Assembly (NCBI GenBank): GCA_017435665.1
Contig: JAFSEP010000030.1
Span: forward strand, 1-50,419
Direction: 5' to 3'
DNA length: 50,419 nt
DNA from: Clostridia bacterium
Lineage (GTDB): Bacteria; Bacillota; Clostridia; Oscillospirales; Acutalibacteraceae
Below are positions 1-50,419 of the stretch, one piece after another; position 1 is the stretch's first letter; every line of letters begins with the position of its first letter. The position numbers were made by a program, and so were the translations under genes. A model generated the notes under the pieces. It saw only the letters and a list, made by a program, of their open reading frames with translations, did not search any database and was not told the origin of the DNA.

Positions 1-439
1 CTTCGATACGGATAAATCTGCGGATGTTCATGTTCTCACCGATCTGAAGGATCTTGTCCTGAAGGTTCTCAACAACCGTTCTGTCGGAACCGGAGAGAGT
101 CATATTCTTGAGCTCTTCAACATCAGCAGGATTCTGCTGAGCAATAGTCTTAGCAACATCGAGAACGAAATCACGGAAAACCTGATTCTTTGCAACGAAG
201 TCTGTTTCGGAGTTTACTTCAACAAGAACGCCGATCTTGTCATCGTTATATGCAAGTACAACACCTTCAGCAGCGATTCTGCCTGACTTCTTTGTAGCTG
301 CAGCAAGTCCCTTTTCACGAAGGAAATCGATAGCCTTTTCCATATCGCCGTCGGATGCCTGCAAAGCCTTTTTACAATCCATCATACCTACGCCGGTCTG
401 CTCACGGAGTGCCTGTACGTCTTTTGCTGTGAATGCCAT
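1..439 (-). CDS. tsf: Elongation factor Ts, N-terminal part (runs off the left edge)
   Basis: Guanine-nucleotide exchange factor that recycles EF-Tu during translation in the cytoplasm. The visible 146 residues begin MAFTAKDVQALREQTGVGMM, the conserved UBA-like N-terminal module, and continue into the core with the family signature EVNSETDFVAKN near residues 80-91. The ATG at 439 is preceded by an AATTGGAGGAATTATT ribosome-binding site. The gene lies 39 bp downstream of rpsB on the same strand, the usual bacterial rpsB-tsf pair, and is probably co-transcribed from the rpsB promoter. The C-terminal half is outside the window. The assignment is secure. Confidence 0.97.
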   Translation of the reverse strand, partial: MAFTAKDVQALREQTGVGMMDCKKALQASDGDMEKAIDFLREKGLAAATKKSGRIAAEGVVLAYNDDKIGVLVEVNSETDFVAKNQVFRDFVLDVAKTIAQQNPADVEELKNMTLSGSDRTVVENLQDKILQIGENMNIRRFIRIE

Positions 440-478
440 AAATAATTCCTCCAATTAACAAATTTTAGTGGGCGATAA

Positions 479-1213
479 TTATTCAGCAACAGCTTCTGCT
501 GTCTCTTCAGCTGCTTCGGGAGCAAGCTGTTCGCCCTGTCTGCCTTCGATGATAGCATCTGCCATTGCGCCTGCAATAAGCTTAACTGCACGGATAGCAT
601 CATCGTTGCCGGGGATAACATAATCTATTTCATCGGGATCGCAGTTTGTGTCAACGATAGCAATGATCGGACTACCGAGCTTCTTTGCTTCTGCTACTGC
701 GATGCGCTCTTTTCTGGGGTCAACAATGAACATAGCAGCGGGCTGCTTCTTCATTTCTGTGATACCGCCCATGAACTTCTCAAGCTTTTCGATTTCGAGT
801 TCAAGCTTAGCAACTTCCTTCTTGGGAAGCATTGCGAATGTGCCGTCTTCCTGCATCTTCTTGAGCTGTTCAAGTCTCTTGATTCTTGTCTTGATTGTGT
901 TGAAGTTTGTCATCATACCGCCGAGCCAACGTGCGTTAACGTAGGGCATGCCGCAGCGGATAGCTTCTTCCTTAACGGAATCCTGAGCCTGCTTCTTTGT
1001 ACCAACAAAGAGAACTTCGCCGCCGTTTTCGGAAACTTCCTTGATGAACTTGTAGGCCTCTTCGAGCTTCTTAACTGTCTTCTGAAGGTCGATGATGTAG
1101 ATGCCGTTTCTTTCCGTGAAGATGTATTCGCCCATTTTGGGGTTCCATCTTCTGGTCTGGTGTCCGAAGTGAACACCTGCTTCGAGTAACTGTTTCATAG
1201 ATACTACTGACAT
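479..1213 (-). CDS. rpsB: 30S ribosomal protein S2
   Basis: Structural protein of the small ribosomal subunit. The 244-residue product starts [20 protein letters not shown] and has the S2 landmarks [34 protein letters not shown] and the DPRKE..A..EA segment, so it is full length. The C-terminus is an Ala/Glu-rich tail common in Firmicutes S2. The start is fixed by CTAAGGAGGATAAAAA just upstream. It is the first gene before tsf and has a leader of about 90 nt from the promoter at 1314-1342. S2 often autoregulates its mRNA, but nothing here proves that. Confidence 0.98.
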
Positions 1214-1313
1214 TTTTTATCCTCCTTAGTTTAACCACCGCACAGTTCAAAATCTGCAACATTTCAAAGAAATGCACCGACAGATAATTCCTGCACGTGC
1301 GTTTTGCCCTGAT

Positions 1314-1342
1314 AGTATATCACAAGGTTTTTCCAAATGCAA
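1314..1342 (-). promoter_or_regulatory. Sigma-A promoter of rpsB-tsf
   Basis: On the minus strand, a -35 TTGCAT (1337-1342) and a -10 TATACT (1314-1319) are separated by 17 bp. The predicted leader to the rpsB ATG is about 90 nt and contains a small hairpin (CATTTC-AAA-GAAATG, 1260-1274) that might take part in S2 autoregulation. Confidence 0.7.
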
Positions 1343-1359
1343 GTAAAAATTAAAAAAAA

Positions 1360-2532
1360 TCAGGATTTTTTATTCTCTCTTACAAGCTTCTCCGTAAGCT
1401 CATTTACGCCGAAGAGACAGGCGCATACAATTATAAGCACAAATGGCGTAATCTTAAATGTGGTTGCTGAAGCAATATAACCGAATGCAAGCTGAATTGC
1501 AAAGCCTATACCGTAGGCACCGCCCATATGGTAGCCCGTGATGTCAGCCGAATACTTTGCACCAAATCTTTCGGGTACACTGTGAAGTATGCTCGGGAAA
1601 ACGGGTCCGAAGCCGATACCCAGCAGAAGCAGACCTATCAGTGAGGCTGAGCCGATGGGAAGAGCAAGGAATAAAATACCGAGGAAGGACATACCGATTC
1701 CTCCACGGATAAGCATTTTGTCAGACACCTTCATAGCAACAAAGCCCGATATCATTCTGCCCAGCATTATGCCGCCGTAATACAGAGAGACCCATTTTGC
1801 CGCAACGTCGGGAGAAAGACCGAAGGAATTGACCGCATAGGTTGCACCCCATGTGCCCAGAGTGAACTCCATACCGCAGTAAAGCCCCTGAGAAAGCACA
1901 CTTGTAAGCACTCCCCTGATTTTCAGTATATCGGTAAACTTCCCTGCATCCGAAGTCTCCTCCTCGGCGGCGGTACAGCTTTTTTCAACACCCTGCCACC
2001 TTTTCAGGAAGAAAAGCACAACGACTGCAATCGAAAGCTGAAGGAAAGCCACCACTTTGTAACCGTTGCGCCAGGCACCTGTCTCCCCTGTCAGGAACAG
2101 AGACATTATCATAGGGCTCGTTGTAACACCCACGCCCCAGAAGCAATGAAGCCAATTCATATGCTGGGATTTATAGTGAAGAGATACAAAGTTATTCAGA
2201 CCCGTATCAATAGCACCTGCACCGTAACCGAGAATAACGGCAAAAATCATCATTACTATTATATTGGGTGCAAAGCTCATACCCAGAAGTCCTGCCGCAG
2301 TAAGCAGGGTTGAAAAGAAGGTGACCTTAGCCGTTCCGAATTTCCTCAGAAGTGTTCCCGCAATAAAGCTGACTCCTCCTGTGCAGAAGCCGACGATTAT
2401 ACTGTAAACGGAAGCAAAGCTCTCGGCAATTCCGAACTCAGTATGTACAACCGGCCAGGAAACACCGAAAAGCGAGTCGGGCAGACCCAGAGATATAAAA
2501 ACTATGTAGATAACGATAAGTAGTGCAACCAT
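1360..2532 (-). CDS. MFS transporter, about 12 TM segments
   Basis: Major facilitator superfamily permease of 390 residues; the substrate is unknown. The sequence alternates hydrophobic helices with short basic loops, with an MFS-like GTLLRKFG loop after the second or third helix, a longer charged central loop (near EKSCTAAEEETSDAG) between the two six-helix halves, and a basic tail. The N-terminal VFISLGLPDSLFGVSWP resembles the FucP/Bsc6-like sugar-type MFS branch. I place the start at 2532 (MVALLIVIY) because GTGAGG lies 8 nt upstream. An upstream in-frame ATG at 2589 falls inside the promoter. The gene appears monocistronic. A 43-bp palindrome over the promoter suggests tight repression. 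Confidence 0.85.
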   Translation of the reverse strand: MVALLIVIYIVFISLGLPDSLFGVSWPVVHTEFGIAESFASVYSIIVGFCTGGVSFIAGTLLRKFGTAKVTFFSTLLTAAGLLGMSFAPNIIVMMIFAVILGYGAGAIDTGLNNFVSLHYKSQHMNWLHCFWGVGVTTSPMIMSLFLTGETGAWRNGYKVVAFLQLSIAVVVLFFLKRWQGVEKSCTAAEEETSDAGKFTDILKIRGVLTSVLSQGLYCGMEFTLGTWGATYAVNSFGLSPDVAAKWVSLYYGGIMLGRMISGFVAMKVSDKMLIRGGIGMSFLGILFLALPIGSASLIGLLLLGIGFGPVFPSILHSVPERFGAKYSADITGYHMGGAYGIGFAIQLAFGYIASATTFKITPFVLIIVCACLFGVNELTEKLVRENKKS

Positions 2533-2538
2533 AATATT

Positions 2539-2589
2539 AACCTCACTTTTTACTACGGGTATGGTAGCATAAAGTGAGGTTGCAGTCAA
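2539..2589 (-). promoter_or_regulatory. MFS promoter with a 43-bp imperfect palindromic operator
   Basis: On the minus strand, TTGACT (2584-2589), 17 bp and TACCAT (2561-2566) form a sigma-A promoter. Perfect 11-bp inverted arms AACCTCACTTT (2539-2549) and AAAGTGAGGTT (2571-2581), with an inner CTAC/GTAG pair, place one half-site between -35 and -10 and the other near +10. The arms are centred 32 bp apart, about three helical turns, which suits a dimeric or tetrameric repressor or a MerR-like regulator. No regulator gene is adjacent. Confidence 0.65.
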
Positions 2590-2683
2590 GGTTAAATGCT
2601 GTGTAAATCCGGGGTTGTTTTTGTTTTTCTTGGGTGGAGTTTGCAGGTAATATATTCTACACCTTATCCCAATAAATTGGAGT

Positions 2684-3283
2684 TTACTTCTCTAAAGCTA
2701 TCAATACAGCTCTACATGGCGAACCGTCCGCACCTGACAAATTCAGCGGCGCAGCATTTAAAAAATAAACACCTTCAGATACCTCTGATAAACGAATTCC
2801 TTCAAGCAAGATAACATTGGCACCCAAAAGCACAAGATGTACTGCCATTGGCGCATTTTGCGGTCCGATTGTCTGGGGTTCATTTCCAAGAAGTAAAACA
2901 TCTGAAGATGCAAATACATTTGCCGCCTCTAATGATACTTCAACATCTCCTTTAATCAGAATTCGCTTTGTCGCTTCCGGGTTCTGTTTTTTTGCTTTTT
3001 CAATTATTTCTACAGCATCATCGCCAGTGACAATCCCGTGATGTTCTGCCACATAAGCAATTCCCACAAATGTCTCTATGCATATCTCATCCACAGTTTT
3101 TCCATCTTTAATAAAATGAAACGGTGCATCTATATGCGTACCGTTGTGTGTACACATATTAAATGCCGTCAAATTATATGCTTCACCTTTTTTCATTGAT
3201 TTAAGCATCTTTTTCTCTGGTGTCGGGTCGTCGGGATATACCTGACAACTGAAAACTTCTTGGGAAATATCGTATATTTTCAT
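2684..3283 (-). CDS. Cyclase family protein (kynurenine formamidase-like metal hydrolase)
   Basis: Cytoplasmic metal-dependent hydrolase of 199 residues in the cyclase/KynB superfamily, whose members include arylformamidases and isatin hydrolases. It shows the family metal-binding signature HxGTHxDxPxHF as THNGTHIDAPFHF near residue 50, and starts with the typical YDISQEVFSCQVYPDDPTP region where the conserved YPGDP motif would be. The start at 3283 (MKIYDISQE) is preferred because GGAG lies 9 nt upstream. A GTG start five codons earlier would overlap that site. The gene stands alone between an MFS transporter and a repeat-rich stretch. The natural substrate cannot be read from the sequence. 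Confidence 0.85.
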   Translation of the reverse strand: MKIYDISQEVFSCQVYPDDPTPEKKMLKSMKKGEAYNLTAFNMCTHNGTHIDAPFHFIKDGKTVDEICIETFVGIAYVAEHHGIVTGDDAVEIIEKAKKQNPEATKRILIKGDVEVSLEAANVFASSDVLLLGNEPQTIGPQNAPMAVHLVLLGANVILLEGIRLSEVSEGVYFLNAAPLNLSGADGSPCRAVLIALEK

Positions 3284-3322
3284 CGCCAAAGTCTCCACTT
3301 CAAATTCTTATTTATCAAGATG

Positions 3323-3351
3323 ATTATATCATACTTAACACAAAGTTACAA
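3323..3351 (-). promoter_or_regulatory. Promoter of the cyclase gene
   Basis: Minus-strand TTGTAA (3346-3351), 17-bp spacer and perfect TATAAT (3323-3328), about 40 bp before the chosen start codon. Confidence 0.6.
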
Positions 3352-3376
3352 TCGGACGCGGATGTCTCGCCTAAAA

Positions 3377-3660
3377 TTATTCATTATTAATTATTCATCA
3401 GCGAAGCGGCTTCAATATTGAATAATGAATAATACAAACAAAAAAGTCAATTCCGTTTGCCCGAAGGGCAACCAAATCAAGGCGTAAGCCTTGTATATCA
3501 TCAATTCCGCAAGGAATTGCATATCATCAAAACGAAGTTTTGTATATCATCATTGCGAAAGCCTTATACACCTTCGGTGATGAAATACAAGGGCGACAAT
3601 GTCGCCCTTGATGATATACAGCCTGACGGATGATGATATACCATTGCTTTCGCAATGGAT
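3377..3660. repeat. Array of short hairpins joined by a TATATCATCA linker
   Basis: This stretch has no convincing gene. A 12-bp inverted repeat, TTATTCATTATT (3377-3388) and AATAATGAATAA (3421-3432), encloses a small element. It is followed by distinct perfect palindromes: TTGCCC-GAA-GGGCAA (3457-3471), CAAGGC-GTAA-GCCTTG (3478-3493), CAATTCC-GCAA-GGAATTG (3502-3519), CAAAAC-GAA-GTTTTG (3528-3542), CAAGGGCGAC-AAT-GTCGCCCTTG (3588-3610) and CCATTGC-TTTC-GCAATGG (3641-3658). The linker TATATCATCA (or ATATCATCA) appears three times in one orientation (3494-3503, 3521-3529, 3543-3552) and twice inverted as TGATGATATA (3609-3618, 3631-3640). The stems differ while the linker is conserved. This is probably a REP-like intergenic repeat cluster. 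Confidence 0.75.
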
Positions 3661-3697
3661 AAAAAAATCCGACAAGTCGAAACTTGTCGGATTTTTT
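3661..3697 (-). terminator. Intrinsic terminator of tRNA-Lys
   Basis: The stem ATCCGACAAGT with loop TTTCG/CGA, followed on the minus strand by a run of seven T, starts right after the tRNA CCA end. The hairpin is flanked by A/T runs on both sides and could work in both directions. Confidence 0.85.
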
Positions 3698-3772
3698 GGT
3701 GATCCATCGGGGATTCGAACCCCGGACACCTTGATTAAAAGTCAAGTGCTCTGCCGACTGAGCTAATGAATC
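3697..3772 (-). tRNA. tRNA-Lys (anticodon TTT)
   Basis: Read on the minus strand, the 76-nt sequence folds as a complete cloverleaf. The acceptor is GATTCAT/ATGGATC (with a T-G pair), the D stem GCTC/GAGC, and the anticodon arm CTTGA-CTTTTAA-TCAAG with anticodon TTT. The T arm is CGGGG-TTCGAAT-CCCCG, with discriminator A and an encoded CCA. The anticodon assigns lysine. It is a single tRNA with its own terminator immediately downstream. Confidence 0.97.
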
Positions 3773-3862
3773 ACATTTAAACAGCTTGTATATGATATAT
3801 TATTTTCAGATAATTGTCAATACCTTTAATAAAAAATCTGAAATAAATTGCCATTGCTTTCA

Positions 3863-3893
3863 AAAGGCTGACAGAGGAAATCTGTCAGCCTTT
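3863..3893 (-). terminator. Terminator downstream of ftsZ
   Basis: The hairpin AAAGGCTGACAG/CTGTCAGCCTTT lies about 12 bp after the ftsZ stop codon. The T-tract is short, so termination may be partial. Confidence 0.65.
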
Positions 3894-3904
3894 GTGTGTT
3901 TTAA

Positions 3905-5161
3905 TTATCTGCCGAAAATATTGTTTCTGCCCTTGAAAACGGGGAGAACTTCACCGTCGTCACCGTCGTTGTCTTCAAAGATTGAAGCAGCGTTATTCTT
4001 TTCAGGTGCGTGGAATGCATCAGCTGCGGGAGCTGCATTTGAGGTTGCATTGCCTGCCTGATTATTCTTGTTATATGCTTCGTTGAAGGCACGAAGGAAA
4101 TCGCTGCCTGCTGCTGAAGCGCCGCCGTTTGTCTGTGTGAAGGGAGAATTGTTACCGATTATGCTCTGGTCAGCTGAGCTTGTACGGTTTGTGTTACCTG
4201 AAGAAAGCTCTGAGAAGCCTGTTGCAATAACCGTAATGAGCATTTCATCGCCCATATTTTCATCAAATACGGAACCGAAGATAATGTTTGCATCGGGATG
4301 TGTGTTCTGTGCAATAAGGTCGCCTGCTTCCTCAATCTTATCAAGAGGCATATCTGATGAGCATGTAACATTGATGATAACACCGCTTGCGCCTTCGATT
4401 GTTGTTTCAAGAAGCGGGCTTGTGATAGCCTTTTCTGTTGCTTCTGCAGCGCAGTCGGGACCCTTGCCCTTACCGATACCCATATGAGCACGGCCTGCGT
4501 CCTTCATAACGCTCTTGATATCAGCAAAGTCAAGGTTGATGTAACCGGGAACCTTGATTGTATCTGAAATACTCTTAACACCCTGCCAGAGAACCTCGTT
4601 TGCCTTGCCGAATGCATCACGGATACCAAGAGACTTATCACCGAGTAAGCGGAGTCTCTCGTTGGGGATAACAATAAGGCTGTCTACGTTCTTTTCGAGC
4701 TCCTTGATACCGTCTTCAGCCTGCATCATACGCTTTCTTCCTTCAAATCTGAAGGGCTTTGTAACGATACCTACGGTGAGGATGCCCATTTCCTTTGCAA
4801 TTTCAGCAACGATGGGAGCTGCACCTGTGCCTGTGCCGCCGCCCATACCGGCAGTAATGAATACCATATCTGTGTTCTTGAGAACATCAGCAATAGCATC
4901 TCTGCTTTCCTCTGCTGCCTTGCGGCCTACTGAGGGATCACCGCCTGCACCCATACAGCCTGTTGCCTTTTCGCCTATCTGAATTTTATGTGTTGCCTTG
5001 GAATTTTCAAGAATCTGACGGTCAGTATTGATTGAAATAAACTCAACACCGATTATGCCTGCATTTACCATGCTGTTAACAGCGTTTCCGCCGCCGCCAC
5101 CTACGCCGATAACCTTAATCTGGTTATAAGCTATGTAATCATTATCAATTGCGAAACCCAT
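3905..5161 (-). CDS. ftsZ: Cell division protein FtsZ
   Basis: Tubulin-like GTPase that polymerises into the Z ring and recruits the divisome. The 418-residue protein has the GTP-binding region [17 protein letters not shown] (residues 15-31), the tubulin signature [10 protein letters not shown] (107-116) and the T7-loop region with NLDFADIK. A disordered Asn/Ala/Asp-rich linker follows residue 315. The tail ends [10 protein letters not shown] rather than the common DxxxPxFLR peptide, so its binding partners may differ. The start at 5161 (MGFAIDND) is chosen because GGAGG lies 7 nt upstream; the ATG six codons earlier overlaps that site. The gene has its own promoter and lies downstream of ftsQ with no ftsA between them. 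Confidence 0.98.
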
Positions 5162-5271
5162 TATACTTCCTCCAAACATTAATTATATTATACAGAGATA
5201 TATGCCTAATCGAAATAATGTGTTTTCGTTTTGCACCGTTTTTTAGGCGCATTTATAATCATAGCTAGAGC

Positions 5272-5300
5272 ATTATATCACATATTATTTCAAATTTCAA
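5272..5300 (-). promoter_or_regulatory. Promoter of ftsZ
   Basis: Minus-strand TTGAAA (5295-5300), 17-bp spacer and TATAAT (5272-5277), giving a leader of about 100 nt. It lies after the terminator that closes the upstream division cluster, so ftsZ can be expressed separately. Confidence 0.7.
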
Positions 5301-5379
5301 TAAGGTTATACATAAACTTTGACAGATTTTTTCCGTCATTTTTAATCAAATTGCTTAATTATACGTTTTTTAACAAACT

Positions 5380-5405
5380 AAACCGCTTTGAAATCAAAGC
5401 GGTTT
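5380..5405 (-). terminator. Terminator of the mraZ-ftsQ cluster
   Basis: A perfect 12-bp hairpin AAACCGCTTTGA/TCAAAGCGGTTT with a 2-nt centre begins 6 bp after the ftsQ stop codon. It is followed by a weakly T-rich stretch on the minus strand. Confidence 0.7.
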
Positions 5406-5410
5406 AACTA

Positions 5411-6607
5411 TTAGTCCGTAGATGTCCCGGTTGATGCTTGTGTTGCTTGTATGCTTTCGGGAACGGTTGTGTCCGATGTTGTGCCTTCGGTAACGGTGTC
5501 TCCGTTTTCGTCCGTAACCGGCTCTGTCTGAGGCTGAGTGGTTGTGGGATTTAGGTCATCTTCACGGAAGAAAGCCTTTGTAACACTCTTCAGGTTTATA
5601 ACGCCCTCCCGGGTGTTCTTTTCTTCGTTCAGCTTACCTATAATCTCATTCGCCATTTTCACCTTTGCCTTCAGGTCGGCACTTGAGCCGAATTCAAGTC
5701 TGATTTTCGAATTATGTATGGCGGTTATCTGATTTATATCGGCAACATCTACATCGGTCAGTCTGATATTATCACCCTTTGAGCCTGAGATTATCTCCAT
5801 AGCTATACCGTAGTTTTCTGCCGAAGCTGCCTTTGCGGGCATACCGGGGACAAATTCTTCAAACTCAATTCCGGAAAGAAGAACTGTTTTTCCTTTCTTC
5901 TCTGCCTGAGTTTCAAGCACCTTTCCGCTTGAGTCTATATATACGTATTTATCTTTATTCTTCACCGAGTATTCGGGTACGGTTTCGATTACCTCAAGAA
6001 TAATACCTGAAGGGATGTTTCTTGAAACCTTGATTTGCTTCACATAAGGCAAGGCCACGGAGGCTTTTTCCGTAAGCTTTCCCGAGGTAGTCAGCCAAAG
6101 ATTATCTCCTATGTTGACCTGAGCTGCCTCGATTACCTGCTCCTGAGAATACCGTGTTTCCCCTTCCACGCTGACCGTCTCAATCTTGAAAAGAACGGTA
6201 AGTGACAACGCCACAAATATACCCACAGCGATGAACAAGGTGAAAATCAAAGCCTCGGCTACCTTGCGCCTGCGTCTTTTTTTTGCGTGAACGGCAAATT
6301 CTCTGCGCAGCTCATCCTTTGATTTTCCGCTGTTTTTATTTTTATTATAGTATCTGTTAAAGCTCTTTCTTTCCTTGTCTTTTATGCTTTTTTCTCTTTT
6401 TGAAGCTGTTTTTTTCTTTACCGGCTGTTTAACTTTTTCAGCCTTTTTTGTGCTCTGCTGAGACGGGCGCTGCTCCTGACGTGAATATGAGCCTTTTGTT
6501 ATTCTTTCCTGTCTTTCATCAAACCAACTGCTTGATGCCTGCCAATCGGAAGGCACCCTTGTCTGCTTTTGGTTTCTGCTCTGTCCTGAGTTTCCGTTAT
6601 CTCTCAT
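5411..6607 (-). CDS. ftsQ: Divisome protein FtsQ/DivIB
   Basis: Bitopic membrane protein that links FtsL and FtsB-type partners in the divisome. The 398-residue protein has a basic, low-complexity cytoplasmic N-terminus of about 115 residues, one TM helix (AEALIFTLFIAVGIFVALS, about residues 115-140), then a POTRA domain starting FKIETVSVEGETRYSQEQVI. After it comes the beta domain (VYIDSSGKVLE...). The last 50 residues are Thr/Glu-rich and probably disordered. The start at 6607 has GGGGAG 7 nt upstream; a GTG two codons earlier overlaps the murA stop. The genes are translationally coupled. The long flanking disordered regions make it longer than a typical DivIB of about 260 residues. Confidence 0.88.
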   Translation of the reverse strand: MRDNGNSGQSRNQKQTRVPSDWQASSSWFDERQERITKGSYSRQEQRPSQQSTKKAEKVKQPVKKKTASKREKSIKDKERKSFNRYYNKNKNSGKSKDELRREFAVHAKKRRRRKVAEALIFTLFIAVGIFVALSLTVLFKIETVSVEGETRYSQEQVIEAAQVNIGDNLWLTTSGKLTEKASVALPYVKQIKVSRNIPSGIILEVIETVPEYSVKNKDKYVYIDSSGKVLETQAEKKGKTVLLSGIEFEEFVPGMPAKAASAENYGIAMEIISGSKGDNIRLTDVDVADINQITAIHNSKIRLEFGSSADLKAKVKMANEIIGKLNEEKNTREGVINLKSVTKAFFREDDLNPTTTQPQTEPVTDENGDTVTEGTTSDTTVPESIQATQASTGTSTD

Positions 6608-6609
6608 AT

Positions 6610-7866
6610 TCACACTCCCCGTCTTATATCTGCTCCGATCTTCCTCAGGCTTTCCTCTATTTTTTCGTATCCTCTGTCTATATGGTTTGTGCCGCTGATT
6701 TCGCTTCTTCCCTCTGCTCCGAGAGCCGCAACGACAAGTGCGCTACCTCCTCTCAGGTCAGGAGCGCAAACCTTGGCACCGTAGAGCCTTTCAACTCCGT
6801 CTATAAGAGCAACTCTGCCCTCAATCTTAATAGCACTTCCCAGCCTTATAAGCTGAGGCACGTGCTTGAATCTGCTTTCAAATATATTTTCAACTATAAC
6901 GCTAGTTCCGTCAGCAAGTGCGGTCATAGCCATAACAGGTGCCTGAGCATCTGTCGGGAAGCCCGGATACGGCATTGTACGCACATTTCTTACCGGCTTC
7001 AGTCTTTCTGTTTTTCTGATTTTAACGCTGTCCCTTCCCATATTGATTCTGCAACCGCTTTCCTCGAAAACGGAAATAACGGGCTTCATATGCATGGGAA
7101 CAATATCCTTTATCAGCACCTCTCCTCCTGCCGTTGCAACCGCTGACATATAAGTTGCGGCAGTAATGCGGTCAGGTATTATTCTGTGCTCACAGCCGTG
7201 AAGGGAGCTTACTCCCTCTACCGTTACCGTTCCGTCAGTACCGGTTTTTATTCTCGCTCCGCATTTGTTGAGAAAGTCTGCAAGGTCTGCGATTTCCGGT
7301 TCTCTGGCTGCATTGAAAATGTTGGTTACACCCTCAGACACGGCACAGGCGAGGATTATGTTTTCCGTTGCACCTACGCTGGGAAAGGATAAGGTAATGT
7401 TGCTCCCCCTGAAGCCCTTATCTATACGGCAGATAAGCTCACCGTGGCTTTCTCTTATATGTGCGCCAAGCATTCTGAGCGAAGACAGATGCAGGTCTAT
7501 TGGGCGAAGGCCGATTTCACAGCCTCCCGGGGTATACAGTCTTGCCTTATGCATACGGGATAAAATCGGTCCGAGAAAAACTATTGACGACCTCATCTCG
7601 TGCATAAGGCCCTCGGGAATGTCCCACTTGCTTATAATAGAGGAATCCACCACAAGGGTGCTGCCCTCTTTTTTTACTTTGCACCCGAGATATCTGAGAA
7701 TATCGCAGGCAGCTCTTACGTCCGTCAGATCGGGACAGTTATGTATGACACATTCGCCTTCTGCAAGGAGGGTGGCAGCAAGAATGGGTAAGGAGCTGTT
7801 TTTTGCTCCGTGAACGCTTATTTCTCCTCCCAATCGGTTACCGCCGTTAACTATTATTTTATCCAC
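6610..7866 (-). CDS. murA: UDP-N-acetylglucosamine 1-carboxyvinyltransferase
   Basis: First committed enzyme of peptidoglycan synthesis: it transfers enolpyruvate from PEP to UDP-GlcNAc in the cytoplasm. The 418-residue protein starts MDKIIVNGGNRLGGEISVHG and shows the conserved AKNSSLPILAA with the active-site Lys-Asn near residue 20. The catalytic loop GGCEIGLRPIDLH contains the Cys that makes most MurA enzymes fosfomycin-sensitive. I start at the GTG at 7866 because it gives the family-typical N-terminus and has AAAGG 9 nt upstream. Another GTG lies three codons earlier. It is 64 bp after murG and overlaps the ftsQ start region. Confidence 0.96.
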   Translation of the reverse strand: MDKIIVNGGNRLGGEISVHGAKNSSLPILAATLLAEGECVIHNCPDLTDVRAACDILRYLGCKVKKEGSTLVVDSSIISKWDIPEGLMHEMRSSIVFLGPILSRMHKARLYTPGGCEIGLRPIDLHLSSLRMLGAHIRESHGELICRIDKGFRGSNITLSFPSVGATENIILACAVSEGVTNIFNAAREPEIADLADFLNKCGARIKTGTDGTVTVEGVSSLHGCEHRIIPDRITAATYMSAVATAGGEVLIKDIVPMHMKPVISVFEESGCRINMGRDSVKIRKTERLKPVRNVRTMPYPGFPTDAQAPVMAMTALADGTSVIVENIFESRFKHVPQLIRLGSAIKIEGRVALIDGVERLYGAKVCAPDLRGGSALVVAALGAEGRSEISGTNHIDRGYEKIEESLRKIGADIRRGV

Positions 7867-7930
7867 AGGAAACACCCTTTCACAAATAACTCTGTTGTAT
7901 TCTATGTGAAAAAGTGTTTTTTAGTGAAGA

Positions 7931-9055
7931 TTATTTATTTCCTGCCAGACTCACTACTATTTCCGCTATTTTTTCCTTAGCATCAATAATTGCCATATTT
8001 CTTGCATTCCTGCCAATTGTATTTCTTCTCTCATCGTTTCTGACAAGCTCGTCTGCAAGTGCGATTATCTTTTCGCCTGTCAGATCTTTTTCTTCTATAA
8101 TAACAGCTGCATCATTATTCACAAGTGCCATAGCATTATGGTACTGATGGTTTTCGGCAACGTTTGGAGACGGAATAAGAATTGAAGCCTTGCCCAGAGC
8201 CTCTATTTCGCTGAGAGTGGATGCACCTGCACGGCATATCACAACGTCTGCGGCAGACATACATCTGTCCATATCGCTTATGTATTCTCTGATTTCAACA
8301 TTATTGTGTGTATCGGGGTCAACACCCTTTTCTCTGAGCTTGTCCGGCACCCAGAGTCCGTACTGTCCCATTGCGTGAAGGAAGCGATAACCCTTTTCGT
8401 CAGCTCTTGCTGAAATCAGCTCGACCATAGCTTCGTTTATCGCCTTTGCGCCAAGGCTTCCGCCCATTGAAAGAATGAGCTTTTCGTCATCCCTTATACC
8501 AAGCTCGGCTCTTGCAAAATCTCTGTCTGCTCTGAGCATCTCACCTCTTACGGGAAGACCCGTGAGTACACATTCGTTTTTGCACTGCAGATGCTTTCTT
8601 GCCGCTTCAACGGTTATCATAACCTTGTCCACGTGCTTGGCGAGGGTTTTGTTTGTGACACCGGGGAAGGCGTTCTGCTCGTGAATGGCTGTGGGTATGC
8701 CCATCTTATATGCCTGTCTGAGAACGGGACCGCTGACATATCCGCCGAAGCCGATAACAACGTCGGGATTGAACTGCCTGATTATCTTCTTCACCTGAAA
8801 GGATGAAACCAAAAGATAAACAAGTGTCATAATGTTTCTCTTTATATTTTCAAGAGAGAGCTTTCTCTGAAAGCCCGAAATATTGATTGTCTTTATATCA
8901 AAGCCTGCCTTCGGGACAAGGTCAGCCTCCATTTTTCCCTTAGCGCCCACAAAAAGTATCTCGCTGTCAGGATACTGCTCTCTTATTTCTCCTGCTACTG
9001 CAAGTGCGGGATTGATATGTCCGCCCGTACCGCCTGCTGCAAATAAAAATCTCAT
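7931..9055 (-). CDS. murG: Peptidoglycan GlcNAc transferase MurG
   Basis: Membrane-associated GT28 glycosyltransferase that adds GlcNAc to lipid I to form lipid II on the inner face of the membrane. The 374-residue product has the N-terminal glycine-rich loop FAAGGTGGHINPALAVA, the second glycine-rich GFGGYVSGPV, the HEQNAFPG motif and the C-terminal donor-binding region CRAGASTLSEIEALGKASILIPSP. The start at 9055 (MRFLFAAGG) is supported by AAGGTGG 8 nt upstream. That site overlaps the ftsW stop codon, so the two are coupled. Confidence 0.97.
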   Translation of the reverse strand: MRFLFAAGGTGGHINPALAVAGEIREQYPDSEILFVGAKGKMEADLVPKAGFDIKTINISGFQRKLSLENIKRNIMTLVYLLVSSFQVKKIIRQFNPDVVIGFGGYVSGPVLRQAYKMGIPTAIHEQNAFPGVTNKTLAKHVDKVMITVEAARKHLQCKNECVLTGLPVRGEMLRADRDFARAELGIRDDEKLILSMGGSLGAKAINEAMVELISARADEKGYRFLHAMGQYGLWVPDKLREKGVDPDTHNNVEIREYISDMDRCMSAADVVICRAGASTLSEIEALGKASILIPSPNVAENHQYHNAMALVNNDAAVIIEEKDLTGEKIIALADELVRNDERRNTIGRNARNMAIIDAKEKIAEIVVSLAGNK

Positions 9056-9068
9056 TATTTCAACCACC

Positions 9069-10643
9069 TTACTTTATTGTGCTTGTTCTTGAAACCGAAA
9101 GTGCTATACCCATTTCAGCAAGAAGTATCATCAGAGACGTACCGCCATAGCTGAAAAACGGAAGCGAAATGCCCGTATTGGGAATGGTATCGGTGACAAC
9201 AGCAATATTAACAAGCACCTGAATACCTATCTGAAGTGCGATACCCATAATAAGCAACGCACCGAATGTGCTTTTTACGTTAGCTGCTATATGGAAGGCT
9301 CTCCATACAAGCGCAGCAAAAAGACAGATTATAACCGTACCGCCCACGAAGCCCAGCTCTTCACAGATAATTGCGAAGATAAAGTCGTTCTGAGGCTCGG
9401 AAACATACATATGCTTCTGACGGGAATTGCCAAGACCAAGTCCGAAGGGTCCACCCGAGGCTATTGCACGCAAGCTCTGGTTCGTCTGCCAGCGTGAGCC
9501 GAGGGGTTCATATTCTTTATCAAGCCAGGCAACAATTCTTTCTCCTGCGTAGCCGGGAAGAATATCGGGATTTTTTACAACGTATATAACAGCTATTGCA
9601 ACCACAACCGCAAGAACGATGAAATATCCTTTCTTTACGCCTCCCAACCACATCATACATACACCCATGGCAAAGATGAGTATCGTACAGGAAATATGGT
9701 TTTCAATGATAACCATAAGGCACATAGCTGAAATTATGAAAGTATACATCAGCGTATAGTACATTGACATTGTGCTTGCGTTTTTATAAAAGACTCTCAG
9801 CTTTGAAGTAAATCTTTCATCAATCTGTCTGAGCCTTGTGTTATCCTTGCCGATTTTGTTTGACTGAATAAGCCCGTAGCTTTTTGCCATACAGTAGGCA
9901 AGGAAGAGTATCAACGTGAATTTTCCTATTTCCGAGGGCTGAAACGATATAAAGCCAAGGTCAAGCCAGCGCTTGAAATCACTTTCCTTCTTCAGATTTA
10001 TAAGGAAGGTCAGCATCAGCAGTCCGAGAGACGCAAAATATGCAATCGGAGCGATAATGCTGTTGAGCTTTTCAAAGTTGAACTTACTGACAAGAAGCAT
10101 TATTCCCACGCCTGCAACAGCAAATAACAGCTGTCTGCGGAAATACCAGAGTGCATCTCCGTTCTTGTCATAATAGGAGTGTGTATAGCTTGCCGAAAAC
10201 ATCATAACAAGACCGATGCAAAGCAGGACGAACACAAGAATAAGCAGAAGCGGATCCACAGACTCCCTTATTGTCCAGTTACGGAAAAATCTGTTGACAG
10301 CTGCGCCCTTTGCCTGAGCATCGCTGACGGTTGAGCTTGATGCCTTGGGCGGCTGAGTCTGCTGCTTTATGCGATTATCGGGTTTTGCGGGTCTGCCCGT
10401 CTGCCCTTTTGCCGAAGAATCAGGTCTTCTGTTTACGAAAGCCGTCCCCTGTCTGCTTGCAGACACCTGCTGTCTCGGTCTGTCCGAAGCTCTTTGCCGG
10501 GACTGTCCGTTTACGGGATAGCTGTAAGTCTGCCTGCTTCTCTCGGGCTGATAGCTTTGCCCCCTGCCTATTCTCTGCTCTGAATCGCTGAAGGGATTTC
10601 TTCCGCTTCTGAAATCATAGTTATTACCTGCCAACCTGCTCAC
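9069..10643 (-). CDS. ftsW: SEDS-family cell division glycosyltransferase FtsW/SpoVE
   Basis: Polytopic lipid II polymerase of the SEDS family that works with a class B PBP at the septum. The 524-residue ORF has about 10 TM helices from residue 130 on. Landmarks are VMMFSASY in TM1, the WLDLGFISFQPSE(I)GK loop with the catalytic-region residues, and the C-terminal IPNTGISLPFFSYGGTSL signature. Unusually, about 125 Arg/Gln/Ser-rich residues precede TM1, whereas typical FtsW is about 370-400 residues. The assigned start is a GTG at 10643 with AAAAAGG very close upstream. The real start is uncertain, though no in-frame ATG occurs before TM1. It may serve as both FtsW and SpoVE. Confidence 0.92.
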   Translation of the reverse strand: MSRLAGNNYDFRSGRNPFSDSEQRIGRGQSYQPERSRQTYSYPVNGQSRQRASDRPRQQVSASRQGTAFVNRRPDSSAKGQTGRPAKPDNRIKQQTQPPKASSSTVSDAQAKGAAVNRFFRNWTIRESVDPLLLILVFVLLCIGLVMMFSASYTHSYYDKNGDALWYFRRQLLFAVAGVGIMLLVSKFNFEKLNSIIAPIAYFASLGLLMLTFLINLKKESDFKRWLDLGFISFQPSEIGKFTLILFLAYCMAKSYGLIQSNKIGKDNTRLRQIDERFTSKLRVFYKNASTMSMYYTLMYTFIISAMCLMVIIENHISCTILIFAMGVCMMWLGGVKKGYFIVLAVVVAIAVIYVVKNPDILPGYAGERIVAWLDKEYEPLGSRWQTNQSLRAIASGGPFGLGLGNSRQKHMYVSEPQNDFIFAIICEELGFVGGTVIICLFAALVWRAFHIAANVKSTFGALLIMGIALQIGIQVLVNIAVVTDTIPNTGISLPFFSYGGTSLMILLAEMGIALSVSRTSTIK

Positions 10644-10681
10644 CGCCTTTTTAATGAACTGTTTTCAATATTTGTCTCTTC

Positions 10682-11716
10682 TTACATTATTCTGTTATCG
10701 CCGAAATAAATCAGCACCATACCGATTGCACAGGCGATTGCGTTTACAAGAGTGAAAATTCTTACAATCTTAACTTCATTCCATCCGCACATTTCAAAGT
10801 GATGGTGAATGGGTGCCATTTTGAATACCTTTTTGTGTCTTATCTTGATACTGCCTATCTGGATAACGTCGCTCATTGCTTCAACAACGTAGATGAAGCC
10901 GAAAAGGAGAAGAATGATAGGCATATTTATTGCATATGCAAGAGCTACCACAAGACCGCCAAGGAACATTGAGCCCGTGTCACCCATCATAACCTTTGCG
11001 GGATAATGGTTCCAGATGAGGTAGCCTGCGCAGGCACCTGCAAGAGCTGCCGCAAGAATGCTTACCGATGCCGTCTTATAGAGTATTGCCGCAACGGTGA
11101 AAGCAACCGCAGTTACAAGCGTAACACTTCCGCAAAGACCGTCAATACCGTCTGTGAAGTTTACAGCGTTGATTGCGCCGTAGATAACGCATACGCCGAA
11201 AATCCAATAGAAGAAGTGAAGGTCAACATCACCGACAAAGGGAACATACATACTGCTTCCGTTTACTCTGTAATAGCAGGCAAGATAAACCACCGCTATA
11301 ACAAGCTGCGGAATTGTTTTCTGAATTTCCGTAAGACCCAGATTGCGCTTCTTGACAACCTTGATATAATCATCGGCAAAGCCCACAAGTGCAAAAAGCA
11401 CTGCAAGAAGTATGCCGCCGAAAATCTCCGTGTATTCTATTGCTCTGAATTCTTCCGCAACGGAAAATGCAGATGAGCCCGTAAGCTTACAGATAAGATA
11501 AGTAACAACTGCCGCAAGGATTGTTCCTATGATGAACATTATACCGCCCATTGTGGGTGTACCCTGCTTCTTTGCGTGCCACTTGGGACCTATATCCACA
11601 AGTATTGTCTGACCGAACTTCAGCTTATGAAGAACGGGAATAAGCACGTAGCCGAGAAGTGCCGTTACCGCAAAGCCTATAACCAATGATATTATACTTG
11701 CAACTGTAATATTCAT
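10682..11716 (-). CDS. mraY: Phospho-N-acetylmuramoyl-pentapeptide transferase MraY
   Basis: Integral membrane enzyme that joins phospho-MurNAc-pentapeptide to undecaprenyl phosphate, making lipid I. The 344-residue protein has about 10 TM helices, the Mg-binding Asp pair in VGFADDYIK, the NAVNFTDGIDGLCG motif and the C-terminal APIHHHFE motif. It is full length. The ATG at 11716 has AGAGAGG about 9 nt upstream. It lies 29 bp after murE in the dcw run. The usual neighbours murF (before) and murD (after) are absent here. Confidence 0.98.
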   Translation of the reverse strand: MNITVASIISLVIGFAVTALLGYVLIPVLHKLKFGQTILVDIGPKWHAKKQGTPTMGGIMFIIGTILAAVVTYLICKLTGSSAFSVAEEFRAIEYTEIFGGILLAVLFALVGFADDYIKVVKKRNLGLTEIQKTIPQLVIAVVYLACYYRVNGSSMYVPFVGDVDLHFFYWIFGVCVIYGAINAVNFTDGIDGLCGSVTLVTAVAFTVAAILYKTASVSILAAALAGACAGYLIWNHYPAKVMMGDTGSMFLGGLVVALAYAINMPIILLLFGFIYVVEAMSDVIQIGSIKIRHKKVFKMAPIHHHFEMCGWNEVKIVRIFTLVNAIACAIGMVLIYFGDNRIM

Positions 11717-11745
11717 TTTAATATTCCTCTCTGTATTTATATGCG

Positions 11746-13185
11746 TTACCCTATTTTTTCAAAATATTCTCTGACCTTTTCTCTTTCGTCGTAATGGTAC
11801 TTTTCCTTACCGATAATCTGGTAGGTTTCGTGACCCTTACCTGCAAGAAGAACAAGGTCATTTTCTTTTGCTATGCTGAGAGCGAACTCAATAGCTTCGG
11901 TTCTGTCAACCTTAACGTGGGTTTCGTTTTTGCTATCCTTCATTCCTTCAAGAATGTCAGCTATAATCGCCTCAGGGTCCTCTGTTCTCGGGTTATCCGT
12001 GGTGACAACGGCAATGTCTGAAAGCTCGGATACCACTCTGCCCATTATGGGTCGCTTTGCAGCATCTCTGTCACCGCCGCAGCCGAACACGGTTATCACC
12101 CTGCCCTCTCCCTTGATTTCGTTGAGAGTGCCGATAACGTTTTCAAGTCCGTCGGGAGTGTGGGCATAGTCTATTATAACCTTGTAATCCGTATCTGTGT
12201 CCAGAACCTCAAATCTTCCCGGAACGCTTGAAACCTCTGAGAGAGCGTTTATTGCTTCGTCGAAGTCAAGGCCGAGCTGTAAGCAACAGCCGATAACTGC
12301 CATGGAATTATAAACCGAAAACATACCCGGTGTATTGTAATGAACTCTGCCTATCATTGATATGCCCACAATGGCATAGTCAACGCTGCCCGGATTGAGC
12401 TTGACGGTTTTTGCCGTCAGGTCAGCGCTATCATTTTTTGCAGAATAGGTCATCACGGGACACTGAGCATCGCCGAACATTTTTTCATATGAACCGTCAT
12501 CAAGATTTGCAACAGCTTTATCGCAGTTTCTGAAAAGAATTTTCTTGGCTTCGATATAGTTTTCAAGATTGCCGTGATAGTCAAGATGGTCCTGAGTGAG
12601 ATTTGTGAACACGGCAACATCAAAGTGACAGCCTGCCACTCTCGATTGGTCGAGAGCCTGAGACGAAACCTCCATAACGCAATATTCTGTTCCGCAGTCA
12701 ACCATTTCCCTGAACATTCTGTTAAGGTCAAAGGTATCGGGAGTGGTCAACACACTCTCCTGCTTCACTCCGTCGATTATGTTTGAAACGGTACCGATGA
12801 GTCCTGCCTTTTTACCCATGGCTGTAAGCACCTGATAAATAAGGGTTGAGGTCGTTGTCTTTCCGTTTGTTCCCGTAAGACCCACAAGAGTCATCTTATC
12901 TGAGGGATTACCGAAAAACTCACAGCACATCAGGGCATAGGCTTCTCTTGTGTTTTCCACCATAACCTGATTATCAGCCTCAACGGGCTTTGAGCAGATT
13001 ATTGCAGCTGCACCCTTTTCCTGAGCCGAGCTTACAAGAGAGTGTCCGTCGAAGCTTTTTCCCTCAATGCACACAAAGGCGCATCCGGGTCTGCATTTTC
13101 TTGAATCATCGGTAATATATGAAATTTCTACATCTGTATATTCGTTTTTAACATCTGTTCTTCTTAAAAGAGCTGATAACTTCAT
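11746..13185 (-). CDS. murE: UDP-MurNAc-tripeptide synthetase MurE (meso-DAP type)
   Basis: ATP-dependent Mur ligase that adds the third residue of the peptidoglycan stem peptide. The 479-residue product has the P-loop GTNGKTTT (105-112), the TNLTQDHLDYHG segment (about 194-205), the catalytic-domain VPGRFE motif and the specificity motif DNPR at 397-400. In this family DNPR with its Arg marks meso-diaminopimelate as substrate, so the organism probably has DAP-type peptidoglycan. It sits between the PASTA-PBP and mraY. Confidence 0.97.
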   Translation of the reverse strand: MKLSALLRRTDVKNEYTDVEISYITDDSRKCRPGCAFVCIEGKSFDGHSLVSSAQEKGAAAIICSKPVEADNQVMVENTREAYALMCCEFFGNPSDKMTLVGLTGTNGKTTTSTLIYQVLTAMGKKAGLIGTVSNIIDGVKQESVLTTPDTFDLNRMFREMVDCGTEYCVMEVSSQALDQSRVAGCHFDVAVFTNLTQDHLDYHGNLENYIEAKKILFRNCDKAVANLDDGSYEKMFGDAQCPVMTYSAKNDSADLTAKTVKLNPGSVDYAIVGISMIGRVHYNTPGMFSVYNSMAVIGCCLQLGLDFDEAINALSEVSSVPGRFEVLDTDTDYKVIIDYAHTPDGLENVIGTLNEIKGEGRVITVFGCGGDRDAAKRPIMGRVVSELSDIAVVTTDNPRTEDPEAIIADILEGMKDSKNETHVKVDRTEAIEFALSIAKENDLVLLAGKGHETYQIIGKEKYHYDEREKVREYFEKIG

Positions 13186-13225
13186 TATATAACCTCCGTG
13201 TATTATTTAAATGACAAATATTATT

Positions 13226-15472
13226 TCAGCCTTCTGCCATATCCTCAACACCGGTTGTTTCCTGGAAATAAACCGTTACGGATGAGCCTGCCTCAATTTC
13301 AGCACCTGCACCGTAGCTTTGCTTGAATGCAACAGTACTGCTTGTTGTATGAGAGGGTCCTGAGAAGGTGATATTAAGTCCTGCCTCCACAGCAGCTTTA
13401 TTAACCTGAGAAATTGTCATACCCGTGAAATCGGGCACCTTAACCGTTGATGAGCGAACCTCATCCTCGGTATAAAGAACTATAACGCCGCCTGAGGGAA
13501 TTGACTGATTTGCCGTGGGCTTCTGAGCAACAACCTTGTCACCCTTGCCGATAACCTTTGTCGAATAGCCGTGGTTTGCAGCTGTCTTTACTGCAGCCGA
13601 AACATTCTGTCTGACAAGCTGGGGAGCTGTCTTTGTAACGGTTGCAAGCTCCTTTTCCGTATATTCGGGCTCTACGTTCATATAAATAAGCGAATTTTCA
13701 ATTACTTCCTTGGCAACGGGAGCCGCAACAACACTGCCGCTGTGTACGTCTCCGCCCGGCTCGTCGATAATAACGAGAACTGCAATTTCAGGGTCGTCGG
13801 CGGGAGCAAAGCAGACGAAGGAGCCTGAGTAAATATCCTCCTCCTGCTGTAAGCTCTGGCTGATTTTCTGTGAGGTAGCCGTTTTACCTGCAACACGGTA
13901 GCCTGCAATATATGCGTTCTTACCCGTACCTGCGGAAACCACCTGCTCCATCATTTCACAAACCGTCTTACTTGTGTCCGCACTTATAACCTGCCTTTTA
14001 ATCTGAGGCTCGGTTGTTGAAAGCACGTTACCGTCAGAGTCAACCTTACCTGCAACAACGTAAGGCTGCATAAGATAGCCTCCGTTTGCAACGGCACAGG
14101 TTGCCGTGATTATCTGAATGGGAGTTACGTTTACTGTCTGACCGAAGGACGTACTTGCAAGGTTTACCTTTGTGAAGCTGTCCTTTGCGTGATAGGTTAC
14201 ACCTGCAACGGGAGTTGCTTCACCCGTAAGGTCAATACCTGTTTTTTCAGTAAAGCCGAAAGCCTCGAAATACTTGAAATATCTGTCTGTTCCCAGCTCC
14301 TGACCGACGGAAATGAAGAAGGGGTTGCAGGAATTCATAAGTCCCTGAGTCATATTCTGGTGACCGTGACCGGTTCTTCTTGCACAACGGATGTTCCATC
14401 CGCCGATATGGTATACACCCGTGCAGTTATATGTTGTGTTCTTGCTGACAACACCCTCCTCAAGGGCGGCGGCAAGAGTAAAAATCTTAAATACGGAGCC
14501 CGGCTCATAGGTGAAGGAAATCGTCTTGTTGTTCCACTGAGAGAACAGAGCTTCGTTATATTTTTCCGTATATTCATCGGTGTCCTCGTATTCCTTGAGG
14601 GCTTCCTTTGCCTTTTCGTCAAAGACCTTGTATGCGTTGTTGGGGTCATAGTCAGGCTTGTTTGACATTGCAAGGACCGCACCGGTGTCAACATCCATAA
14701 CTATGCCGTAGGCTCCCAGTGCATCATAATCCACCACAGCCTCACTCAGCGCCTTTTCAAGGTAATACTGTATCGTTGAGTCAAGAGTGAGAACAAGTCC
14801 CGTTCCCTCCTGAGCGTCCACTATTGTTTCAAAGTCTGAGCTCATACTCTGACTTTTTGCATCCTTGGCAGTTATTATTCTGCCCGGCTGACCTACAAGC
14901 TCATCGTTATAAACCAGCTCAAGTCCACCCTTGCCTTCACCGTCGGCATTGATAAAGCCGATAACCGTTGAGGCAAAATTATTTGTTGGATAATACCGCA
15001 TTGAGCTTGGAGTGAAATAGAGCACTCCGCCATAGCCGTTTTCTTCGATAAATTCTTCAATTTTAGTTTTTTCGGCAGCCGTAACCTGCTTCTGAATTAC
15101 TGCATACTTGCTTTCGGTATCGTCGATTTTGTCATAAATCTTATCGTAAGCCTCGTCAAATACCTCACTGAGATACTTTGCAATTTTTTCTCTTGTTTCG
15201 TCCTTTTTTATGTTTGCGGGAGTGGCACAGCAAATCCACGCAGATGCGCTCTTTACAAGAGGATTCATATTTTTATCGTAAATTGTACCTCTGGGGGCTG
15301 TGAGTATGGTATCGCTCAGCTGCTGAGCTTCAGCCTCCTCACGGTATCTGTCACCATTAATGAACATTGCCCTGGCTATACTTCCGATGTTGAAAAACAG
15401 TATTGCCACACTCAGAAATATCAGCAACATAAATGCGTTCTTTTTCATATTCTTATCAGGTCTTCCGTTCAT
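13226..15472 (-). CDS. Class B penicillin-binding protein with two PASTA domains (FtsI/SpoVD type)
   Basis: Septal or sporulation transpeptidase that cross-links peptidoglycan outside the membrane. The 748-residue protein has a short cytoplasmic tail, one TM helix (about 12-35) and a dimerisation domain starting with the RGTIYD motif. The transpeptidase domain has SVFK (S326-K329), SCN (381-383) and KTA (530-532). Two C-terminal PASTA domains lie at about 607-668 and 674-736. The third motif is normally KTG; here the Gly is Ala. The ATG at 15472 has AAGGAG 9 nt upstream. Its place after ftsL matches pbpB and spoVD of Bacillus, and I cannot decide between the two roles. Confidence 0.93.
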   Translation of the reverse strand: MNGRPDKNMKKNAFMLLIFLSVAILFFNIGSIARAMFINGDRYREEAEAQQLSDTILTAPRGTIYDKNMNPLVKSASAWICCATPANIKKDETREKIAKYLSEVFDEAYDKIYDKIDDTESKYAVIQKQVTAAEKTKIEEFIEENGYGGVLYFTPSSMRYYPTNNFASTVIGFINADGEGKGGLELVYNDELVGQPGRIITAKDAKSQSMSSDFETIVDAQEGTGLVLTLDSTIQYYLEKALSEAVVDYDALGAYGIVMDVDTGAVLAMSNKPDYDPNNAYKVFDEKAKEALKEYEDTDEYTEKYNEALFSQWNNKTISFTYEPGSVFKIFTLAAALEEGVVSKNTTYNCTGVYHIGGWNIRCARRTGHGHQNMTQGLMNSCNPFFISVGQELGTDRYFKYFEAFGFTEKTGIDLTGEATPVAGVTYHAKDSFTKVNLASTSFGQTVNVTPIQIITATCAVANGGYLMQPYVVAGKVDSDGNVLSTTEPQIKRQVISADTSKTVCEMMEQVVSAGTGKNAYIAGYRVAGKTATSQKISQSLQQEEDIYSGSFVCFAPADDPEIAVLVIIDEPGGDVHSGSVVAAPVAKEVIENSLIYMNVEPEYTEKELATVTKTAPQLVRQNVSAAVKTAANHGYSTKVIGKGDKVVAQKPTANQSIPSGGVIVLYTEDEVRSSTVKVPDFTGMTISQVNKAAVEAGLNITFSGPSHTTSSTVAFKQSYGAGAEIEAGSSVTVYFQETTGVEDMAEG

Positions 15473-15541
15473 TCCGTTTCTCTCCTTCCGAACAAATTAT
15501 CGGATTTGCAGGCTTTTTTATTAGCCCCTTAATATCACTTA

Positions 15542-15586
15542 TAAGGCGAACAAGTTCACAAGGAATTTGTGAGCTTTTCCGCCTTA
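15542..15586 (-). promoter_or_regulatory. Long imperfect hairpin between ftsL and the PBP gene
   Basis: Outer arms TAAGGCG/CGCCTTA (15542-15548, 15580-15586) and an inner stem around TTCACAA/TTGTGAG form a near-continuous hairpin in the mRNA. It is not followed by a proper T-tract. It may be a processing or attenuation site that sets the ftsL to PBP ratio. Confidence 0.4.
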
Positions 15587-15600
15587 ATCACATCAGTTTA

Positions 15601-16065
15601 TTATTCCGCTGTTTTTCCCGAGGAAACAAGAACCTTGCTTCCTTCCGAAAGCCTTACGTATTCTATTTCACTTGCATCGAGCTTTACAAGTCCCAGCTGC
15701 TCAACAGCGATTTTCTCTATCTGCTCAAGGGAAACCATACTGTTCAGCTCCATTGAGAGTCTTGTGTTTTCGCTCTGCACCATTTCATACTGCTCTGTAA
15801 GCTGATCGTACTTTCTGTCCTGGAGATCACTCTGACAGTATGCATATATGTTAAGCACGGCAAGAACCGTAAAGGCAAGAGAAAGTGAAACGTTTCTCAC
15901 CATTCTGATAAGAGCCGTTTTTGACTCTGCTTTTATCTGTGCTTCGGTTTTTACAACAGGATCAAGCCTTTTCAGCTTTGGTTGCTTAGGTTGCTCTTCC
16001 CTCTTCCTGGCAGGAGCAAAGGCATCGAAGTTATAATCGAATTCCTGTCTTGCAGTAACAGCCAT
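15601..16065 (-). CDS. ftsL: FtsL-like divisome protein
   Basis: A 154-residue bitopic membrane protein. It has a basic cytoplasmic N-terminus of about 55 residues, a single TM helix (about VRNVSLSLAFTVLAVLNIYA), then a predicted coiled coil (DRKYDQLTEQYEMVQSENTRLSMELNSM). The segment SLEQIEKIAVEQLGLVK matches the region after the leucine zipper in FtsL/DivIC proteins. FtsL forms a complex with FtsQ/DivIB and a DivIC/FtsB partner and activates septal synthesis. Sequence conservation is low in this family, so the position between rsmH and the class B PBP gene is the main support. No ftsB/divIC is visible in the window. Confidence 0.85.
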   Translation of the reverse strand: MAVTARQEFDYNFDAFAPARKREEQPKQPKLKRLDPVVKTEAQIKAESKTALIRMVRNVSLSLAFTVLAVLNIYAYCQSDLQDRKYDQLTEQYEMVQSENTRLSMELNSMVSLEQIEKIAVEQLGLVKLDASEIEYVRLSEGSKVLVSSGKTAE

Positions 16066-16109
16066 AGTTTTTTCTCCTTTTCATTATTATTCTCAAAATC
16101 CCCGTAATA

Positions 16110-17039
16110 TTAATCGTGAAGCTTTTCTATTGTTCTGAGTGTTGCACTTCTTGAGCGTGGGTTTCTTTCAAGCTCTTCTTCACTTGCAGTTACAAACTTA
16201 AAGGGCAGCTCCCCTCTCGGTGTCTTTCCGCAGACACAGACAGGGAATTCCTTGGGACAGGTGCAGCCCTCACAGAATTGGCTGAAGCGTTTTTTCACCA
16301 TTCTGTCCTCCAGGGAATGGAAGGTTATTATAGAAAGCCTTCCCCCTGCTTTAAGCAAATCAAACATATCGTCGAGGGTATCGCTGAGCTTGTCCAGCTC
16401 ACCGTTTACCGCTATGCGCAACGCCTGAAAGGTTTTTCTTGCGGGATGTCCGCCGCTTCTTCTTGCTGCGGCAGGAATTGAATACTTGATGATTTCAGCA
16501 AGTCTAAGCGTTGTTGTAATAGGCTCAACAGACCTCTCCTTTACAATGTTCCTTGCAATAGACCTTGCAAATTTTTCCTCACCGTAGCTCGTTATAATTC
16601 TTGCAAGCTCCCTCTCACCGAGAGTATTTACAAGGTCGGCAGCGCTTGTTCCGCTTTGGCTCATTCTCATATCAAGAGGAGCATCATTATGCACCGAGAA
16701 GCCTCTTTCTGCTGTATCAAGCTGATGTGAGCTTACGCCGAGATCAGCAAGTATACCGTCGACCTTATCTATTCCAAGCTCACTTAGAACCTGTCTGAGG
16801 TTTTCAAAATTGCTTCTGACTATCGTTACCCTTCTGTCAGCACCCAATCTTTCATTCAGCACCTCTATGGCATCGGGGTCCTGGTCAAAGGCGATAAGCC
16901 TTCCGTCTCCGAGTGCTCTGAGTATTGCTGAGGAATGTCCGCCGCCCCCTGCCGTGCAGTCAACGTAGATGCCGTTTTCTTTAATATCAAGGGACTGTAT
17001 TGTTTCATCAAGCAAAACGCTTATATGATTAAATTCCAT
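16110..17039 (-). CDS. rsmH: 16S rRNA m4C1402 methyltransferase RsmH
   Basis: SAM-dependent methyltransferase that modifies C1402 of 16S rRNA. The 309-residue product has the N-terminal HISVLLDETIQSL, the SAM-binding DCTAGGGGHSSAIL (about 27-40), the GILADLGVSSHQLD motif and the late GRLSIITFHSLEDRMVK motif. The start at 17039 (MEFNHISV) is supported by GGAAGG about 8 nt upstream, which overlaps the mraZ stop. A TTG three codons earlier is less likely. It is the second gene of the dcw cluster, as in most bacteria. Confidence 0.97.
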   Translation of the reverse strand: MEFNHISVLLDETIQSLDIKENGIYVDCTAGGGGHSSAILRALGDGRLIAFDQDPDAIEVLNERLGADRRVTIVRSNFENLRQVLSELGIDKVDGILADLGVSSHQLDTAERGFSVHNDAPLDMRMSQSGTSAADLVNTLGERELARIITSYGEEKFARSIARNIVKERSVEPITTTLRLAEIIKYSIPAAARRSGGHPARKTFQALRIAVNGELDKLSDTLDDMFDLLKAGGRLSIITFHSLEDRMVKKRFSQFCEGCTCPKEFPVCVCGKTPRGELPFKFVTASEEELERNPRSRSATLRTIEKLHD

Positions 17040-17044
17040 TATTA

Positions 17045-17539
17045 TCAACCTTCCGTTGATTTTTTAAGTGCGTTGGCATCACTTATGCGCTTCATAATAT
17101 GAGCCTCTCTCATAAGTGCATCCGCATCCTTAACCATCTGAACAGCTTTCTGTGACTTGTTCTTATATTCGTTAAAGGTTTCTTCCTTCCAGATTTCCAC
17201 GTGCTTTCCCATACCGATTATGAGAACCTCACCCTCAAAGTCCATTTCCTTCATATGGGTTTCGGGAATTGTTATACGTCCCTTTACGTCAACCTCAACG
17301 GTTGCCGCCTCGGAAAAGAGATCCATTACGAGACTGTCCTCATCAATCATTTCTCCGATTTTTTCCTGAATTTCAAGAAACTTGTTTTCAAACTCAGCCT
17401 CACTGAAGCACTGTATGCACTTTTTTTCACCTGAAATAGTGACAACAAATTCATCACCCAGAGCATCCCTGAACTTGGCGGGAACGAACACACGTCTTCT
17501 CTGGTCAAGCTTGTTTATCTGTTTTCCTAAAAGCAACAT
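17045..17539 (-). CDS. mraZ: Transcriptional regulator MraZ
   Basis: AbrB-like DNA-binding protein that represses its own dcw operon in bacteria where it has been studied. The 164-residue protein has two SpoVT/AbrB-like repeats. The first is around MLLLGKQINKLDQRRRVFVPAKFRD with the DxxxR signature, and the second around ATVEVDVKGRITIPETHMKEM. A C-terminal helical tail of about 20 residues is longer than in the Bacillus protein. The ATG at 17539 has AAAGGGG upstream. It is the first gene of the cluster, behind a consensus promoter whose leader contains repeated GGG boxes that could be its operator. Confidence 0.95.
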   Translation of the reverse strand: MLLLGKQINKLDQRRRVFVPAKFRDALGDEFVVTISGEKKCIQCFSEAEFENKFLEIQEKIGEMIDEDSLVMDLFSEAATVEVDVKGRITIPETHMKEMDFEGEVLIIGMGKHVEIWKEETFNEYKNKSQKAVQMVKDADALMREAHIMKRISDANALKKSTEG

Positions 17540-17575
17540 TTTCCCCGCCCCTTTCTCAGATTTCGGCTAATTTTA

Positions 17576-17609
17576 CCCTTTTAGTCCCTTTTCGGTAAAC
17601 ACTTAACCC
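17576..17609 (-). promoter_or_regulatory. Putative MraZ box repeats in the mraZ leader
   Basis: On the minus strand, three GGG cores occur as TAGGGTTAAG (17607-17609), AAAGGGACTA (17586-17588) and AAAGGGTAAA (17576-17578). Their starts are spaced 21 and 10 bp apart, so all lie on one helical face. MraZ is known to bind short G-rich direct repeats about 10 bp apart near the first dcw promoter. The match is by spacing and composition only. Confidence 0.5.
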
Positions 17610-17621
17610 TATTTTTAACTT

Positions 17622-17650
17622 ATTATAATAGTTTTGTTTCTCATTGTCAA
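17622..17650 (-). promoter_or_regulatory. Consensus sigma-A promoter of the dcw cluster
   Basis: Minus-strand TTGACA (17645-17650), exactly 17 bp and TATAAT (17622-17627). A perfect consensus would be very strong if unregulated, which fits the need for repression by MraZ. Confidence 0.85.
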
Positions 17651-17677
17651 TAGCTAAACAGGGATAAAATATAAAAA

Positions 17678-17700
17678 ATGCAGGGAAATTTTCCCTGCAT
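17678..17700 (-). terminator. Terminator of the dlt-like operon
   Basis: The hairpin ATGCAGGGAAA/TTTCCCTGCAT is followed on the minus strand by TTTTTTATATTTTAT. It lies downstream of the ArsC/Spx-like gene and just upstream of the mraZ promoter. Confidence 0.85.
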
Positions 17701-17710
17701 TTGAAACAAA

Positions 17711-17771
17711 AACGGACACTGCCCGATAAGCCGCCGTAGGGTGACGAGTATAATCCTAAGCCGTGTCCGTT
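17711..17771 (-). ncRNA. Candidate structured RNA element with a 9-bp closing stem
   Basis: The perfect arms AACGGACAC (17711-17719) and GTGTCCGTT (17763-17771) enclose 43 nt that are rich in G and C but form no obvious simple hairpin. On the minus strand the right end runs into TTTTTGTTT. It lies between the ArsC/Spx-like stop codon and the terminator at 17678-17700. It could be an elaborate first terminator, a stable 3'-derived small RNA or an uncharacterised RNA motif. I do not recognise it as a known riboswitch or ribozyme. Confidence 0.4.
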
Positions 17772-17790
17772 AACTGATTTGATTTGTGTT

Positions 17791-18141
17791 TTATCTTATA
17801 AGCTTTTCCCATTCTGCAGGTCTGAAGCCCGTCAGAACAGTATCATCTTTTATCACGAGAGGACGCTTTACAAGCATTCCGTCACTTGCAAGAAGCCTGA
17901 GCTGCTCCTCCTCTGTCATTGAAGGAAGCCTATCCTTGAGGTTCATCGATTTATAGAGCAGTCCGCTTGTGTTGAAGAACTTTTTCAAAGGAAGTCCGCT
18001 TTTTTCATACCAGAGCTTCAGCTCCTCATAGGTTGGATTTTCTTCCTTTATATGTCTGTCGGTATATACTATATTATTATCATCAAGCCATTTCTTGGCC
18101 TTCTGACAGGTTGTGCATTTCGGATACTGAATAAACAGCAT
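17791..18141 (-). CDS. ArsC/Spx-family thioredoxin-fold protein
   Basis: Small cytoplasmic protein of 116 residues from the arsenate reductase (ArsC)/Spx/YffB family. The N-terminus is MLFIQYPKCTTCQKAKKWLD with a CxxC pair (C9, C12). The middle has the family K(F/W)FNTSG segment, and the C-terminal part has MLVKRPLVIKDDTVLTGFRP, where the conserved Arg-Pro pair follows the cis-Pro region. Members act as arsenate reductases or as redox regulators binding RNA polymerase, and the sequence does not separate these. It is the last gene of the dlt-like operon, 1 bp after the thioesterase gene, with no ars genes nearby. Confidence 0.85.
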   Translation of the reverse strand: MLFIQYPKCTTCQKAKKWLDDNNIVYTDRHIKEENPTYEELKLWYEKSGLPLKKFFNTSGLLYKSMNLKDRLPSMTEEEQLRLLASDGMLVKRPLVIKDDTVLTGFRPAEWEKLIR

Positions 18142-18142
18142 A

Positions 18143-18841
18143 TTATTTCAGCCTTTCGTTAATTATTTCCGCCACCTGCGGATAAAGCTCCCTGATGAAG
18201 AAATGATTATCCCCCATCATTATAAACTCTGCCTTATGCGAAAATCGGTTCTGCCATTTCAGCGCACTTTCGGTAGGCACATCCTTATGGGAATAGAGCA
18301 TTGTGACGGGTATATCCACGGTGCTTTCATCCTTGAGGGTATAGCTTCCGATAAGATTGTAGTCAGCTCTTATGGGATTAAAAATCATATTTCTGAAAAA
18401 TCGGTTTGTGAGCATTCTGTCATCGATTTTCTCAAAGCCGCCGAAGCTCATCAGCATATCTGCAAACTCTCTGTCGCCGAGCTTACAGTATTCCATGCTC
18501 TCCCAATGCTCACCCGGTGCTTCGTGGGATGCGATAAAAAGATGTATGGGCGTTTTAATCAGGAGTTTTCTTCTCAGAAGCTCAAAGGCTACCACGCTTC
18601 CCATACTGTAACCGAAAAGAGCGATTTCAGCATTCTCATCAAGCTGTCCGTTTATAATTGAGGCTACGTCATCTGTCATTTCATCAAAGCTCTGATAAAA
18701 CTCTGATTTCGCCCTTGTTCCGTGACCTGAATACTCAACGGAAACAAGTCGGATATCATCTCTGAGGCAATCCCTGAGACTGTCAAACATATCTGCCTTC
18801 CCCCCTGCGTAGGGGATGCAGAAAAGCTGTATTTTTTTCAT
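18143..18841 (-). CDS. Type II thioesterase (alpha/beta hydrolase)
   Basis: A 232-residue alpha/beta hydrolase of the GrsT/SrfD type. Such enzymes remove misloaded or stalled acyl groups from carrier-protein thioesters. It starts IQLFCIPYAGGKADMF, the typical oxyanion region, has the nucleophile elbow GYSMG (S79), an Asp in the SHKDVPTE segment and the catalytic His in GDNHFF. The start overlaps the previous gene as ATGA, so they are translationally coupled. Its place in an operon with an adenylating ligase and a carrier protein suggests an editing or releasing role on that carrier. Canonical dlt operons lack such an enzyme. Confidence 0.88.
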   Translation of the reverse strand: MKKIQLFCIPYAGGKADMFDSLRDCLRDDIRLVSVEYSGHGTRAKSEFYQSFDEMTDDVASIINGQLDENAEIALFGYSMGSVVAFELLRRKLLIKTPIHLFIASHEAPGEHWESMEYCKLGDREFADMLMSFGGFEKIDDRMLTNRFFRNMIFNPIRADYNLIGSYTLKDESTVDIPVTMLYSHKDVPTESALKWQNRFSHKAEFIMMGDNHFFIRELYPQVAEIINERLK

Positions 18842-19848
18842 TGCTTATCCACACTTTCTGCCGATAAAGGCGGATTGATTATTTTATCAATCATAATTGC
18901 AAAGGGCTTCAGCGATGTTACAAGCAATATGAGAACTGCCGCAACGGGAATTACGTAAACATAGTTCACTCCGAAAAGCCCGATAAGTAAGCTGTCCATT
19001 CCAAAGCCCCTGAGGAGAGTTATTACGCTTGTATGAAGGGCGTAAATGGGCAATGTTCTGCCTCCGATTGTGCTGATGAAGGTCTTTGCCTTGGGCATAA
19101 GAGCGATAAGAGCAAACACAAAAGCAAAGGCAACGATATAGTGACCTAATCTGAACAGACCACCGAAATCGTCATAATCAGGGAGCTTGTTATAGGGATA
19201 TTTACCCTTGAAGATTTTAATAAGCCAATCGATTTTATGAAAATTCAAATAGGTGAGAACTGCAACCGTAACAACAAAAACAGCGGATACAGCTTTTACC
19301 CAGATTCTGTCAGTCTTTTCAATTATTTTTTCTCCTTCAAGGCAATAGCCTGCAAAGAAGAAGGGATAAAAGGTAAATATTCTGGCAAGCGAAAGATATG
19401 TGTCAACGGATTTATCATAGCCCACCATAACACCGAGGATGACAGCAAGGACGAACACGTAGGTCCTGTTGAATCTTCGGAGATAAACAGTAACCAGAGC
19501 AAACATAAAAATTGCAAAGGCATACCAGGCAATACTGTCTTCGTTGAAGTATTCAATCTTCAGCCTTCTTCCCACAATGCAGTTTGCAATAAATTTAAAC
19601 AGCTTGGTGGCAAAGCCGAGGATAAGATAAGAAAACATCCTGTCATATTTTTTATTGTTCACGGTGTTTTTCATAAACAGACCGGACACAAACATAAAGG
19701 CAGGCATATGAAAAATATAAATAAAGAAATTCAGCCAACCCAGCACCATAGATTCATCTGTGTAAAAATCCACAGTATGACCCATTACTACTGTCAGCAT
19801 CAGCAGAAATTTCAGATTGTCCCATTTAGCAATTCGTGTGTTACTCAT
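18838..19848 (-). CDS. Acyltransferase-3 family membrane protein (OafA/NolL-like)
   Basis: Integral membrane O-acyltransferase of 336 residues with about 10 TM helices. The N-terminus IAKWDNLKFLLMLTVVMGHTVDFY carries the conserved His (H24). The segment FHMPAFMFVSGLFMK is the second family signature. Such proteins acetylate or acylate sugars on surface polysaccharides or peptidoglycan. It lies 85 bp after the DltD-like gene, with a hairpin in the gap, and overlaps the thioesterase start by 4 bp. This is a second membrane acyltransferase in the operon beside the MBOAT protein. The donor and target are unknown. Confidence 0.85.
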   Translation of the reverse strand: MSNTRIAKWDNLKFLLMLTVVMGHTVDFYTDESMVLGWLNFFIYIFHMPAFMFVSGLFMKNTVNNKKYDRMFSYLILGFATKLFKFIANCIVGRRLKIEYFNEDSIAWYAFAIFMFALVTVYLRRFNRTYVFVLAVILGVMVGYDKSVDTYLSLARIFTFYPFFFAGYCLEGEKIIEKTDRIWVKAVSAVFVVTVAVLTYLNFHKIDWLIKIFKGKYPYNKLPDYDDFGGLFRLGHYIVAFAFVFALIALMPKAKTFISTIGGRTLPIYALHTSVITLLRGFGMDSLLIGLFGVNYVYVIPVAAVLILLVTSLKPFAIMIDKIINPPLSAESVDKQ

Positions 19849-19933
19849 ATTAACTCCGTTTTCGCTTATTAATCCGAAACGCCCGAAAGCATTCAGAATG
19901 TGCTTTCAGGCGAATTCAGTCTGTGTTATTTTA

Positions 19934-21427
19934 TCAGCCCATACCCATATCGGCATAAGCTAACTTACCGCCGTCATTATAGATTGTGCATTTTGCAATA
20001 ATCTTACCCGTGTAAACACTGCGGACAAGAATGTTCATACCGTTAATCTCAAAGGGTCGGTCAACATTCTTGACCTTCATATATGCATCGTCTTCCGTTT
20101 CGTTGATGTTACTTACGGTTTCAAATGCATCGTTACCCTTAAACATTCCCGAATAATAAATCGGTTCGGCAGAGGCTTTTTCATATACGCATTTGCCCTT
20201 GCTCATAACTATCACATAGTTCTTGCCTGACATCTTAGATATATCAAGCTTGATGCCTGCGTCAGCAAAGGCCTTCTGGTATTCTGCCGGCCAGAGCTTT
20301 GAAATATCATCAGTTGACTGTATAACAATTTCAAATTCTTCGTCATCAAGATATGTGAGGAATTCATCAATACTGATACAGCTTCTGAGCATTTTTTCAA
20401 CACGGTCTATCTTATACAGCTCGGACTTTTCAAGCGAGAAGCCCTCAACCTCACGGTAATCTGTATATTCAACACCCGTTTCCATTATATAGTCCATAAG
20501 ATAGGTTGTGAACTTTGTTGCGCCTCTTACGTTGAGATGGTCCTTATCCTTGAAGTCACCGTAATAATCAAGGCCGAGGGTTCTGAAGCCTTCATCGTCC
20601 GAAAAGTCAAGGAAGGGATAGTTATTTTCCTTTGCATACTTCTCAACGAAAATTGAGCCTTCCTTTGCCCATGATTCCTTGGGAGTCTTTACAAGAATAA
20701 CGTTTATTCCCCTCTCCTCACACAAAGTGAGAATTCTCTCAAAATAATCAAACTGAAGTGTATTCAGCTCAACCTCGGGATCGTCCTCAGGGTCATTGTC
20801 GATAACAAAGGTTTCATAGGGAATTGTCGGCTGCCATACGTAGCCCGTCATACGTGTGCCTCTGAAGAAATTGAACTCACTTGTCCAATACTTGAAATCC
20901 ATTTCAGTAAGCTCATCCCATCTTGAGTGATAACGCAGGAAGTCGAAAAGGTATAATTCCATACCGTCCTCTGCAATACCGTCGTTACAGTGAGCCCAGA
21001 TTGCCTTGAGCTTGTTTATTGACCAGTTCATACTGTTAAGTGCACGGCGGTATCTTGTTTCACCCTCAGGCTCAAAAAGCATACTTGTGTCCATTACAAC
21101 TGTCTTAACCTTTGACTGTGTCTTGAAGGCATCAAGAAGCCAGTAGTACTGAATAAGAGGACACATATTACCGCTTGAGATACTGTAAGACGAAATACCG
21201 TAGTCCTCATAAACCTGATAGGGATTGATACCGTAGGTCATCTGGCTGCTTCCGAGAAACAGCATTTCAAGTGTATCCTCTTGTATAAGATTGTTGAATT
21301 CATCAACAACAAGGTCTTCGCTGTTTGCCTCAGCCCACTTGGCTCTCATTACCGATGATACCGTTGTGAACAGAACGGCAAAAATCAGCAAAAACGCTAT
21401 GGTTTTAATAACTTGTTTCTTTGTCAT
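19934..21427 (-). CDS. DltD-like SGNH-fold membrane-anchored protein
   Basis: A 497-residue protein with an N-terminal uncleaved TM anchor (about residues 8-27) and an extracytoplasmic SGNH/DHHW-like domain. Key points are MLFLGSSQMTYGINP with the nucleophile Ser in GSSQ (59-62), the block MDTSMLFEPEG, and the catalytic Asp-His pair in KDHLNVRGATKF. About 120 C-terminal residues after the SGNH core form a separate mixed alpha/beta region not seen in ordinary DltD. In dlt systems DltD completes transfer of the acyl group to the surface polymer. It follows the MBOAT gene by 21 bp. Confidence 0.8.
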   Translation of the reverse strand: MTKKQVIKTIAFLLIFAVLFTTVSSVMRAKWAEANSEDLVVDEFNNLIQEDTLEMLFLGSSQMTYGINPYQVYEDYGISSYSISSGNMCPLIQYYWLLDAFKTQSKVKTVVMDTSMLFEPEGETRYRRALNSMNWSINKLKAIWAHCNDGIAEDGMELYLFDFLRYHSRWDELTEMDFKYWTSEFNFFRGTRMTGYVWQPTIPYETFVIDNDPEDDPEVELNTLQFDYFERILTLCEERGINVILVKTPKESWAKEGSIFVEKYAKENNYPFLDFSDDEGFRTLGLDYYGDFKDKDHLNVRGATKFTTYLMDYIMETGVEYTDYREVEGFSLEKSELYKIDRVEKMLRSCISIDEFLTYLDDEEFEIVIQSTDDISKLWPAEYQKAFADAGIKLDISKMSGKNYVIVMSKGKCVYEKASAEPIYYSGMFKGNDAFETVSNINETEDDAYMKVKNVDRPFEINGMNILVRSVYTGKIIAKCTIYNDGGKLAYADMGMG

Positions 21428-21448
21428 AATCTGTTTTCCTTTCTGACC

Positions 21449-23041
21449 TTAGTATGCCATATAAACGAAGGCAGCAAGGTCAAAGCCCGGACCGTATACA
21501 CCGTAAATCAGAACCGCAAAAATAAGAGCAAGATAGAGAACCCAGCGTGTTACAAGGTTTTCCTGCTTGAGCATTTCTCTGACCGAGCCCTTCATCTGAA
21601 GGTGTGAAACATAGCCGAAAATCGCTATTGCTATAACGGCAATCACAAGCTCAGGTGTTGTCAGTCCGTACTGACTGATTTCCGATGAGAAAAGCTCCCA
21701 GGGTCTGAAGTTCTTTAACGTATAATAAACAATAGCTGCACTCTTATGAAGTGTTCCCGGACGGGTAAGAAGTCTGCCGCCTGCAAAAATAACGGTTGTT
21801 CTTGCCATCTGGAAAAGTCTCCACGAGTTAGTTGTTGTATTTATCTTGAGCTTCTGAGTAAGCTTCTTCATATCATCCTCAAAGGTTACTGAGAGGAAGA
21901 TCATTGTTGCATAGTAAACGCCCCATGCGATATAGGTCAGACCTGTGCCGTGCCAGACGCCCGTAAGCACCCATGTTACCGAAACGGGAATTACCGTTAC
22001 AAGAGCCTTTGCAATTTTCGGTGAAACCTTACCTCTTGTTGACTTGCTGATATTCTTGACAAGTCTTGAGGTTGAAATGGGATAATAAACATAATCCTTG
22101 AACCAGCCGCCCAGAGTCATATGCCATCTGCGCCAGAACTCTGTTACGGAGCGTGATGAGAACGGATGGTCAAAGTTAAGGTCAAGCTCAATTCCGAAAA
22201 TCTGTGACATACCTCTTGCCATATCCATACAGCCTGAGAAGTCAGCGTAAATATAAATTACGTCGAGGAACATTGACAGAATGAGAATAAGGCTGTTTGC
22301 ATTCCAGTAGTCGCCGTATGCTGCATCGATGAACTGGGTTATTCTGTCGGCAATAACCAGCTTCTTGAAATAACCCCAGAGCATAAGCTGTATGCCCGAA
22401 ACTACACGGTCATAATCAAATCTCAGCTCCTGCTTGAGCCTTACGCCCAGCTTACCGTATCTTTCAATGGGACCCTGAAGAATATGGGGGAAATAGATAA
22501 GGTAAAGCAAGAATCTGAAATAGTTCTTTTCATAGCCCACTCTCTTCCAATAAACATCAAGGAGATAGCTCAGAGATGAGAAGGTATAATAAGAAATACC
22601 GAGAGGTACTATGATACTTGCTGCGCTGAAGCTGTCTTCCTTACCGCCCATAAACGCAATAAGATCGTTAATGGGGTTTTCAAAGAACTTTGTGAACTTA
22701 ACAACGCAGAGTATTGCTATATTGAGCACCAGCACCCCTGCTATAACCTTCTTACACTTTGATTTATACTTCTCTTTAAGTGCCTTCTTGTCGTCCCTTG
22801 TCAGTTCCTTGTTTTCAAGCTCAAGATTCTGCTTATCGTAATAAGCACCCATCTTTTTACCTGCAAGCCAGACAGAAAGACTTGTGACAAAAATAAAGGG
22901 AAGATACTCAAGTCCCGCAATTGCATAGAACACTGTGCTTATTCCGAGAAGTGCTATCCAACGGTATTTGACCGGGCAGATATAAAACACTATGATACCG
23001 CACAGTAAAAATATCAAAAATTCCAAATCTATAAAAGTCAT
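21449..23041 (-). CDS. MBOAT-family O-acyltransferase (DltB/AlgI-like)
   Basis: Polytopic membrane O-acyltransferase of 530 residues that moves an acyl group from a carrier protein across or at the membrane. It has about 11 TM helices, the MBOAT segments YFPHILQGPIERYG, the FWRRWHMTLGGWFKDYVYYP block (302-321) and the catalytic His in LTGVWHGTGLTYIAWG (H364). The start at 23041 (MTFIDLEF) has GGAGG 5 nt upstream. The neighbours, a carrier protein gene on one side and a DltD-like gene on the other, match the dltB position. An AlgI-like role in acetylation is possible, but a linked carrier protein favours thioester-derived acyl transfer. Confidence 0.9.
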   Translation of the reverse strand: MTFIDLEFLIFLLCGIIVFYICPVKYRWIALLGISTVFYAIAGLEYLPFIFVTSLSVWLAGKKMGAYYDKQNLELENKELTRDDKKALKEKYKSKCKKVIAGVLVLNIAILCVVKFTKFFENPINDLIAFMGGKEDSFSAASIIVPLGISYYTFSSLSYLLDVYWKRVGYEKNYFRFLLYLIYFPHILQGPIERYGKLGVRLKQELRFDYDRVVSGIQLMLWGYFKKLVIADRITQFIDAAYGDYWNANSLILILSMFLDVIYIYADFSGCMDMARGMSQIFGIELDLNFDHPFSSRSVTEFWRRWHMTLGGWFKDYVYYPISTSRLVKNISKSTRGKVSPKIAKALVTVIPVSVTWVLTGVWHGTGLTYIAWGVYYATMIFLSVTFEDDMKKLTQKLKINTTTNSWRLFQMARTTVIFAGGRLLTRPGTLHKSAAIVYYTLKNFRPWELFSSEISQYGLTTPELVIAVIAIAIFGYVSHLQMKGSVREMLKQENLVTRWVLYLALIFAVLIYGVYGPGFDLAAFVYMAY

Positions 23042-23059
23042 CGGATCCTCCAAAAATCA

Positions 23060-23092
23060 AACGGTGTGATTTTTTTAGAAAATTACACCGTT
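23060..23092 (-). promoter_or_regulatory. Intergenic hairpin between the carrier protein and MBOAT genes
   Basis: Arms AACGGTGTGATTTT and AAAATTACACCGTT (one mismatch) fold into a stable stem in the 63-bp gap. The following sequence is only moderately T-rich, so it may cause partial termination or protect the carrier-protein mRNA. That would give more carrier than membrane enzyme. Confidence 0.45.
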
Positions 23093-23104
23093 CAAATTAA
23101 CTCA

Positions 23105-23326
23105 TTACATTATTTCCTGAATCATATCCCACATTGCCTCAACTGAGTCGAAGTTCTGAGGTACAATATACTCCATATCAATTTCGATATCGAATGTATC
23201 TTCAATCTCTGCAAGGATTGAGGTCATATCGATAGAGTCAATTACCTTACCTGTGATAAGAGACTTCTCGTTTTCGTAATCGATATCGGGATTTACTCTC
23301 TTTAATGCTTCAATAAGTTTGTCCAT
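23105..23326 (-). CDS. Acyl carrier protein (DltC-like)
   Basis: A 73-residue acidic carrier protein, MDKLIEALKRVNPDIDYENE at its start. The phosphopantetheine site is in VIDSIDMTSIL, where the Ser of DSID carries the cofactor. The helix-II pattern and length fit DltC and stand-alone ACPs. The start at 23326 has CGGAGGAAACTAAA upstream; a longer in-frame reading from 23407 overlaps the ligase and lacks support. It lies between the adenylating ligase and the MBOAT gene, and so probably receives the activated acyl group from the first and donates to the second. It needs a phosphopantetheinyl transferase, such as the one at 34347. Confidence 0.9.
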   Translation of the reverse strand: MDKLIEALKRVNPDIDYENEKSLITGKVIDSIDMTSILAEIEDTFDIEIDMEYIVPQNFDSVEAMWDMIQEIM

Positions 23327-23354
23327 TTTAGTTTCCTCCGTTTTATATAATTGA

Positions 23355-24776
23355 TTATTTATTGATAAGCTGAGGAAGGTCCTTATAAAGCACCTTGCCT
23401 GACTCATTTCTGGGTATGCTGTCGATTGCCGTTACGGCTATTGCTCTTGAATTGATGTGAGTTCTTGTTACGATAAGCTCCTCAATTTCCTTTTCAAGAG
23501 ATTTATCCGTGATATAAACAATCATAAGCTCGTCCGTTCCCGTACTTGCCACGTCTATATCCTCATACTCTCTTTTAACAATACGGTCAATCTCATCAAG
23601 ATTTATTCTGTTACCGAAGAGCTTGAGGAATCTCTTCTTTCTTCCAACGATGAAGAAATATCCGTCCTCATCTCTCTTAGCCATATCGCCTGTTTCAAGT
23701 CTGCCGTTTCTCTCGTCACCCTTTGCCAGGTCCTCGCCGCATTCAGCATAGCCGAGAGTTACGTTTTCGCCCTCATAAACAAGCTCACCCACAATCTCGG
23801 GTTCGGTAATTTCGTTTCCGTCAGCGTCAATAAGAAGAAGCTTTCCGCCGGGGATTGCAATACCCATACTGCCGTATTTTTCAATCGCCTTATCGGCGGG
23901 AAGGTACGCCATTCTTGCCGTTGCCTCGGTCTGACCGTACATAACGATGAACTTCATACCCTTGCTTTCGGCAAACTCAGCAAACTCCTTATGAAGCTCT
24001 GCTGAGAGCTTACCGCCTGCCTGAGTGAAATATTTAAGTGAAGGAATATCCATTCTGAAGAAACGGATTCTCTTGAGCATTTCATAGGTATAGGGTACAC
24101 CGCCGAAGGATGTTGCATTTTCAGCCTTCATAAAGTCCCAGAAGCCCTTTGCGATAACCGTATCCGTTGTGAGAAGGACTGTTGCGCCTACCGCTACGTG
24201 GCTGTTTATAATTGAAAGACCGTAGGTATAGTTCATAGGTAATGTTGTAATCGGTCTTTCGTTTTCGTCAATTTCAAGATATTCAACAATCGCCTTTGCG
24301 TTTGAGCAGACGTTTGCATAGCTCTGTCTTACGAGCTTGGGGCTTCCTGTTGAGCCTGAGGTTGCAAGAAGCAAGCCGAGGTCATCGCTGAGCGCATAGG
24401 TTATATCAAAGTTTGTCTTGAGAAGAACGTAGTCCCAGCCCTCATATACCTTCTCGTAATCTGAAAATTTTTCAGCCATATCCTCAGGGACATAGAGGTA
24501 TGCAGGTTTATAGATATCAGTAAGACTGCCCAGAAGCACCGGGTCAATGTTTGCATCGAGCATAAGCGGTACGCTTCTGTTATGAAGGAAGCTGAGATAA
24601 CCGCACATTGAGCCTATAACGTTTCTGCAAAGTGAGAACACAAGACTCCTCTTGGGCATAATGCCGTCAAGCCTTTCGGCTGTCTGTGCAATCTGCGCAT
24701 AGGTGATTTTTCTGCCTGTATTTTCTATTGCGGCAACTCTGTCACCAAAGTTTAATATAGTGTCGTAATATTTCAT
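23355..24776 (-). CDS. AMP-dependent ligase of a dlt-like operon (DltA-like)
   Basis: ANL-superfamily adenylating enzyme of 473 residues that activates a carboxylic or amino acid with ATP and loads it on a carrier protein. Core motifs are ATSGSTGSPK (138-147), YGQTEAT (280-286), the ETGDMAKRDEDGYF block, GRKKRFLKLFGNRI and the C-terminal Lys in NESGKVLYKDL (K461). It is slightly shorter than DltA (about 500 residues), and I cannot confirm D-alanine specificity from the sequence. The start at 24776 (MKYYDTIL) has GGGAGA 7 nt upstream; the earlier ATG has no site. It is first in the operon, with a 28-bp gap to the carrier gene. Confidence 0.85.
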   Translation of the reverse strand: MKYYDTILNFGDRVAAIENTGRKITYAQIAQTAERLDGIMPKRSLVFSLCRNVIGSMCGYLSFLHNRSVPLMLDANIDPVLLGSLTDIYKPAYLYVPEDMAEKFSDYEKVYEGWDYVLLKTNFDITYALSDDLGLLLATSGSTGSPKLVRQSYANVCSNAKAIVEYLEIDENERPITTLPMNYTYGLSIINSHVAVGATVLLTTDTVIAKGFWDFMKAENATSFGGVPYTYEMLKRIRFFRMDIPSLKYFTQAGGKLSAELHKEFAEFAESKGMKFIVMYGQTEATARMAYLPADKAIEKYGSMGIAIPGGKLLLIDADGNEITEPEIVGELVYEGENVTLGYAECGEDLAKGDERNGRLETGDMAKRDEDGYFFIVGRKKRFLKLFGNRINLDEIDRIVKREYEDIDVASTGTDELMIVYITDKSLEKEIEELIVTRTHINSRAIAVTAIDSIPRNESGKVLYKDLPQLINK

Positions 24777-24814
24777 ACAAAACTCTCCCATTTTGTGTAT
24801 CTACAATCGCAAAT

Positions 24815-24843
24815 ATTATACTACAACGCACTTTTTTTGTCAA
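24815..24843 (-). promoter_or_regulatory. Consensus promoter of the dlt-like operon
   Basis: Minus-strand TTGACA (24838-24843), 17 bp and TATAAT (24815-24820), with a short leader of about 30 nt. It is divergent from the DUF4345-like gene promoter about 110 bp away. Confidence 0.85.
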
Positions 24844-24954
24844 TATGTCGAAAGCGTGTACTAATTGTAAATGAAGAAACTTCCTGATAAATTTTAAACT
24901 TGTTTTGTGTAATCCGTATGATATTGAGGTTTTAGAATAATCCGACATTTTTTC

Positions 24955-24983
24955 TTTACGTAATGCGGTTTTTATGTTATAAT
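24955..24983 (+). promoter_or_regulatory. Promoter of the DUF4345-like gene
   Basis: TTTACG (24955-24960), 17 bp and TATAAT (24978-24983), about 34 bp before the start codon. Confidence 0.65.
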
Positions 24984-25016
24984 AATCCGGTAAAAAAATT
25001 TCAAAGGAGTATAACT

Positions 25017-25430
25017 ATGAAAGAACTGTTTTTCTCAAACGTACCCGCAAGCATTGCCGTTATCGGTCTGGTCGGCTATTTTTTCGGTATGGCGATAGTT
25101 TTTATTATAAGCCCCGTCAAAAACGCCGAAAGCTTTTCGGTCAAGCCTGTTGACAATGCAGGCAAAACGGAAATCAGGGTTTATTACGGCGGTATTTCTT
25201 TTGCTCTGGGTGCGTTTCTTCTCTATCTCACTCTTGCTCTGGGCACCCCCTATCATTCAATGGTTGGCGGTATGATTTTTGCAACAACCGTGTTCACCAC
25301 AAGAACAATCTTCCTGTTTGTTGATAAGGGCTGGAAATGTCCTTACACAAAGCTGGCAATTCCCGCAGAGGGACTTTTCGTTATAGCTCTCTGGACCTGC
25401 TTCTTTATTTCAAAGCATCTTTACGGATAA
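25017..25430 (+). CDS. Small four-TM membrane protein (DUF4345-like)
   Basis: A 137-residue integral membrane protein with four predicted TM helices: around ASIAVIGLVGYFFGMAIVFI, SFALGAFLLYLTLAL, SMVGGMIFATTVFTTRTIFL and LFVIALWTCFFISKHL. Length and helix layout fit the DUF4345 family, which has no established biochemical role. The start at 25017 is fixed by CAAAGGAGTATAACT; an ATG 18 codons upstream lies next to the promoter and has no ribosome-binding site. It is a single gene with a terminator directly after it. Confidence 0.75.
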   Translation: MKELFFSNVPASIAVIGLVGYFFGMAIVFIISPVKNAESFSVKPVDNAGKTEIRVYYGGISFALGAFLLYLTLALGTPYHSMVGGMIFATTVFTTRTIFLFVDKGWKCPYTKLAIPAEGLFVIALWTCFFISKHLYG

Positions 25431-25434
25431 AATC

Positions 25435-25474
25435 AAAGCTGACATTTTGTTGTTTACAGAATGTCAGCTTTTTG
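25435..25474 (+). terminator. Terminator after the DUF4345-like gene
   Basis: The hairpin AAAGCTGACATT/AATGTCAGCTTT with a T run. The descending arm also carries the -35 to -10 spacer of the next promoter. Confidence 0.75.
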
Positions 25475-25481
25475 TTATAAT
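25453..25481 (+). promoter_or_regulatory. Promoter of the GH127 gene, overlapping the upstream terminator
   Basis: TTTACA (25453-25458) lies in the loop of the terminator hairpin. A 17-bp spacer follows, then TATAAT (25476-25481). Confidence 0.7.
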
Positions 25482-25513
25482 CACCTTATCAAAACGAATA
25501 TGAGGAAACACTT

Positions 25514-27421
25514 ATGAAAACACAGACACATATTCCCGTTTCCGCTTATAAATCAGGCGGCTTTATCGGCAGATATCAGAAGCTTATCAGAGAGACGGTA
25601 ATCCCCCATCAGTACAAGGTTCTCTGCGATAAGGCTGAGGATACGGAAAAGAGTCACGTTATAAAGAACTTTATTAATGCAGGAAAAGCACTCAGAAATC
25701 AGGATACGGAGGATGGCTTTTACGGAATGGTCTTTCAGGACAGCGATGCGGCTAAATGGATAGAGGCAGCCGCATATTCCCTTGCCGTCAATCCCGATGC
25801 TGAGCTTGAAAATACTGTTGACGGACTGATTGACATCATTGCCGATGCTCAGGACAGCGACGGCTACCTTAACACCTTTTTCACCGTAAAGGACAAGGAC
25901 AAAAGGTGGACCAATCTTCTTGAGGGTCACGAGCTCTACTGCTCGGGACATATGATAGAAGCAGCCTGTGCCTATTTTGAGGCCACGGGGAAGGATAAGC
26001 TCCTCAGGGTTATGGAGAAAAACGCAGAGCATATTTATGAGAAGTTTATAATCGGAAAGACCGAGGGCTATCCCGGTCATCCCGAAATTGAGCTTGCCCT
26101 GCTGAGACTTTTCAGAACAACGGGAAACCCGAAATTCCTTGAGCTTTCAGCGCACTTCCTCGACGTGCGAGGAGTTGACAGCCGCTTTTTTGAAAAGGAG
26201 TGCAAAAAACGCACCTGGCAGGTCTGGGGAATGAGCGCACCCGATACACACTATAATCAGAGCTACGCCCCTGTCAGGGAGCAGAAGGATGCTGTGGGGC
26301 ACAGTGTGAGAGCCGCCTATCTTTATACTGCTATGGCTGATATGGCAAGCCAAGCAGATGACAAAGAGCTTTTTGCCGCCTGCAAAAGGCTTTGGGAAAG
26401 CATTACACAAAAAAGAATGTATATCACGGGCGGTATCGGCTCAACGGTTATCGGCGAAGCCTTCAGCGTTGATTACGACCTGCCCAACGATACGGCTTAT
26501 GCTGAGACCTGCGCCTCGATTGCGCTGATTTTCTTCGCTTCGCAGATGCTCACTAACGAAATCAGGGGTGAATATGCCGATATTATGGAAAAAGCCTTTT
26601 ACAATACAGTGCTCGGCAGTATTCAGCTTGACGGAAAGCGATTTTTCTATGTCAATCCCCTTGAGGTCATACCCGGTATATCGGGTGAAGCGCAGACCCA
26701 CAGACACGCTCTGCCCGTAAGACCCAAGTGGTATGCCTGCGCCTGCTGTCCCCCCAATGCGGCAAGGCTTATTTCCTCCTTTGGCAGATACGCATACGGC
26801 GAAGATGAATCCACCGCATACTGCCATATGTTTGCAGACGGTGAGGTCAGCTTCGGAAACGGGATAAAGCTCAGGTGCGAGACAGATTATCCTTACGGCT
26901 TCTCGGTAAAGTACACCGTTAAGGGCTCGGGCAGGCTTGCGGTAAGAATTCCCGGCTGGAGCGAAAAATATGAAATCAGACTTAACCGACAGATAATACA
27001 GCCCGAAAACGTAAACGGATACGTTTACATAGAGATTTCCCACGGCGACTGTATTGAAATTCAGCTTGACGGCGATGCAAAGAAGGTGTATCCTTCAGCA
27101 AAAATACCTAAGCTCAGCGGCTGTGTTGCTGTTACAAGAGGACCCTTGGTGTATTGCTTCGAGGGTGCCGATAACGAAGGCGACGTTATTTCCCTTTCGC
27201 TGAAATCGGACGGAGCCATACACCCGAAAAGCTGCAATTCCGATGCTTTGGGCAATATCACCCTTCTTGAAACGGATGCAGTCAGAGCAGAAGGTGTTAA
27301 CGAGGGGCTTTATTCATACATAAAACCGAAATTAAAAGAATTCACCGCCGTGGCTGTCCCCTATTATACCTGGGGGAACAGAGGAGAAAATCAGATGCGG
27401 GTATGGATGAACGAAAGATAA
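25514..27421 (+). CDS. Glycoside hydrolase family 127, probable beta-L-arabinofuranosidase
   Basis: Retaining glycosidase of 635 residues that releases beta-L-arabinofuranose from plant or glycoprotein glycans. In the characterised GH127 enzyme HypBA1 a Zn-bound Cys is the nucleophile. The same set is visible here: Glu in VIGEAFSVDYDLPN (E315, candidate acid/base), the ETC motif (E331, C333) and the Cys pair in YACACCPPNAARL (C411, C412). The N-terminal two thirds form an (alpha/alpha)6 barrel, followed by beta-sandwich domains. There is no signal peptide, so it acts in the cytoplasm on imported oligosaccharides. The ATG has ATGAGGAAACACTT upstream. No sugar transporter or regulator lies beside it. 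Confidence 0.92.
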   Translation: MKTQTHIPVSAYKSGGFIGRYQKLIRETVIPHQYKVLCDKAEDTEKSHVIKNFINAGKALRNQDTEDGFYGMVFQDSDAAKWIEAAAYSLAVNPDAELENTVDGLIDIIADAQDSDGYLNTFFTVKDKDKRWTNLLEGHELYCSGHMIEAACAYFEATGKDKLLRVMEKNAEHIYEKFIIGKTEGYPGHPEIELALLRLFRTTGNPKFLELSAHFLDVRGVDSRFFEKECKKRTWQVWGMSAPDTHYNQSYAPVREQKDAVGHSVRAAYLYTAMADMASQADDKELFAACKRLWESITQKRMYITGGIGSTVIGEAFSVDYDLPNDTAYAETCASIALIFFASQMLTNEIRGEYADIMEKAFYNTVLGSIQLDGKRFFYVNPLEVIPGISGEAQTHRHALPVRPKWYACACCPPNAARLISSFGRYAYGEDESTAYCHMFADGEVSFGNGIKLRCETDYPYGFSVKYTVKGSGRLAVRIPGWSEKYEIRLNRQIIQPENVNGYVYIEISHGDCIEIQLDGDAKKVYPSAKIPKLSGCVAVTRGPLVYCFEGADNEGDVISLSLKSDGAIHPKSCNSDALGNITLLETDAVRAEGVNEGLYSYIKPKLKEFTAVAVPYYTWGNRGENQMRVWMNER

Positions 27422-27428
27422 ACAGAAA

Positions 27429-27466
27429 CAGGCAGTTACGCCGAGACGTAACTGCCTGAGCTTTTT
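27429..27466. terminator. Bidirectional terminator between GH127 and the tiny genes
   Basis: The 12-bp stem CAGGCAGTTACG/CGTAACTGCCTG is followed by TTTTT on plus and TTTCTGTTT on minus. It can end both the GH127 transcript and the convergent transcript of the small ORFs. Confidence 0.8.
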
Positions 27467-27473
27467 GATTAAA

Positions 27474-27584
27474 TCAGAAGGGCAACAGAAGTTTAAGTAA
27501 GAACTTAATTGAAAGCTTTGTGAAAACCTGTTCAAGTCTTTCTGTGAGCTCCTGAAACCATTCATACTGCATTAACTGTTCCAT
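27474..27584 (-). CDS. Tiny protein (36 aa) with a basic-hydrophobic C-terminus
   Basis: Unrecognised small protein. It starts MEQLMQYEWFQELTERLEQV, an amphipathic acidic helix, and ends FTKLSIKFLLKLLLPF, a Lys/Leu-rich amphipathic or membrane-active helix. GGAGG lies 9 nt before the ATG (GGAGGATTTAAAGG-ATG), so translation is likely. It lies 33 bp downstream of a second tiny ORF with a similar tail (KLMLKLGLKIILPF), suggesting tandem duplication. It could be a membrane regulatory peptide, a toxin, a PSM-like or leaderless peptide, or a signal peptide. It has no cysteines and no cleavable secretion signal. Confidence 0.65.
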   Translation of the reverse strand: MEQLMQYEWFQELTERLEQVFTKLSIKFLLKLLLPF

Positions 27585-27617
27585 CCTTTAAATCCTCCAT
27601 AAAAATGTTTTCTTCAC

Positions 27618-27707
27618 TCAGAACGGTAAGATAATCTTCAATCCGAGTTTTAACATAAGCTTAGCGAAAACGCCCATAAGATTTGCCATTAAACCTGCCA
27701 TCCACAT
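27618..27707 (-). CDS. Tiny hydrophobic protein (29 aa), paralogue-like to its neighbour
   Basis: Unrecognised small protein starting MWMAGLMANLMGVFAKLMLK and ending GLKIILPF. Nearly the whole chain is one Met/Leu-rich helix with Lys spaced every 4-5 residues, so it is probably membrane-bound. AAAGGAG lies 10 nt before the ATG. It shares with the next ORF the tail pattern K-L-x-hydrophobic-K-(hydrophobic)n-L-P-F and the stop. It is the first of two tiny genes between the livF terminator and the GH127 terminator, so the pair has its own transcript. Upstream DNA is AT-rich with adjacent TATAATTATAAT, but no clear -35. Confidence 0.6.
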   Translation of the reverse strand: MWMAGLMANLMGVFAKLMLKLGLKIILPF

Positions 27708-27827
27708 AAGTATCAAACTCCTTTTGAATTATATTCAGAGACCTGCCCTGTATTTTTATTATAATTATATTAATTAACCATCTTTTAACATTTGTATTGA
27801 TAAATGATGAATTTTAGACAAAATAAT

Positions 27828-27853
27828 AAGGATGTGCTTTATAACACATCCTT
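27828..27853 (-). terminator. Terminator of the liv operon
   Basis: The hairpin AAGGATGTG/CACATCCTT with an 8-nt loop lies about 10 bp after the livF stop, followed by an AT-rich ATTATTTTG stretch. Confidence 0.75.
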
Positions 27854-27862
27854 TATTTTCTT

Positions 27863-28573
27863 TTAACCGCCGAGATATGCCTTCTTGATATCTTCGCTTT
27901 CCATAAGCTCCTTGCCTGTTCCCGAAAATGCAATCTCGCCGTTTTCAAGAACGTATGCTCTGTCTGAAATAGCAAGTGACTTACCTGCATTCTGTTCAAC
28001 AAGAAGGATAGTTGTTCCGCTTTTATGGAATTCCTTGATGATATCGAAAACCTGATCAACAAGGAGGGGCGAAAGACCCATTGACGGCTCATCAAGCATA
28101 AGGAGCTTGGGACGGCTCATCATTGCTCTGCCCATTGCAAGCATCTGCTGCTCACCGCCTGAAAGAGTACCTGCAATCTGATTTCTTCTTTCGCTGAGTC
28201 TGGGGAACTTTTCATAGATGCTTTCAATATCGTCCTTGATTTCCTTCTTATCCTTACGGGAGAAAGCACCCATAAGAAGATTCTCGTAAACGGTAAGCTC
28301 CTGGAAAACACGTCTTCCTTCGGGAACCTGAGCCATACCTAAGCCAATGAGCTTGTGGCAGGGAGTCTTTGTTATATCCTTGCCTTCATAGGTAACGGTA
28401 CCGTGCTTAATGGGGATAAGTCCCATAACGCTCTGCATTGTGGTGGTTTTACCTGCACCGTTAGCACCGATGAGAGTTACGATTTCACCCTCGTTAACCT
28501 CAAAGCTGATACCCTTTATGGCACGGATAACACCGTAGCAGACCTCTAAATCTTTTACTTCTAACATTGCCAT
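27863..28573 (-). CDS. livF: Branched-chain amino acid ABC transporter ATP-binding protein LivF
   Basis: Cytoplasmic ATPase subunit of 236 residues in the high-affinity branched-chain amino acid importer. It has Walker A GANGAGKTT (37-45), the Q-loop MAQVPEGRRVF, signature LSGGEQQMLA, Walker B LLMLDEPSMGLSP and the H-loop region TTILLVEQN. In LivF a Glu-Gln pair normally replaces the switch His, as in this EQN. GGAGG lies 9 nt before the ATG and overlaps the livG stop. It is the last gene of livJHMGF. Confidence 0.96.
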   Translation of the reverse strand: MAMLEVKDLEVCYGVIRAIKGISFEVNEGEIVTLIGANGAGKTTTMQSVMGLIPIKHGTVTYEGKDITKTPCHKLIGLGMAQVPEGRRVFQELTVYENLLMGAFSRKDKKEIKDDIESIYEKFPRLSERRNQIAGTLSGGEQQMLAMGRAMMSRPKLLMLDEPSMGLSPLLVDQVFDIIKEFHKSGTTILLVEQNAGKSLAISDRAYVLENGEIAFSGTGKELMESEDIKKAYLGG

Positions 28574-28578
28574 AATAA

Positions 28579-29349
28579 TTAACCTCCGATATAAGCCTTA
28601 ATAACTTCGGGGTCATTAAGAGCTTCGTTAGTTTCGCCCTGAGCAAGAACGGTACCGAAATTAAGAACCGTAACCTCATCGCAGAGACCTGAAACGAACT
28701 TCATATCGTGCTCAATAAGAAGTATTGTCATATCATAATCGTCACGGATTTTTCTGACGATATTCATAAGGTCTTCTGTTTCATGGGGGTTCATACCTGC
28801 TGCGGGTTCATCAAGAAGCAGGAGCTTGGGATTTGTTGCAAGTGCTCTTGCGATTTCAAGCTTTCTCTGCTTACCGTAAGGAAGGTTACAGGCAAGGTTA
28901 TTTCTTTCATCCTCAAGGTCAACAATTCTGAGGATTTCCTTTGCTCTTTCACGCATTGCTTCCTCTGTCTTATAATGGGTGGGAAGTCTTAATATGCTGG
29001 ATACGGGACTGCACTTGAATTCGGGCTGATTGTGAAGTCCGACAAGAACGTTTCTGATAACGCTCATATTATTGAAAAGTCTGATATTCTGGAAGGTACG
29101 GGCAATACCCTTTCTGTTTATCTGCTCCTGAGTTTTGCCGTTAAGCTCTTCACCGTTAAGATAGAACTTACCTGTTGTGGGCTGATAAACACCTGTGAGC
29201 AGGTTGAATATTGTGGTCTTACCTGCACCGTTGGGACCAACGAGACCGTAAAGCTGCTTTTTCTTTACCTCAAGATTAACATCCTGAACTGCCTTGAGTC
29301 CGCCGAAGGAGATACCGAGATTTTCAGTTCTTAAAACAACGTCTGACAT
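28579..29349 (-). CDS. livG: Branched-chain amino acid ABC transporter ATP-binding protein LivG
   Basis: Second ATPase of the liv importer, 256 residues. It shows Walker A GPNGAGKTTIFN, the LivG-typical RKGIARTFQNIRLF Q-loop, the insert containing CNLPYGKQRKLEIARAL in place of the LSGGQ signature, Walker B LLLLDEPAAGMNP and the switch His in LLIEHDMKFV. The modified signature is normal for LivG. It lies 2 bp after livM, with GGGAGG upstream. Confidence 0.96.
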   Translation of the reverse strand: MSDVVLRTENLGISFGGLKAVQDVNLEVKKKQLYGLVGPNGAGKTTIFNLLTGVYQPTTGKFYLNGEELNGKTQEQINRKGIARTFQNIRLFNNMSVIRNVLVGLHNQPEFKCSPVSSILRLPTHYKTEEAMRERAKEILRIVDLEDERNNLACNLPYGKQRKLEIARALATNPKLLLLDEPAAGMNPHETEDLMNIVRKIRDDYDMTILLIEHDMKFVSGLCDEVTVLNFGTVLAQGETNEALNDPEVIKAYIGG

Positions 29350-29351
29350 CC

Positions 29352-30512
29352 TTACTTACCTCCCTTTTCCGGCTTATCGGGTACGTATTCGTTACCCGGC
29401 TGAATATCTGTTGAAAGCACTTCGTCCATACGGATCTTTGTGGGGATCTTATCCCAGTGTGCGGGATCGTTGAGAATATCCTCGGGTCTGCGCTTCTTTG
29501 CAGTAAGCTTCGCAAGAAGAGCCTTGAAGGATACTGCTTCCTTGAATGCTGCCAGCTTAGGAGCGTTGTTGAAGATAACAAGTCCGATAAGAATGAGAGC
29601 ATAGATAAGGAACTTGAGAGCTGCAAGCTCGCCCGGAAGATACTTCTGAAGCATTGTATTTATGATGGTTATGAGTGTTGCCGCAATGATTGAGCCGTTT
29701 ATTGAGCCCATACCGCCGAGAACAACCATAACAAGAATTTCGATTGAATAGTTATATGAGAAGAAGGTATACATAACGGGTGTTGTATAGTGACCGTAGA
29801 ATACACCTGCAACGCCTGCGAAAAATGCGGCAAACACGAAAACAAAGAGCTTATAGAAGGTTACGTTGATACCCATAGCCTTTGCAGCAATTTCATTGTC
29901 TCTGATAGCTGTGATTGCACGTCCGTGCTTACTTCTTACAAGGCTCTGCACAAGGAAGAGAACGATAATAACCGTTATGAACACCACTATGAACAAAGGT
30001 GCATCCTTCTTTGTGAACTTAACTGCGCCTGTTGTCATACCCATAGCCTTACCGAACCAGGGAAGATTTTTCAGAACCGTTCTTACGATTTCACCGAAGG
30101 CAAGAGTAACAATAGCAAGATAGTCACCCTTGAGTCTGAGTGCGGGAAGTCCTACAAGGAAGCCGAAAAATGCTGCAAGAATACCGCCGCAAAGCATACT
30201 GATAATAAGACAGATAACCTTACTGTCAATAACGGTATTGAGCTGAATTGAAATAAACGTTCCGATATATGCGCCGATACACATAAAGCCTGCATGACCT
30301 AAGCTCAGCTCACCAAGGAAGCCTACAACAAGGTTAAGGGAAACTGCAAGAATAATGCTGTAACCTATCTGCACAAGAAGGTTTGCATATGAGGTCTTGA
30401 GTCCGCCGGTTGAGTTAAGAATTGCAAAAATAACTGTTGCTGCTGCCACAAAAATGTAATTTATGCAATTTTTAAGCTTGAAATCATCTGATTTTAACAT
30501 CTTTTTTATCAT
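29352..30512 (-). CDS. livM: Branched-chain amino acid ABC transporter permease LivM
   Basis: Inner permease subunit of 386 residues, with about 10 TM helices and the LivM segments LGELSLGHAGFMCIGAYIG and the EAA-like loop ALRLKGDYLAIVTLAFGEI. The C-terminal 60 residues form a charged cytoplasmic tail (about RRPEDILNDPAHWDKIPTKI...) longer than in enteric LivM. The start is supported by AAGGTG 6 nt upstream, overlapping the livH stop. It pairs with LivH to form the channel. Confidence 0.95.
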   Translation of the reverse strand: MIKKMLKSDDFKLKNCINYIFVAAATVIFAILNSTGGLKTSYANLLVQIGYSIILAVSLNLVVGFLGELSLGHAGFMCIGAYIGTFISIQLNTVIDSKVICLIISMLCGGILAAFFGFLVGLPALRLKGDYLAIVTLAFGEIVRTVLKNLPWFGKAMGMTTGAVKFTKKDAPLFIVVFITVIIVLFLVQSLVRSKHGRAITAIRDNEIAAKAMGINVTFYKLFVFVFAAFFAGVAGVFYGHYTTPVMYTFFSYNYSIEILVMVVLGGMGSINGSIIAATLITIINTMLQKYLPGELAALKFLIYALILIGLVIFNNAPKLAAFKEAVSFKALLAKLTAKKRRPEDILNDPAHWDKIPTKIRMDEVLSTDIQPGNEYVPDKPEKGGK

Positions 30513-30515
30513 AAA

Positions 30516-31379
30516 TTACACCTTCTCTCTTCTCTTCTTACCAAGAATACCGATAGGTCTTACAAGAAGAATAACAATAAGTAAGCTGAATTCAACTGCT
30601 GTTGTATAGGGTGAAAGAACGGGAATACTCAGACAGATTTTCTCAATAACGCCAAGAAGCACGCCGCCTATCATAGCACCGGGAATTGAGCCGATACCGC
30701 CGATAACTGCAGCTGTGAATGCCTTGATACCGGGCATTGAGCCGAGAGTGGGCTCAACTGAAGGAATCTGCATAAGATAGAATACGCTGGCGCAGGCTGC
30801 AAGAGCTGAACCGATTGCGAATGTTATTGTGATAATCTTATCAACGTTTATACCCATAAGCATAGCTGCACCCTTATCCTCAGAGACCGCAACCATAGCT
30901 CTGCCTGTTCTTGTCTTTTTAACAAAGACAGTCAGACCTGCCATAATAACGGCACCGATAAGAAGTGTGATAATTGAAGAAACGCTGATTGATGCGCCCA
31001 GAAGAGATACTGTACCTAAGGAAGGAATTGTTACAACCTTGGGGTCAGCACCGAACACAAGCTGGGAGATACTCTGGAGAAGATAGCTGACACCGATAGC
31101 CGTAATAAGAACAGCAAGGGGTGATGCACCTCTCAGAGGCTTATATGCAACCTTTTCAACAACCATACCCATAACTGTGCAGAATATAACCGCAACAACT
31201 ATGCCTAATGCCATATGTCCGCTTGAAATAAGTGCAACATAAAATGCATATGCACCAACCATAATAATATCGCCGTGTGCGAAGTTAAGCATCTTGGCGA
31301 TACCGTAAACCATTGTGTAGCCAAGTGCGATAAGAGCATAGATGGCACCAAGACTGAGTCCGTCAAACAAAATACTCAT
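30516..31379 (-). CDS. livH: Branched-chain amino acid ABC transporter permease LivH
   Basis: Second permease subunit of 287 residues with about 8 TM helices. It begins LFDGLSLGAIYALIALGYTMVYGI, the usual LivH start. It also has NFAHGDIIMVGAYAF and the C-terminal GGIGSIPGAMIGG loop that contacts the ATPases. It lies 267 bp after livJ; the gap holds two large hairpins, and no separate promoter is evident. Confidence 0.95.
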   Translation of the reverse strand: MSILFDGLSLGAIYALIALGYTMVYGIAKMLNFAHGDIIMVGAYAFYVALISSGHMALGIVVAVIFCTVMGMVVEKVAYKPLRGASPLAVLITAIGVSYLLQSISQLVFGADPKVVTIPSLGTVSLLGASISVSSIITLLIGAVIMAGLTVFVKKTRTGRAMVAVSEDKGAAMLMGINVDKIITITFAIGSALAACASVFYLMQIPSVEPTLGSMPGIKAFTAAVIGGIGSIPGAMIGGVLLGVIEKICLSIPVLSPYTTAVEFSLLIVILLVRPIGILGKKRREKV

Positions 31380-31513
31380 AAAACTTCTCCTTTTCCGGAG
31401 TTCTTTCTCAGAAAGACCGTAATAACAAAATTAAAGAAAGCGTTACCGCTTTCACACAAGCCCGCCCGAAAGGGAGCTTATATAAAAATGCCCACCGTAT
31501 AACCGGTGTTTAT

Positions 31514-31557
31514 CTCTTTTGCTTTATAGGAAACCCCTTTCCTACAAAGCAAAAGAG
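31514..31557 (-). promoter_or_regulatory. First large hairpin in the livJ-livH gap
   Basis: 20-nt arms, CTCTTTTGC... (31514-31533) and ...GCAAAAGAG (31538-31557), with one or two mismatches and a CCCC loop. It could end most transcripts after livJ or protect the livJ mRNA end. That would produce excess binding protein over membrane subunits. Confidence 0.6.
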
Positions 31558-31592
31558 GGCGGTTACCAAATCGCCGAACACTTTATAGGTGG

Positions 31593-31626
31593 GTATATGC
31601 CCGAGGGTCTCCCCTCAGGCATATAC
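31593..31626 (-). promoter_or_regulatory. Second large hairpin in the livJ-livH gap
   Basis: GTATATGCC (31593-31601) and GGCATATAC (31618-31626) form a 9-bp outer stem extended inward by GAGGG/CCCTC. It lies about 20 bp after the livJ stop codon. Poly-T is weak, so it fits an mRNA stabiliser or partial terminator. Confidence 0.6.
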
Positions 31627-31646
31627 TGACAAAATTACTGATTTAA

Positions 31647-32843
31647 TCAGTTGATTTCAACAATGATGGGTTCCTTGTTGCAAGCACCTGAAGCAATCCA
31701 CTTCATGTTACCTGTAACACCGCCGTATGCGAATGTGTCAGCTGTGAATACAGAAACAAGTGCCTTACCGAGCTCAGCGGGATCAACCTTAACGTTTTCA
31801 ACGCCGAGAGCCTTCATAGCTTCGAAGATAGCATAAACTGCATCGTAACCGTCAGCTGCGAACTGGTCGGGCTTTGCATTGTACTTTGCTTCGTATGCCT
31901 TAACGAAAGCTGAAACCTTTTCATCCTCGCTGTTTACGTCGAAGGGAGTGATGTAGCTGATCTTGTTTGTAACTGTGCTGTCGATCTGAGCAGCAACACC
32001 GTCAAGACCGTCACAACCGAAGAGGAATGCATCGCAGCCCTTAGCTACGCATGTCTTAGCAATAAGACCTGCTTCTGTGTAGTAGATGGGAAGGAAGATA
32101 ACGTCGCAATCCTTGAGAGCTTCGATCTGAGTTGAGAAATCTCTGTTGTTTTCAGCGTCGAATGACTGTTCAAGATAAGTAACGCCAAGCTCCTTCATCT
32201 TTGCCTTGAATGCATCATAGATACCTGTTGAATAGGGATCTGATGAGTCATAGATAGCACCGATGTTCTTATATTCCTTAGCGAGCTTTTCAGCTGAAAG
32301 GATACCGTTATCGGGATCGCCGAAGCAAACTCTGAATGAGTAGTTGCTTGCATTGATTACGGGGTCAGCTGATGCTGAGGGTGTGAGTGCGAATACTTCG
32401 TCTTCTGCAGCTCTTGTTGCGAAGGATTCAGCTGAGCCTGATGTAACAGAGCCGAGAGAAACCTGCATACCTGCTTCATAGAGAGCGTCATAGCCTGTTG
32501 AAGCGTCAGCAGCTGTTGCCTTGTCATCCTTCATATCGAACTTGAACTTGATACCGTTGAGACCGCCTGCTGCGTTGATTTCGTCAATTGCAAGCTGAGC
32601 ACCCTGCTGAACAGAGATACCGTATGAAGCAGCGTCACCTGTAAGGGGACCTGTTGCACCGATAACAAACTCTGTGTTGTTTGCTGTATATTCGCCGACC
32701 TTTGTAAGATCGTATGCAGCATTTGCGTTGTTTTCTGTTGTTCCGTTTGTTGTAGTTGTTGTGTCATCGCCTGTACCGCCGCAAGCTGCCAAGCAACCGA
32801 GGCAAAGAACAGCAACCAGAATAAGAGCTAATACTTTTTTCAT
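31647..32843 (-). CDS. livJ: Branched-chain amino acid-binding lipoprotein LivJ/LivK
   Basis: Extracellular solute-binding lipoprotein of 398 residues (peripheral binding protein-like domain). The signal peptide MKKVLALILVAVLCLGCLAAC ends in the lipobox LAAC with the lipidated Cys21. A Thr/Asn-rich linker follows, then the binding domain starting EFVIGATGPLTGDAASYGISVQQGAQLAIDEIN, typical of leucine/isoleucine/valine-binding proteins. It is expressed from a consensus promoter and leads the operon, the usual layout in Firmicutes. The exact amino acid preference is not readable from the sequence. Confidence 0.95.
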   Translation of the reverse strand: MKKVLALILVAVLCLGCLAACGGTGDDTTTTTNGTTENNANAAYDLTKVGEYTANNTEFVIGATGPLTGDAASYGISVQQGAQLAIDEINAAGGLNGIKFKFDMKDDKATAADASTGYDALYEAGMQVSLGSVTSGSAESFATRAAEDEVFALTPSASADPVINASNYSFRVCFGDPDNGILSAEKLAKEYKNIGAIYDSSDPYSTGIYDAFKAKMKELGVTYLEQSFDAENNRDFSTQIEALKDCDVIFLPIYYTEAGLIAKTCVAKGCDAFLFGCDGLDGVAAQIDSTVTNKISYITPFDVNSEDEKVSAFVKAYEAKYNAKPDQFAADGYDAVYAIFEAMKALGVENVKVDPAELGKALVSVFTADTFAYGGVTGNMKWIASGACNKEPIIVEIN

Positions 32844-32924
32844 GATTGAATCAAACCTTTCCTTATAAAATATTGTTTAGCTCCATATCGAAGGAACCAC
32901 CGTCCCTTCAAGTATGTTGCAAGA

Positions 32925-32953
32925 ATTATAGCATTACAATATCTAATTGTCAA
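32925..32953 (-). promoter_or_regulatory. Consensus promoter of the liv operon
   Basis: Minus-strand TTGACA (32948-32953), 17 bp and TATAAT (32925-32930). The leader is about 75 nt and contains a GAAGG/CCTTC hairpin that might be regulatory. Confidence 0.85.
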
Positions 32954-33021
32954 TAAAAAAAGCAGAATTTTATCAATTTAACGTGATAAATTTTTTGAAA
33001 TTTTATAATATTGGAAAAATA

Positions 33022-33058
33022 AGCGACATCTTTAGCAAAAAATGCGAAAGATGTCGCT
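33022..33058 (-). terminator. Terminator of the alkaline phosphatase gene
   Basis: The 12-bp stem AGCGACATCTTT/AAAGATGTCGCT with an inner GCA/TGC pair, followed on minus by TTATTTTTCC, about 22 bp after the stop codon. Confidence 0.8.
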
Positions 33059-33080
33059 GAAAAATTAAAAATTATTACCG

Positions 33081-34178
33081 TCAATCTGCCTGAACGTTTC
33101 TGAATTCTGACTGCTCAAAGCCGAGGGAAGCAGCTATAAGGCGGGGTACCATATAGTTATTTACAGCTTCGCCGTTATCGATGAAGTTTGATGAGCCGTA
33201 AACAAGAAGGGGTACATCAGTTGCCGAATGGTTGCCTCTTGTATACTTATACTCTCCGTTTCTGTAAACGATTTTGCCCGTTTCGTGGTCAGCAGTTACA
33301 ACAACGAGGGTATTTCCGTCCTTCTTTGCAAAATCAAGAGCCTTTTCAATAGCTCTGTCAAATTCCTGAACGGCAATCATCATATTCTTTTCGTCGTTTG
33401 AGTGTGAGTGCTTGTCAATGTGAGCTCCCTCGACCATAAGGAAGAAGCCTTCATCGTTATCAAGGATTTCGATTGCCTTTTCCGTCATTTCGGAAAGAGT
33501 GGGATCATCTGTTCCCGTTTCGGTCCTCCAGAGCGAGCTGTTAAATGCTGCGAAGCTCTTTGAGCCGTTTCTGAGAGCATCCATTTCAGCCTCTGAATCG
33601 ATAACTGTAAATCCGTTTGCTTCAGCAGTTGCCGCATTGAAATCCTCATCAGTGTTACCCCAGATGATATCAATGTCGGAAGCCATCTGCTGAGCGATGA
33701 TCTTATCGTTATTACCTCTGTCATTTGTATGGGCTGAAAATGCTGAAGGAGTTGCGCCTGTTGTAAGGTCTGTTGTAATAACGCCGGTTCTCATTCCGTG
33801 GCTTTCACAGATTTCCGTGATGTTCGTGGGTGTGGAATAGGTCTGAAGAGGGTCGGCAAAATATACGCCCACATAGTTGTTGCCTGTGCGGATACCTGAT
33901 GAAAGAGCAGTACCGCCTGCAGCGCTGTCTGTGATGGGGCTGTTTGCTGACTTGGTCTTTGAATAACCTCTCAGGGGCATATCGTCCATTACAAGGTCAA
34001 TACCCAGCTCATCCTTTGTCCATTCAAGGTGGTTTTCACCCATACCGTCACCGATGAGAAGGATAACATTTTCGACCTGATCTCTGCCGTCAGTATCATA
34101 GGGAAGAAGCTGTGTACACGAAAGTATACCGCTGATAAGCATTGAAACTGCGGCTAAAATTGAAGTAAGCTTAAACAT
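33081..34178 (-). CDS. Alkaline phosphatase, lipoprotein
   Basis: Secreted, lipid-anchored phosphomonoesterase of 365 residues. The signal peptide has lipobox LISGILSC-like residues with Cys21. The catalytic domain has the metal site in NVILLIGDGMGENH (about 37-50), the nucleophile Ser in ITDSAAGGTALSSG (S85), the EGAHIDKHSH metal ligands and the late ADHETG motif. The length is short for the family (E. coli PhoA is about 450), but all core motifs are present. It has its own promoter (34209-34237), divergent from the phosphopantetheinyl transferase gene. No Pho box could be confirmed by eye. Confidence 0.92.
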   Translation of the reverse strand: MFKLTSILAAVSMLISGILSCTQLLPYDTDGRDQVENVILLIGDGMGENHLEWTKDELGIDLVMDDMPLRGYSKTKSANSPITDSAAGGTALSSGIRTGNNYVGVYFADPLQTYSTPTNITEICESHGMRTGVITTDLTTGATPSAFSAHTNDRGNNDKIIAQQMASDIDIIWGNTDEDFNAATAEANGFTVIDSEAEMDALRNGSKSFAAFNSSLWRTETGTDDPTLSEMTEKAIEILDNDEGFFLMVEGAHIDKHSHSNDEKNMMIAVQEFDRAIEKALDFAKKDGNTLVVVTADHETGKIVYRNGEYKYTRGNHSATDVPLLVYGSSNFIDNGEAVNNYMVPRLIAASLGFEQSEFRNVQAD

Positions 34179-34208
34179 ATAATTTCTCCTTTACATTTTT
34201 ATAATTAA

Positions 34209-34237
34209 ATTCTAATACCTGCATCGGATTTTGTCAA
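34209..34237 (-). promoter_or_regulatory. Promoter of the alkaline phosphatase gene
   Basis: Minus-strand TTGACA (34232-34237), 17 bp and TAGAAT (34209-34214), about 30 bp before the start codon. Confidence 0.75.
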
Positions 34238-34254
34238 CACAAATTCTGTGAACA

Positions 34255-34319
34255 GTCGGAAAAATTTGGAAGTGGTCGGAAATACGGTATTGATTTCACA
34301 GAAAAATTAAACTATACTA
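34255..34319 (+). promoter_or_regulatory. Promoter of the phosphopantetheinyl transferase gene with upstream direct repeats
   Basis: TTGATT (34291-34296), 17 bp and TATACT (34314-34319). Two copies of GTCGGAAA at 34255-34262 and 34276-34283 lie 21 bp apart, ending 7 bp before the -35. This is the classical spacing for an activator that binds direct repeats. Confidence 0.6.
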
Positions 34320-34346
34320 TTGTATATAATAAAAAGGAGAACGGAT

Positions 34347-34931
34347 ATGAAAATATATAAATACAGACTGTCCGATTTTTCCGATGAGGCTTACAGCTAT
34401 TGGTACGGGCTTCTGCACACGGAAAAGAAGCTACGTGTTGACGGATACAGAAGCGCAGATGACAAGCGCCGCAGTGTATGCGCCCATATGCTTGCCGTAA
34501 GGGGTATCAGTGAGCACACCGGACTCAGCTTTGATGAAGTCAGGCTGGCCGAGGACGAAAACGGTAAGCCCTTCTGCAAAAACGCCAACGCTTTTTTCAG
34601 CATCAGTCATGCGGATGATATGGTGGTCTGTGCCGTCAGCAATGAGCCTGTCGGTATTGACGTTGAAAAGCCGAGAAGCATAAAGCTGTCTGTCACACGG
34701 AGGGTCTGCACCCCGATGGAGCTTGAATACGTTTTCGGCTACTCCCCTGCTGAAGATGATTTCAAAAAAGCTGCCGATGAAGCTCAAAGCAGAAGATTTT
34801 TTGAAATATGGGTAAAAAAAGAAGCCTTCGGCAAAAGGGAAGGCACGGGCATTGCTTATAATATGAAGGAAACCGAGCTTATGCATATCCCCTGCTTTTA
34901 TGAGGACGGATATGTTTTTGCGGTCTGCTGA
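34347..34931 (+). CDS. 4'-phosphopantetheinyl transferase (Sfp type)
   Basis: Enzyme of 194 residues that moves 4'-phosphopantetheine from CoA to the Ser of carrier proteins, turning apo into holo form. It has ENGKPFC, the SISHADD segment, the Mg-binding GIDVEK motif and the WVKKEAFGKREGTG motif in place of the common WxxKEAxxK. The start at 34347 has AAGGAGAACGGAT upstream; an ATG nine codons before lies near the transcription start. It faces the carrier-protein operon at 35073 across a hairpin cluster. Probable substrates are that carrier and the DltC-like carrier at 23105. Confidence 0.9.
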   Translation: MKIYKYRLSDFSDEAYSYWYGLLHTEKKLRVDGYRSADDKRRSVCAHMLAVRGISEHTGLSFDEVRLAEDENGKPFCKNANAFFSISHADDMVVCAVSNEPVGIDVEKPRSIKLSVTRRVCTPMELEYVFGYSPAEDDFKKAADEAQSRRFFEIWVKKEAFGKREGTGIAYNMKETELMHIPCFYEDGYVFAVC

Positions 34932-34935
34932 CAAG

Positions 34936-35020
34936 GCCGCCCACAGTCGTGGGCGGCGTGCGGCGAAGCCGCACGGGTCAGCGAAGCTGACAAAAGGCGG
35001 CGTGTCCCACGCCGCCTTTT
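34936..35020. terminator. Cluster of perfect hairpins with a bidirectional terminator
   Basis: Consecutive palindromes follow the transferase stop: GCCGCCCAC-AGTC-GTGGGCGGC (34936-34957), GTGCGGC-GAA-GCCGCAC (34958-34974) and GTCAGC-GAA-GCTGAC (34977-34991). AAAAGGCGGCGTG-TCC-CACGCCGCCTTTT (34992-35020) comes last and has A/T flanks suiting termination in both directions. Confidence 0.75.
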
Positions 35021-35036
35021 CACATCACACCGAAAA

Positions 35037-35066
35037 GCTCCCGCACATTTTACAATGTGCGGGAGC
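35037..35066 (-). terminator. Terminator of the condensation/ligase/carrier operon
   Basis: A perfect 13-bp stem GCTCCCGCACATT/AATGTGCGGGAGC with loop TTAC, 6 bp after the carrier-protein stop, followed by TTTTC on the minus strand. Confidence 0.8.
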
Positions 35067-35072
35067 ATATTA

Positions 35073-35306
35073 TTAGTCTTCATCTTTGTATTCTTCGATA
35101 ATTGCAATAACATCTGCAACTGTTTCGATGCCTACAACTGCACGGTCGGGAATTTCAAGCTCAAATTCCTCCTCGATTGCAACTGCAAGATTTACAAGTG
35201 AAAGTGAATCAAGTGCAAGGTCACGTCTGATGTTTGTTTCCTCTGTAATTTCTTCAGGAGAAATATTAGCATAATCACAAATGATTTCTCTTAATTTTTC
35301 CAACAT
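35073..35306 (-). CDS. Stand-alone acyl carrier protein
   Basis: A 77-residue acidic carrier protein. It has MLEKLREIICDYANISPEEI at the start, the phosphopantetheine Ser in LALDSLSLVNLAVAIEEEF and the helix III region VGIETVADVIAIIEEY. It resembles fatty-acid or NRPS-type ACPs more than DltC. It is the last gene of a three-gene operon, 25 bp after an acyl-adenylating enzyme. Probably that enzyme loads an acyl group on it and the condensation-domain protein uses the thioester. It is unlikely to be the housekeeping AcpP because no fatty-acid genes are nearby. Confidence 0.92.
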   Translation of the reverse strand: MLEKLREIICDYANISPEEITEETNIRRDLALDSLSLVNLAVAIEEEFELEIPDRAVVGIETVADVIAIIEEYKDED

Positions 35307-35331
35307 ATTGTATTACCTCTTTTTTATGATT

Positions 35332-37137
35332 TTATACTGTTACTGCGTTCTTTTCATTATATGCAGCTACGACGTCTGCCCTTCTGACCTTTCTTGTTGA
35401 GGTCTTGGGGAATTCTTCGTAAACCACCATAACGTCCTGAATCTTCTTATATGACGACATCAGTCTGTTGACCTTTGTAACATCATCGTTAACCATCTTT
35501 TCAATTTCTGCCCTTGTCTTTCCGGGTAAATCGGTTTCATCAACGTAAATTGCAACCGCAATAATTTTTACATCCTTATCACGTACATTCTTGACTGCTT
35601 CAAAAGCAACAACCTCACGGATATACTTGATACCCTCCATTACGTTGCTCTCAATATCCTCGGGGAAGACATTCTTACCGTTATCAAGAATAATGAGGTT
35701 TTTCTTTCTGCCCACAATAAACAGTTCATTCTTTTCGTTAGTACGTCCGTAATCACCGGTCTTGAACCAACCGTCTTCAAAGGATGCTGCAGTAGCTTCC
35801 TCATCCTTGTAGTAGCCCTTGGTTACATTGTCACCCTTGAGCCATACCTCGCCGATACCGTCTGCATCAGGATCGTGGATAATAAACTTAGCCTTCGGGA
35901 ACACAATACCTGATGATTCGGGGTTTGTACCTGCCTGCAGGTTCAGAGTAACCGTGGGTGATGATTCCGTAAGACCGTAGCCCTGATAAACCGTAAATCC
36001 AAGCTCATAAAGACCTGTAACATGTTCAAGTCTTGCCGGTGCACCGCCGCTTACAAGCGTGGGGAAATTGTCACCGAACTTCTTTCTGACAGTACCGAAA
36101 AGCTCGTGTCTTTTATCAATACCGTGCTTGAGAAGGAAGTTACTGAACTTAATAAGCTTTCTGAGAATACCTGCTTTTCCCGATTCCTCTGCAGCCTTCC
36201 AGATACCCGTATAAATGCCCTCAAGAATAAGAGGTACTGATGCGAATGCATCCGGCTTGAAGCGCTGAATGTTGGGAAGAATATTACGAAGGCTGTCGTT
36301 GATATAGAGAACAGCGTTCATATAAAGAGAGGTGAGAATATTACAGCTGAGCTCATATGCGTGGTTCATGGGAAGAACCGAGAATGATGAATTCTCCTGA
36401 GCAATGGTTGCTATTATACCTTCAACATTTGATGCAAAATTATAGTGAGAAAGCATAACGCCCTTGTTTGCACCTGTTGTACCTGAGGTGAAAAGAATAG
36501 CTGCCATCTGATCTCTGTCTGTAATCTTGTTTTCAACGTAGCTTCTGTCACCGTCAGCAATAAGCTTCTTACCTGTTTCGATAATATCCTTGAGCATATA
36601 GAAGCCTTCGGCATCTCTTTCCTTGCCGTTCATCATAAAGCAATGCTTTACTCTGTCGTCCTTTTCCATATGCATCTTTGCTGCCTTATAGTAGGTCTTG
36701 CTGCAGATAATTGCCTCGCAGTCAGCCTTTGAGATAAGCTGGCTGAGCTCGAAGTCTGTAAGCTCCTTATCAAGAGGAACTGCAACACCCACACCGCCTA
36801 CTACTGCAAGGAAGGAAATTATCCAATTATATGAGCCTTCGCCCACAATGGCAATATGCTTGCCGTTGAGTCCCATATGGTTAAGAGCAGTGCCAAGAGC
36901 ATAGATATCGTTTACAAGACGTCTTGCTGAATACTCAAGTGTATTTTCCTTGTTCTTTTCATCAATTTCAACAACCGAGATTCTGTCGCCGTAAACCTTG
37001 AGAACTCTGTCCACAAGCTCCTTGAGATCTTCGATTTCGCCGGGAGCGATTATCTCTTTTCTCAAAGCCCAAAGCTCATAGTCAACCTTTCTTGCGTTAT
37101 CAACGTTTCTTGTCTTTACTTTCTGTGCCATTTTCAT
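35332..37137 (-). CDS. Long-chain acyl-CoA/acyl-ACP synthetase-like adenylating enzyme
   Basis: ANL-superfamily enzyme of 601 residues, close in layout to FadD/AasS fatty-acid ligases. It has the P-loop TSGTTGANKG (217-226), the YGLTESS motif (387-393), the FKTGDYGRTNEKNELFIVGRKK hinge region and the C-terminal Lys in TSTRKVRRAD. The length fits long-chain acyl ligases rather than amino-acid adenylation domains (about 500). With a carrier gene beside it, it may load the carrier directly instead of CoA. GGAGG lies 4 nt before the first ATG and 10 nt before a second one (MAQKVK), so the start is uncertain by two codons. Confidence 0.88.
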   Translation of the reverse strand: MKMAQKVKTRNVDNARKVDYELWALRKEIIAPGEIEDLKELVDRVLKVYGDRISVVEIDEKNKENTLEYSARRLVNDIYALGTALNHMGLNGKHIAIVGEGSYNWIISFLAVVGGVGVAVPLDKELTDFELSQLISKADCEAIICSKTYYKAAKMHMEKDDRVKHCFMMNGKERDAEGFYMLKDIIETGKKLIADGDRSYVENKITDRDQMAAILFTSGTTGANKGVMLSHYNFASNVEGIIATIAQENSSFSVLPMNHAYELSCNILTSLYMNAVLYINDSLRNILPNIQRFKPDAFASVPLILEGIYTGIWKAAEESGKAGILRKLIKFSNFLLKHGIDKRHELFGTVRKKFGDNFPTLVSGGAPARLEHVTGLYELGFTVYQGYGLTESSPTVTLNLQAGTNPESSGIVFPKAKFIIHDPDADGIGEVWLKGDNVTKGYYKDEEATAASFEDGWFKTGDYGRTNEKNELFIVGRKKNLIILDNGKNVFPEDIESNVMEGIKYIREVVAFEAVKNVRDKDVKIIAVAIYVDETDLPGKTRAEIEKMVNDDVTKVNRLMSSYKKIQDVMVVYEEFPKTSTRKVRRADVVAAYNEKNAVTV

Positions 37138-37155
37138 ATATCCTCCGAAAAAATA

Positions 37156-38559
37156 TCAATCTGTAAAATCGTCTAAGTTATCAAGAATTTCGCCGACTGT
37201 AATTTCAGGATTATCCATACCCATTCTGAGTGTCTTCATTGCGTTTTCGTGAAGAAGGTCGATGGTTTCGGTCGAAATAAGATTTGTTCTGTGCATATAA
37301 CGGAATTCTGTGCCGCCGTTCTTCGGGTCGGGAATTGCAAAGATATAAAGAGGCATAACAAATCTGCCTGTTTCATATGCAGTGTAGTCCACGTCAAAGC
37401 TTGATTCGTTAAGTGCATAGCCGATAGGAAGCCACGAGAACATAAGGCAAGAGGGACCCTGTGAGGTTGAGTAACCGAAGATCTGCTGCTGCATACCCCT
37501 TGCTTCAAGATAGGGATAATCCATATGACGAAGAAGTGAGGTTCTGCAGCTTGAAACCTTAGCAACCGCTTCATTGAAGGTATCGGTCTCTTCAGTAATA
37601 ACTCTTATCTGGATAGGCTGTGTAATGCAGCCGCCCATAAACTTGTCCTGCTTCTTTGCACGACGTCCGCACATAAGCATATTAAGAACATCCGGTGTTC
37701 TGTAATTAACCTTTGATGCGTGAGCCCTCAATGCATAGAGAAGAACACATTCCGGAGTGATAAGATGCTCCTTACAGTAATCATAAACAGCATTTGTCTC
37801 TGCTTCAGACATATACTTTGTGGTAACAACAATCTTATCGTGAATGGGATCGAATGCCTTGGGAACTCTGATTGAGGGATCCTTTCTTCTGGCTTTTTCA
37901 AGAAGATCGGGACCGTGTACACCGGCGTAGAAGGGTTCGCCGTTTTCTGTCCAATAGTTTTTGTAAAACTCAGCATCCTTATTGTGACGCTTTTCGTTTC
38001 CGAGATATTCGAACTCCCTCTTGATGTGGTCCTCGTATTTATACAAAGGCTCGGGCAGCTCTGTTCCGTTGAGCAACGCTCTGTAAACAGCAAGGAGATC
38101 CATATAGAATACCGCTGCACCGAGTGCATCTGTTACGATATGGCTGACGTTAAAGTAAATACCGTACTTTTCACCGGTCTTATAAAATATGAGTCTGTAT
38201 GTCTCATCCTTGAAAATTCTGATGGGAGTTTTTGCATCCTTGAGGAAAAATCTGTCCTGCTCTTCTTTTGATTTAAACTCCTTAACAGGAATTTCGTCAA
38301 CGGTATACGGGTCAATAAAATACTGCTTTATCTTACCGTCAACCTTTGTAAAACGCAGACGGAGAGCATCATTTCTTTCAATTTCAATATTGAAAGCCTT
38401 TTTCAGCAGATCAAAATCAATTTTTGCATTAATTCCGATTGATGCCGGAATCTGTGTTACTTCCTTATGGAGACTGTATTTCAGCATTATGTACATAGTC
38501 TGCTGAGACGGTATGAGGTCATAAAGCGGTTTATCTGTTACGGGAGCTTTCTTTGCCAT
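37156..38559 (-). CDS. Stand-alone condensation-domain protein (NRPS/WES-like)
   Basis: Protein of 467 residues made of one condensation domain of the chloramphenicol-acetyltransferase-like fold, which joins an acyl thioester to an amine or alcohol. The N-terminal LIPSQQTMYIMLKYSL corresponds to core C1. The catalytic HHxxxDG motif reads SHIVTDA (139-145), keeping the second, catalytic His (H140) and the Asp but not the first His or the Gly. Later segments such as DVLNMLMCGRR match the C-terminal half of the fold. The start at 38559 has AAGGAGG 8 nt upstream; the ORF could read 37 codons further with no such site. It is first in its operon. Wax-ester/PapA-type transferases are the main alternative. 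Confidence 0.82.
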   Translation of the reverse strand: MAKKAPVTDKPLYDLIPSQQTMYIMLKYSLHKEVTQIPASIGINAKIDFDLLKKAFNIEIERNDALRLRFTKVDGKIKQYFIDPYTVDEIPVKEFKSKEEQDRFFLKDAKTPIRIFKDETYRLIFYKTGEKYGIYFNVSHIVTDALGAAVFYMDLLAVYRALLNGTELPEPLYKYEDHIKREFEYLGNEKRHNKDAEFYKNYWTENGEPFYAGVHGPDLLEKARRKDPSIRVPKAFDPIHDKIVVTTKYMSEAETNAVYDYCKEHLITPECVLLYALRAHASKVNYRTPDVLNMLMCGRRAKKQDKFMGGCITQPIQIRVITEETDTFNEAVAKVSSCRTSLLRHMDYPYLEARGMQQQIFGYSTSQGPSCLMFSWLPIGYALNESSFDVDYTAYETGRFVMPLYIFAIPDPKNGGTEFRYMHRTNLISTETIDLLHENAMKTLRMGMDNPEITVGEILDNLDDFTD

Positions 38560-38650
38560 GGCTCTTACCTCCTTCATATTAAGCCGTTTTTTCGCATCGC
38601 AGAACGAGTCTGTGATGCTTTCCGAGATTTCTGTTCTGTTATACCGTATA

Positions 38651-38679
38651 ATGATACCATTATAATGCAATTATGTCAA
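38651..38679 (-). promoter_or_regulatory. Promoter of the condensation/ligase/carrier operon
   Basis: Minus-strand TTGACA (38674-38679), 17 bp and TATCAT (38651-38656), about 70 nt before the mutS2 stop in map terms and about 85 nt before the condensation gene start. It makes the operon independent of mutS2. Confidence 0.75.
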
Positions 38680-38745
38680 ATAACTTCAGTTAAATTTTTT
38701 CTTTTGTCACAAGGTTGCAATATTCTTGTGCAAAAACCTGAAAAA

Positions 38746-41133
38746 TCACTTCAGTGTGACTATCGTTACTCCGTTCTCACCCTCTCCGAAGGTGCCGAGG
38801 CGGAACGACTTCACTGCAGAATGCTTTCTGAGATAATCGTGTATGCCCTTGCGAAGCACACCTGTGCCCTTACCGTGAATAACGGAAACCTCACCTATTC
38901 CCAGCCTGAGTGCGTGGTCAAGGAAACGGTCTACCTCAAGTATGCCCTCCTCCACGTTCATACCTCTCAGGTCGCACTCGGTCTTTGCCGGTGTGTCAAA
39001 TCGGCTTTCCGATGTGCGTGGGGTAACGTTTCTTGCCTTATTCTGCTTCTTGGGTTTCTTATCACCGAGCAGACGCAGGGCATCAACGCTGACCTTTGAT
39101 TTGAACAGACCGCTTTGCACCGTCAGCATTCCCTTTTTATCGGGGAGTGTGACAACCTCAGCCTCACTGCCCAGCTCCGTAAGAAGCACTCTGTCGCCAA
39201 CACGAAGCTCCCTCGGAAGCACATATTCCTCGCCGTCATCAAACCTTTCAATAACGGGATTGGTGATTTCATCAAGCTCGCCGAGGCTCTTTTTAATCTG
39301 CTGTCTCGCTCTTCTGGCAAGGTCGTTTGCATCAGCCGATTTTGACTTCTCCTTTTTGAACTGCTCAAGCTCAAACAGAAGTGCGTGGGAAGCTCTCTTT
39401 GCCTGCTCAACAATTCTGAGTGCCTCTCCCCTTGCCTTTTCAATTTCCTTTTCACGAAGCTCGTCTATGCTTTCCTTATATTCCTTGGCCTTGTCTCTGT
39501 CCTCCTGAGCCTGCTGCTTGAGAGCCTCTGCTTCATCACGTCTGACCTCAAACTCCTGACGGCTTCTTTCAAGGTTTTCAACAACGTCCTCAAACCTTGC
39601 ATTTTCCGTGGAAACAAGCTCCCTTGCTCTTTCTATAACCCTCTCATCAATACCCAGCTTTGAGGAAATTGCAAAGGCATTCGATCTTCCCGGCACGCCG
39701 ATAAGAAGTCTGTAAGTAGGTCTGAGGGTTTTTACGTCAAATTCGCAGCAGCCGTTTTCAATTCTCGGTGTCTGCAGGGCATACGCTTTAAGCTCTGCAT
39801 AGTGAGTTGTGGCAGCAATCTTTGCACCCTGAATATTCAGCCTTTCAAGAATAGCCATTGCAAGTGCCGCACCCTCAACCGGGTCTGTACCTGCACCGAG
39901 CTCGTCAATGAGAACAAGGCTTCTTTCGTCTGCAACAGACATAATATCGATTATGTTCGTCATATGAGCCGAAAAGGTTGAAAGTGACTGCTCAATGCTC
40001 TGCTCATCGCCGATATCAGCAAGAACGTTTGTGAAAACAGAAATAACGCTTCTGTCACCGACGGGTATCATAAGTCCGCACATTGTCATAAGCGTGAGCA
40101 GACCGAGAGTCTTGATTGATACTGTCTTACCGCCCGTATTGGGGCCCGTTATTACAAGGGTATCAAAATCCTGACCGAGACTCACATCTATTGCCACAAC
40201 CTTATCCTTATTGATAAGAGGATGTCTTGCTCTGCGCAGATTGATAATTCCGCTGTCGTTAAGCTCGGGAACTGCCGCCTTCATTTCGTATGCAAGCTTT
40301 GCCTTGGCAAACACTAGGTTAAGATAAACAGCATTTTCATAGCTTGCCTTTATGCTCTGGGCAAAGCTTCCCGCCATAACGGAAAGCTCGGCAAGAATTC
40401 TGTCGATTTCGTCCTTTTCCTTGCCCTGAAGCACCTTGATTTCATTATTTGCTTCCACAACAGCCGTAGGCTCAACGAAAACCGTTGCACCGCTTGAGGA
40501 GGTATCGTGAACAAGGCCTGAGATATCCCCTCTGTGCTCAATTTTAACGGGAATAACATATCTGCCGTTACGCATTGTGACAATAGGCTCTCGCAGATAC
40601 TTTGAAACGGTACCCGAATGAGTCATCTTATCCAGCTTCTCTCTTACTCTTGCGGAAGCTGCTCTTATTTTGCGGCGTATATCGTAAAGCTCGGGAGAAG
40701 CGGAATCAGACATTTCCTCCTCGCTTATGATAGAAGATGTAATTCTCTCTTCAAGGAATTTATTGGGCATCAGGCTTTCGAAAAGACCGTCAATGCCCGT
40801 TTTGACTGCGCTGTTGCCGTGCCAATTTGAAAGCGAACGGATAACCCTGAGATTTTCTGCAATTCTCAAAAGCTCAGCCATATTAAGCACACCCCCTGCA
40901 TCAGCTCTGCTGAGGGCATTGTTAACGTTTGTAAGAGAGCCGAAATTGGGCGCACCGAAGCGAGCCATAAGCATATGGGCATCCTTTGTCTGGTCAAGCA
41001 GGGTCTGAACAGAATTGAGACTCGTTGCAGGCACAAGTGATAAGGCTGCCTCTCTTGCATCATCACAGGTAGTATGTGCGGCAAGCATTTCAAGCACCTT
41101 GTGCAGCTCAAGGGAAATATGATGCTTATCCAT
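38746..41133 (-). CDS. mutS2: Endonuclease MutS2
   Basis: DNA-binding ATPase of the MutS family, 795 residues. Roles shown in other bacteria are suppression of homologous recombination and rescue of collided ribosomes. The N-terminal core and lever region leads to Walker A GPNTGGKT (330-337), Walker B in SLVLIDELGAGTDP and a long coiled coil (about residues 510-600). The C-terminal Smr nuclease domain has DLRGMNVEE and the HGKGTGVLRKG motif. The start at 41133 (MDKHHISL) has AAAGGAG 8 nt upstream; an ATG six codons earlier is inside that site. It follows recO closely. Confidence 0.97.
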   Translation of the reverse strand: MDKHHISLELHKVLEMLAAHTTCDDAREAALSLVPATSLNSVQTLLDQTKDAHMLMARFGAPNFGSLTNVNNALSRADAGGVLNMAELLRIAENLRVIRSLSNWHGNSAVKTGIDGLFESLMPNKFLEERITSSIISEEEMSDSASPELYDIRRKIRAASARVREKLDKMTHSGTVSKYLREPIVTMRNGRYVIPVKIEHRGDISGLVHDTSSSGATVFVEPTAVVEANNEIKVLQGKEKDEIDRILAELSVMAGSFAQSIKASYENAVYLNLVFAKAKLAYEMKAAVPELNDSGIINLRRARHPLINKDKVVAIDVSLGQDFDTLVITGPNTGGKTVSIKTLGLLTLMTMCGLMIPVGDRSVISVFTNVLADIGDEQSIEQSLSTFSAHMTNIIDIMSVADERSLVLIDELGAGTDPVEGAALAMAILERLNIQGAKIAATTHYAELKAYALQTPRIENGCCEFDVKTLRPTYRLLIGVPGRSNAFAISSKLGIDERVIERARELVSTENARFEDVVENLERSRQEFEVRRDEAEALKQQAQEDRDKAKEYKESIDELREKEIEKARGEALRIVEQAKRASHALLFELEQFKKEKSKSADANDLARRARQQIKKSLGELDEITNPVIERFDDGEEYVLPRELRVGDRVLLTELGSEAEVVTLPDKKGMLTVQSGLFKSKVSVDALRLLGDKKPKKQNKARNVTPRTSESRFDTPAKTECDLRGMNVEEGILEVDRFLDHALRLGIGEVSVIHGKGTGVLRKGIHDYLRKHSAVKSFRLGTFGEGENGVTIVTLK

Positions 41134-41147
41134 TTTTCTCTCTCCTT

Positions 41148-41885
41148 TCATTCAACCATTTTATAAAAATCAAGTGTTTTGTATTTTCTCATCGTCACGT
41201 GAAGAAGATACCTTTCAACGATCTCCTCAAAATCCTTCAGAGCCTGCCCCTTCAGGTTAAAGGAAAACAGCTTCTCACTTTCAGCAAAAGCAACGTGGCG
41301 CATAGCTGTTACAACGCTTATTGAAAGCGGGATGAAATATTTGTTGTTATTACAGTTTTCGCAGTAAATATCACCCTTAGCCATATCAAAGAACATAGTG
41401 TCCGTTTCAAAAGCACCGCAGCTGTTACAGGCTATCAGTGAGGGCATATAGCCTGCCATACTGAGTATTCTCAGCTCAAAAACGGGCTTGAGCAGGCTTC
41501 TTTCTTTTTTTCCGTTCATTAACAGATAGTTTGCGTTAAGAATAAGTCTGAGATAATCCTCGCTTTGCTCCTCACGGGGCGACAGCTCATAAATCAGCTC
41601 ACAGAAATACTGAGCCAAAGCGAGAATCTGTATATCGTTTCTCAGGGCAAAGAAGGTTTCCTTTGGTCTTGCTTCTTCAACGGAGAAAATATTATTGCCC
41701 GAATAGATATCGAAATCGCAATAACAGAACTGCTGAGTTCCTGCGTTTTTCCGACTCTTCGGGCTTTTGGCACCACGGGCAAAGGCCCTGATTACACCGT
41801 TGTCCCGTGTAAGCAGGGTCACAAGCTTATCGTTTTCAGAAATCGTCTGTTCACGGATAACTATCCCCGTTGTTTTTATGTGCAT
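41148..41885 (-). CDS. recO: DNA repair protein RecO
   Basis: Recombination mediator of 245 residues that loads RecA on SSB-coated DNA with RecR. It has an N-terminal OB fold (KTTGIVIREQTISENDKLVTLLT), the GVIRAFARGAK segment and a zinc finger with two CxxC pairs in IACNSCGAFE and GDIYCENCNN. The C-terminus is helical. The start overlaps a small upstream gene by 35 bp, so translation is probably coupled. It lies between era and mutS2, a common Firmicutes arrangement. Confidence 0.96.
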   Translation of the reverse strand: MHIKTTGIVIREQTISENDKLVTLLTRDNGVIRAFARGAKSPKSRKNAGTQQFCYCDFDIYSGNNIFSVEEARPKETFFALRNDIQILALAQYFCELIYELSPREEQSEDYLRLILNANYLLMNGKKERSLLKPVFELRILSMAGYMPSLIACNSCGAFETDTMFFDMAKGDIYCENCNNNKYFIPLSISVVTAMRHVAFAESEKLFSFNLKGQALKDFEEIVERYLLHVTMRKYKTLDFYKMVE

Positions 41886-42006
41886 TTTCTATATCCTCTT
41901 TAGCGGGATTTTCATCGGCAGTCTCTCTTGCGGAAAAAAATTTATGATAATCTTCAATCCGTCCGCTTTTCACGAAACGCTGCCAATATAAATCAAGCTT
42001 ATCCAT
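41851..42006 (-). CDS. YqzL-like small protein
   Basis: A 51-residue protein starting MDKLDLYWQRFVKSGRIEDY. The pattern W-x2-F-x2-(S/T)G-x-I-x2-Y-x2-(F/L) and the location between era and recO match the Bacillus YqzL family of unknown function, which is about 47 residues long. Here a charged tail of about 25 residues is added. GAGGTG lies 7 nt before the ATG, inside a 10-bp hairpin that could hide it. The 3' end overlaps recO by 35 bp in another frame. It was found by reading the era-recO gap; I am fairly confident it is a real gene. Confidence 0.75.
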   Translation of the reverse strand: MDKLDLYWQRFVKSGRIEDYHKFFSARETADENPAKEDIENAHKNNGDSYP

Positions 42007-42014
42007 AATAAATC

Positions 42015-42048
42015 ACCTCAAAGACTATTTAATTATATTCTTTGAGGT
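42015..42048 (-). promoter_or_regulatory. Hairpin covering the ribosome-binding site of the YqzL-like gene
   Basis: Perfect 10-bp arms ACCTCAAAGA (42015-42024) and TCTTTGAGGT (42039-42048) with a 14-nt AT loop. On the mRNA the 3' arm holds the GAGGT ribosome-binding site, so folding would block initiation of the small gene and of coupled recO. Confidence 0.55.
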
Positions 42049-42101
42049 AAGATATAAACTTATTATTGGTATAAATTTCTTTGCAGGGACTGTCCTTTTT
42101 A

Positions 42102-42995
42102 TCAGTCAAGCCCGAAATTGTGTATCAGACCCTCTCTGTTGCGCCAGCCTTCCTTCACCTTTACCCAGCACTGAAGGTTTATGTGACAGTCAAAGGATTT
42201 TTCCATATCGGCTCTTGCGTAAGTGGATATCTTTTTGAGCATAGCACCCTTCTTACCGATAATGATACCCTTGTGACTGTCTCTTTCACAATAGATTATT
42301 GCTTCCACGTCGAGAATATCGCTGTCATCTCTTTCACGCATTTTTTCAATGCTGACAGCTACGCCGTGGGGGATTTCCTTATCAAGCAGGCGAAGCATCT
42401 TCTCTCTGATTATCTCGCCTGCAAGCACTCTCTCAGGCTGGTCTGTAAGCGTATCGTCGGGGAAGAAGTGAGGTGACGGGAAGGCAAGCTTCTCAAGCTC
42501 ATCCATAAGCGCCGGCACACCGTCGTTCTTCACAGCCGAAACAGGTACAACAGCCTCATATTCGTAATACTGCGTCATTTCAAGAATTCTGCTCATAAGC
42601 TCACTCTTGTACCTGAGAGTATCTATCTTGTTTATTGCAAGGATTACGGGCATCTTTTCCTTTTTGAATTTTTCTATAAGCTCAAGCTCAGCAGGACGAA
42701 GCTCACCTGTGGGCTCAACCACAAAAAGGCACACGTCCACACCTGAAAGACTGTCACCGACGGCCTTTATCATCTTTTCACCCAGCTTTGTTCTGGGTCT
42801 GTGGTAGCCGGGAGTATCGGTAAAGACAAGCTGAGTTTCGTCTCTTGTCAGAACGCCCATAATCTTTGTTCTGGTGGTCTGCGGCTTGTCCGAGACAATT
42901 GCCACCTTCTGTCCCAGCATTACATTAAGCAAAGACGATTTGCCTACGTTGGGACAGCCAACTATTGCTATAAATGCGGTTTTTGTTTCTTTCAT
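42102..42995 (-). CDS. era: Ribosome-assembly GTPase Era
   Basis: Essential GTPase that binds the 3' end of 16S rRNA during 30S assembly. The 297-residue protein has G1 GCPNVGKSS (13-21), G2/G3 in TTRTKIMGV and DTPGYHRP, G4 NKID and a C-terminal KH domain with IIGKKGAMLKKI. The start at 42995 (MKETKTAFIA) has GGTGAT about 9 nt upstream, made from the stop codon of the previous gene. A longer reading into that gene is not credible. It lies 7 bp after the pseudokinase gene. Confidence 0.97.
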   Translation of the reverse strand: MKETKTAFIAIVGCPNVGKSSLLNVMLGQKVAIVSDKPQTTRTKIMGVLTRDETQLVFTDTPGYHRPRTKLGEKMIKAVGDSLSGVDVCLFVVEPTGELRPAELELIEKFKKEKMPVILAINKIDTLRYKSELMSRILEMTQYYEYEAVVPVSAVKNDGVPALMDELEKLAFPSPHFFPDDTLTDQPERVLAGEIIREKMLRLLDKEIPHGVAVSIEKMRERDDSDILDVEAIIYCERDSHKGIIIGKKGAMLKKISTYARADMEKSFDCHINLQCWVKVKEGWRNREGLIHNFGLD

Positions 42996-43002
42996 ATGCT
43001 TA

Positions 43003-45105
43003 TCACCATCCCCTGTCTCCGAATATCCAATCAAAGATGGACGGAATACCAAAGGGGTTTTCGTTATTGTTATTATTCTCTGACGTTGTGCCGCCCGACT
43101 GACCTGTGGTGCTTTCCTGACTGCTCGGCAGAGTTTCCCAGACGGGTGCGCCCCAGACCTCAAGCTCAACCTCGCTTCCCTTGGGATAGGTATTTCCCGG
43201 TGTAAGTGAGACGGAAACGATCTTGCCTTCCTTGCGGAAGCCGTTATTATTCAGGGTCTTTATGCTGACACTGAAGCCGATTTCAGTAAGCTTCTGCTTT
43301 GCCTCGTCCCCTGTCATTGAGGTAACGTCAATCATAGTTATCATCTGTATACCCTTGCTGATATACACCGTGATTAATGAGCCCTTTTCAGCTGTTTCTC
43401 CCGGCTCTATGCTCTGAGAGAAAACATATCCCGAGGAAACCGTGTCACAGTAATCGTATTCAAAGGCAACGGTGAATTTTCTGAGAAATGCCGATTCGTT
43501 TTCAATAACCTCTTTTGTAAGTCCCGTAAAATCGGGAACCTCATAAAAGCTCGCCTCGTCGTTTTTGTCCTCATTGAGAGGAAGAAACGCAAAGGAGGAC
43601 AGGCAGTTATCGAGAACGGGAGCACTGACATATTTATAAAGAACAGTTCCGTAAAGAAGCATTGTCAATACGATGCAGATTATCACAACGGAAGCTGCCG
43701 CCACGACGCCAAGAAAAATCGGGTTATCTGCAAAACCCAGCTTTTCACCGATTTTATCCTTGACCTTCTTTAAAAAGGCAACGGGAGCCGAGGTGACTAT
43801 CTTGTCTTTTCTCAGAGCCTTCTTTTCCTGCTTTTCCTTTTCTGCTTCCTGAAGCTGAAGAAGTCTCTTGGCTTCCTCCGCCTCAGCTCTTTTTCTGATT
43901 TCTTCCTTTTCCTTTTCTGCTTCCTCAATTTGCCTGAGCCTGTCTTTTTCGGAAATCACAACGCCCTTGGGCTGACTTGTCTTTGTTCCGGGCTTTGCCT
44001 GCTTAGGCTTGGTATAAATCTTGACCTGCTCTTCCTCCTGAGGCTGAGCAGTACGCCTTGAATCAGTCCTTACACGCACCGCACCGTCAAATTCTCTGAC
44101 AGGAGCCGTTGACCGTGTTACATTTGAAACGGGAGCATCAAAGGGAACGATAACGTTTCTGATTTCGGCAATGGATTTTATTCTGTCCTGAGGCATAACC
44201 GCAAGACAGTTCTTTATAAGTGCCGTAACACTTTCAGGTATGCGCTTTCTTTCGTCCTCGGTGAAGATTATTTCATCATCGTTAAGTCTTTCGGGAGCCC
44301 TTTTCACGGTTCTGCCCGTAAGCAGCTCATAAATCAGAGCACCGACGCTGTAAATATCGGTCCAGGAGCCCTGCTGCCAGCTGAAGCCGTATTGCTCAAT
44401 AGCGGCATAGCCGTCACAGACCGAGCACATCAATTCATTTTTTGTTGTTCTGACCTGAGGAATTTCAAAGCCTGTAAGCTTCAGCATTCCGTCCGAGGTA
44501 AGAATCAGCGTATCGGGAGAAATGCCTCTATGAACAACGCTTGCCGTGTGGAGAGACTCAATGGTGGAAAGCATGGGAACAATAAGCTCCTTGACACGCT
44601 TGAGGGTCATCGGCTTGCTCTCAAGATCCATATTATTGAGAATTTTACGGAAGGTCGTGCTGTCATTATGGTCGGTCACCGCATAACAGGTATTGTTTGC
44701 GTTGAAAACGTAATTTACGTTGAACAAGGCAGGTAGACCCCTGAAGCGCATAAGGTTTTTCCAAAGCTGAGCGTAGCTGCGCTTATATTCCTCATAGGTA
44801 TCCTCATAGCCCTCGGCGGCAATTAGTGTTATTGTATCATCAGCACGCAGGGCAATCTTATCGGGAAGGAACTCACGCACTTCAATTATGCTGTTTTCCT
44901 GCTTATCATATCCGATATATACTGCGCTGTCGATATTCTTTTTTATCATTTTACCGCAGATATATCTTTCCTCGAGAACAGTGCCCATTGCAATACCGGG
45001 CTCAGTCTGAGCTATTTCTGCGCCGAAGCCGCAGTGGGAACAGCTGTCCTCACCGTCATTGAGCTCTCTCATACACTGCATACAGTATCTTTTTTCTTCG
45101 CCCAC
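43003..45105 (-). CDS. Membrane PASTA protein with zinc ribbon and pseudokinase domain
   Basis: A 700-residue protein shaped like a PrkC-type Ser/Thr kinase but lacking catalytic residues. Order: zinc ribbon with C8, C11, C22 and C25; kinase-like domain (about 45-320); Ala/Glu/Lys coiled coil (about 385-435); TM helix (463-486); two extracellular PASTA domains (about 520-585 and 590-652); Ser/Asn-rich tail. The HRD catalytic Asp is Gly (HRG, 192-194) and the DFG motif reads GFE (212-214), so phosphotransfer is very unlikely. The start is GTG at 45105 with AAAGGAG 9 nt upstream. It probably senses muropeptides or lipid II and acts as a scaffold. The translational coupling to era is notable. 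Confidence 0.88.
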   Translation of the reverse strand: MGEEKRYCMQCMRELNDGEDSCSHCGFGAEIAQTEPGIAMGTVLEERYICGKMIKKNIDSAVYIGYDKQENSIIEVREFLPDKIALRADDTITLIAAEGYEDTYEEYKRSYAQLWKNLMRFRGLPALFNVNYVFNANNTCYAVTDHNDSTTFRKILNNMDLESKPMTLKRVKELIVPMLSTIESLHTASVVHRGISPDTLILTSDGMLKLTGFEIPQVRTTKNELMCSVCDGYAAIEQYGFSWQQGSWTDIYSVGALIYELLTGRTVKRAPERLNDDEIIFTEDERKRIPESVTALIKNCLAVMPQDRIKSIAEIRNVIVPFDAPVSNVTRSTAPVREFDGAVRVRTDSRRTAQPQEEEQVKIYTKPKQAKPGTKTSQPKGVVISEKDRLRQIEEAEKEKEEIRKRAEAEEAKRLLQLQEAEKEKQEKKALRKDKIVTSAPVAFLKKVKDKIGEKLGFADNPIFLGVVAAASVVIICIVLTMLLYGTVLYKYVSAPVLDNCLSSFAFLPLNEDKNDEASFYEVPDFTGLTKEVIENESAFLRKFTVAFEYDYCDTVSSGYVFSQSIEPGETAEKGSLITVYISKGIQMITMIDVTSMTGDEAKQKLTEIGFSVSIKTLNNNGFRKEGKIVSVSLTPGNTYPKGSEVELEVWGAPVWETLPSSQESTTGQSGGTTSENNNNNENPFGIPSIFDWIFGDRGW

Positions 45106-45143
45106 GGGTACTGTCTCCTTTCACTACATAATTAATCATTATA

Positions 45144-45172
45144 ATTTTATTAAAATTTCCCCTTATTGTCAA
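45144..45172 (-). promoter_or_regulatory. Promoter of the pseudokinase-era-recO-mutS2 run
   Basis: Minus-strand TTGACA (45167-45172), 17 bp and TAAAAT (45144-45149), about 40 bp before the GTG start. A nearby TATAAT at a longer spacing is an alternative -10. Confidence 0.6.
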
Positions 45173-45199
45173 TAGCTTAACGCCTCTTTTCCCAATAAA

Positions 45200-45232
45200 A
45201 AAGCTCCGTTCTTCCGCAAAGAAAAACGAAGC
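45200..45232 (-). terminator. Terminator upstream of the pseudokinase promoter
   Basis: Stem GCTTCGTT..TCTT pairing with AAGA ACGGAGC (one mismatch), followed on the minus strand by TTTTTTATT. It ends the transcript of the 77-residue protein gene. Confidence 0.65.
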
Positions 45233-45249
45233 CTGTCATATTATAAAGA

Positions 45250-45299
45250 ATACGGATGCAAAGCACTTTAATGTCGCTGTGTGCGCCCTGCATCCGTAT
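45250..45299 (-). ncRNA. Large-loop hairpin with possible pseudoknot after the 77-aa gene
   Basis: An 11-bp perfect stem ATACGGATGCA (45250-45260)/TGCATCCGTAT (45289-45299) encloses 28 nt. The loop contains TTAATG, which can pair with CATTAA (45308-45313) just outside the stem and next to the gene's stop codon. It may be a 3' stabiliser, a small RNA or a first terminator. Confidence 0.4.
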
Positions 45300-45314
45300 C
45301 AGATGCACATTAAA

Positions 45315-45548
45315 TCAAGCAACATAGCCCCTGCTGCAGGGATTGTTTTCCCTGACGGCTCTTTTGGGTGCCTGAGAATCTCTGCTGACTACTCTGATGT
45401 TTTTGCTTCTTCTGTTTTCTGCAACCTGTGAGCGTACATCCTCAATAATCTTATCTTCTATTTTAATAAGCATATCCTCATGCATTACTCCCCAGATGAT
45501 AAGGGGACCGACTGTTAATGTGAAAATTAAAAATAATACGAACGGCAT
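45315..45548 (-). CDS. 77-aa single-TM protein under LexA-like control (candidate SOS division inhibitor)
   Basis: Unrecognised small membrane protein. The N-terminus MPFVLFLIFTLTVGPLIIWG is one TM helix. The next 55 residues are charged and probably helical (IEDKIIEDVRSQVAENRRSK), ending in a loop with a single Cys (NNPCSRGYVA). AGGAGG lies about 9 nt before the ATG. The promoter carries one perfect GAAC-N4-GTTC palindrome and two imperfect ones, the Firmicutes LexA box pattern. SOS-induced, single-TM cell division inhibitors of this size are known (SosA of Staphylococcus, YneA of Bacillus). Their sequences diverge, so homology is unproven. It stands alone between nrdR and the pseudokinase gene. 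Confidence 0.75.
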   Translation of the reverse strand: MPFVLFLIFTLTVGPLIIWGVMHEDMLIKIEDKIIEDVRSQVAENRRSKNIRVVSRDSQAPKRAVRENNPCSRGYVA

Positions 45549-45575
45549 AATGCTTTTCCTCCTCTGTTTTTGTTA

Positions 45576-45671
45576 GAACGTTTGTTCTTTACAATTCATA
45601 TTATAGCACAGATTTTTCGTTTGTCAATACAAATGTTCGATAAATTTTGATTTTTTTCGAAAATTTGTTCG
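45576..45671 (-). promoter_or_regulatory. SOS-type promoter with three LexA-like boxes
   Basis: A consensus promoter TTGACA (45622-45627), 16 bp and TATAAT (45600-45605) drives the 77-aa gene. A perfect box GAACGTTTGTTC (45576-45587) lies just after the transcription start. Two weaker boxes lie upstream: AATACAAATGTTCG (45626-45639), overlapping the -35, and CGAAAATTTGTTCG (45658-45671), one mismatch from CGAAC-N4-GTTCG. Three boxes at one promoter imply tight repression. Confidence 0.75.
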
Positions 45672-45730
45672 AAAGTCACAAAGGCTTGTTTTTTGCGGCT
45701 TGTTATCTCTGTGGCTATATAATAACAAAA

Positions 45731-45756
45731 ACAGAGTACGTTTAACGGTACTCTGT
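45731..45756 (-). terminator. Terminator of nrdR
   Basis: The hairpin ACAGAGTAC/GTACTCTGT with an 8-nt loop is followed by TTTTTGTTATTAT on the minus strand, about 20 bp after the nrdR stop codon. Confidence 0.85.
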
Positions 45757-45774
45757 TCGTGTTTTATGTTATTT

Positions 45775-46236
45775 TTAAATTGTTTTTTCACCGAGAAGCT
45801 TTGCAAGCTCGTCCATAAAGGTGTTGATATCCTTGAACTGTCTGTAAACAGAAGCGAAACGGACATATGCAACCTCGTCGATTTCCTTGAGCTTTTCCAT
45901 TGTCAGCTCACCGATATGTACCGAAGTAACCTCTCTGTCAAGTGAGTTCTGAAGCTCTGCTTCAATATCGGCAACGGCTCTTTCTATAGTTTCAATGGAA
46001 ACAGGTCTCTTTTCGCAGGCTCTGAGCATACCGTTAAAGAGCTTTACTCTGTCAAAGGCCTCTCTTGACTTATCCTTCTTAACAACAATAATGGGAACAC
46101 TCTCAATGATTTCATAGGTTGTAAAGCGCTTGGCGCAGCTTATACACTCTCTTCTTCTTCTGATGCGCTCGCCCTCATCTGTGGGACGTGAGTCAATAAC
46201 CTTACTTTCAGCATAGCCGCAAAACGGACATTTCAT
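45775..46236 (-). CDS. nrdR: Transcriptional repressor NrdR
   Basis: Zinc-ribbon and ATP-cone repressor of ribonucleotide reductase genes, 153 residues. The N-terminus [20 protein letters not shown] has C3 and C6, and C31/C34 complete the zinc ribbon in [15 protein letters not shown]. The ATP-cone follows ([33 protein letters not shown]), and the C-terminus has the usual [15 protein letters not shown]. It has its own promoter (46272-46300) and terminator. No nrd genes are in the window. Confidence 0.97.
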
Positions 46237-46271
46237 AGTAAAAACACCTCATTACCTTAATGTATGCAAAT

Positions 46272-46300
46272 ATTGTAGCACACTTTTCCGAAATATACAA
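46272..46300 (-). promoter_or_regulatory. Promoter of nrdR
   Basis: Minus-strand TTGTAT (46295-46300), 17 bp and TACAAT (46272-46277), about 35 bp before the start codon. Confidence 0.6.
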
Positions 46301-46324
46301 CCTGTTGGGGATAAATTTTACAAA

Positions 46325-46711
46325 TTACTTTGTACGAATCAAGTGCTGACAATATACATAAACATTCTGAATTTTTTTAGCCTCAACGCCGTCCTCTGCC
46401 TGTATTACCGGCTGAGTTTCAGAGGGCGTTACATAGAGCTTGAAGACAACTGCATGCTGACCCACACGCATATTGCGGACACTCTTATATGTGTAGTTGC
46501 GTTTTGTTACACCGATATAATCGAAAATCACCGTTTCAAGATCTGCGTTGCTGAAGCCACGGAGTATATGTTCCTCATTATGAACCTCAAGAAGATGCTT
46601 TGTCTCCTCAAAGGTCATATTGTAGCATTTGAACTCACCCTCGTTCAGAACATTCATCATACCGCTGTTATCAAGCAGCAATAACGGTAAACTATCCATA
46701 AAATCACTCAT
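46325..46711 (-). CDS. Small protein, possibly DUF1874 (YddF/STIV B116-like)
   Basis: A 128-residue cytoplasmic protein. It begins MSDFMDSLPLLLLDNSGMMN, continues with FKCYNMTFEETKHLLEVHN and LRGFSNADLETVIFDYIGV, and has a strong strand MRVGQHAVVFKLYVTPSETQPV near the end. The order (LLNSG-like start, a -F.-Y- -(I/M)-E(E)(A/T)K.LL segment, a helix, then xxGxxAVVFKL) resembles DUF1874, found in archaeal viruses, Bacillus YddF and ring nucleases. The His of the ring-nuclease GH motif is not conserved here. The start at 46711 has AAGGAGG 8 nt upstream. It has a perfect promoter and a 12-bp-arm palindromic operator, so it is probably conditionally expressed. The family call is tentative. Confidence 0.5.
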   Translation of the reverse strand: MSDFMDSLPLLLLDNSGMMNVLNEGEFKCYNMTFEETKHLLEVHNEEHILRGFSNADLETVIFDYIGVTKRNYTYKSVRNMRVGQHAVVFKLYVTPSETQPVIQAEDGVEAKKIQNVYVYCQHLIRTK

Positions 46712-46731
46712 ATAACGTACCTCCTTAAAAA

Positions 46732-46792
46732 AATATTGATATACCCATAGCGGATATATCAATATTATACAATATAAACAAATATTTGTCAA
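46732..46792 (-). promoter_or_regulatory. Consensus promoter with a palindromic operator for the DUF1874-like gene
   Basis: Minus-strand TTGACA (46787-46792), 17 bp and TATAAT (46764-46769). Perfect 12-bp arms AATATTGATATA (46732-46743) and TATATCAATATT (46755-46766) overlap the end of the -10 and the start site. Their spacing of about two helical turns suits a dimeric repressor. Alternatively the following T run could give an attenuator, but only part of the right arm would be transcribed. Confidence 0.7.
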
Positions 46793-46810
46793 TATAAACG
46801 GGAATTTTGT

Positions 46811-48073
46811 TTATTTTATTCCTTCTTCATCAAAGAGGAAGGCTGTTTCAAGAGCGAGCTTGACACCTGTTTCAATTGCAGCGAGACTGAGATTTTCCTC
46901 TGTATCAAGTCTTGTGTGATAATAGCGTGCGGGAGTGGGATCCATTGCGGTAACGGCTGTTGCTCTGATACCTGCCTGAGACATTGCTGCCGCATCTGTT
47001 GAACCGAGCTCGATTGCACCGATGGGGATTTCAAGCTCCATTCTCTGTCCTGACTTCTGAACAAGCTCTGCTGACTTTCTGTCATTCTTGACAACGCCTG
47101 TCATATCCTTCTCATAAATCTTGATGAATTCAAGCTCTCTGATTGTATCGAAGGTGACAAAGACAGTTTCAACTCCGTCTGCCTTCAGCTCATCTGCGTG
47201 AGCCTTTGCGTAAGCCTTTGAGCCTCTGAGACCGCATTCCTCACCGCCTGCACACATAACAACAACCTCTGTGTTTTCGAAGCGGATATTATTATCCGAA
47301 AGGAACTTTGCAACTGCCATTGAAACATAGACGCCCGAAAGGTCATCGTTTGCGCCCATAACGGGTCTCTTATAGTTAGAGAACATAGTTGCAAGGACAA
47401 GAATGGGTACTGTGATATAAGCGACAACAACAGCAATCTTGAAGCCTACGGGTGTTTCCGCTGACCAGAGCATAGGTGCGAAGGCATTTGAGTTCATCAC
47501 CATAAGAACTATGCTTGTTACCAAAATAAGAAGAATGTCAACAACTGCCGTAACGATAACACCGAGAACTGCCGGTCTGCCGCCGTGGTATGTAAATGTC
47601 CACTCGAATGCAGAGTCTGTGTGACCTGAGAAGATAATTCTCTTCTTTGTTTCACCGCTTGCCTTGCGGACACCTATAACGTTACCTGATGTTTTCTTGG
47701 GAAAGAAGCCGTCAAGAACGGGCTTATAGAAGATGAATTCACCTAAGATAAGGCAGAGAATTACTGCACAGATTGCAACCGAAACTGCTGCAAGACCAAA
47801 GGTAAGGGTGATAATGGCAGCAATAAGAAGTATTGCACTTATGGGCACCCAAGCCATAAACGCCTTATCGCTGCACTTGAATTCCTCTCTTACTGCTGTG
47901 TCGCAATATTTTCTGAGGTCTTCAAGCATTAATTCCTGAGCAGCCTTTTCGTTTTCGCTGCCCGCAGGACGAGGACCTGTTTTTTTGCAAAGAATTTTTA
48001 TGCTCTTGTATGCATAATTTGCATACTCACGCACTTTCTGAGGGTATCTTTCGATACTTTCCGAAGCTTTCAT
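46811..48073 (-). CDS. Membrane-associated M28-family metallopeptidase
   Basis: Zinc aminopeptidase-like protein of 420 residues with four TM helices inserted in its N-terminal and middle parts. Metal-binding positions of the M28 fold are visible: His in FSGHTDSAFEW, Asp in GANDDLSG, Glu pair in CAGGEECGLRG, an Asp in FVTFDTI and the C-terminal His in RYYHTRLDT. The TM pairs (about 75-115 and 165-230) interrupt the catalytic domain, so the enzyme may work on membrane peptides at either face. The start at 48073 (MKASESIERY) has AAAGGGGAG upstream. Its substrate is unknown. Confidence 0.88.
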   Translation of the reverse strand: MKASESIERYPQKVREYANYAYKSIKILCKKTGPRPAGSENEKAAQELMLEDLRKYCDTAVREEFKCSDKAFMAWVPISAILLIAAIITLTFGLAAVSVAICAVILCLILGEFIFYKPVLDGFFPKKTSGNVIGVRKASGETKKRIIFSGHTDSAFEWTFTYHGGRPAVLGVIVTAVVDILLILVTSIVLMVMNSNAFAPMLWSAETPVGFKIAVVVAYITVPILVLATMFSNYKRPVMGANDDLSGVYVSMAVAKFLSDNNIRFENTEVVVMCAGGEECGLRGSKAYAKAHADELKADGVETVFVTFDTIRELEFIKIYEKDMTGVVKNDRKSAELVQKSGQRMELEIPIGAIELGSTDAAAMSQAGIRATAVTAMDPTPARYYHTRLDTEENLSLAAIETGVKLALETAFLFDEEGIK

Positions 48074-48104
48074 ATTAAACTCCCCTTTCTTATTTGTCCC
48101 TGAT

Positions 48105-48133
48105 ATTATACATATAAAAAAATAAAATATCAA
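48105..48133 (-). promoter_or_regulatory. Promoter of the M28 peptidase gene
   Basis: Minus-strand TTGATA (48128-48133), 17 bp and TATAAT (48105-48110), about 30 bp before the start codon. Confidence 0.7.
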
Positions 48134-48174
48134 TAGCAATATTCAAAACACGGATTAAATTTCTTTAACTCCGA

Positions 48175-48203
48175 TTGAAAACAAACGGGCTTTATGATAG
48201 AAT
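48175..48203 (+). promoter_or_regulatory. Promoter of the FkbM methyltransferase gene
   Basis: TTGAAA (48175-48180), 17 bp and TAGAAT (48198-48203). It is divergent from the M28 promoter. Confidence 0.65.
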
Positions 48204-48231
48204 ATGTGCATTATCTCAGAGGTGATTTGAA

Positions 48232-49290
48232 ATGCTTGAAAAAATCAGAGAAAAAAGCATATGGCAGACCGTCAGGGAGACCTCGCTGCCCATAGTTCTT
48301 TACGGTATGGGTAACGGTGCAGATATGATTATGGACGTGCTTGAGGAAATCGGCGTTACAGTCAGCGATATCTTTGCCTCCGACGGCTTTGTGAGAGGAC
48401 ACAGCTTCCGTGGACATAAGGTGCTGAGGTATGCCGAGGTCTGTGAAAAATATGAGGATTTCATCATCCTTATGACCTTCGCCGTTCACGATGCTCCCAC
48501 TCTTGAATATATCAGACGGATGAATACGGAGCACACGGTTCTCTCCCCCACGGTTCCCATTGCGGGCAAGGGGCTGTTTACCCTTGATTTCATCAGGGAA
48601 AATGAGGAGCAGTTTGACAGGGCATACGAATTACTTGCTGACGAAAAATCAAAAAGTGACTTCGTCGACATACTCAACTTCAAAATAAGCGGTAAAATCG
48701 AATATCTTTTCAGCTGTCAGAGTGAAAAAAGCGAGCTTTATGAGAGTGTATTTCCTTTGACGGAAAATGAAACCATAGTTGATCTCGGCGCATACGACGG
48801 TGACACTATAAGGGAATTTCTCGGTGTTACCGAGGGCAGATACAGAAAAATCTACGCCCTTGAGCCTGACGAAAAAAACTTCCGTAAGCTCTGCGCAAAA
48901 ACGGAAGCTCTTGAGAATATCGAAAGATACAACGTCGGCGCCTGGGATAAGGAGGAAACCCTTTATTTTCAGAAGAAGGCAGGCCGTAATTCACGTCAGG
49001 ACGAAAGCGGTATCCCCGTCAGCTTCAATTCGGTGGACAACCTTATTTCCGATGATGTCACCTTCATCAAAATGGATATTGAGGGCGCTGAGCTGAGAGC
49101 TATCGAGGGTGCAAGAAAGACCGTTGAACGGTGCAGACCAAAGCTCTATATCTGCGCCTATCACCGCAACGAGGATGCTTTTGCTCTGCCTTTGAAGATA
49201 AATGAAATCTGCAAGGACTATAAGATTTATTACAGGCATCACCCCTACATTCCTGCCTGGGAGAGTAATTTTTACTGTGTGGCAGAATGA
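48232..49290 (+). CDS. FkbM-family SAM methyltransferase
   Basis: A 352-residue protein in two parts. The first 140 residues resemble a nucleotide-binding alpha/beta domain (LPIVLYGMGNGADMIMDVLE with a GxGxxA-like loop, often seen before FkbM domains in gut Firmicutes). The C-terminal part is a class I methyltransferase with motif I VDLGAYDGDTIREF, the acidic YALEPDEKNF strand end and IKMDIEGAELRAIEGA, the FkbM signature. FkbM enzymes O-methylate sugars or polyketides. GAGGTG lies 7 nt before the ATG. No glycan cluster is adjacent, so the substrate is unclear. Confidence 0.9.
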   Translation: MLEKIREKSIWQTVRETSLPIVLYGMGNGADMIMDVLEEIGVTVSDIFASDGFVRGHSFRGHKVLRYAEVCEKYEDFIILMTFAVHDAPTLEYIRRMNTEHTVLSPTVPIAGKGLFTLDFIRENEEQFDRAYELLADEKSKSDFVDILNFKISGKIEYLFSCQSEKSELYESVFPLTENETIVDLGAYDGDTIREFLGVTEGRYRKIYALEPDEKNFRKLCAKTEALENIERYNVGAWDKEETLYFQKKAGRNSRQDESGIPVSFNSVDNLISDDVTFIKMDIEGAELRAIEGARKTVERCRPKLYICAYHRNEDAFALPLKINEICKDYKIYYRHHPYIPAWESNFYCVAE

Positions 49291-49303
49291 GAGGCGTTCA
49301 GGC

Positions 49304-49680
49304 GGCACGCTTCGTGCCGGGATAAACCATAGTTACAGCAGAAATTATTCCAACGCCTTTGGCGTTGTTACGGTAACCTCTCAGTCTTTGACTTCGTCAA
49401 ATCCAGCTCTCCTTTCAGGAGAGCCTTTAATCGCAAGCGGTCCCCCTTCCTCTGAAGGGGCATATATTTTAAAGGACGTCGAGGACGCCGTCCCCTACGG
49501 TGCAGACATTTCTGCATTCTGCATTTTAAAAGCTGTCCCCTTTAGGGGAAAGTGGCTTCGGCATAGCCGAAGACGAAAGGGGCTCGTTCTGCCTTCTGCC
49601 TTCTGCATTCTGCATTTTAAGCCCCTTCCGCCGCAAGCGGTCCCTTCAGGGAAGCCAAAAAACCTCTCCCTTCAACAAGA
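49304..49680. repeat. Block of short palindromes, no gene
   Basis: This stretch contains a run of perfect hairpins with 3-4-nt loops: GGCACG-CTT-CGTGCC (49304-49318), CAACGCC-TTT-GGCGTTG (49351-49367), TTTGAC-TTC-GTCAAA (49387-49401), CTCTCCT-TTC-AGGAGAG (49407-49423), CCCCTTC-CTCT-GAAGGGG (49443-49460) and CTTCGGC-ATA-GCCGAAG (49556-49572). A heptamer tract TTCTGCC/TTCTGCA repeats near 49587-49615. An open frame crossing it encodes no recognisable protein. It resembles dispersed intergenic repeats. Confidence 0.75.
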
Positions 49681-49690
49681 CTTAGTTAAA

Positions 49691-49711
49691 GCCGCCGAAT
49701 TTTTCGGCGGC
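49691..49711 (-). terminator. Terminator of the 159-aa gene
   Basis: The hairpin GCCGCCGAA/TTCGGCGGC lies about 6 bp after the stop codon, followed by TTTAACT on the minus strand. Confidence 0.65.
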
Positions 49712-49716
49712 TGTTC

Positions 49717-50196
49717 TTATATCAGGTCATAGCTGAATTCAAAATCAGCACTCTCTCCTGCTATGCGCAGGGATACTGTACCTTTGGGATTTTCAAGGGT
49801 ATAGGTCTGCATAAGCTCGTTAAGCTTGAACTCGTGAACAATTTCATCGTTATATACAAGCACAATTCTGAAATTTCCCGAACGTACCGTTGTGTTATAA
49901 AGAGTTATCTCAAAACGGTTGGCTATGAGGTTATCAAGATAAATTTCGGAAACGCCCGTATATTTATCTGACCTGAACGTGGGAAGATTGTTGAAAAGCT
50001 CCTTTGCTTCAACGAGATTAAGTGCACCTATGTCCATATTTATTATGTTGCTGTCGGTAATCTGCTGTAAAGCGTAATTATCAGCACCGTTTGTATCTTC
50101 GATATGCTCAAGATCACTCTGCAGCATCCATATAGCGAATACTGCAATAAATACAGCCACGCCGATACCAACAACTGCTTTCTTTATTCTTTCCAT
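49717..50196 (-). CDS. Single-TM protein of unknown function
   Basis: A 159-residue protein starting MERIKKAVVGIGVAVFIAVF, a positively charged N-terminus plus one TM helix, so the remaining 130 residues are probably outside the cell. That part has beta-strand-rich segments such as RFEITLYNTTVRSGNFRIVLVYND and GTVSLRIAGESADFEFSYDL, suggesting a small beta-sandwich. I do not recognise the family. It starts about 60 bp after a gene that enters from the right edge. Confidence 0.7.
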   Translation of the reverse strand: MERIKKAVVGIGVAVFIAVFAIWMLQSDLEHIEDTNGADNYALQQITDSNIINMDIGALNLVEAKELFNNLPTFRSDKYTGVSEIYLDNLIANRFEITLYNTTVRSGNFRIVLVYNDEIVHEFKLNELMQTYTLENPKGTVSLRIAGESADFEFSYDLI

Positions 50197-50214
50197 AATC
50201 CTATCCCTTCATAA

Positions 50215-50241
50215 TACCGCCGAGGAAGCCTCCGGCGGTTT
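50215..50241 (-). terminator. Hairpin between the last two genes
   Basis: ACCGCCG/CGGCGGT arms with inner AGG/CCT pairing lie directly after the stop of the right-edge gene and before the 159-aa gene. On minus it is followed by ATTATGAAGGG, a weak T-tract, so it may be only a partial terminator. Confidence 0.45.
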
Positions 50242-50254
50242 AATTATGATTATA

Positions 50255-50419
50255 TTATTTCTTTGATATGTTCAGAACCTCTGTAACGAATCTTATTATC
50301 ATTGCAAAGAAGCAGGAAATACGACTCATTATATCGTTTCCGTGCACCTTACCGCCGCACATATGACAAGTATCATCTGCCGGATCATCAGGTGTATCGG
50401 GTTGCTCGAAGATGTGTCC
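50255..50419 (-). CDS. C-terminal end of a protein with a short Cys/His motif (partial)
   Basis: Only the last 54 codons are in the window; the gene enters from the right edge. The visible part has an acidic Pro/Asp stretch (DTPDDPADDT), then CHMCGGKVHGN and a mostly hydrophobic helix (ISCFFAMIIRFVTEVLNI) ending in SKK. Similar Cys/His plus hydrophobic tails occur at the ends of secreted repeat proteins of gut Clostridia, where they may act as sorting or anchoring signals. I cannot assign a function. Confidence 0.6.
   Translation of the reverse strand, partial: GHIFEQPDTPDDPADDTCHMCGGKVHGNDIMSRISCFFAMIIRFVTEVLNISKK

Follow-up and report, generated by a model that had tools for sequence, protein, structure and literature searches.

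The operon on the minus strand of the window (the whole stretch of 50,419 nucleotides that was analysed, from an uncultured gut Clostridium) probably encodes a dissociated, NRPS-like system for fatty-acyl conjugation of the Oaa type, in which a scavenged fatty acid would be converted to acyl-ACP and then to an N-acyl amide. Judged from sequence comparison, what is new here is not the kind of system but the separate sister branch, termed clade II, on which the condensation protein lies. Clade II proteins were found here only in bacteria that apparently lack fatty acid synthesis of their own.

The operon begins with the gene of a stand-alone condensation (C) protein of 467 aa (positions 37156-38559; Condensation domain PF00668, 5.6e-33). 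It is followed after 18 nt by that of an acyl-adenylating enzyme (A) of 601 aa, a probable acyl-ACP ligase (35332-37137; AMP-binding domain PF00501, 9.1e-52, and PF23562, 6.8e-07), and after a further 25 nt by that of an acyl carrier protein (ACP) of 77 aa with a DSL attachment motif (35073-35306; PP-binding domain PF00550, 1.3e-15). All three are on the minus strand. Convergent to them on the plus strand is the gene of an Sfp-type 4′-phosphopantetheinyl transferase (PPTase) of 194 aa (34347-34931; AASDHPPT_N, PF22624, 1.0e-11, and ACPS, PF01648, 6.3e-10). The ORF coordinates and Pfam domains bear out the earlier note on these four genes, the convergent PPTase included. By eye, an AAGGAGG directly precedes the ATG of the C gene at 38559, which makes a longer TTG frame reaching 38670 unnecessary. 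The promoter-like site upstream of C (38651-38679, minus strand; TTGACA-17-TATCAT with a TG preceding the second hexamer) is a consensus match only, with 11 of 12 positions matched, and the region holds 16 such sites against 9.5 expected from shuffles. A hairpin of 13 pairs between the ACP and PPTase genes (35037-35066) is a possible two-way terminator, for which its position is the argument; three terminator-like sites were found in the region against 3.4 expected, i.e. no excess over chance.

Along its full length the C protein matches the solved structure of OaaC, PDB 12KH (6.5e-44; residues 8-457 against 12KH residues 6-463). With a profile of 18 C rows the match to 12KH reaches 1.2e-69, the next PDB match being 2.7e-16. 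The active-site motif is SHIVTDA, compared with DHRLMDS in OaaC. The catalytic His reported in the earlier note is present, as is the Asp, and both are kept in 35 of the 35 clade II rows of the alignment, in agreement with a C protein with an intact catalytic His rather than a member of an inactive family. The Oaa-type motif has been given as (D/H)HxxxDS, with the second His and the Asp nearly invariant (PMC13142362); that of the window departs from it by an S at the start and an A at the end, where A is found in 36% of the sequence set of the same paper (PMC13142362). Residues 214-224 of OaaC form a helix in a 17-residue insertion that is missing from the canonical C domain, and the Oaa-type C protein is a homodimer hiding the carrier site (PMC13142362). 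The window protein aligns across the insertion with a 2-residue gap. Among the three NRPS C domains used in this comparison, which differ from the comparison protein of the paper, two cover the helix and then have a 12-column gap, and the third is gapped earlier. An NRPS fragment was rejected as an origin of the C gene, since this genome is without NRPS and its PF00668 matches fall in three proteins only, all stand-alone. The genome has two further trios, and C7, the C protein of one, is a closer relative of OaaC than that of the window.

The earlier claim that no described pathway has these separate parts is refuted by a recently described pathway of the human gut, Oaa of Coprococcus eutactus (OaaA, OaaACP and OaaC), which has the same parts and a full-length C homologue and carries out fatty acid amide synthesis in vitro (PMC13142362); the status of 'not described' was rejected on this ground. 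The Oaa account in PMC13142362 cites Chang et al. 2021. The two systems share three free-standing parts (encoded together in the window), C proteins homologous over their full length with the motif His and Asp kept, and a source in gut Clostridia. They differ in the motif, in the sister-clade position of the window protein and its gene order of C-A-T, and in that the window trio spans a genus without a β-ketoacyl-ACP synthase (KAS) match and mostly without a PlsY match.

VibE/VibB/VibH of vibriobactin synthesis also consists of a stand-alone A, carrier and C protein, with a free amine as the acceptor. The window C protein matches the ‘amide synthase’ structure 1l5a, which is VibH, weakly (4e-6) and far less well than OaaC, and the window ligase resembles a fatty-acyl ligase, whereas the substrate of VibE is an aryl acid. 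In NRPS lipo-initiation, an acyl ligase, an ACP and a starter C domain work together and acyl-ACP likewise donates to the C domain; in the family relatives L232 and L233, a stand-alone carrier and ligase adjoin NRPS genes. The three C proteins of this genome, however, all stand alone; in contrast to modular NRPS, the C, A and T of the window are in separate chains. The acyl-ACP synthetase AasS provides for the synthesis of fatty acids or phospholipids. Its direct loading of an outside fatty acid on ACP, as reported in a Vibrio paper, resembles the route proposed here, but the window ligase is linked with a dedicated ACP and with a C protein. The trio also differs from a Dlt operon, as no MBOAT or DltD-like partner adjoins it and a separate Dlt-like operon is found at 18143-24791.

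In the proposed mechanism, the PPTase would attach phosphopantetheine to the 77-aa carrier, being the sole PPTase detected. The 601-aa enzyme would adenylate a fatty acid and load it on this carrier, as its family and pairing suggest; a fatty acid as the substrate is assumed. The translation contains SGTTG, YGLTES and a C-terminal Lys, the core motifs of ANL enzymes. An ordinary β-oxidation FadD was rejected, as no cut-off, such as one for FadD or acyl-CoA synthetases, was reached among the 25 of 98 NCBIfam families listed (194 bits at best, with 476 required). The His of the C protein would then help a free small acceptor to attack the acyl-ACP thioester, and an acyl conjugate would be released, most likely an N-acyl amide, both steps being modelled on OaaC. 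Because the acceptor is free, a thioesterase would not be required for release. The type II thioesterase mentioned in the earlier note does exist at 18143 (PF00975, 4.3e-27). It was rejected as a missing release enzyme because it belongs to the different, Dlt-like operon (18143-24791), which includes a ligase, an ACP and an MBOAT of its own.

The description of the PPTase as the operon's own proved too narrow. This genome has no other PF01648 match, so the enzyme presumably serves every carrier, and a PPTase private to the trio was rejected for the same reason. The convergent arrangement has not been kept in G023, the relative with the most similar C protein: there, ~39 kb separates the PPTase gene from the C gene on the same contig. 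In a contig scan, however, 6 of 80 C loci had a PPTase no more than 5.5 kb away on the same strand.

Co-occurrence of the three genes themselves is strong, and the grouping of C, A and carrier is far beyond chance. In the contig scan of 80 C genes elsewhere, a carrier was found within 2.5 kb on the same strand for 64, and a carrier and a ligase together for 50. Of the 63 C genes that are flanked by 2.5 kb or more on each side, 42 have ligase and carrier, 55 have a carrier, and 7 have neither nearby, the last counting against the Oaa-type reading. Both partners were near C in 40 of 50 loci of the family set, which shares genomes with the contig scan. The order varies among groups (C-A-T, A-C-T and C-T-A), so the grouping is more than shared synteny. 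Also in favour of the Oaa-type reading, an α/β-hydrolase gene follows the carrier at ~0.5 kb or less on the same strand in 11 of 12 loci with a carrier but no ligase near C, as would suit a supply of lipid freed outside the cell; these loci mostly have other neighbours in common, so few independent events are represented. Of these hydrolases one was examined, and it carries a GHSLG motif and a signal-like N-terminus. A contig scan with a single C protein found no relative; the relatives came from an alignment-based scan, and genes in their loci were called with tblastn and a second gene caller. The relatives of the branch are largely of herbivore-gut origin: an animal is named in 41 of the 80 record titles kept, and in all 41 it is a herbivore.

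It is very unlikely that A and the carrier chiefly provide other acyltransferases of a fatty-acid auxotroph with acyl-ACP, C being a side branch or regulator of the pool. Such a role is favoured by the four carriers detected in the whole genome, each of which adjoins an acyl-ligase in its operon, with no separate fatty-acid-synthase carrier found among them, and by ligase and PF01553 pairs in the relatives L207 and L211. It is opposed by the catalytic residues kept in the C proteins and by the 14 of 80 loci (12 CT, 2 CTP) with C and a carrier without a nearby ligase.

The tree comprised 67 proteins, i.e. 64 stand-alone C proteins and 3 NRPS domains, with the 80 contig-scan loci left out. The family set supplied 50 of the stand-alone proteins and the genus 10, from half of its 20 loci; the other four were OaaC and the three of this genome. 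The two clades were named from a quick tree, and a careful tree was then built on the same rows. The window C protein falls in clade II, sister (100/99) to the clade holding OaaC (96/94); OaaC was the reference used, the published FAA set having 127 sequences (PMC13142362). This position outside the OaaC clade, together with the S and A of the motif, counts against the Oaa-type reading. All 35 clade II rows are from genomes without a KAS match, and all 15 rows from KAS-positive genomes fall in the OaaC clade.

Within the genus, 33 of 34 genomes have a C match of at least 43% identity. This constancy also counts against the Oaa-type reading, as it is beyond expectation for an optional signalling metabolite. 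KAS was matched in 0 of the 34, by a search positive in 10 of 14 controls. With no detectable KAS in this genome, the fatty acid for the system would come from outside the cell. PlsY was matched in only 4 of the 34 and not in this genome (98.9% complete). Nothing on this group being without fatty acid synthesis, or without PlsY, was found among the literature matches listed.

These absences bear on a rather unlikely alternative, namely that the trios of clade II serve the synthesis or remodelling of membrane lipid in bacteria that cannot form fatty acids, with C passing the acyl group from ACP to glycerol phosphate, a lysophospholipid or an amino-lipid head and replacing PlsY wholly or partly. 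Strong C matches were found in 24 of 300 family genomes (E < 1e-160, a cut set after seeing the gap from 7e-162 to 4.5e-89); a further 23 genomes have full-length matches of middle strength, and the matches of 11 are confined to short or NRPS-like pieces, which were not scored as stand-alone C. PlsY is present in 5 of the 24 strong genomes against 232 of the 276 others (Fisher 2e-10), and within KAS-negative genomes in 5 of 24 against 128 of 168 (Fisher 2e-7), but these tests take related genomes as independent. By genus, PlsY is lacking in 7 of 13 with strong matches compared with 13 of 122 (5e-4). In the genera g14, g15 and g87 the sampled members without a C match have PlsY and some or all of those with one lack it, but in g18, g43 and g63 PlsY is also missing from members that have no clade II match. 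These three, and 37 KAS-negative, PlsY-negative genomes without any full-length C match, point to other ways to live without PlsY. The lone genus genome without a clade II-like match, G033 (81% complete), is PlsY-positive. Against replacement, PlsY and the trio are found together in G021, G023 and G025 of the genus and G040, G076, G176 and G194 of the family. Both genomes of L257 and L258 (clade II, below the strong cut, KAS-negative) are also PlsY-positive, giving 7 of 26 PlsY-positive and 0 of 26 KAS-positive when they are added to the strong set. The single PF01553 (PlsC-family) acyltransferase of this genome is over the Pfam cut-off but far under that of the PlsC-type NCBIfam (25 against 103 bits); however, PF01553 matches 32 of the 34 genus genomes, so the ordinary kind of acyltransferase is not absent. 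In addition, the known relative Oaa makes amides (PMC13142362).

A wider version of this alternative, in which clade II as a whole consists of C-domain acyltransferases recruited to membrane-lipid synthesis, is considered unlikely. Fatty acid synthesis and, in most cases, PlsY would have disappeared from the gut group. Outside fatty acids would be loaded on private carriers by dedicated ligases, and C would acylate a lipid precursor. The several paralogous trios of one cell would differ in the acyl position or head group served, and the single Sfp-type PPTase would belong to the housekeeping genes of membrane synthesis.

The earlier note had left the product as an acyl-amide or ester. The amide stands as the best guess from homology to OaaC, with the specific product predicted only. 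No amine-making gene was seen in the operon, which counts against an amide. An O-acyl product such as a wax-like or sugar ester is nevertheless quite improbable. The C fold serves both amide and ester bonds, and PapA5, WS/DGAT and SgcC5 are stand-alone C-fold enzymes that give O-acyl products. In the subgroup of L039 and L041 (same contigs as L125 and L156), the C gene lies just after those of an MBOAT acyltransferase and a 388-447 aa protein. The nearest characterised relative of the window protein, however, forms amides, and no hint of an alcohol acceptor was seen in the operon.

Fatty acid amides of gut Clostridia act on host receptors (PMC13142362), and the unstudied sister branch is therefore a possible source of new acyl conjugates. 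The finding also makes testable how membranes are built in bacteria without detectable KAS and mostly without PlsY.

The four genes are found at the coordinates and in the arrangement described in the earlier note. Three lie on the minus strand: the stand-alone condensation protein (C; 37156-38559), with the active-site motif SHIVTDA, the acyl-adenylating ligase (A; 35332-37137) and the carrier protein (ACP; 35073-35306), separated by spacers of 18 nt and 25 nt. The Sfp-type phosphopantetheinyl transferase (PPTase; 34347-34931) is encoded on the plus strand. In the translations, the ligase contains its core motifs, the ACP a DSL, and the PPTase GIDVE and WVKKEAF stretches, all of which we take to be family motifs. 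C is preceded by a promoter-like site, and a hairpin separates the two transcription units, neither type of site clearly exceeding its chance number. Divergent from the PPTase is the gene of a 365-aa alkaline-phosphatase-family protein (33081-34178, minus strand; PF00245 1.6e-52).

The trio of A, C and ACP is a real, well-conserved gene set. In a contig scan of relatives, 64 of 80 C genes have a same-strand carrier no more than 2.5 kb away, and 50 have both carrier and ligase at that distance; in a family set, both are near C in 40 of 50 cases, although the two sets share genomes and their counts are not independent. Among the 63 C genes with enough flank, both partners are present for 42, a carrier for 55 and neither for 7. 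The three genes thus co-occur strongly, a point that the earlier note proposed to check. The transferase gene is on the same strand as C and no more than 5.5 kb from it in 6/80 and 2/50 cases. At 11 of the 12 loci where C has a carrier but no ligase nearby, an alpha/beta-hydrolase-cluster gene lies about 0.5 kb or less downstream of the carrier. One or two such genes are found at L087, L088, L089, L091, L092, L097, L106, L107, L111, L116 and L158, and as most of these loci have further neighbours in common, they represent few events. The sole cluster member given a Pfam scan, from L149, is lipase-like: it carries the motif GHSLG, and its N-terminus is signal-like. GH3-cluster adenylating enzymes, a possible alternative acyl activator, are encoded beside or near C in four loci (L124:4298-5977, the only one scanned, PF03321 1.9e-76; L113:4245-5945; L116:10816-12528; L097:1779-3518). 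In a variant context (L039:6859-11069, L041:8809-12816), an MBOAT gene and a gene of 388-447 aa precede C.

A system of such separate parts has been described. A preprint by Singh, Grant and Gulick (April 2026; PMC13142362), building on Chang et al. 2021, presents OaaC of Coprococcus eutactus (PDB 12KH) as a free-standing C domain which, with OaaA and OaaACP, produces fatty acid amides, oleoyl aminovaleric acid among them. OaaC is matched by the window C at 6.5e-44 across 8-457, by an 18-row profile at 1.2e-69 and by the paralogue on contig C7 of the source genome at 4.2e-71. The claim that no described pathway has these parts therefore falls. The trio is of a known, Oaa-type kind, differing in that its C belongs to a sister clade whose distribution is distinctive.

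This division was seen when 64 stand-alone C proteins and three NRPS domains were placed in a maximum-likelihood tree, in which long branches, flagged by a software warning, separate clades I and II. OaaC and the C7 paralogue fall in clade I (29 rows, support 96/94), together with every one of the 15 rows from genomes with a beta-ketoacyl-ACP synthase (KAS, PF02801) and 12 more from KAS-negative genomes. Clade II (35 rows, support 100/99) includes the window C and the paralogue on contig C56; all 35 rows come from KAS-negative genomes, several of which contribute two. The first motif residue is D in 13, H in 10, Q in 5 and N in 1 of the clade I rows, and S in 18, C in 6, H in 6, T in 3 and I in 2 of those of clade II, every one of which has the motif His and Asp.

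From its family and pairing, the A enzyme would use ATP to convert an outside fatty acid to acyl-AMP and then acyl-ACP. By homology to OaaC, the C protein would enable an acceptor to attack the acyl-ACP thioester, setting the conjugate free. An amide is put first as the probable product because the sole characterised relative found makes amides.

Clade II also behaves as a core gene would, in a lineage that has no KAS and, in most members, no PlsY; PMC12594616 names PlsY as the acyltransferase that acts first in Firmicute phospholipid synthesis. Such core-like behaviour would be unexpected for an optional signalling metabolite, and for this reason the idea that clade II trios are membrane-lipid enzymes is retained, although we consider it improbable. 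A C match occurs in all 34 genus genomes, with at least 43% identity in 33; the other, G033, has the C7-like kind only. KAS is matched in 0/34 and PlsY in 4/34, the source genome having no PlsY match, while the same searches are positive in 10 and 8 of 14 control genomes, respectively. PF01553 (PlsC-like) is matched in 32/34, the only match in the source genome being a 397-aa protein (L201:7611-8804). This protein and other long PF01553 proteins (about 400-450 aa) are candidate phospholipid acyltransferases; those of relatives stand beside an ACP (L204:6963-8306) or an acyl-ligase (L207:6167-9057, L211:4673-7578).

A family sample of 300 genomes from 135 genera contains KAS in 108, PlsY in 237 and the C profile in 58. 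Strong clade II hits (E below 1e-160) differ from the remainder in KAS (0/24 vs 108/276, Fisher 2e-5), in PlsY (5/24 vs 232/276, 2e-10), in PlsY within KAS-negative genomes (5/24 vs 128/168, 2e-7) and, by genus, in KAS (0/13 vs 51/122, p 0.002) and PlsY absence (7/13 vs 13/122, 5e-4), yet kinship of the genomes inflates these p-values, which weakens the membrane-lipid case. The pattern is different in the 23 genomes with other full-length hits (KAS in 15, PlsY in 18). In genera g14, g15 and g87, sampled members without a C hit are PlsY-positive, whereas some or all C-bearing members are PlsY-negative; g18, g43 and g63 offer no contrast, both kinds being PlsY-negative. Also against a lipid role, PlsY and the trio occur together in five of the 24 strong-hit genomes and in three genus genomes, and in 37 family genomes neither KAS nor PlsY nor a full-length C hit is found, which means that PlsY loss has answers other than the trio.

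The source assembly (2.23 Mb, 98.9% complete) encodes three C proteins, each stand-alone, on C15 (the window), C7 and C56. The C7 trio (L005:8561-11823; A 517 aa, C 514 aa, ACP 73 aa) has the closer OaaC relative; near the C56 trio (L006:9074-12249; 518, 461 and 77 aa) lies the gene of a 441-aa GDSL-lipase-like protein with a signal-like N-terminus (L006:7575-8900; PF13472 7.8e-06, below the Pfam cut-off). The type II thioesterase noted earlier at 18143 exists, as a 232-aa member of a Dlt-like operon (18143-24791, minus strand). This operon also encodes an AMP-ligase (478 aa), an ACP (73 aa; 23105-23326), an MBOAT protein (534 aa; LTA_dltB 155.6 bits against a cut-off of 375), an acyltransferase-3 protein (336 aa) and a protein of 497 aa that matches DUF1574 weakly.

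The carrier search of the source genome returned the three trio carriers and, more weakly, that of the Dlt-like operon, with no separate fatty-acid-synthase carrier. PF01648 has one match there, the window PPTase; it is matched in 32/34 genus genomes, singly in all but one of these. Of 110 confirmed relatives 80 were kept, nearly all MAGs, with Oscillospiraceae, Ruminococcaceae, Clostridiaceae, Ruminococcus and plain Clostridia among their titles; 41 titles name an animal, in every case a herbivore (goat, sheep, deer, cattle, buffalo, yak, horse). Given one PPTase, and carriers only beside acyl-ligases, these acyl-ligase systems seem to be the only users of phosphopantetheine in the source organism. 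No KAS (PF02801) match was obtained for 192 of the 300 sampled family genomes, so much of the family may lack fatty acid synthesis.
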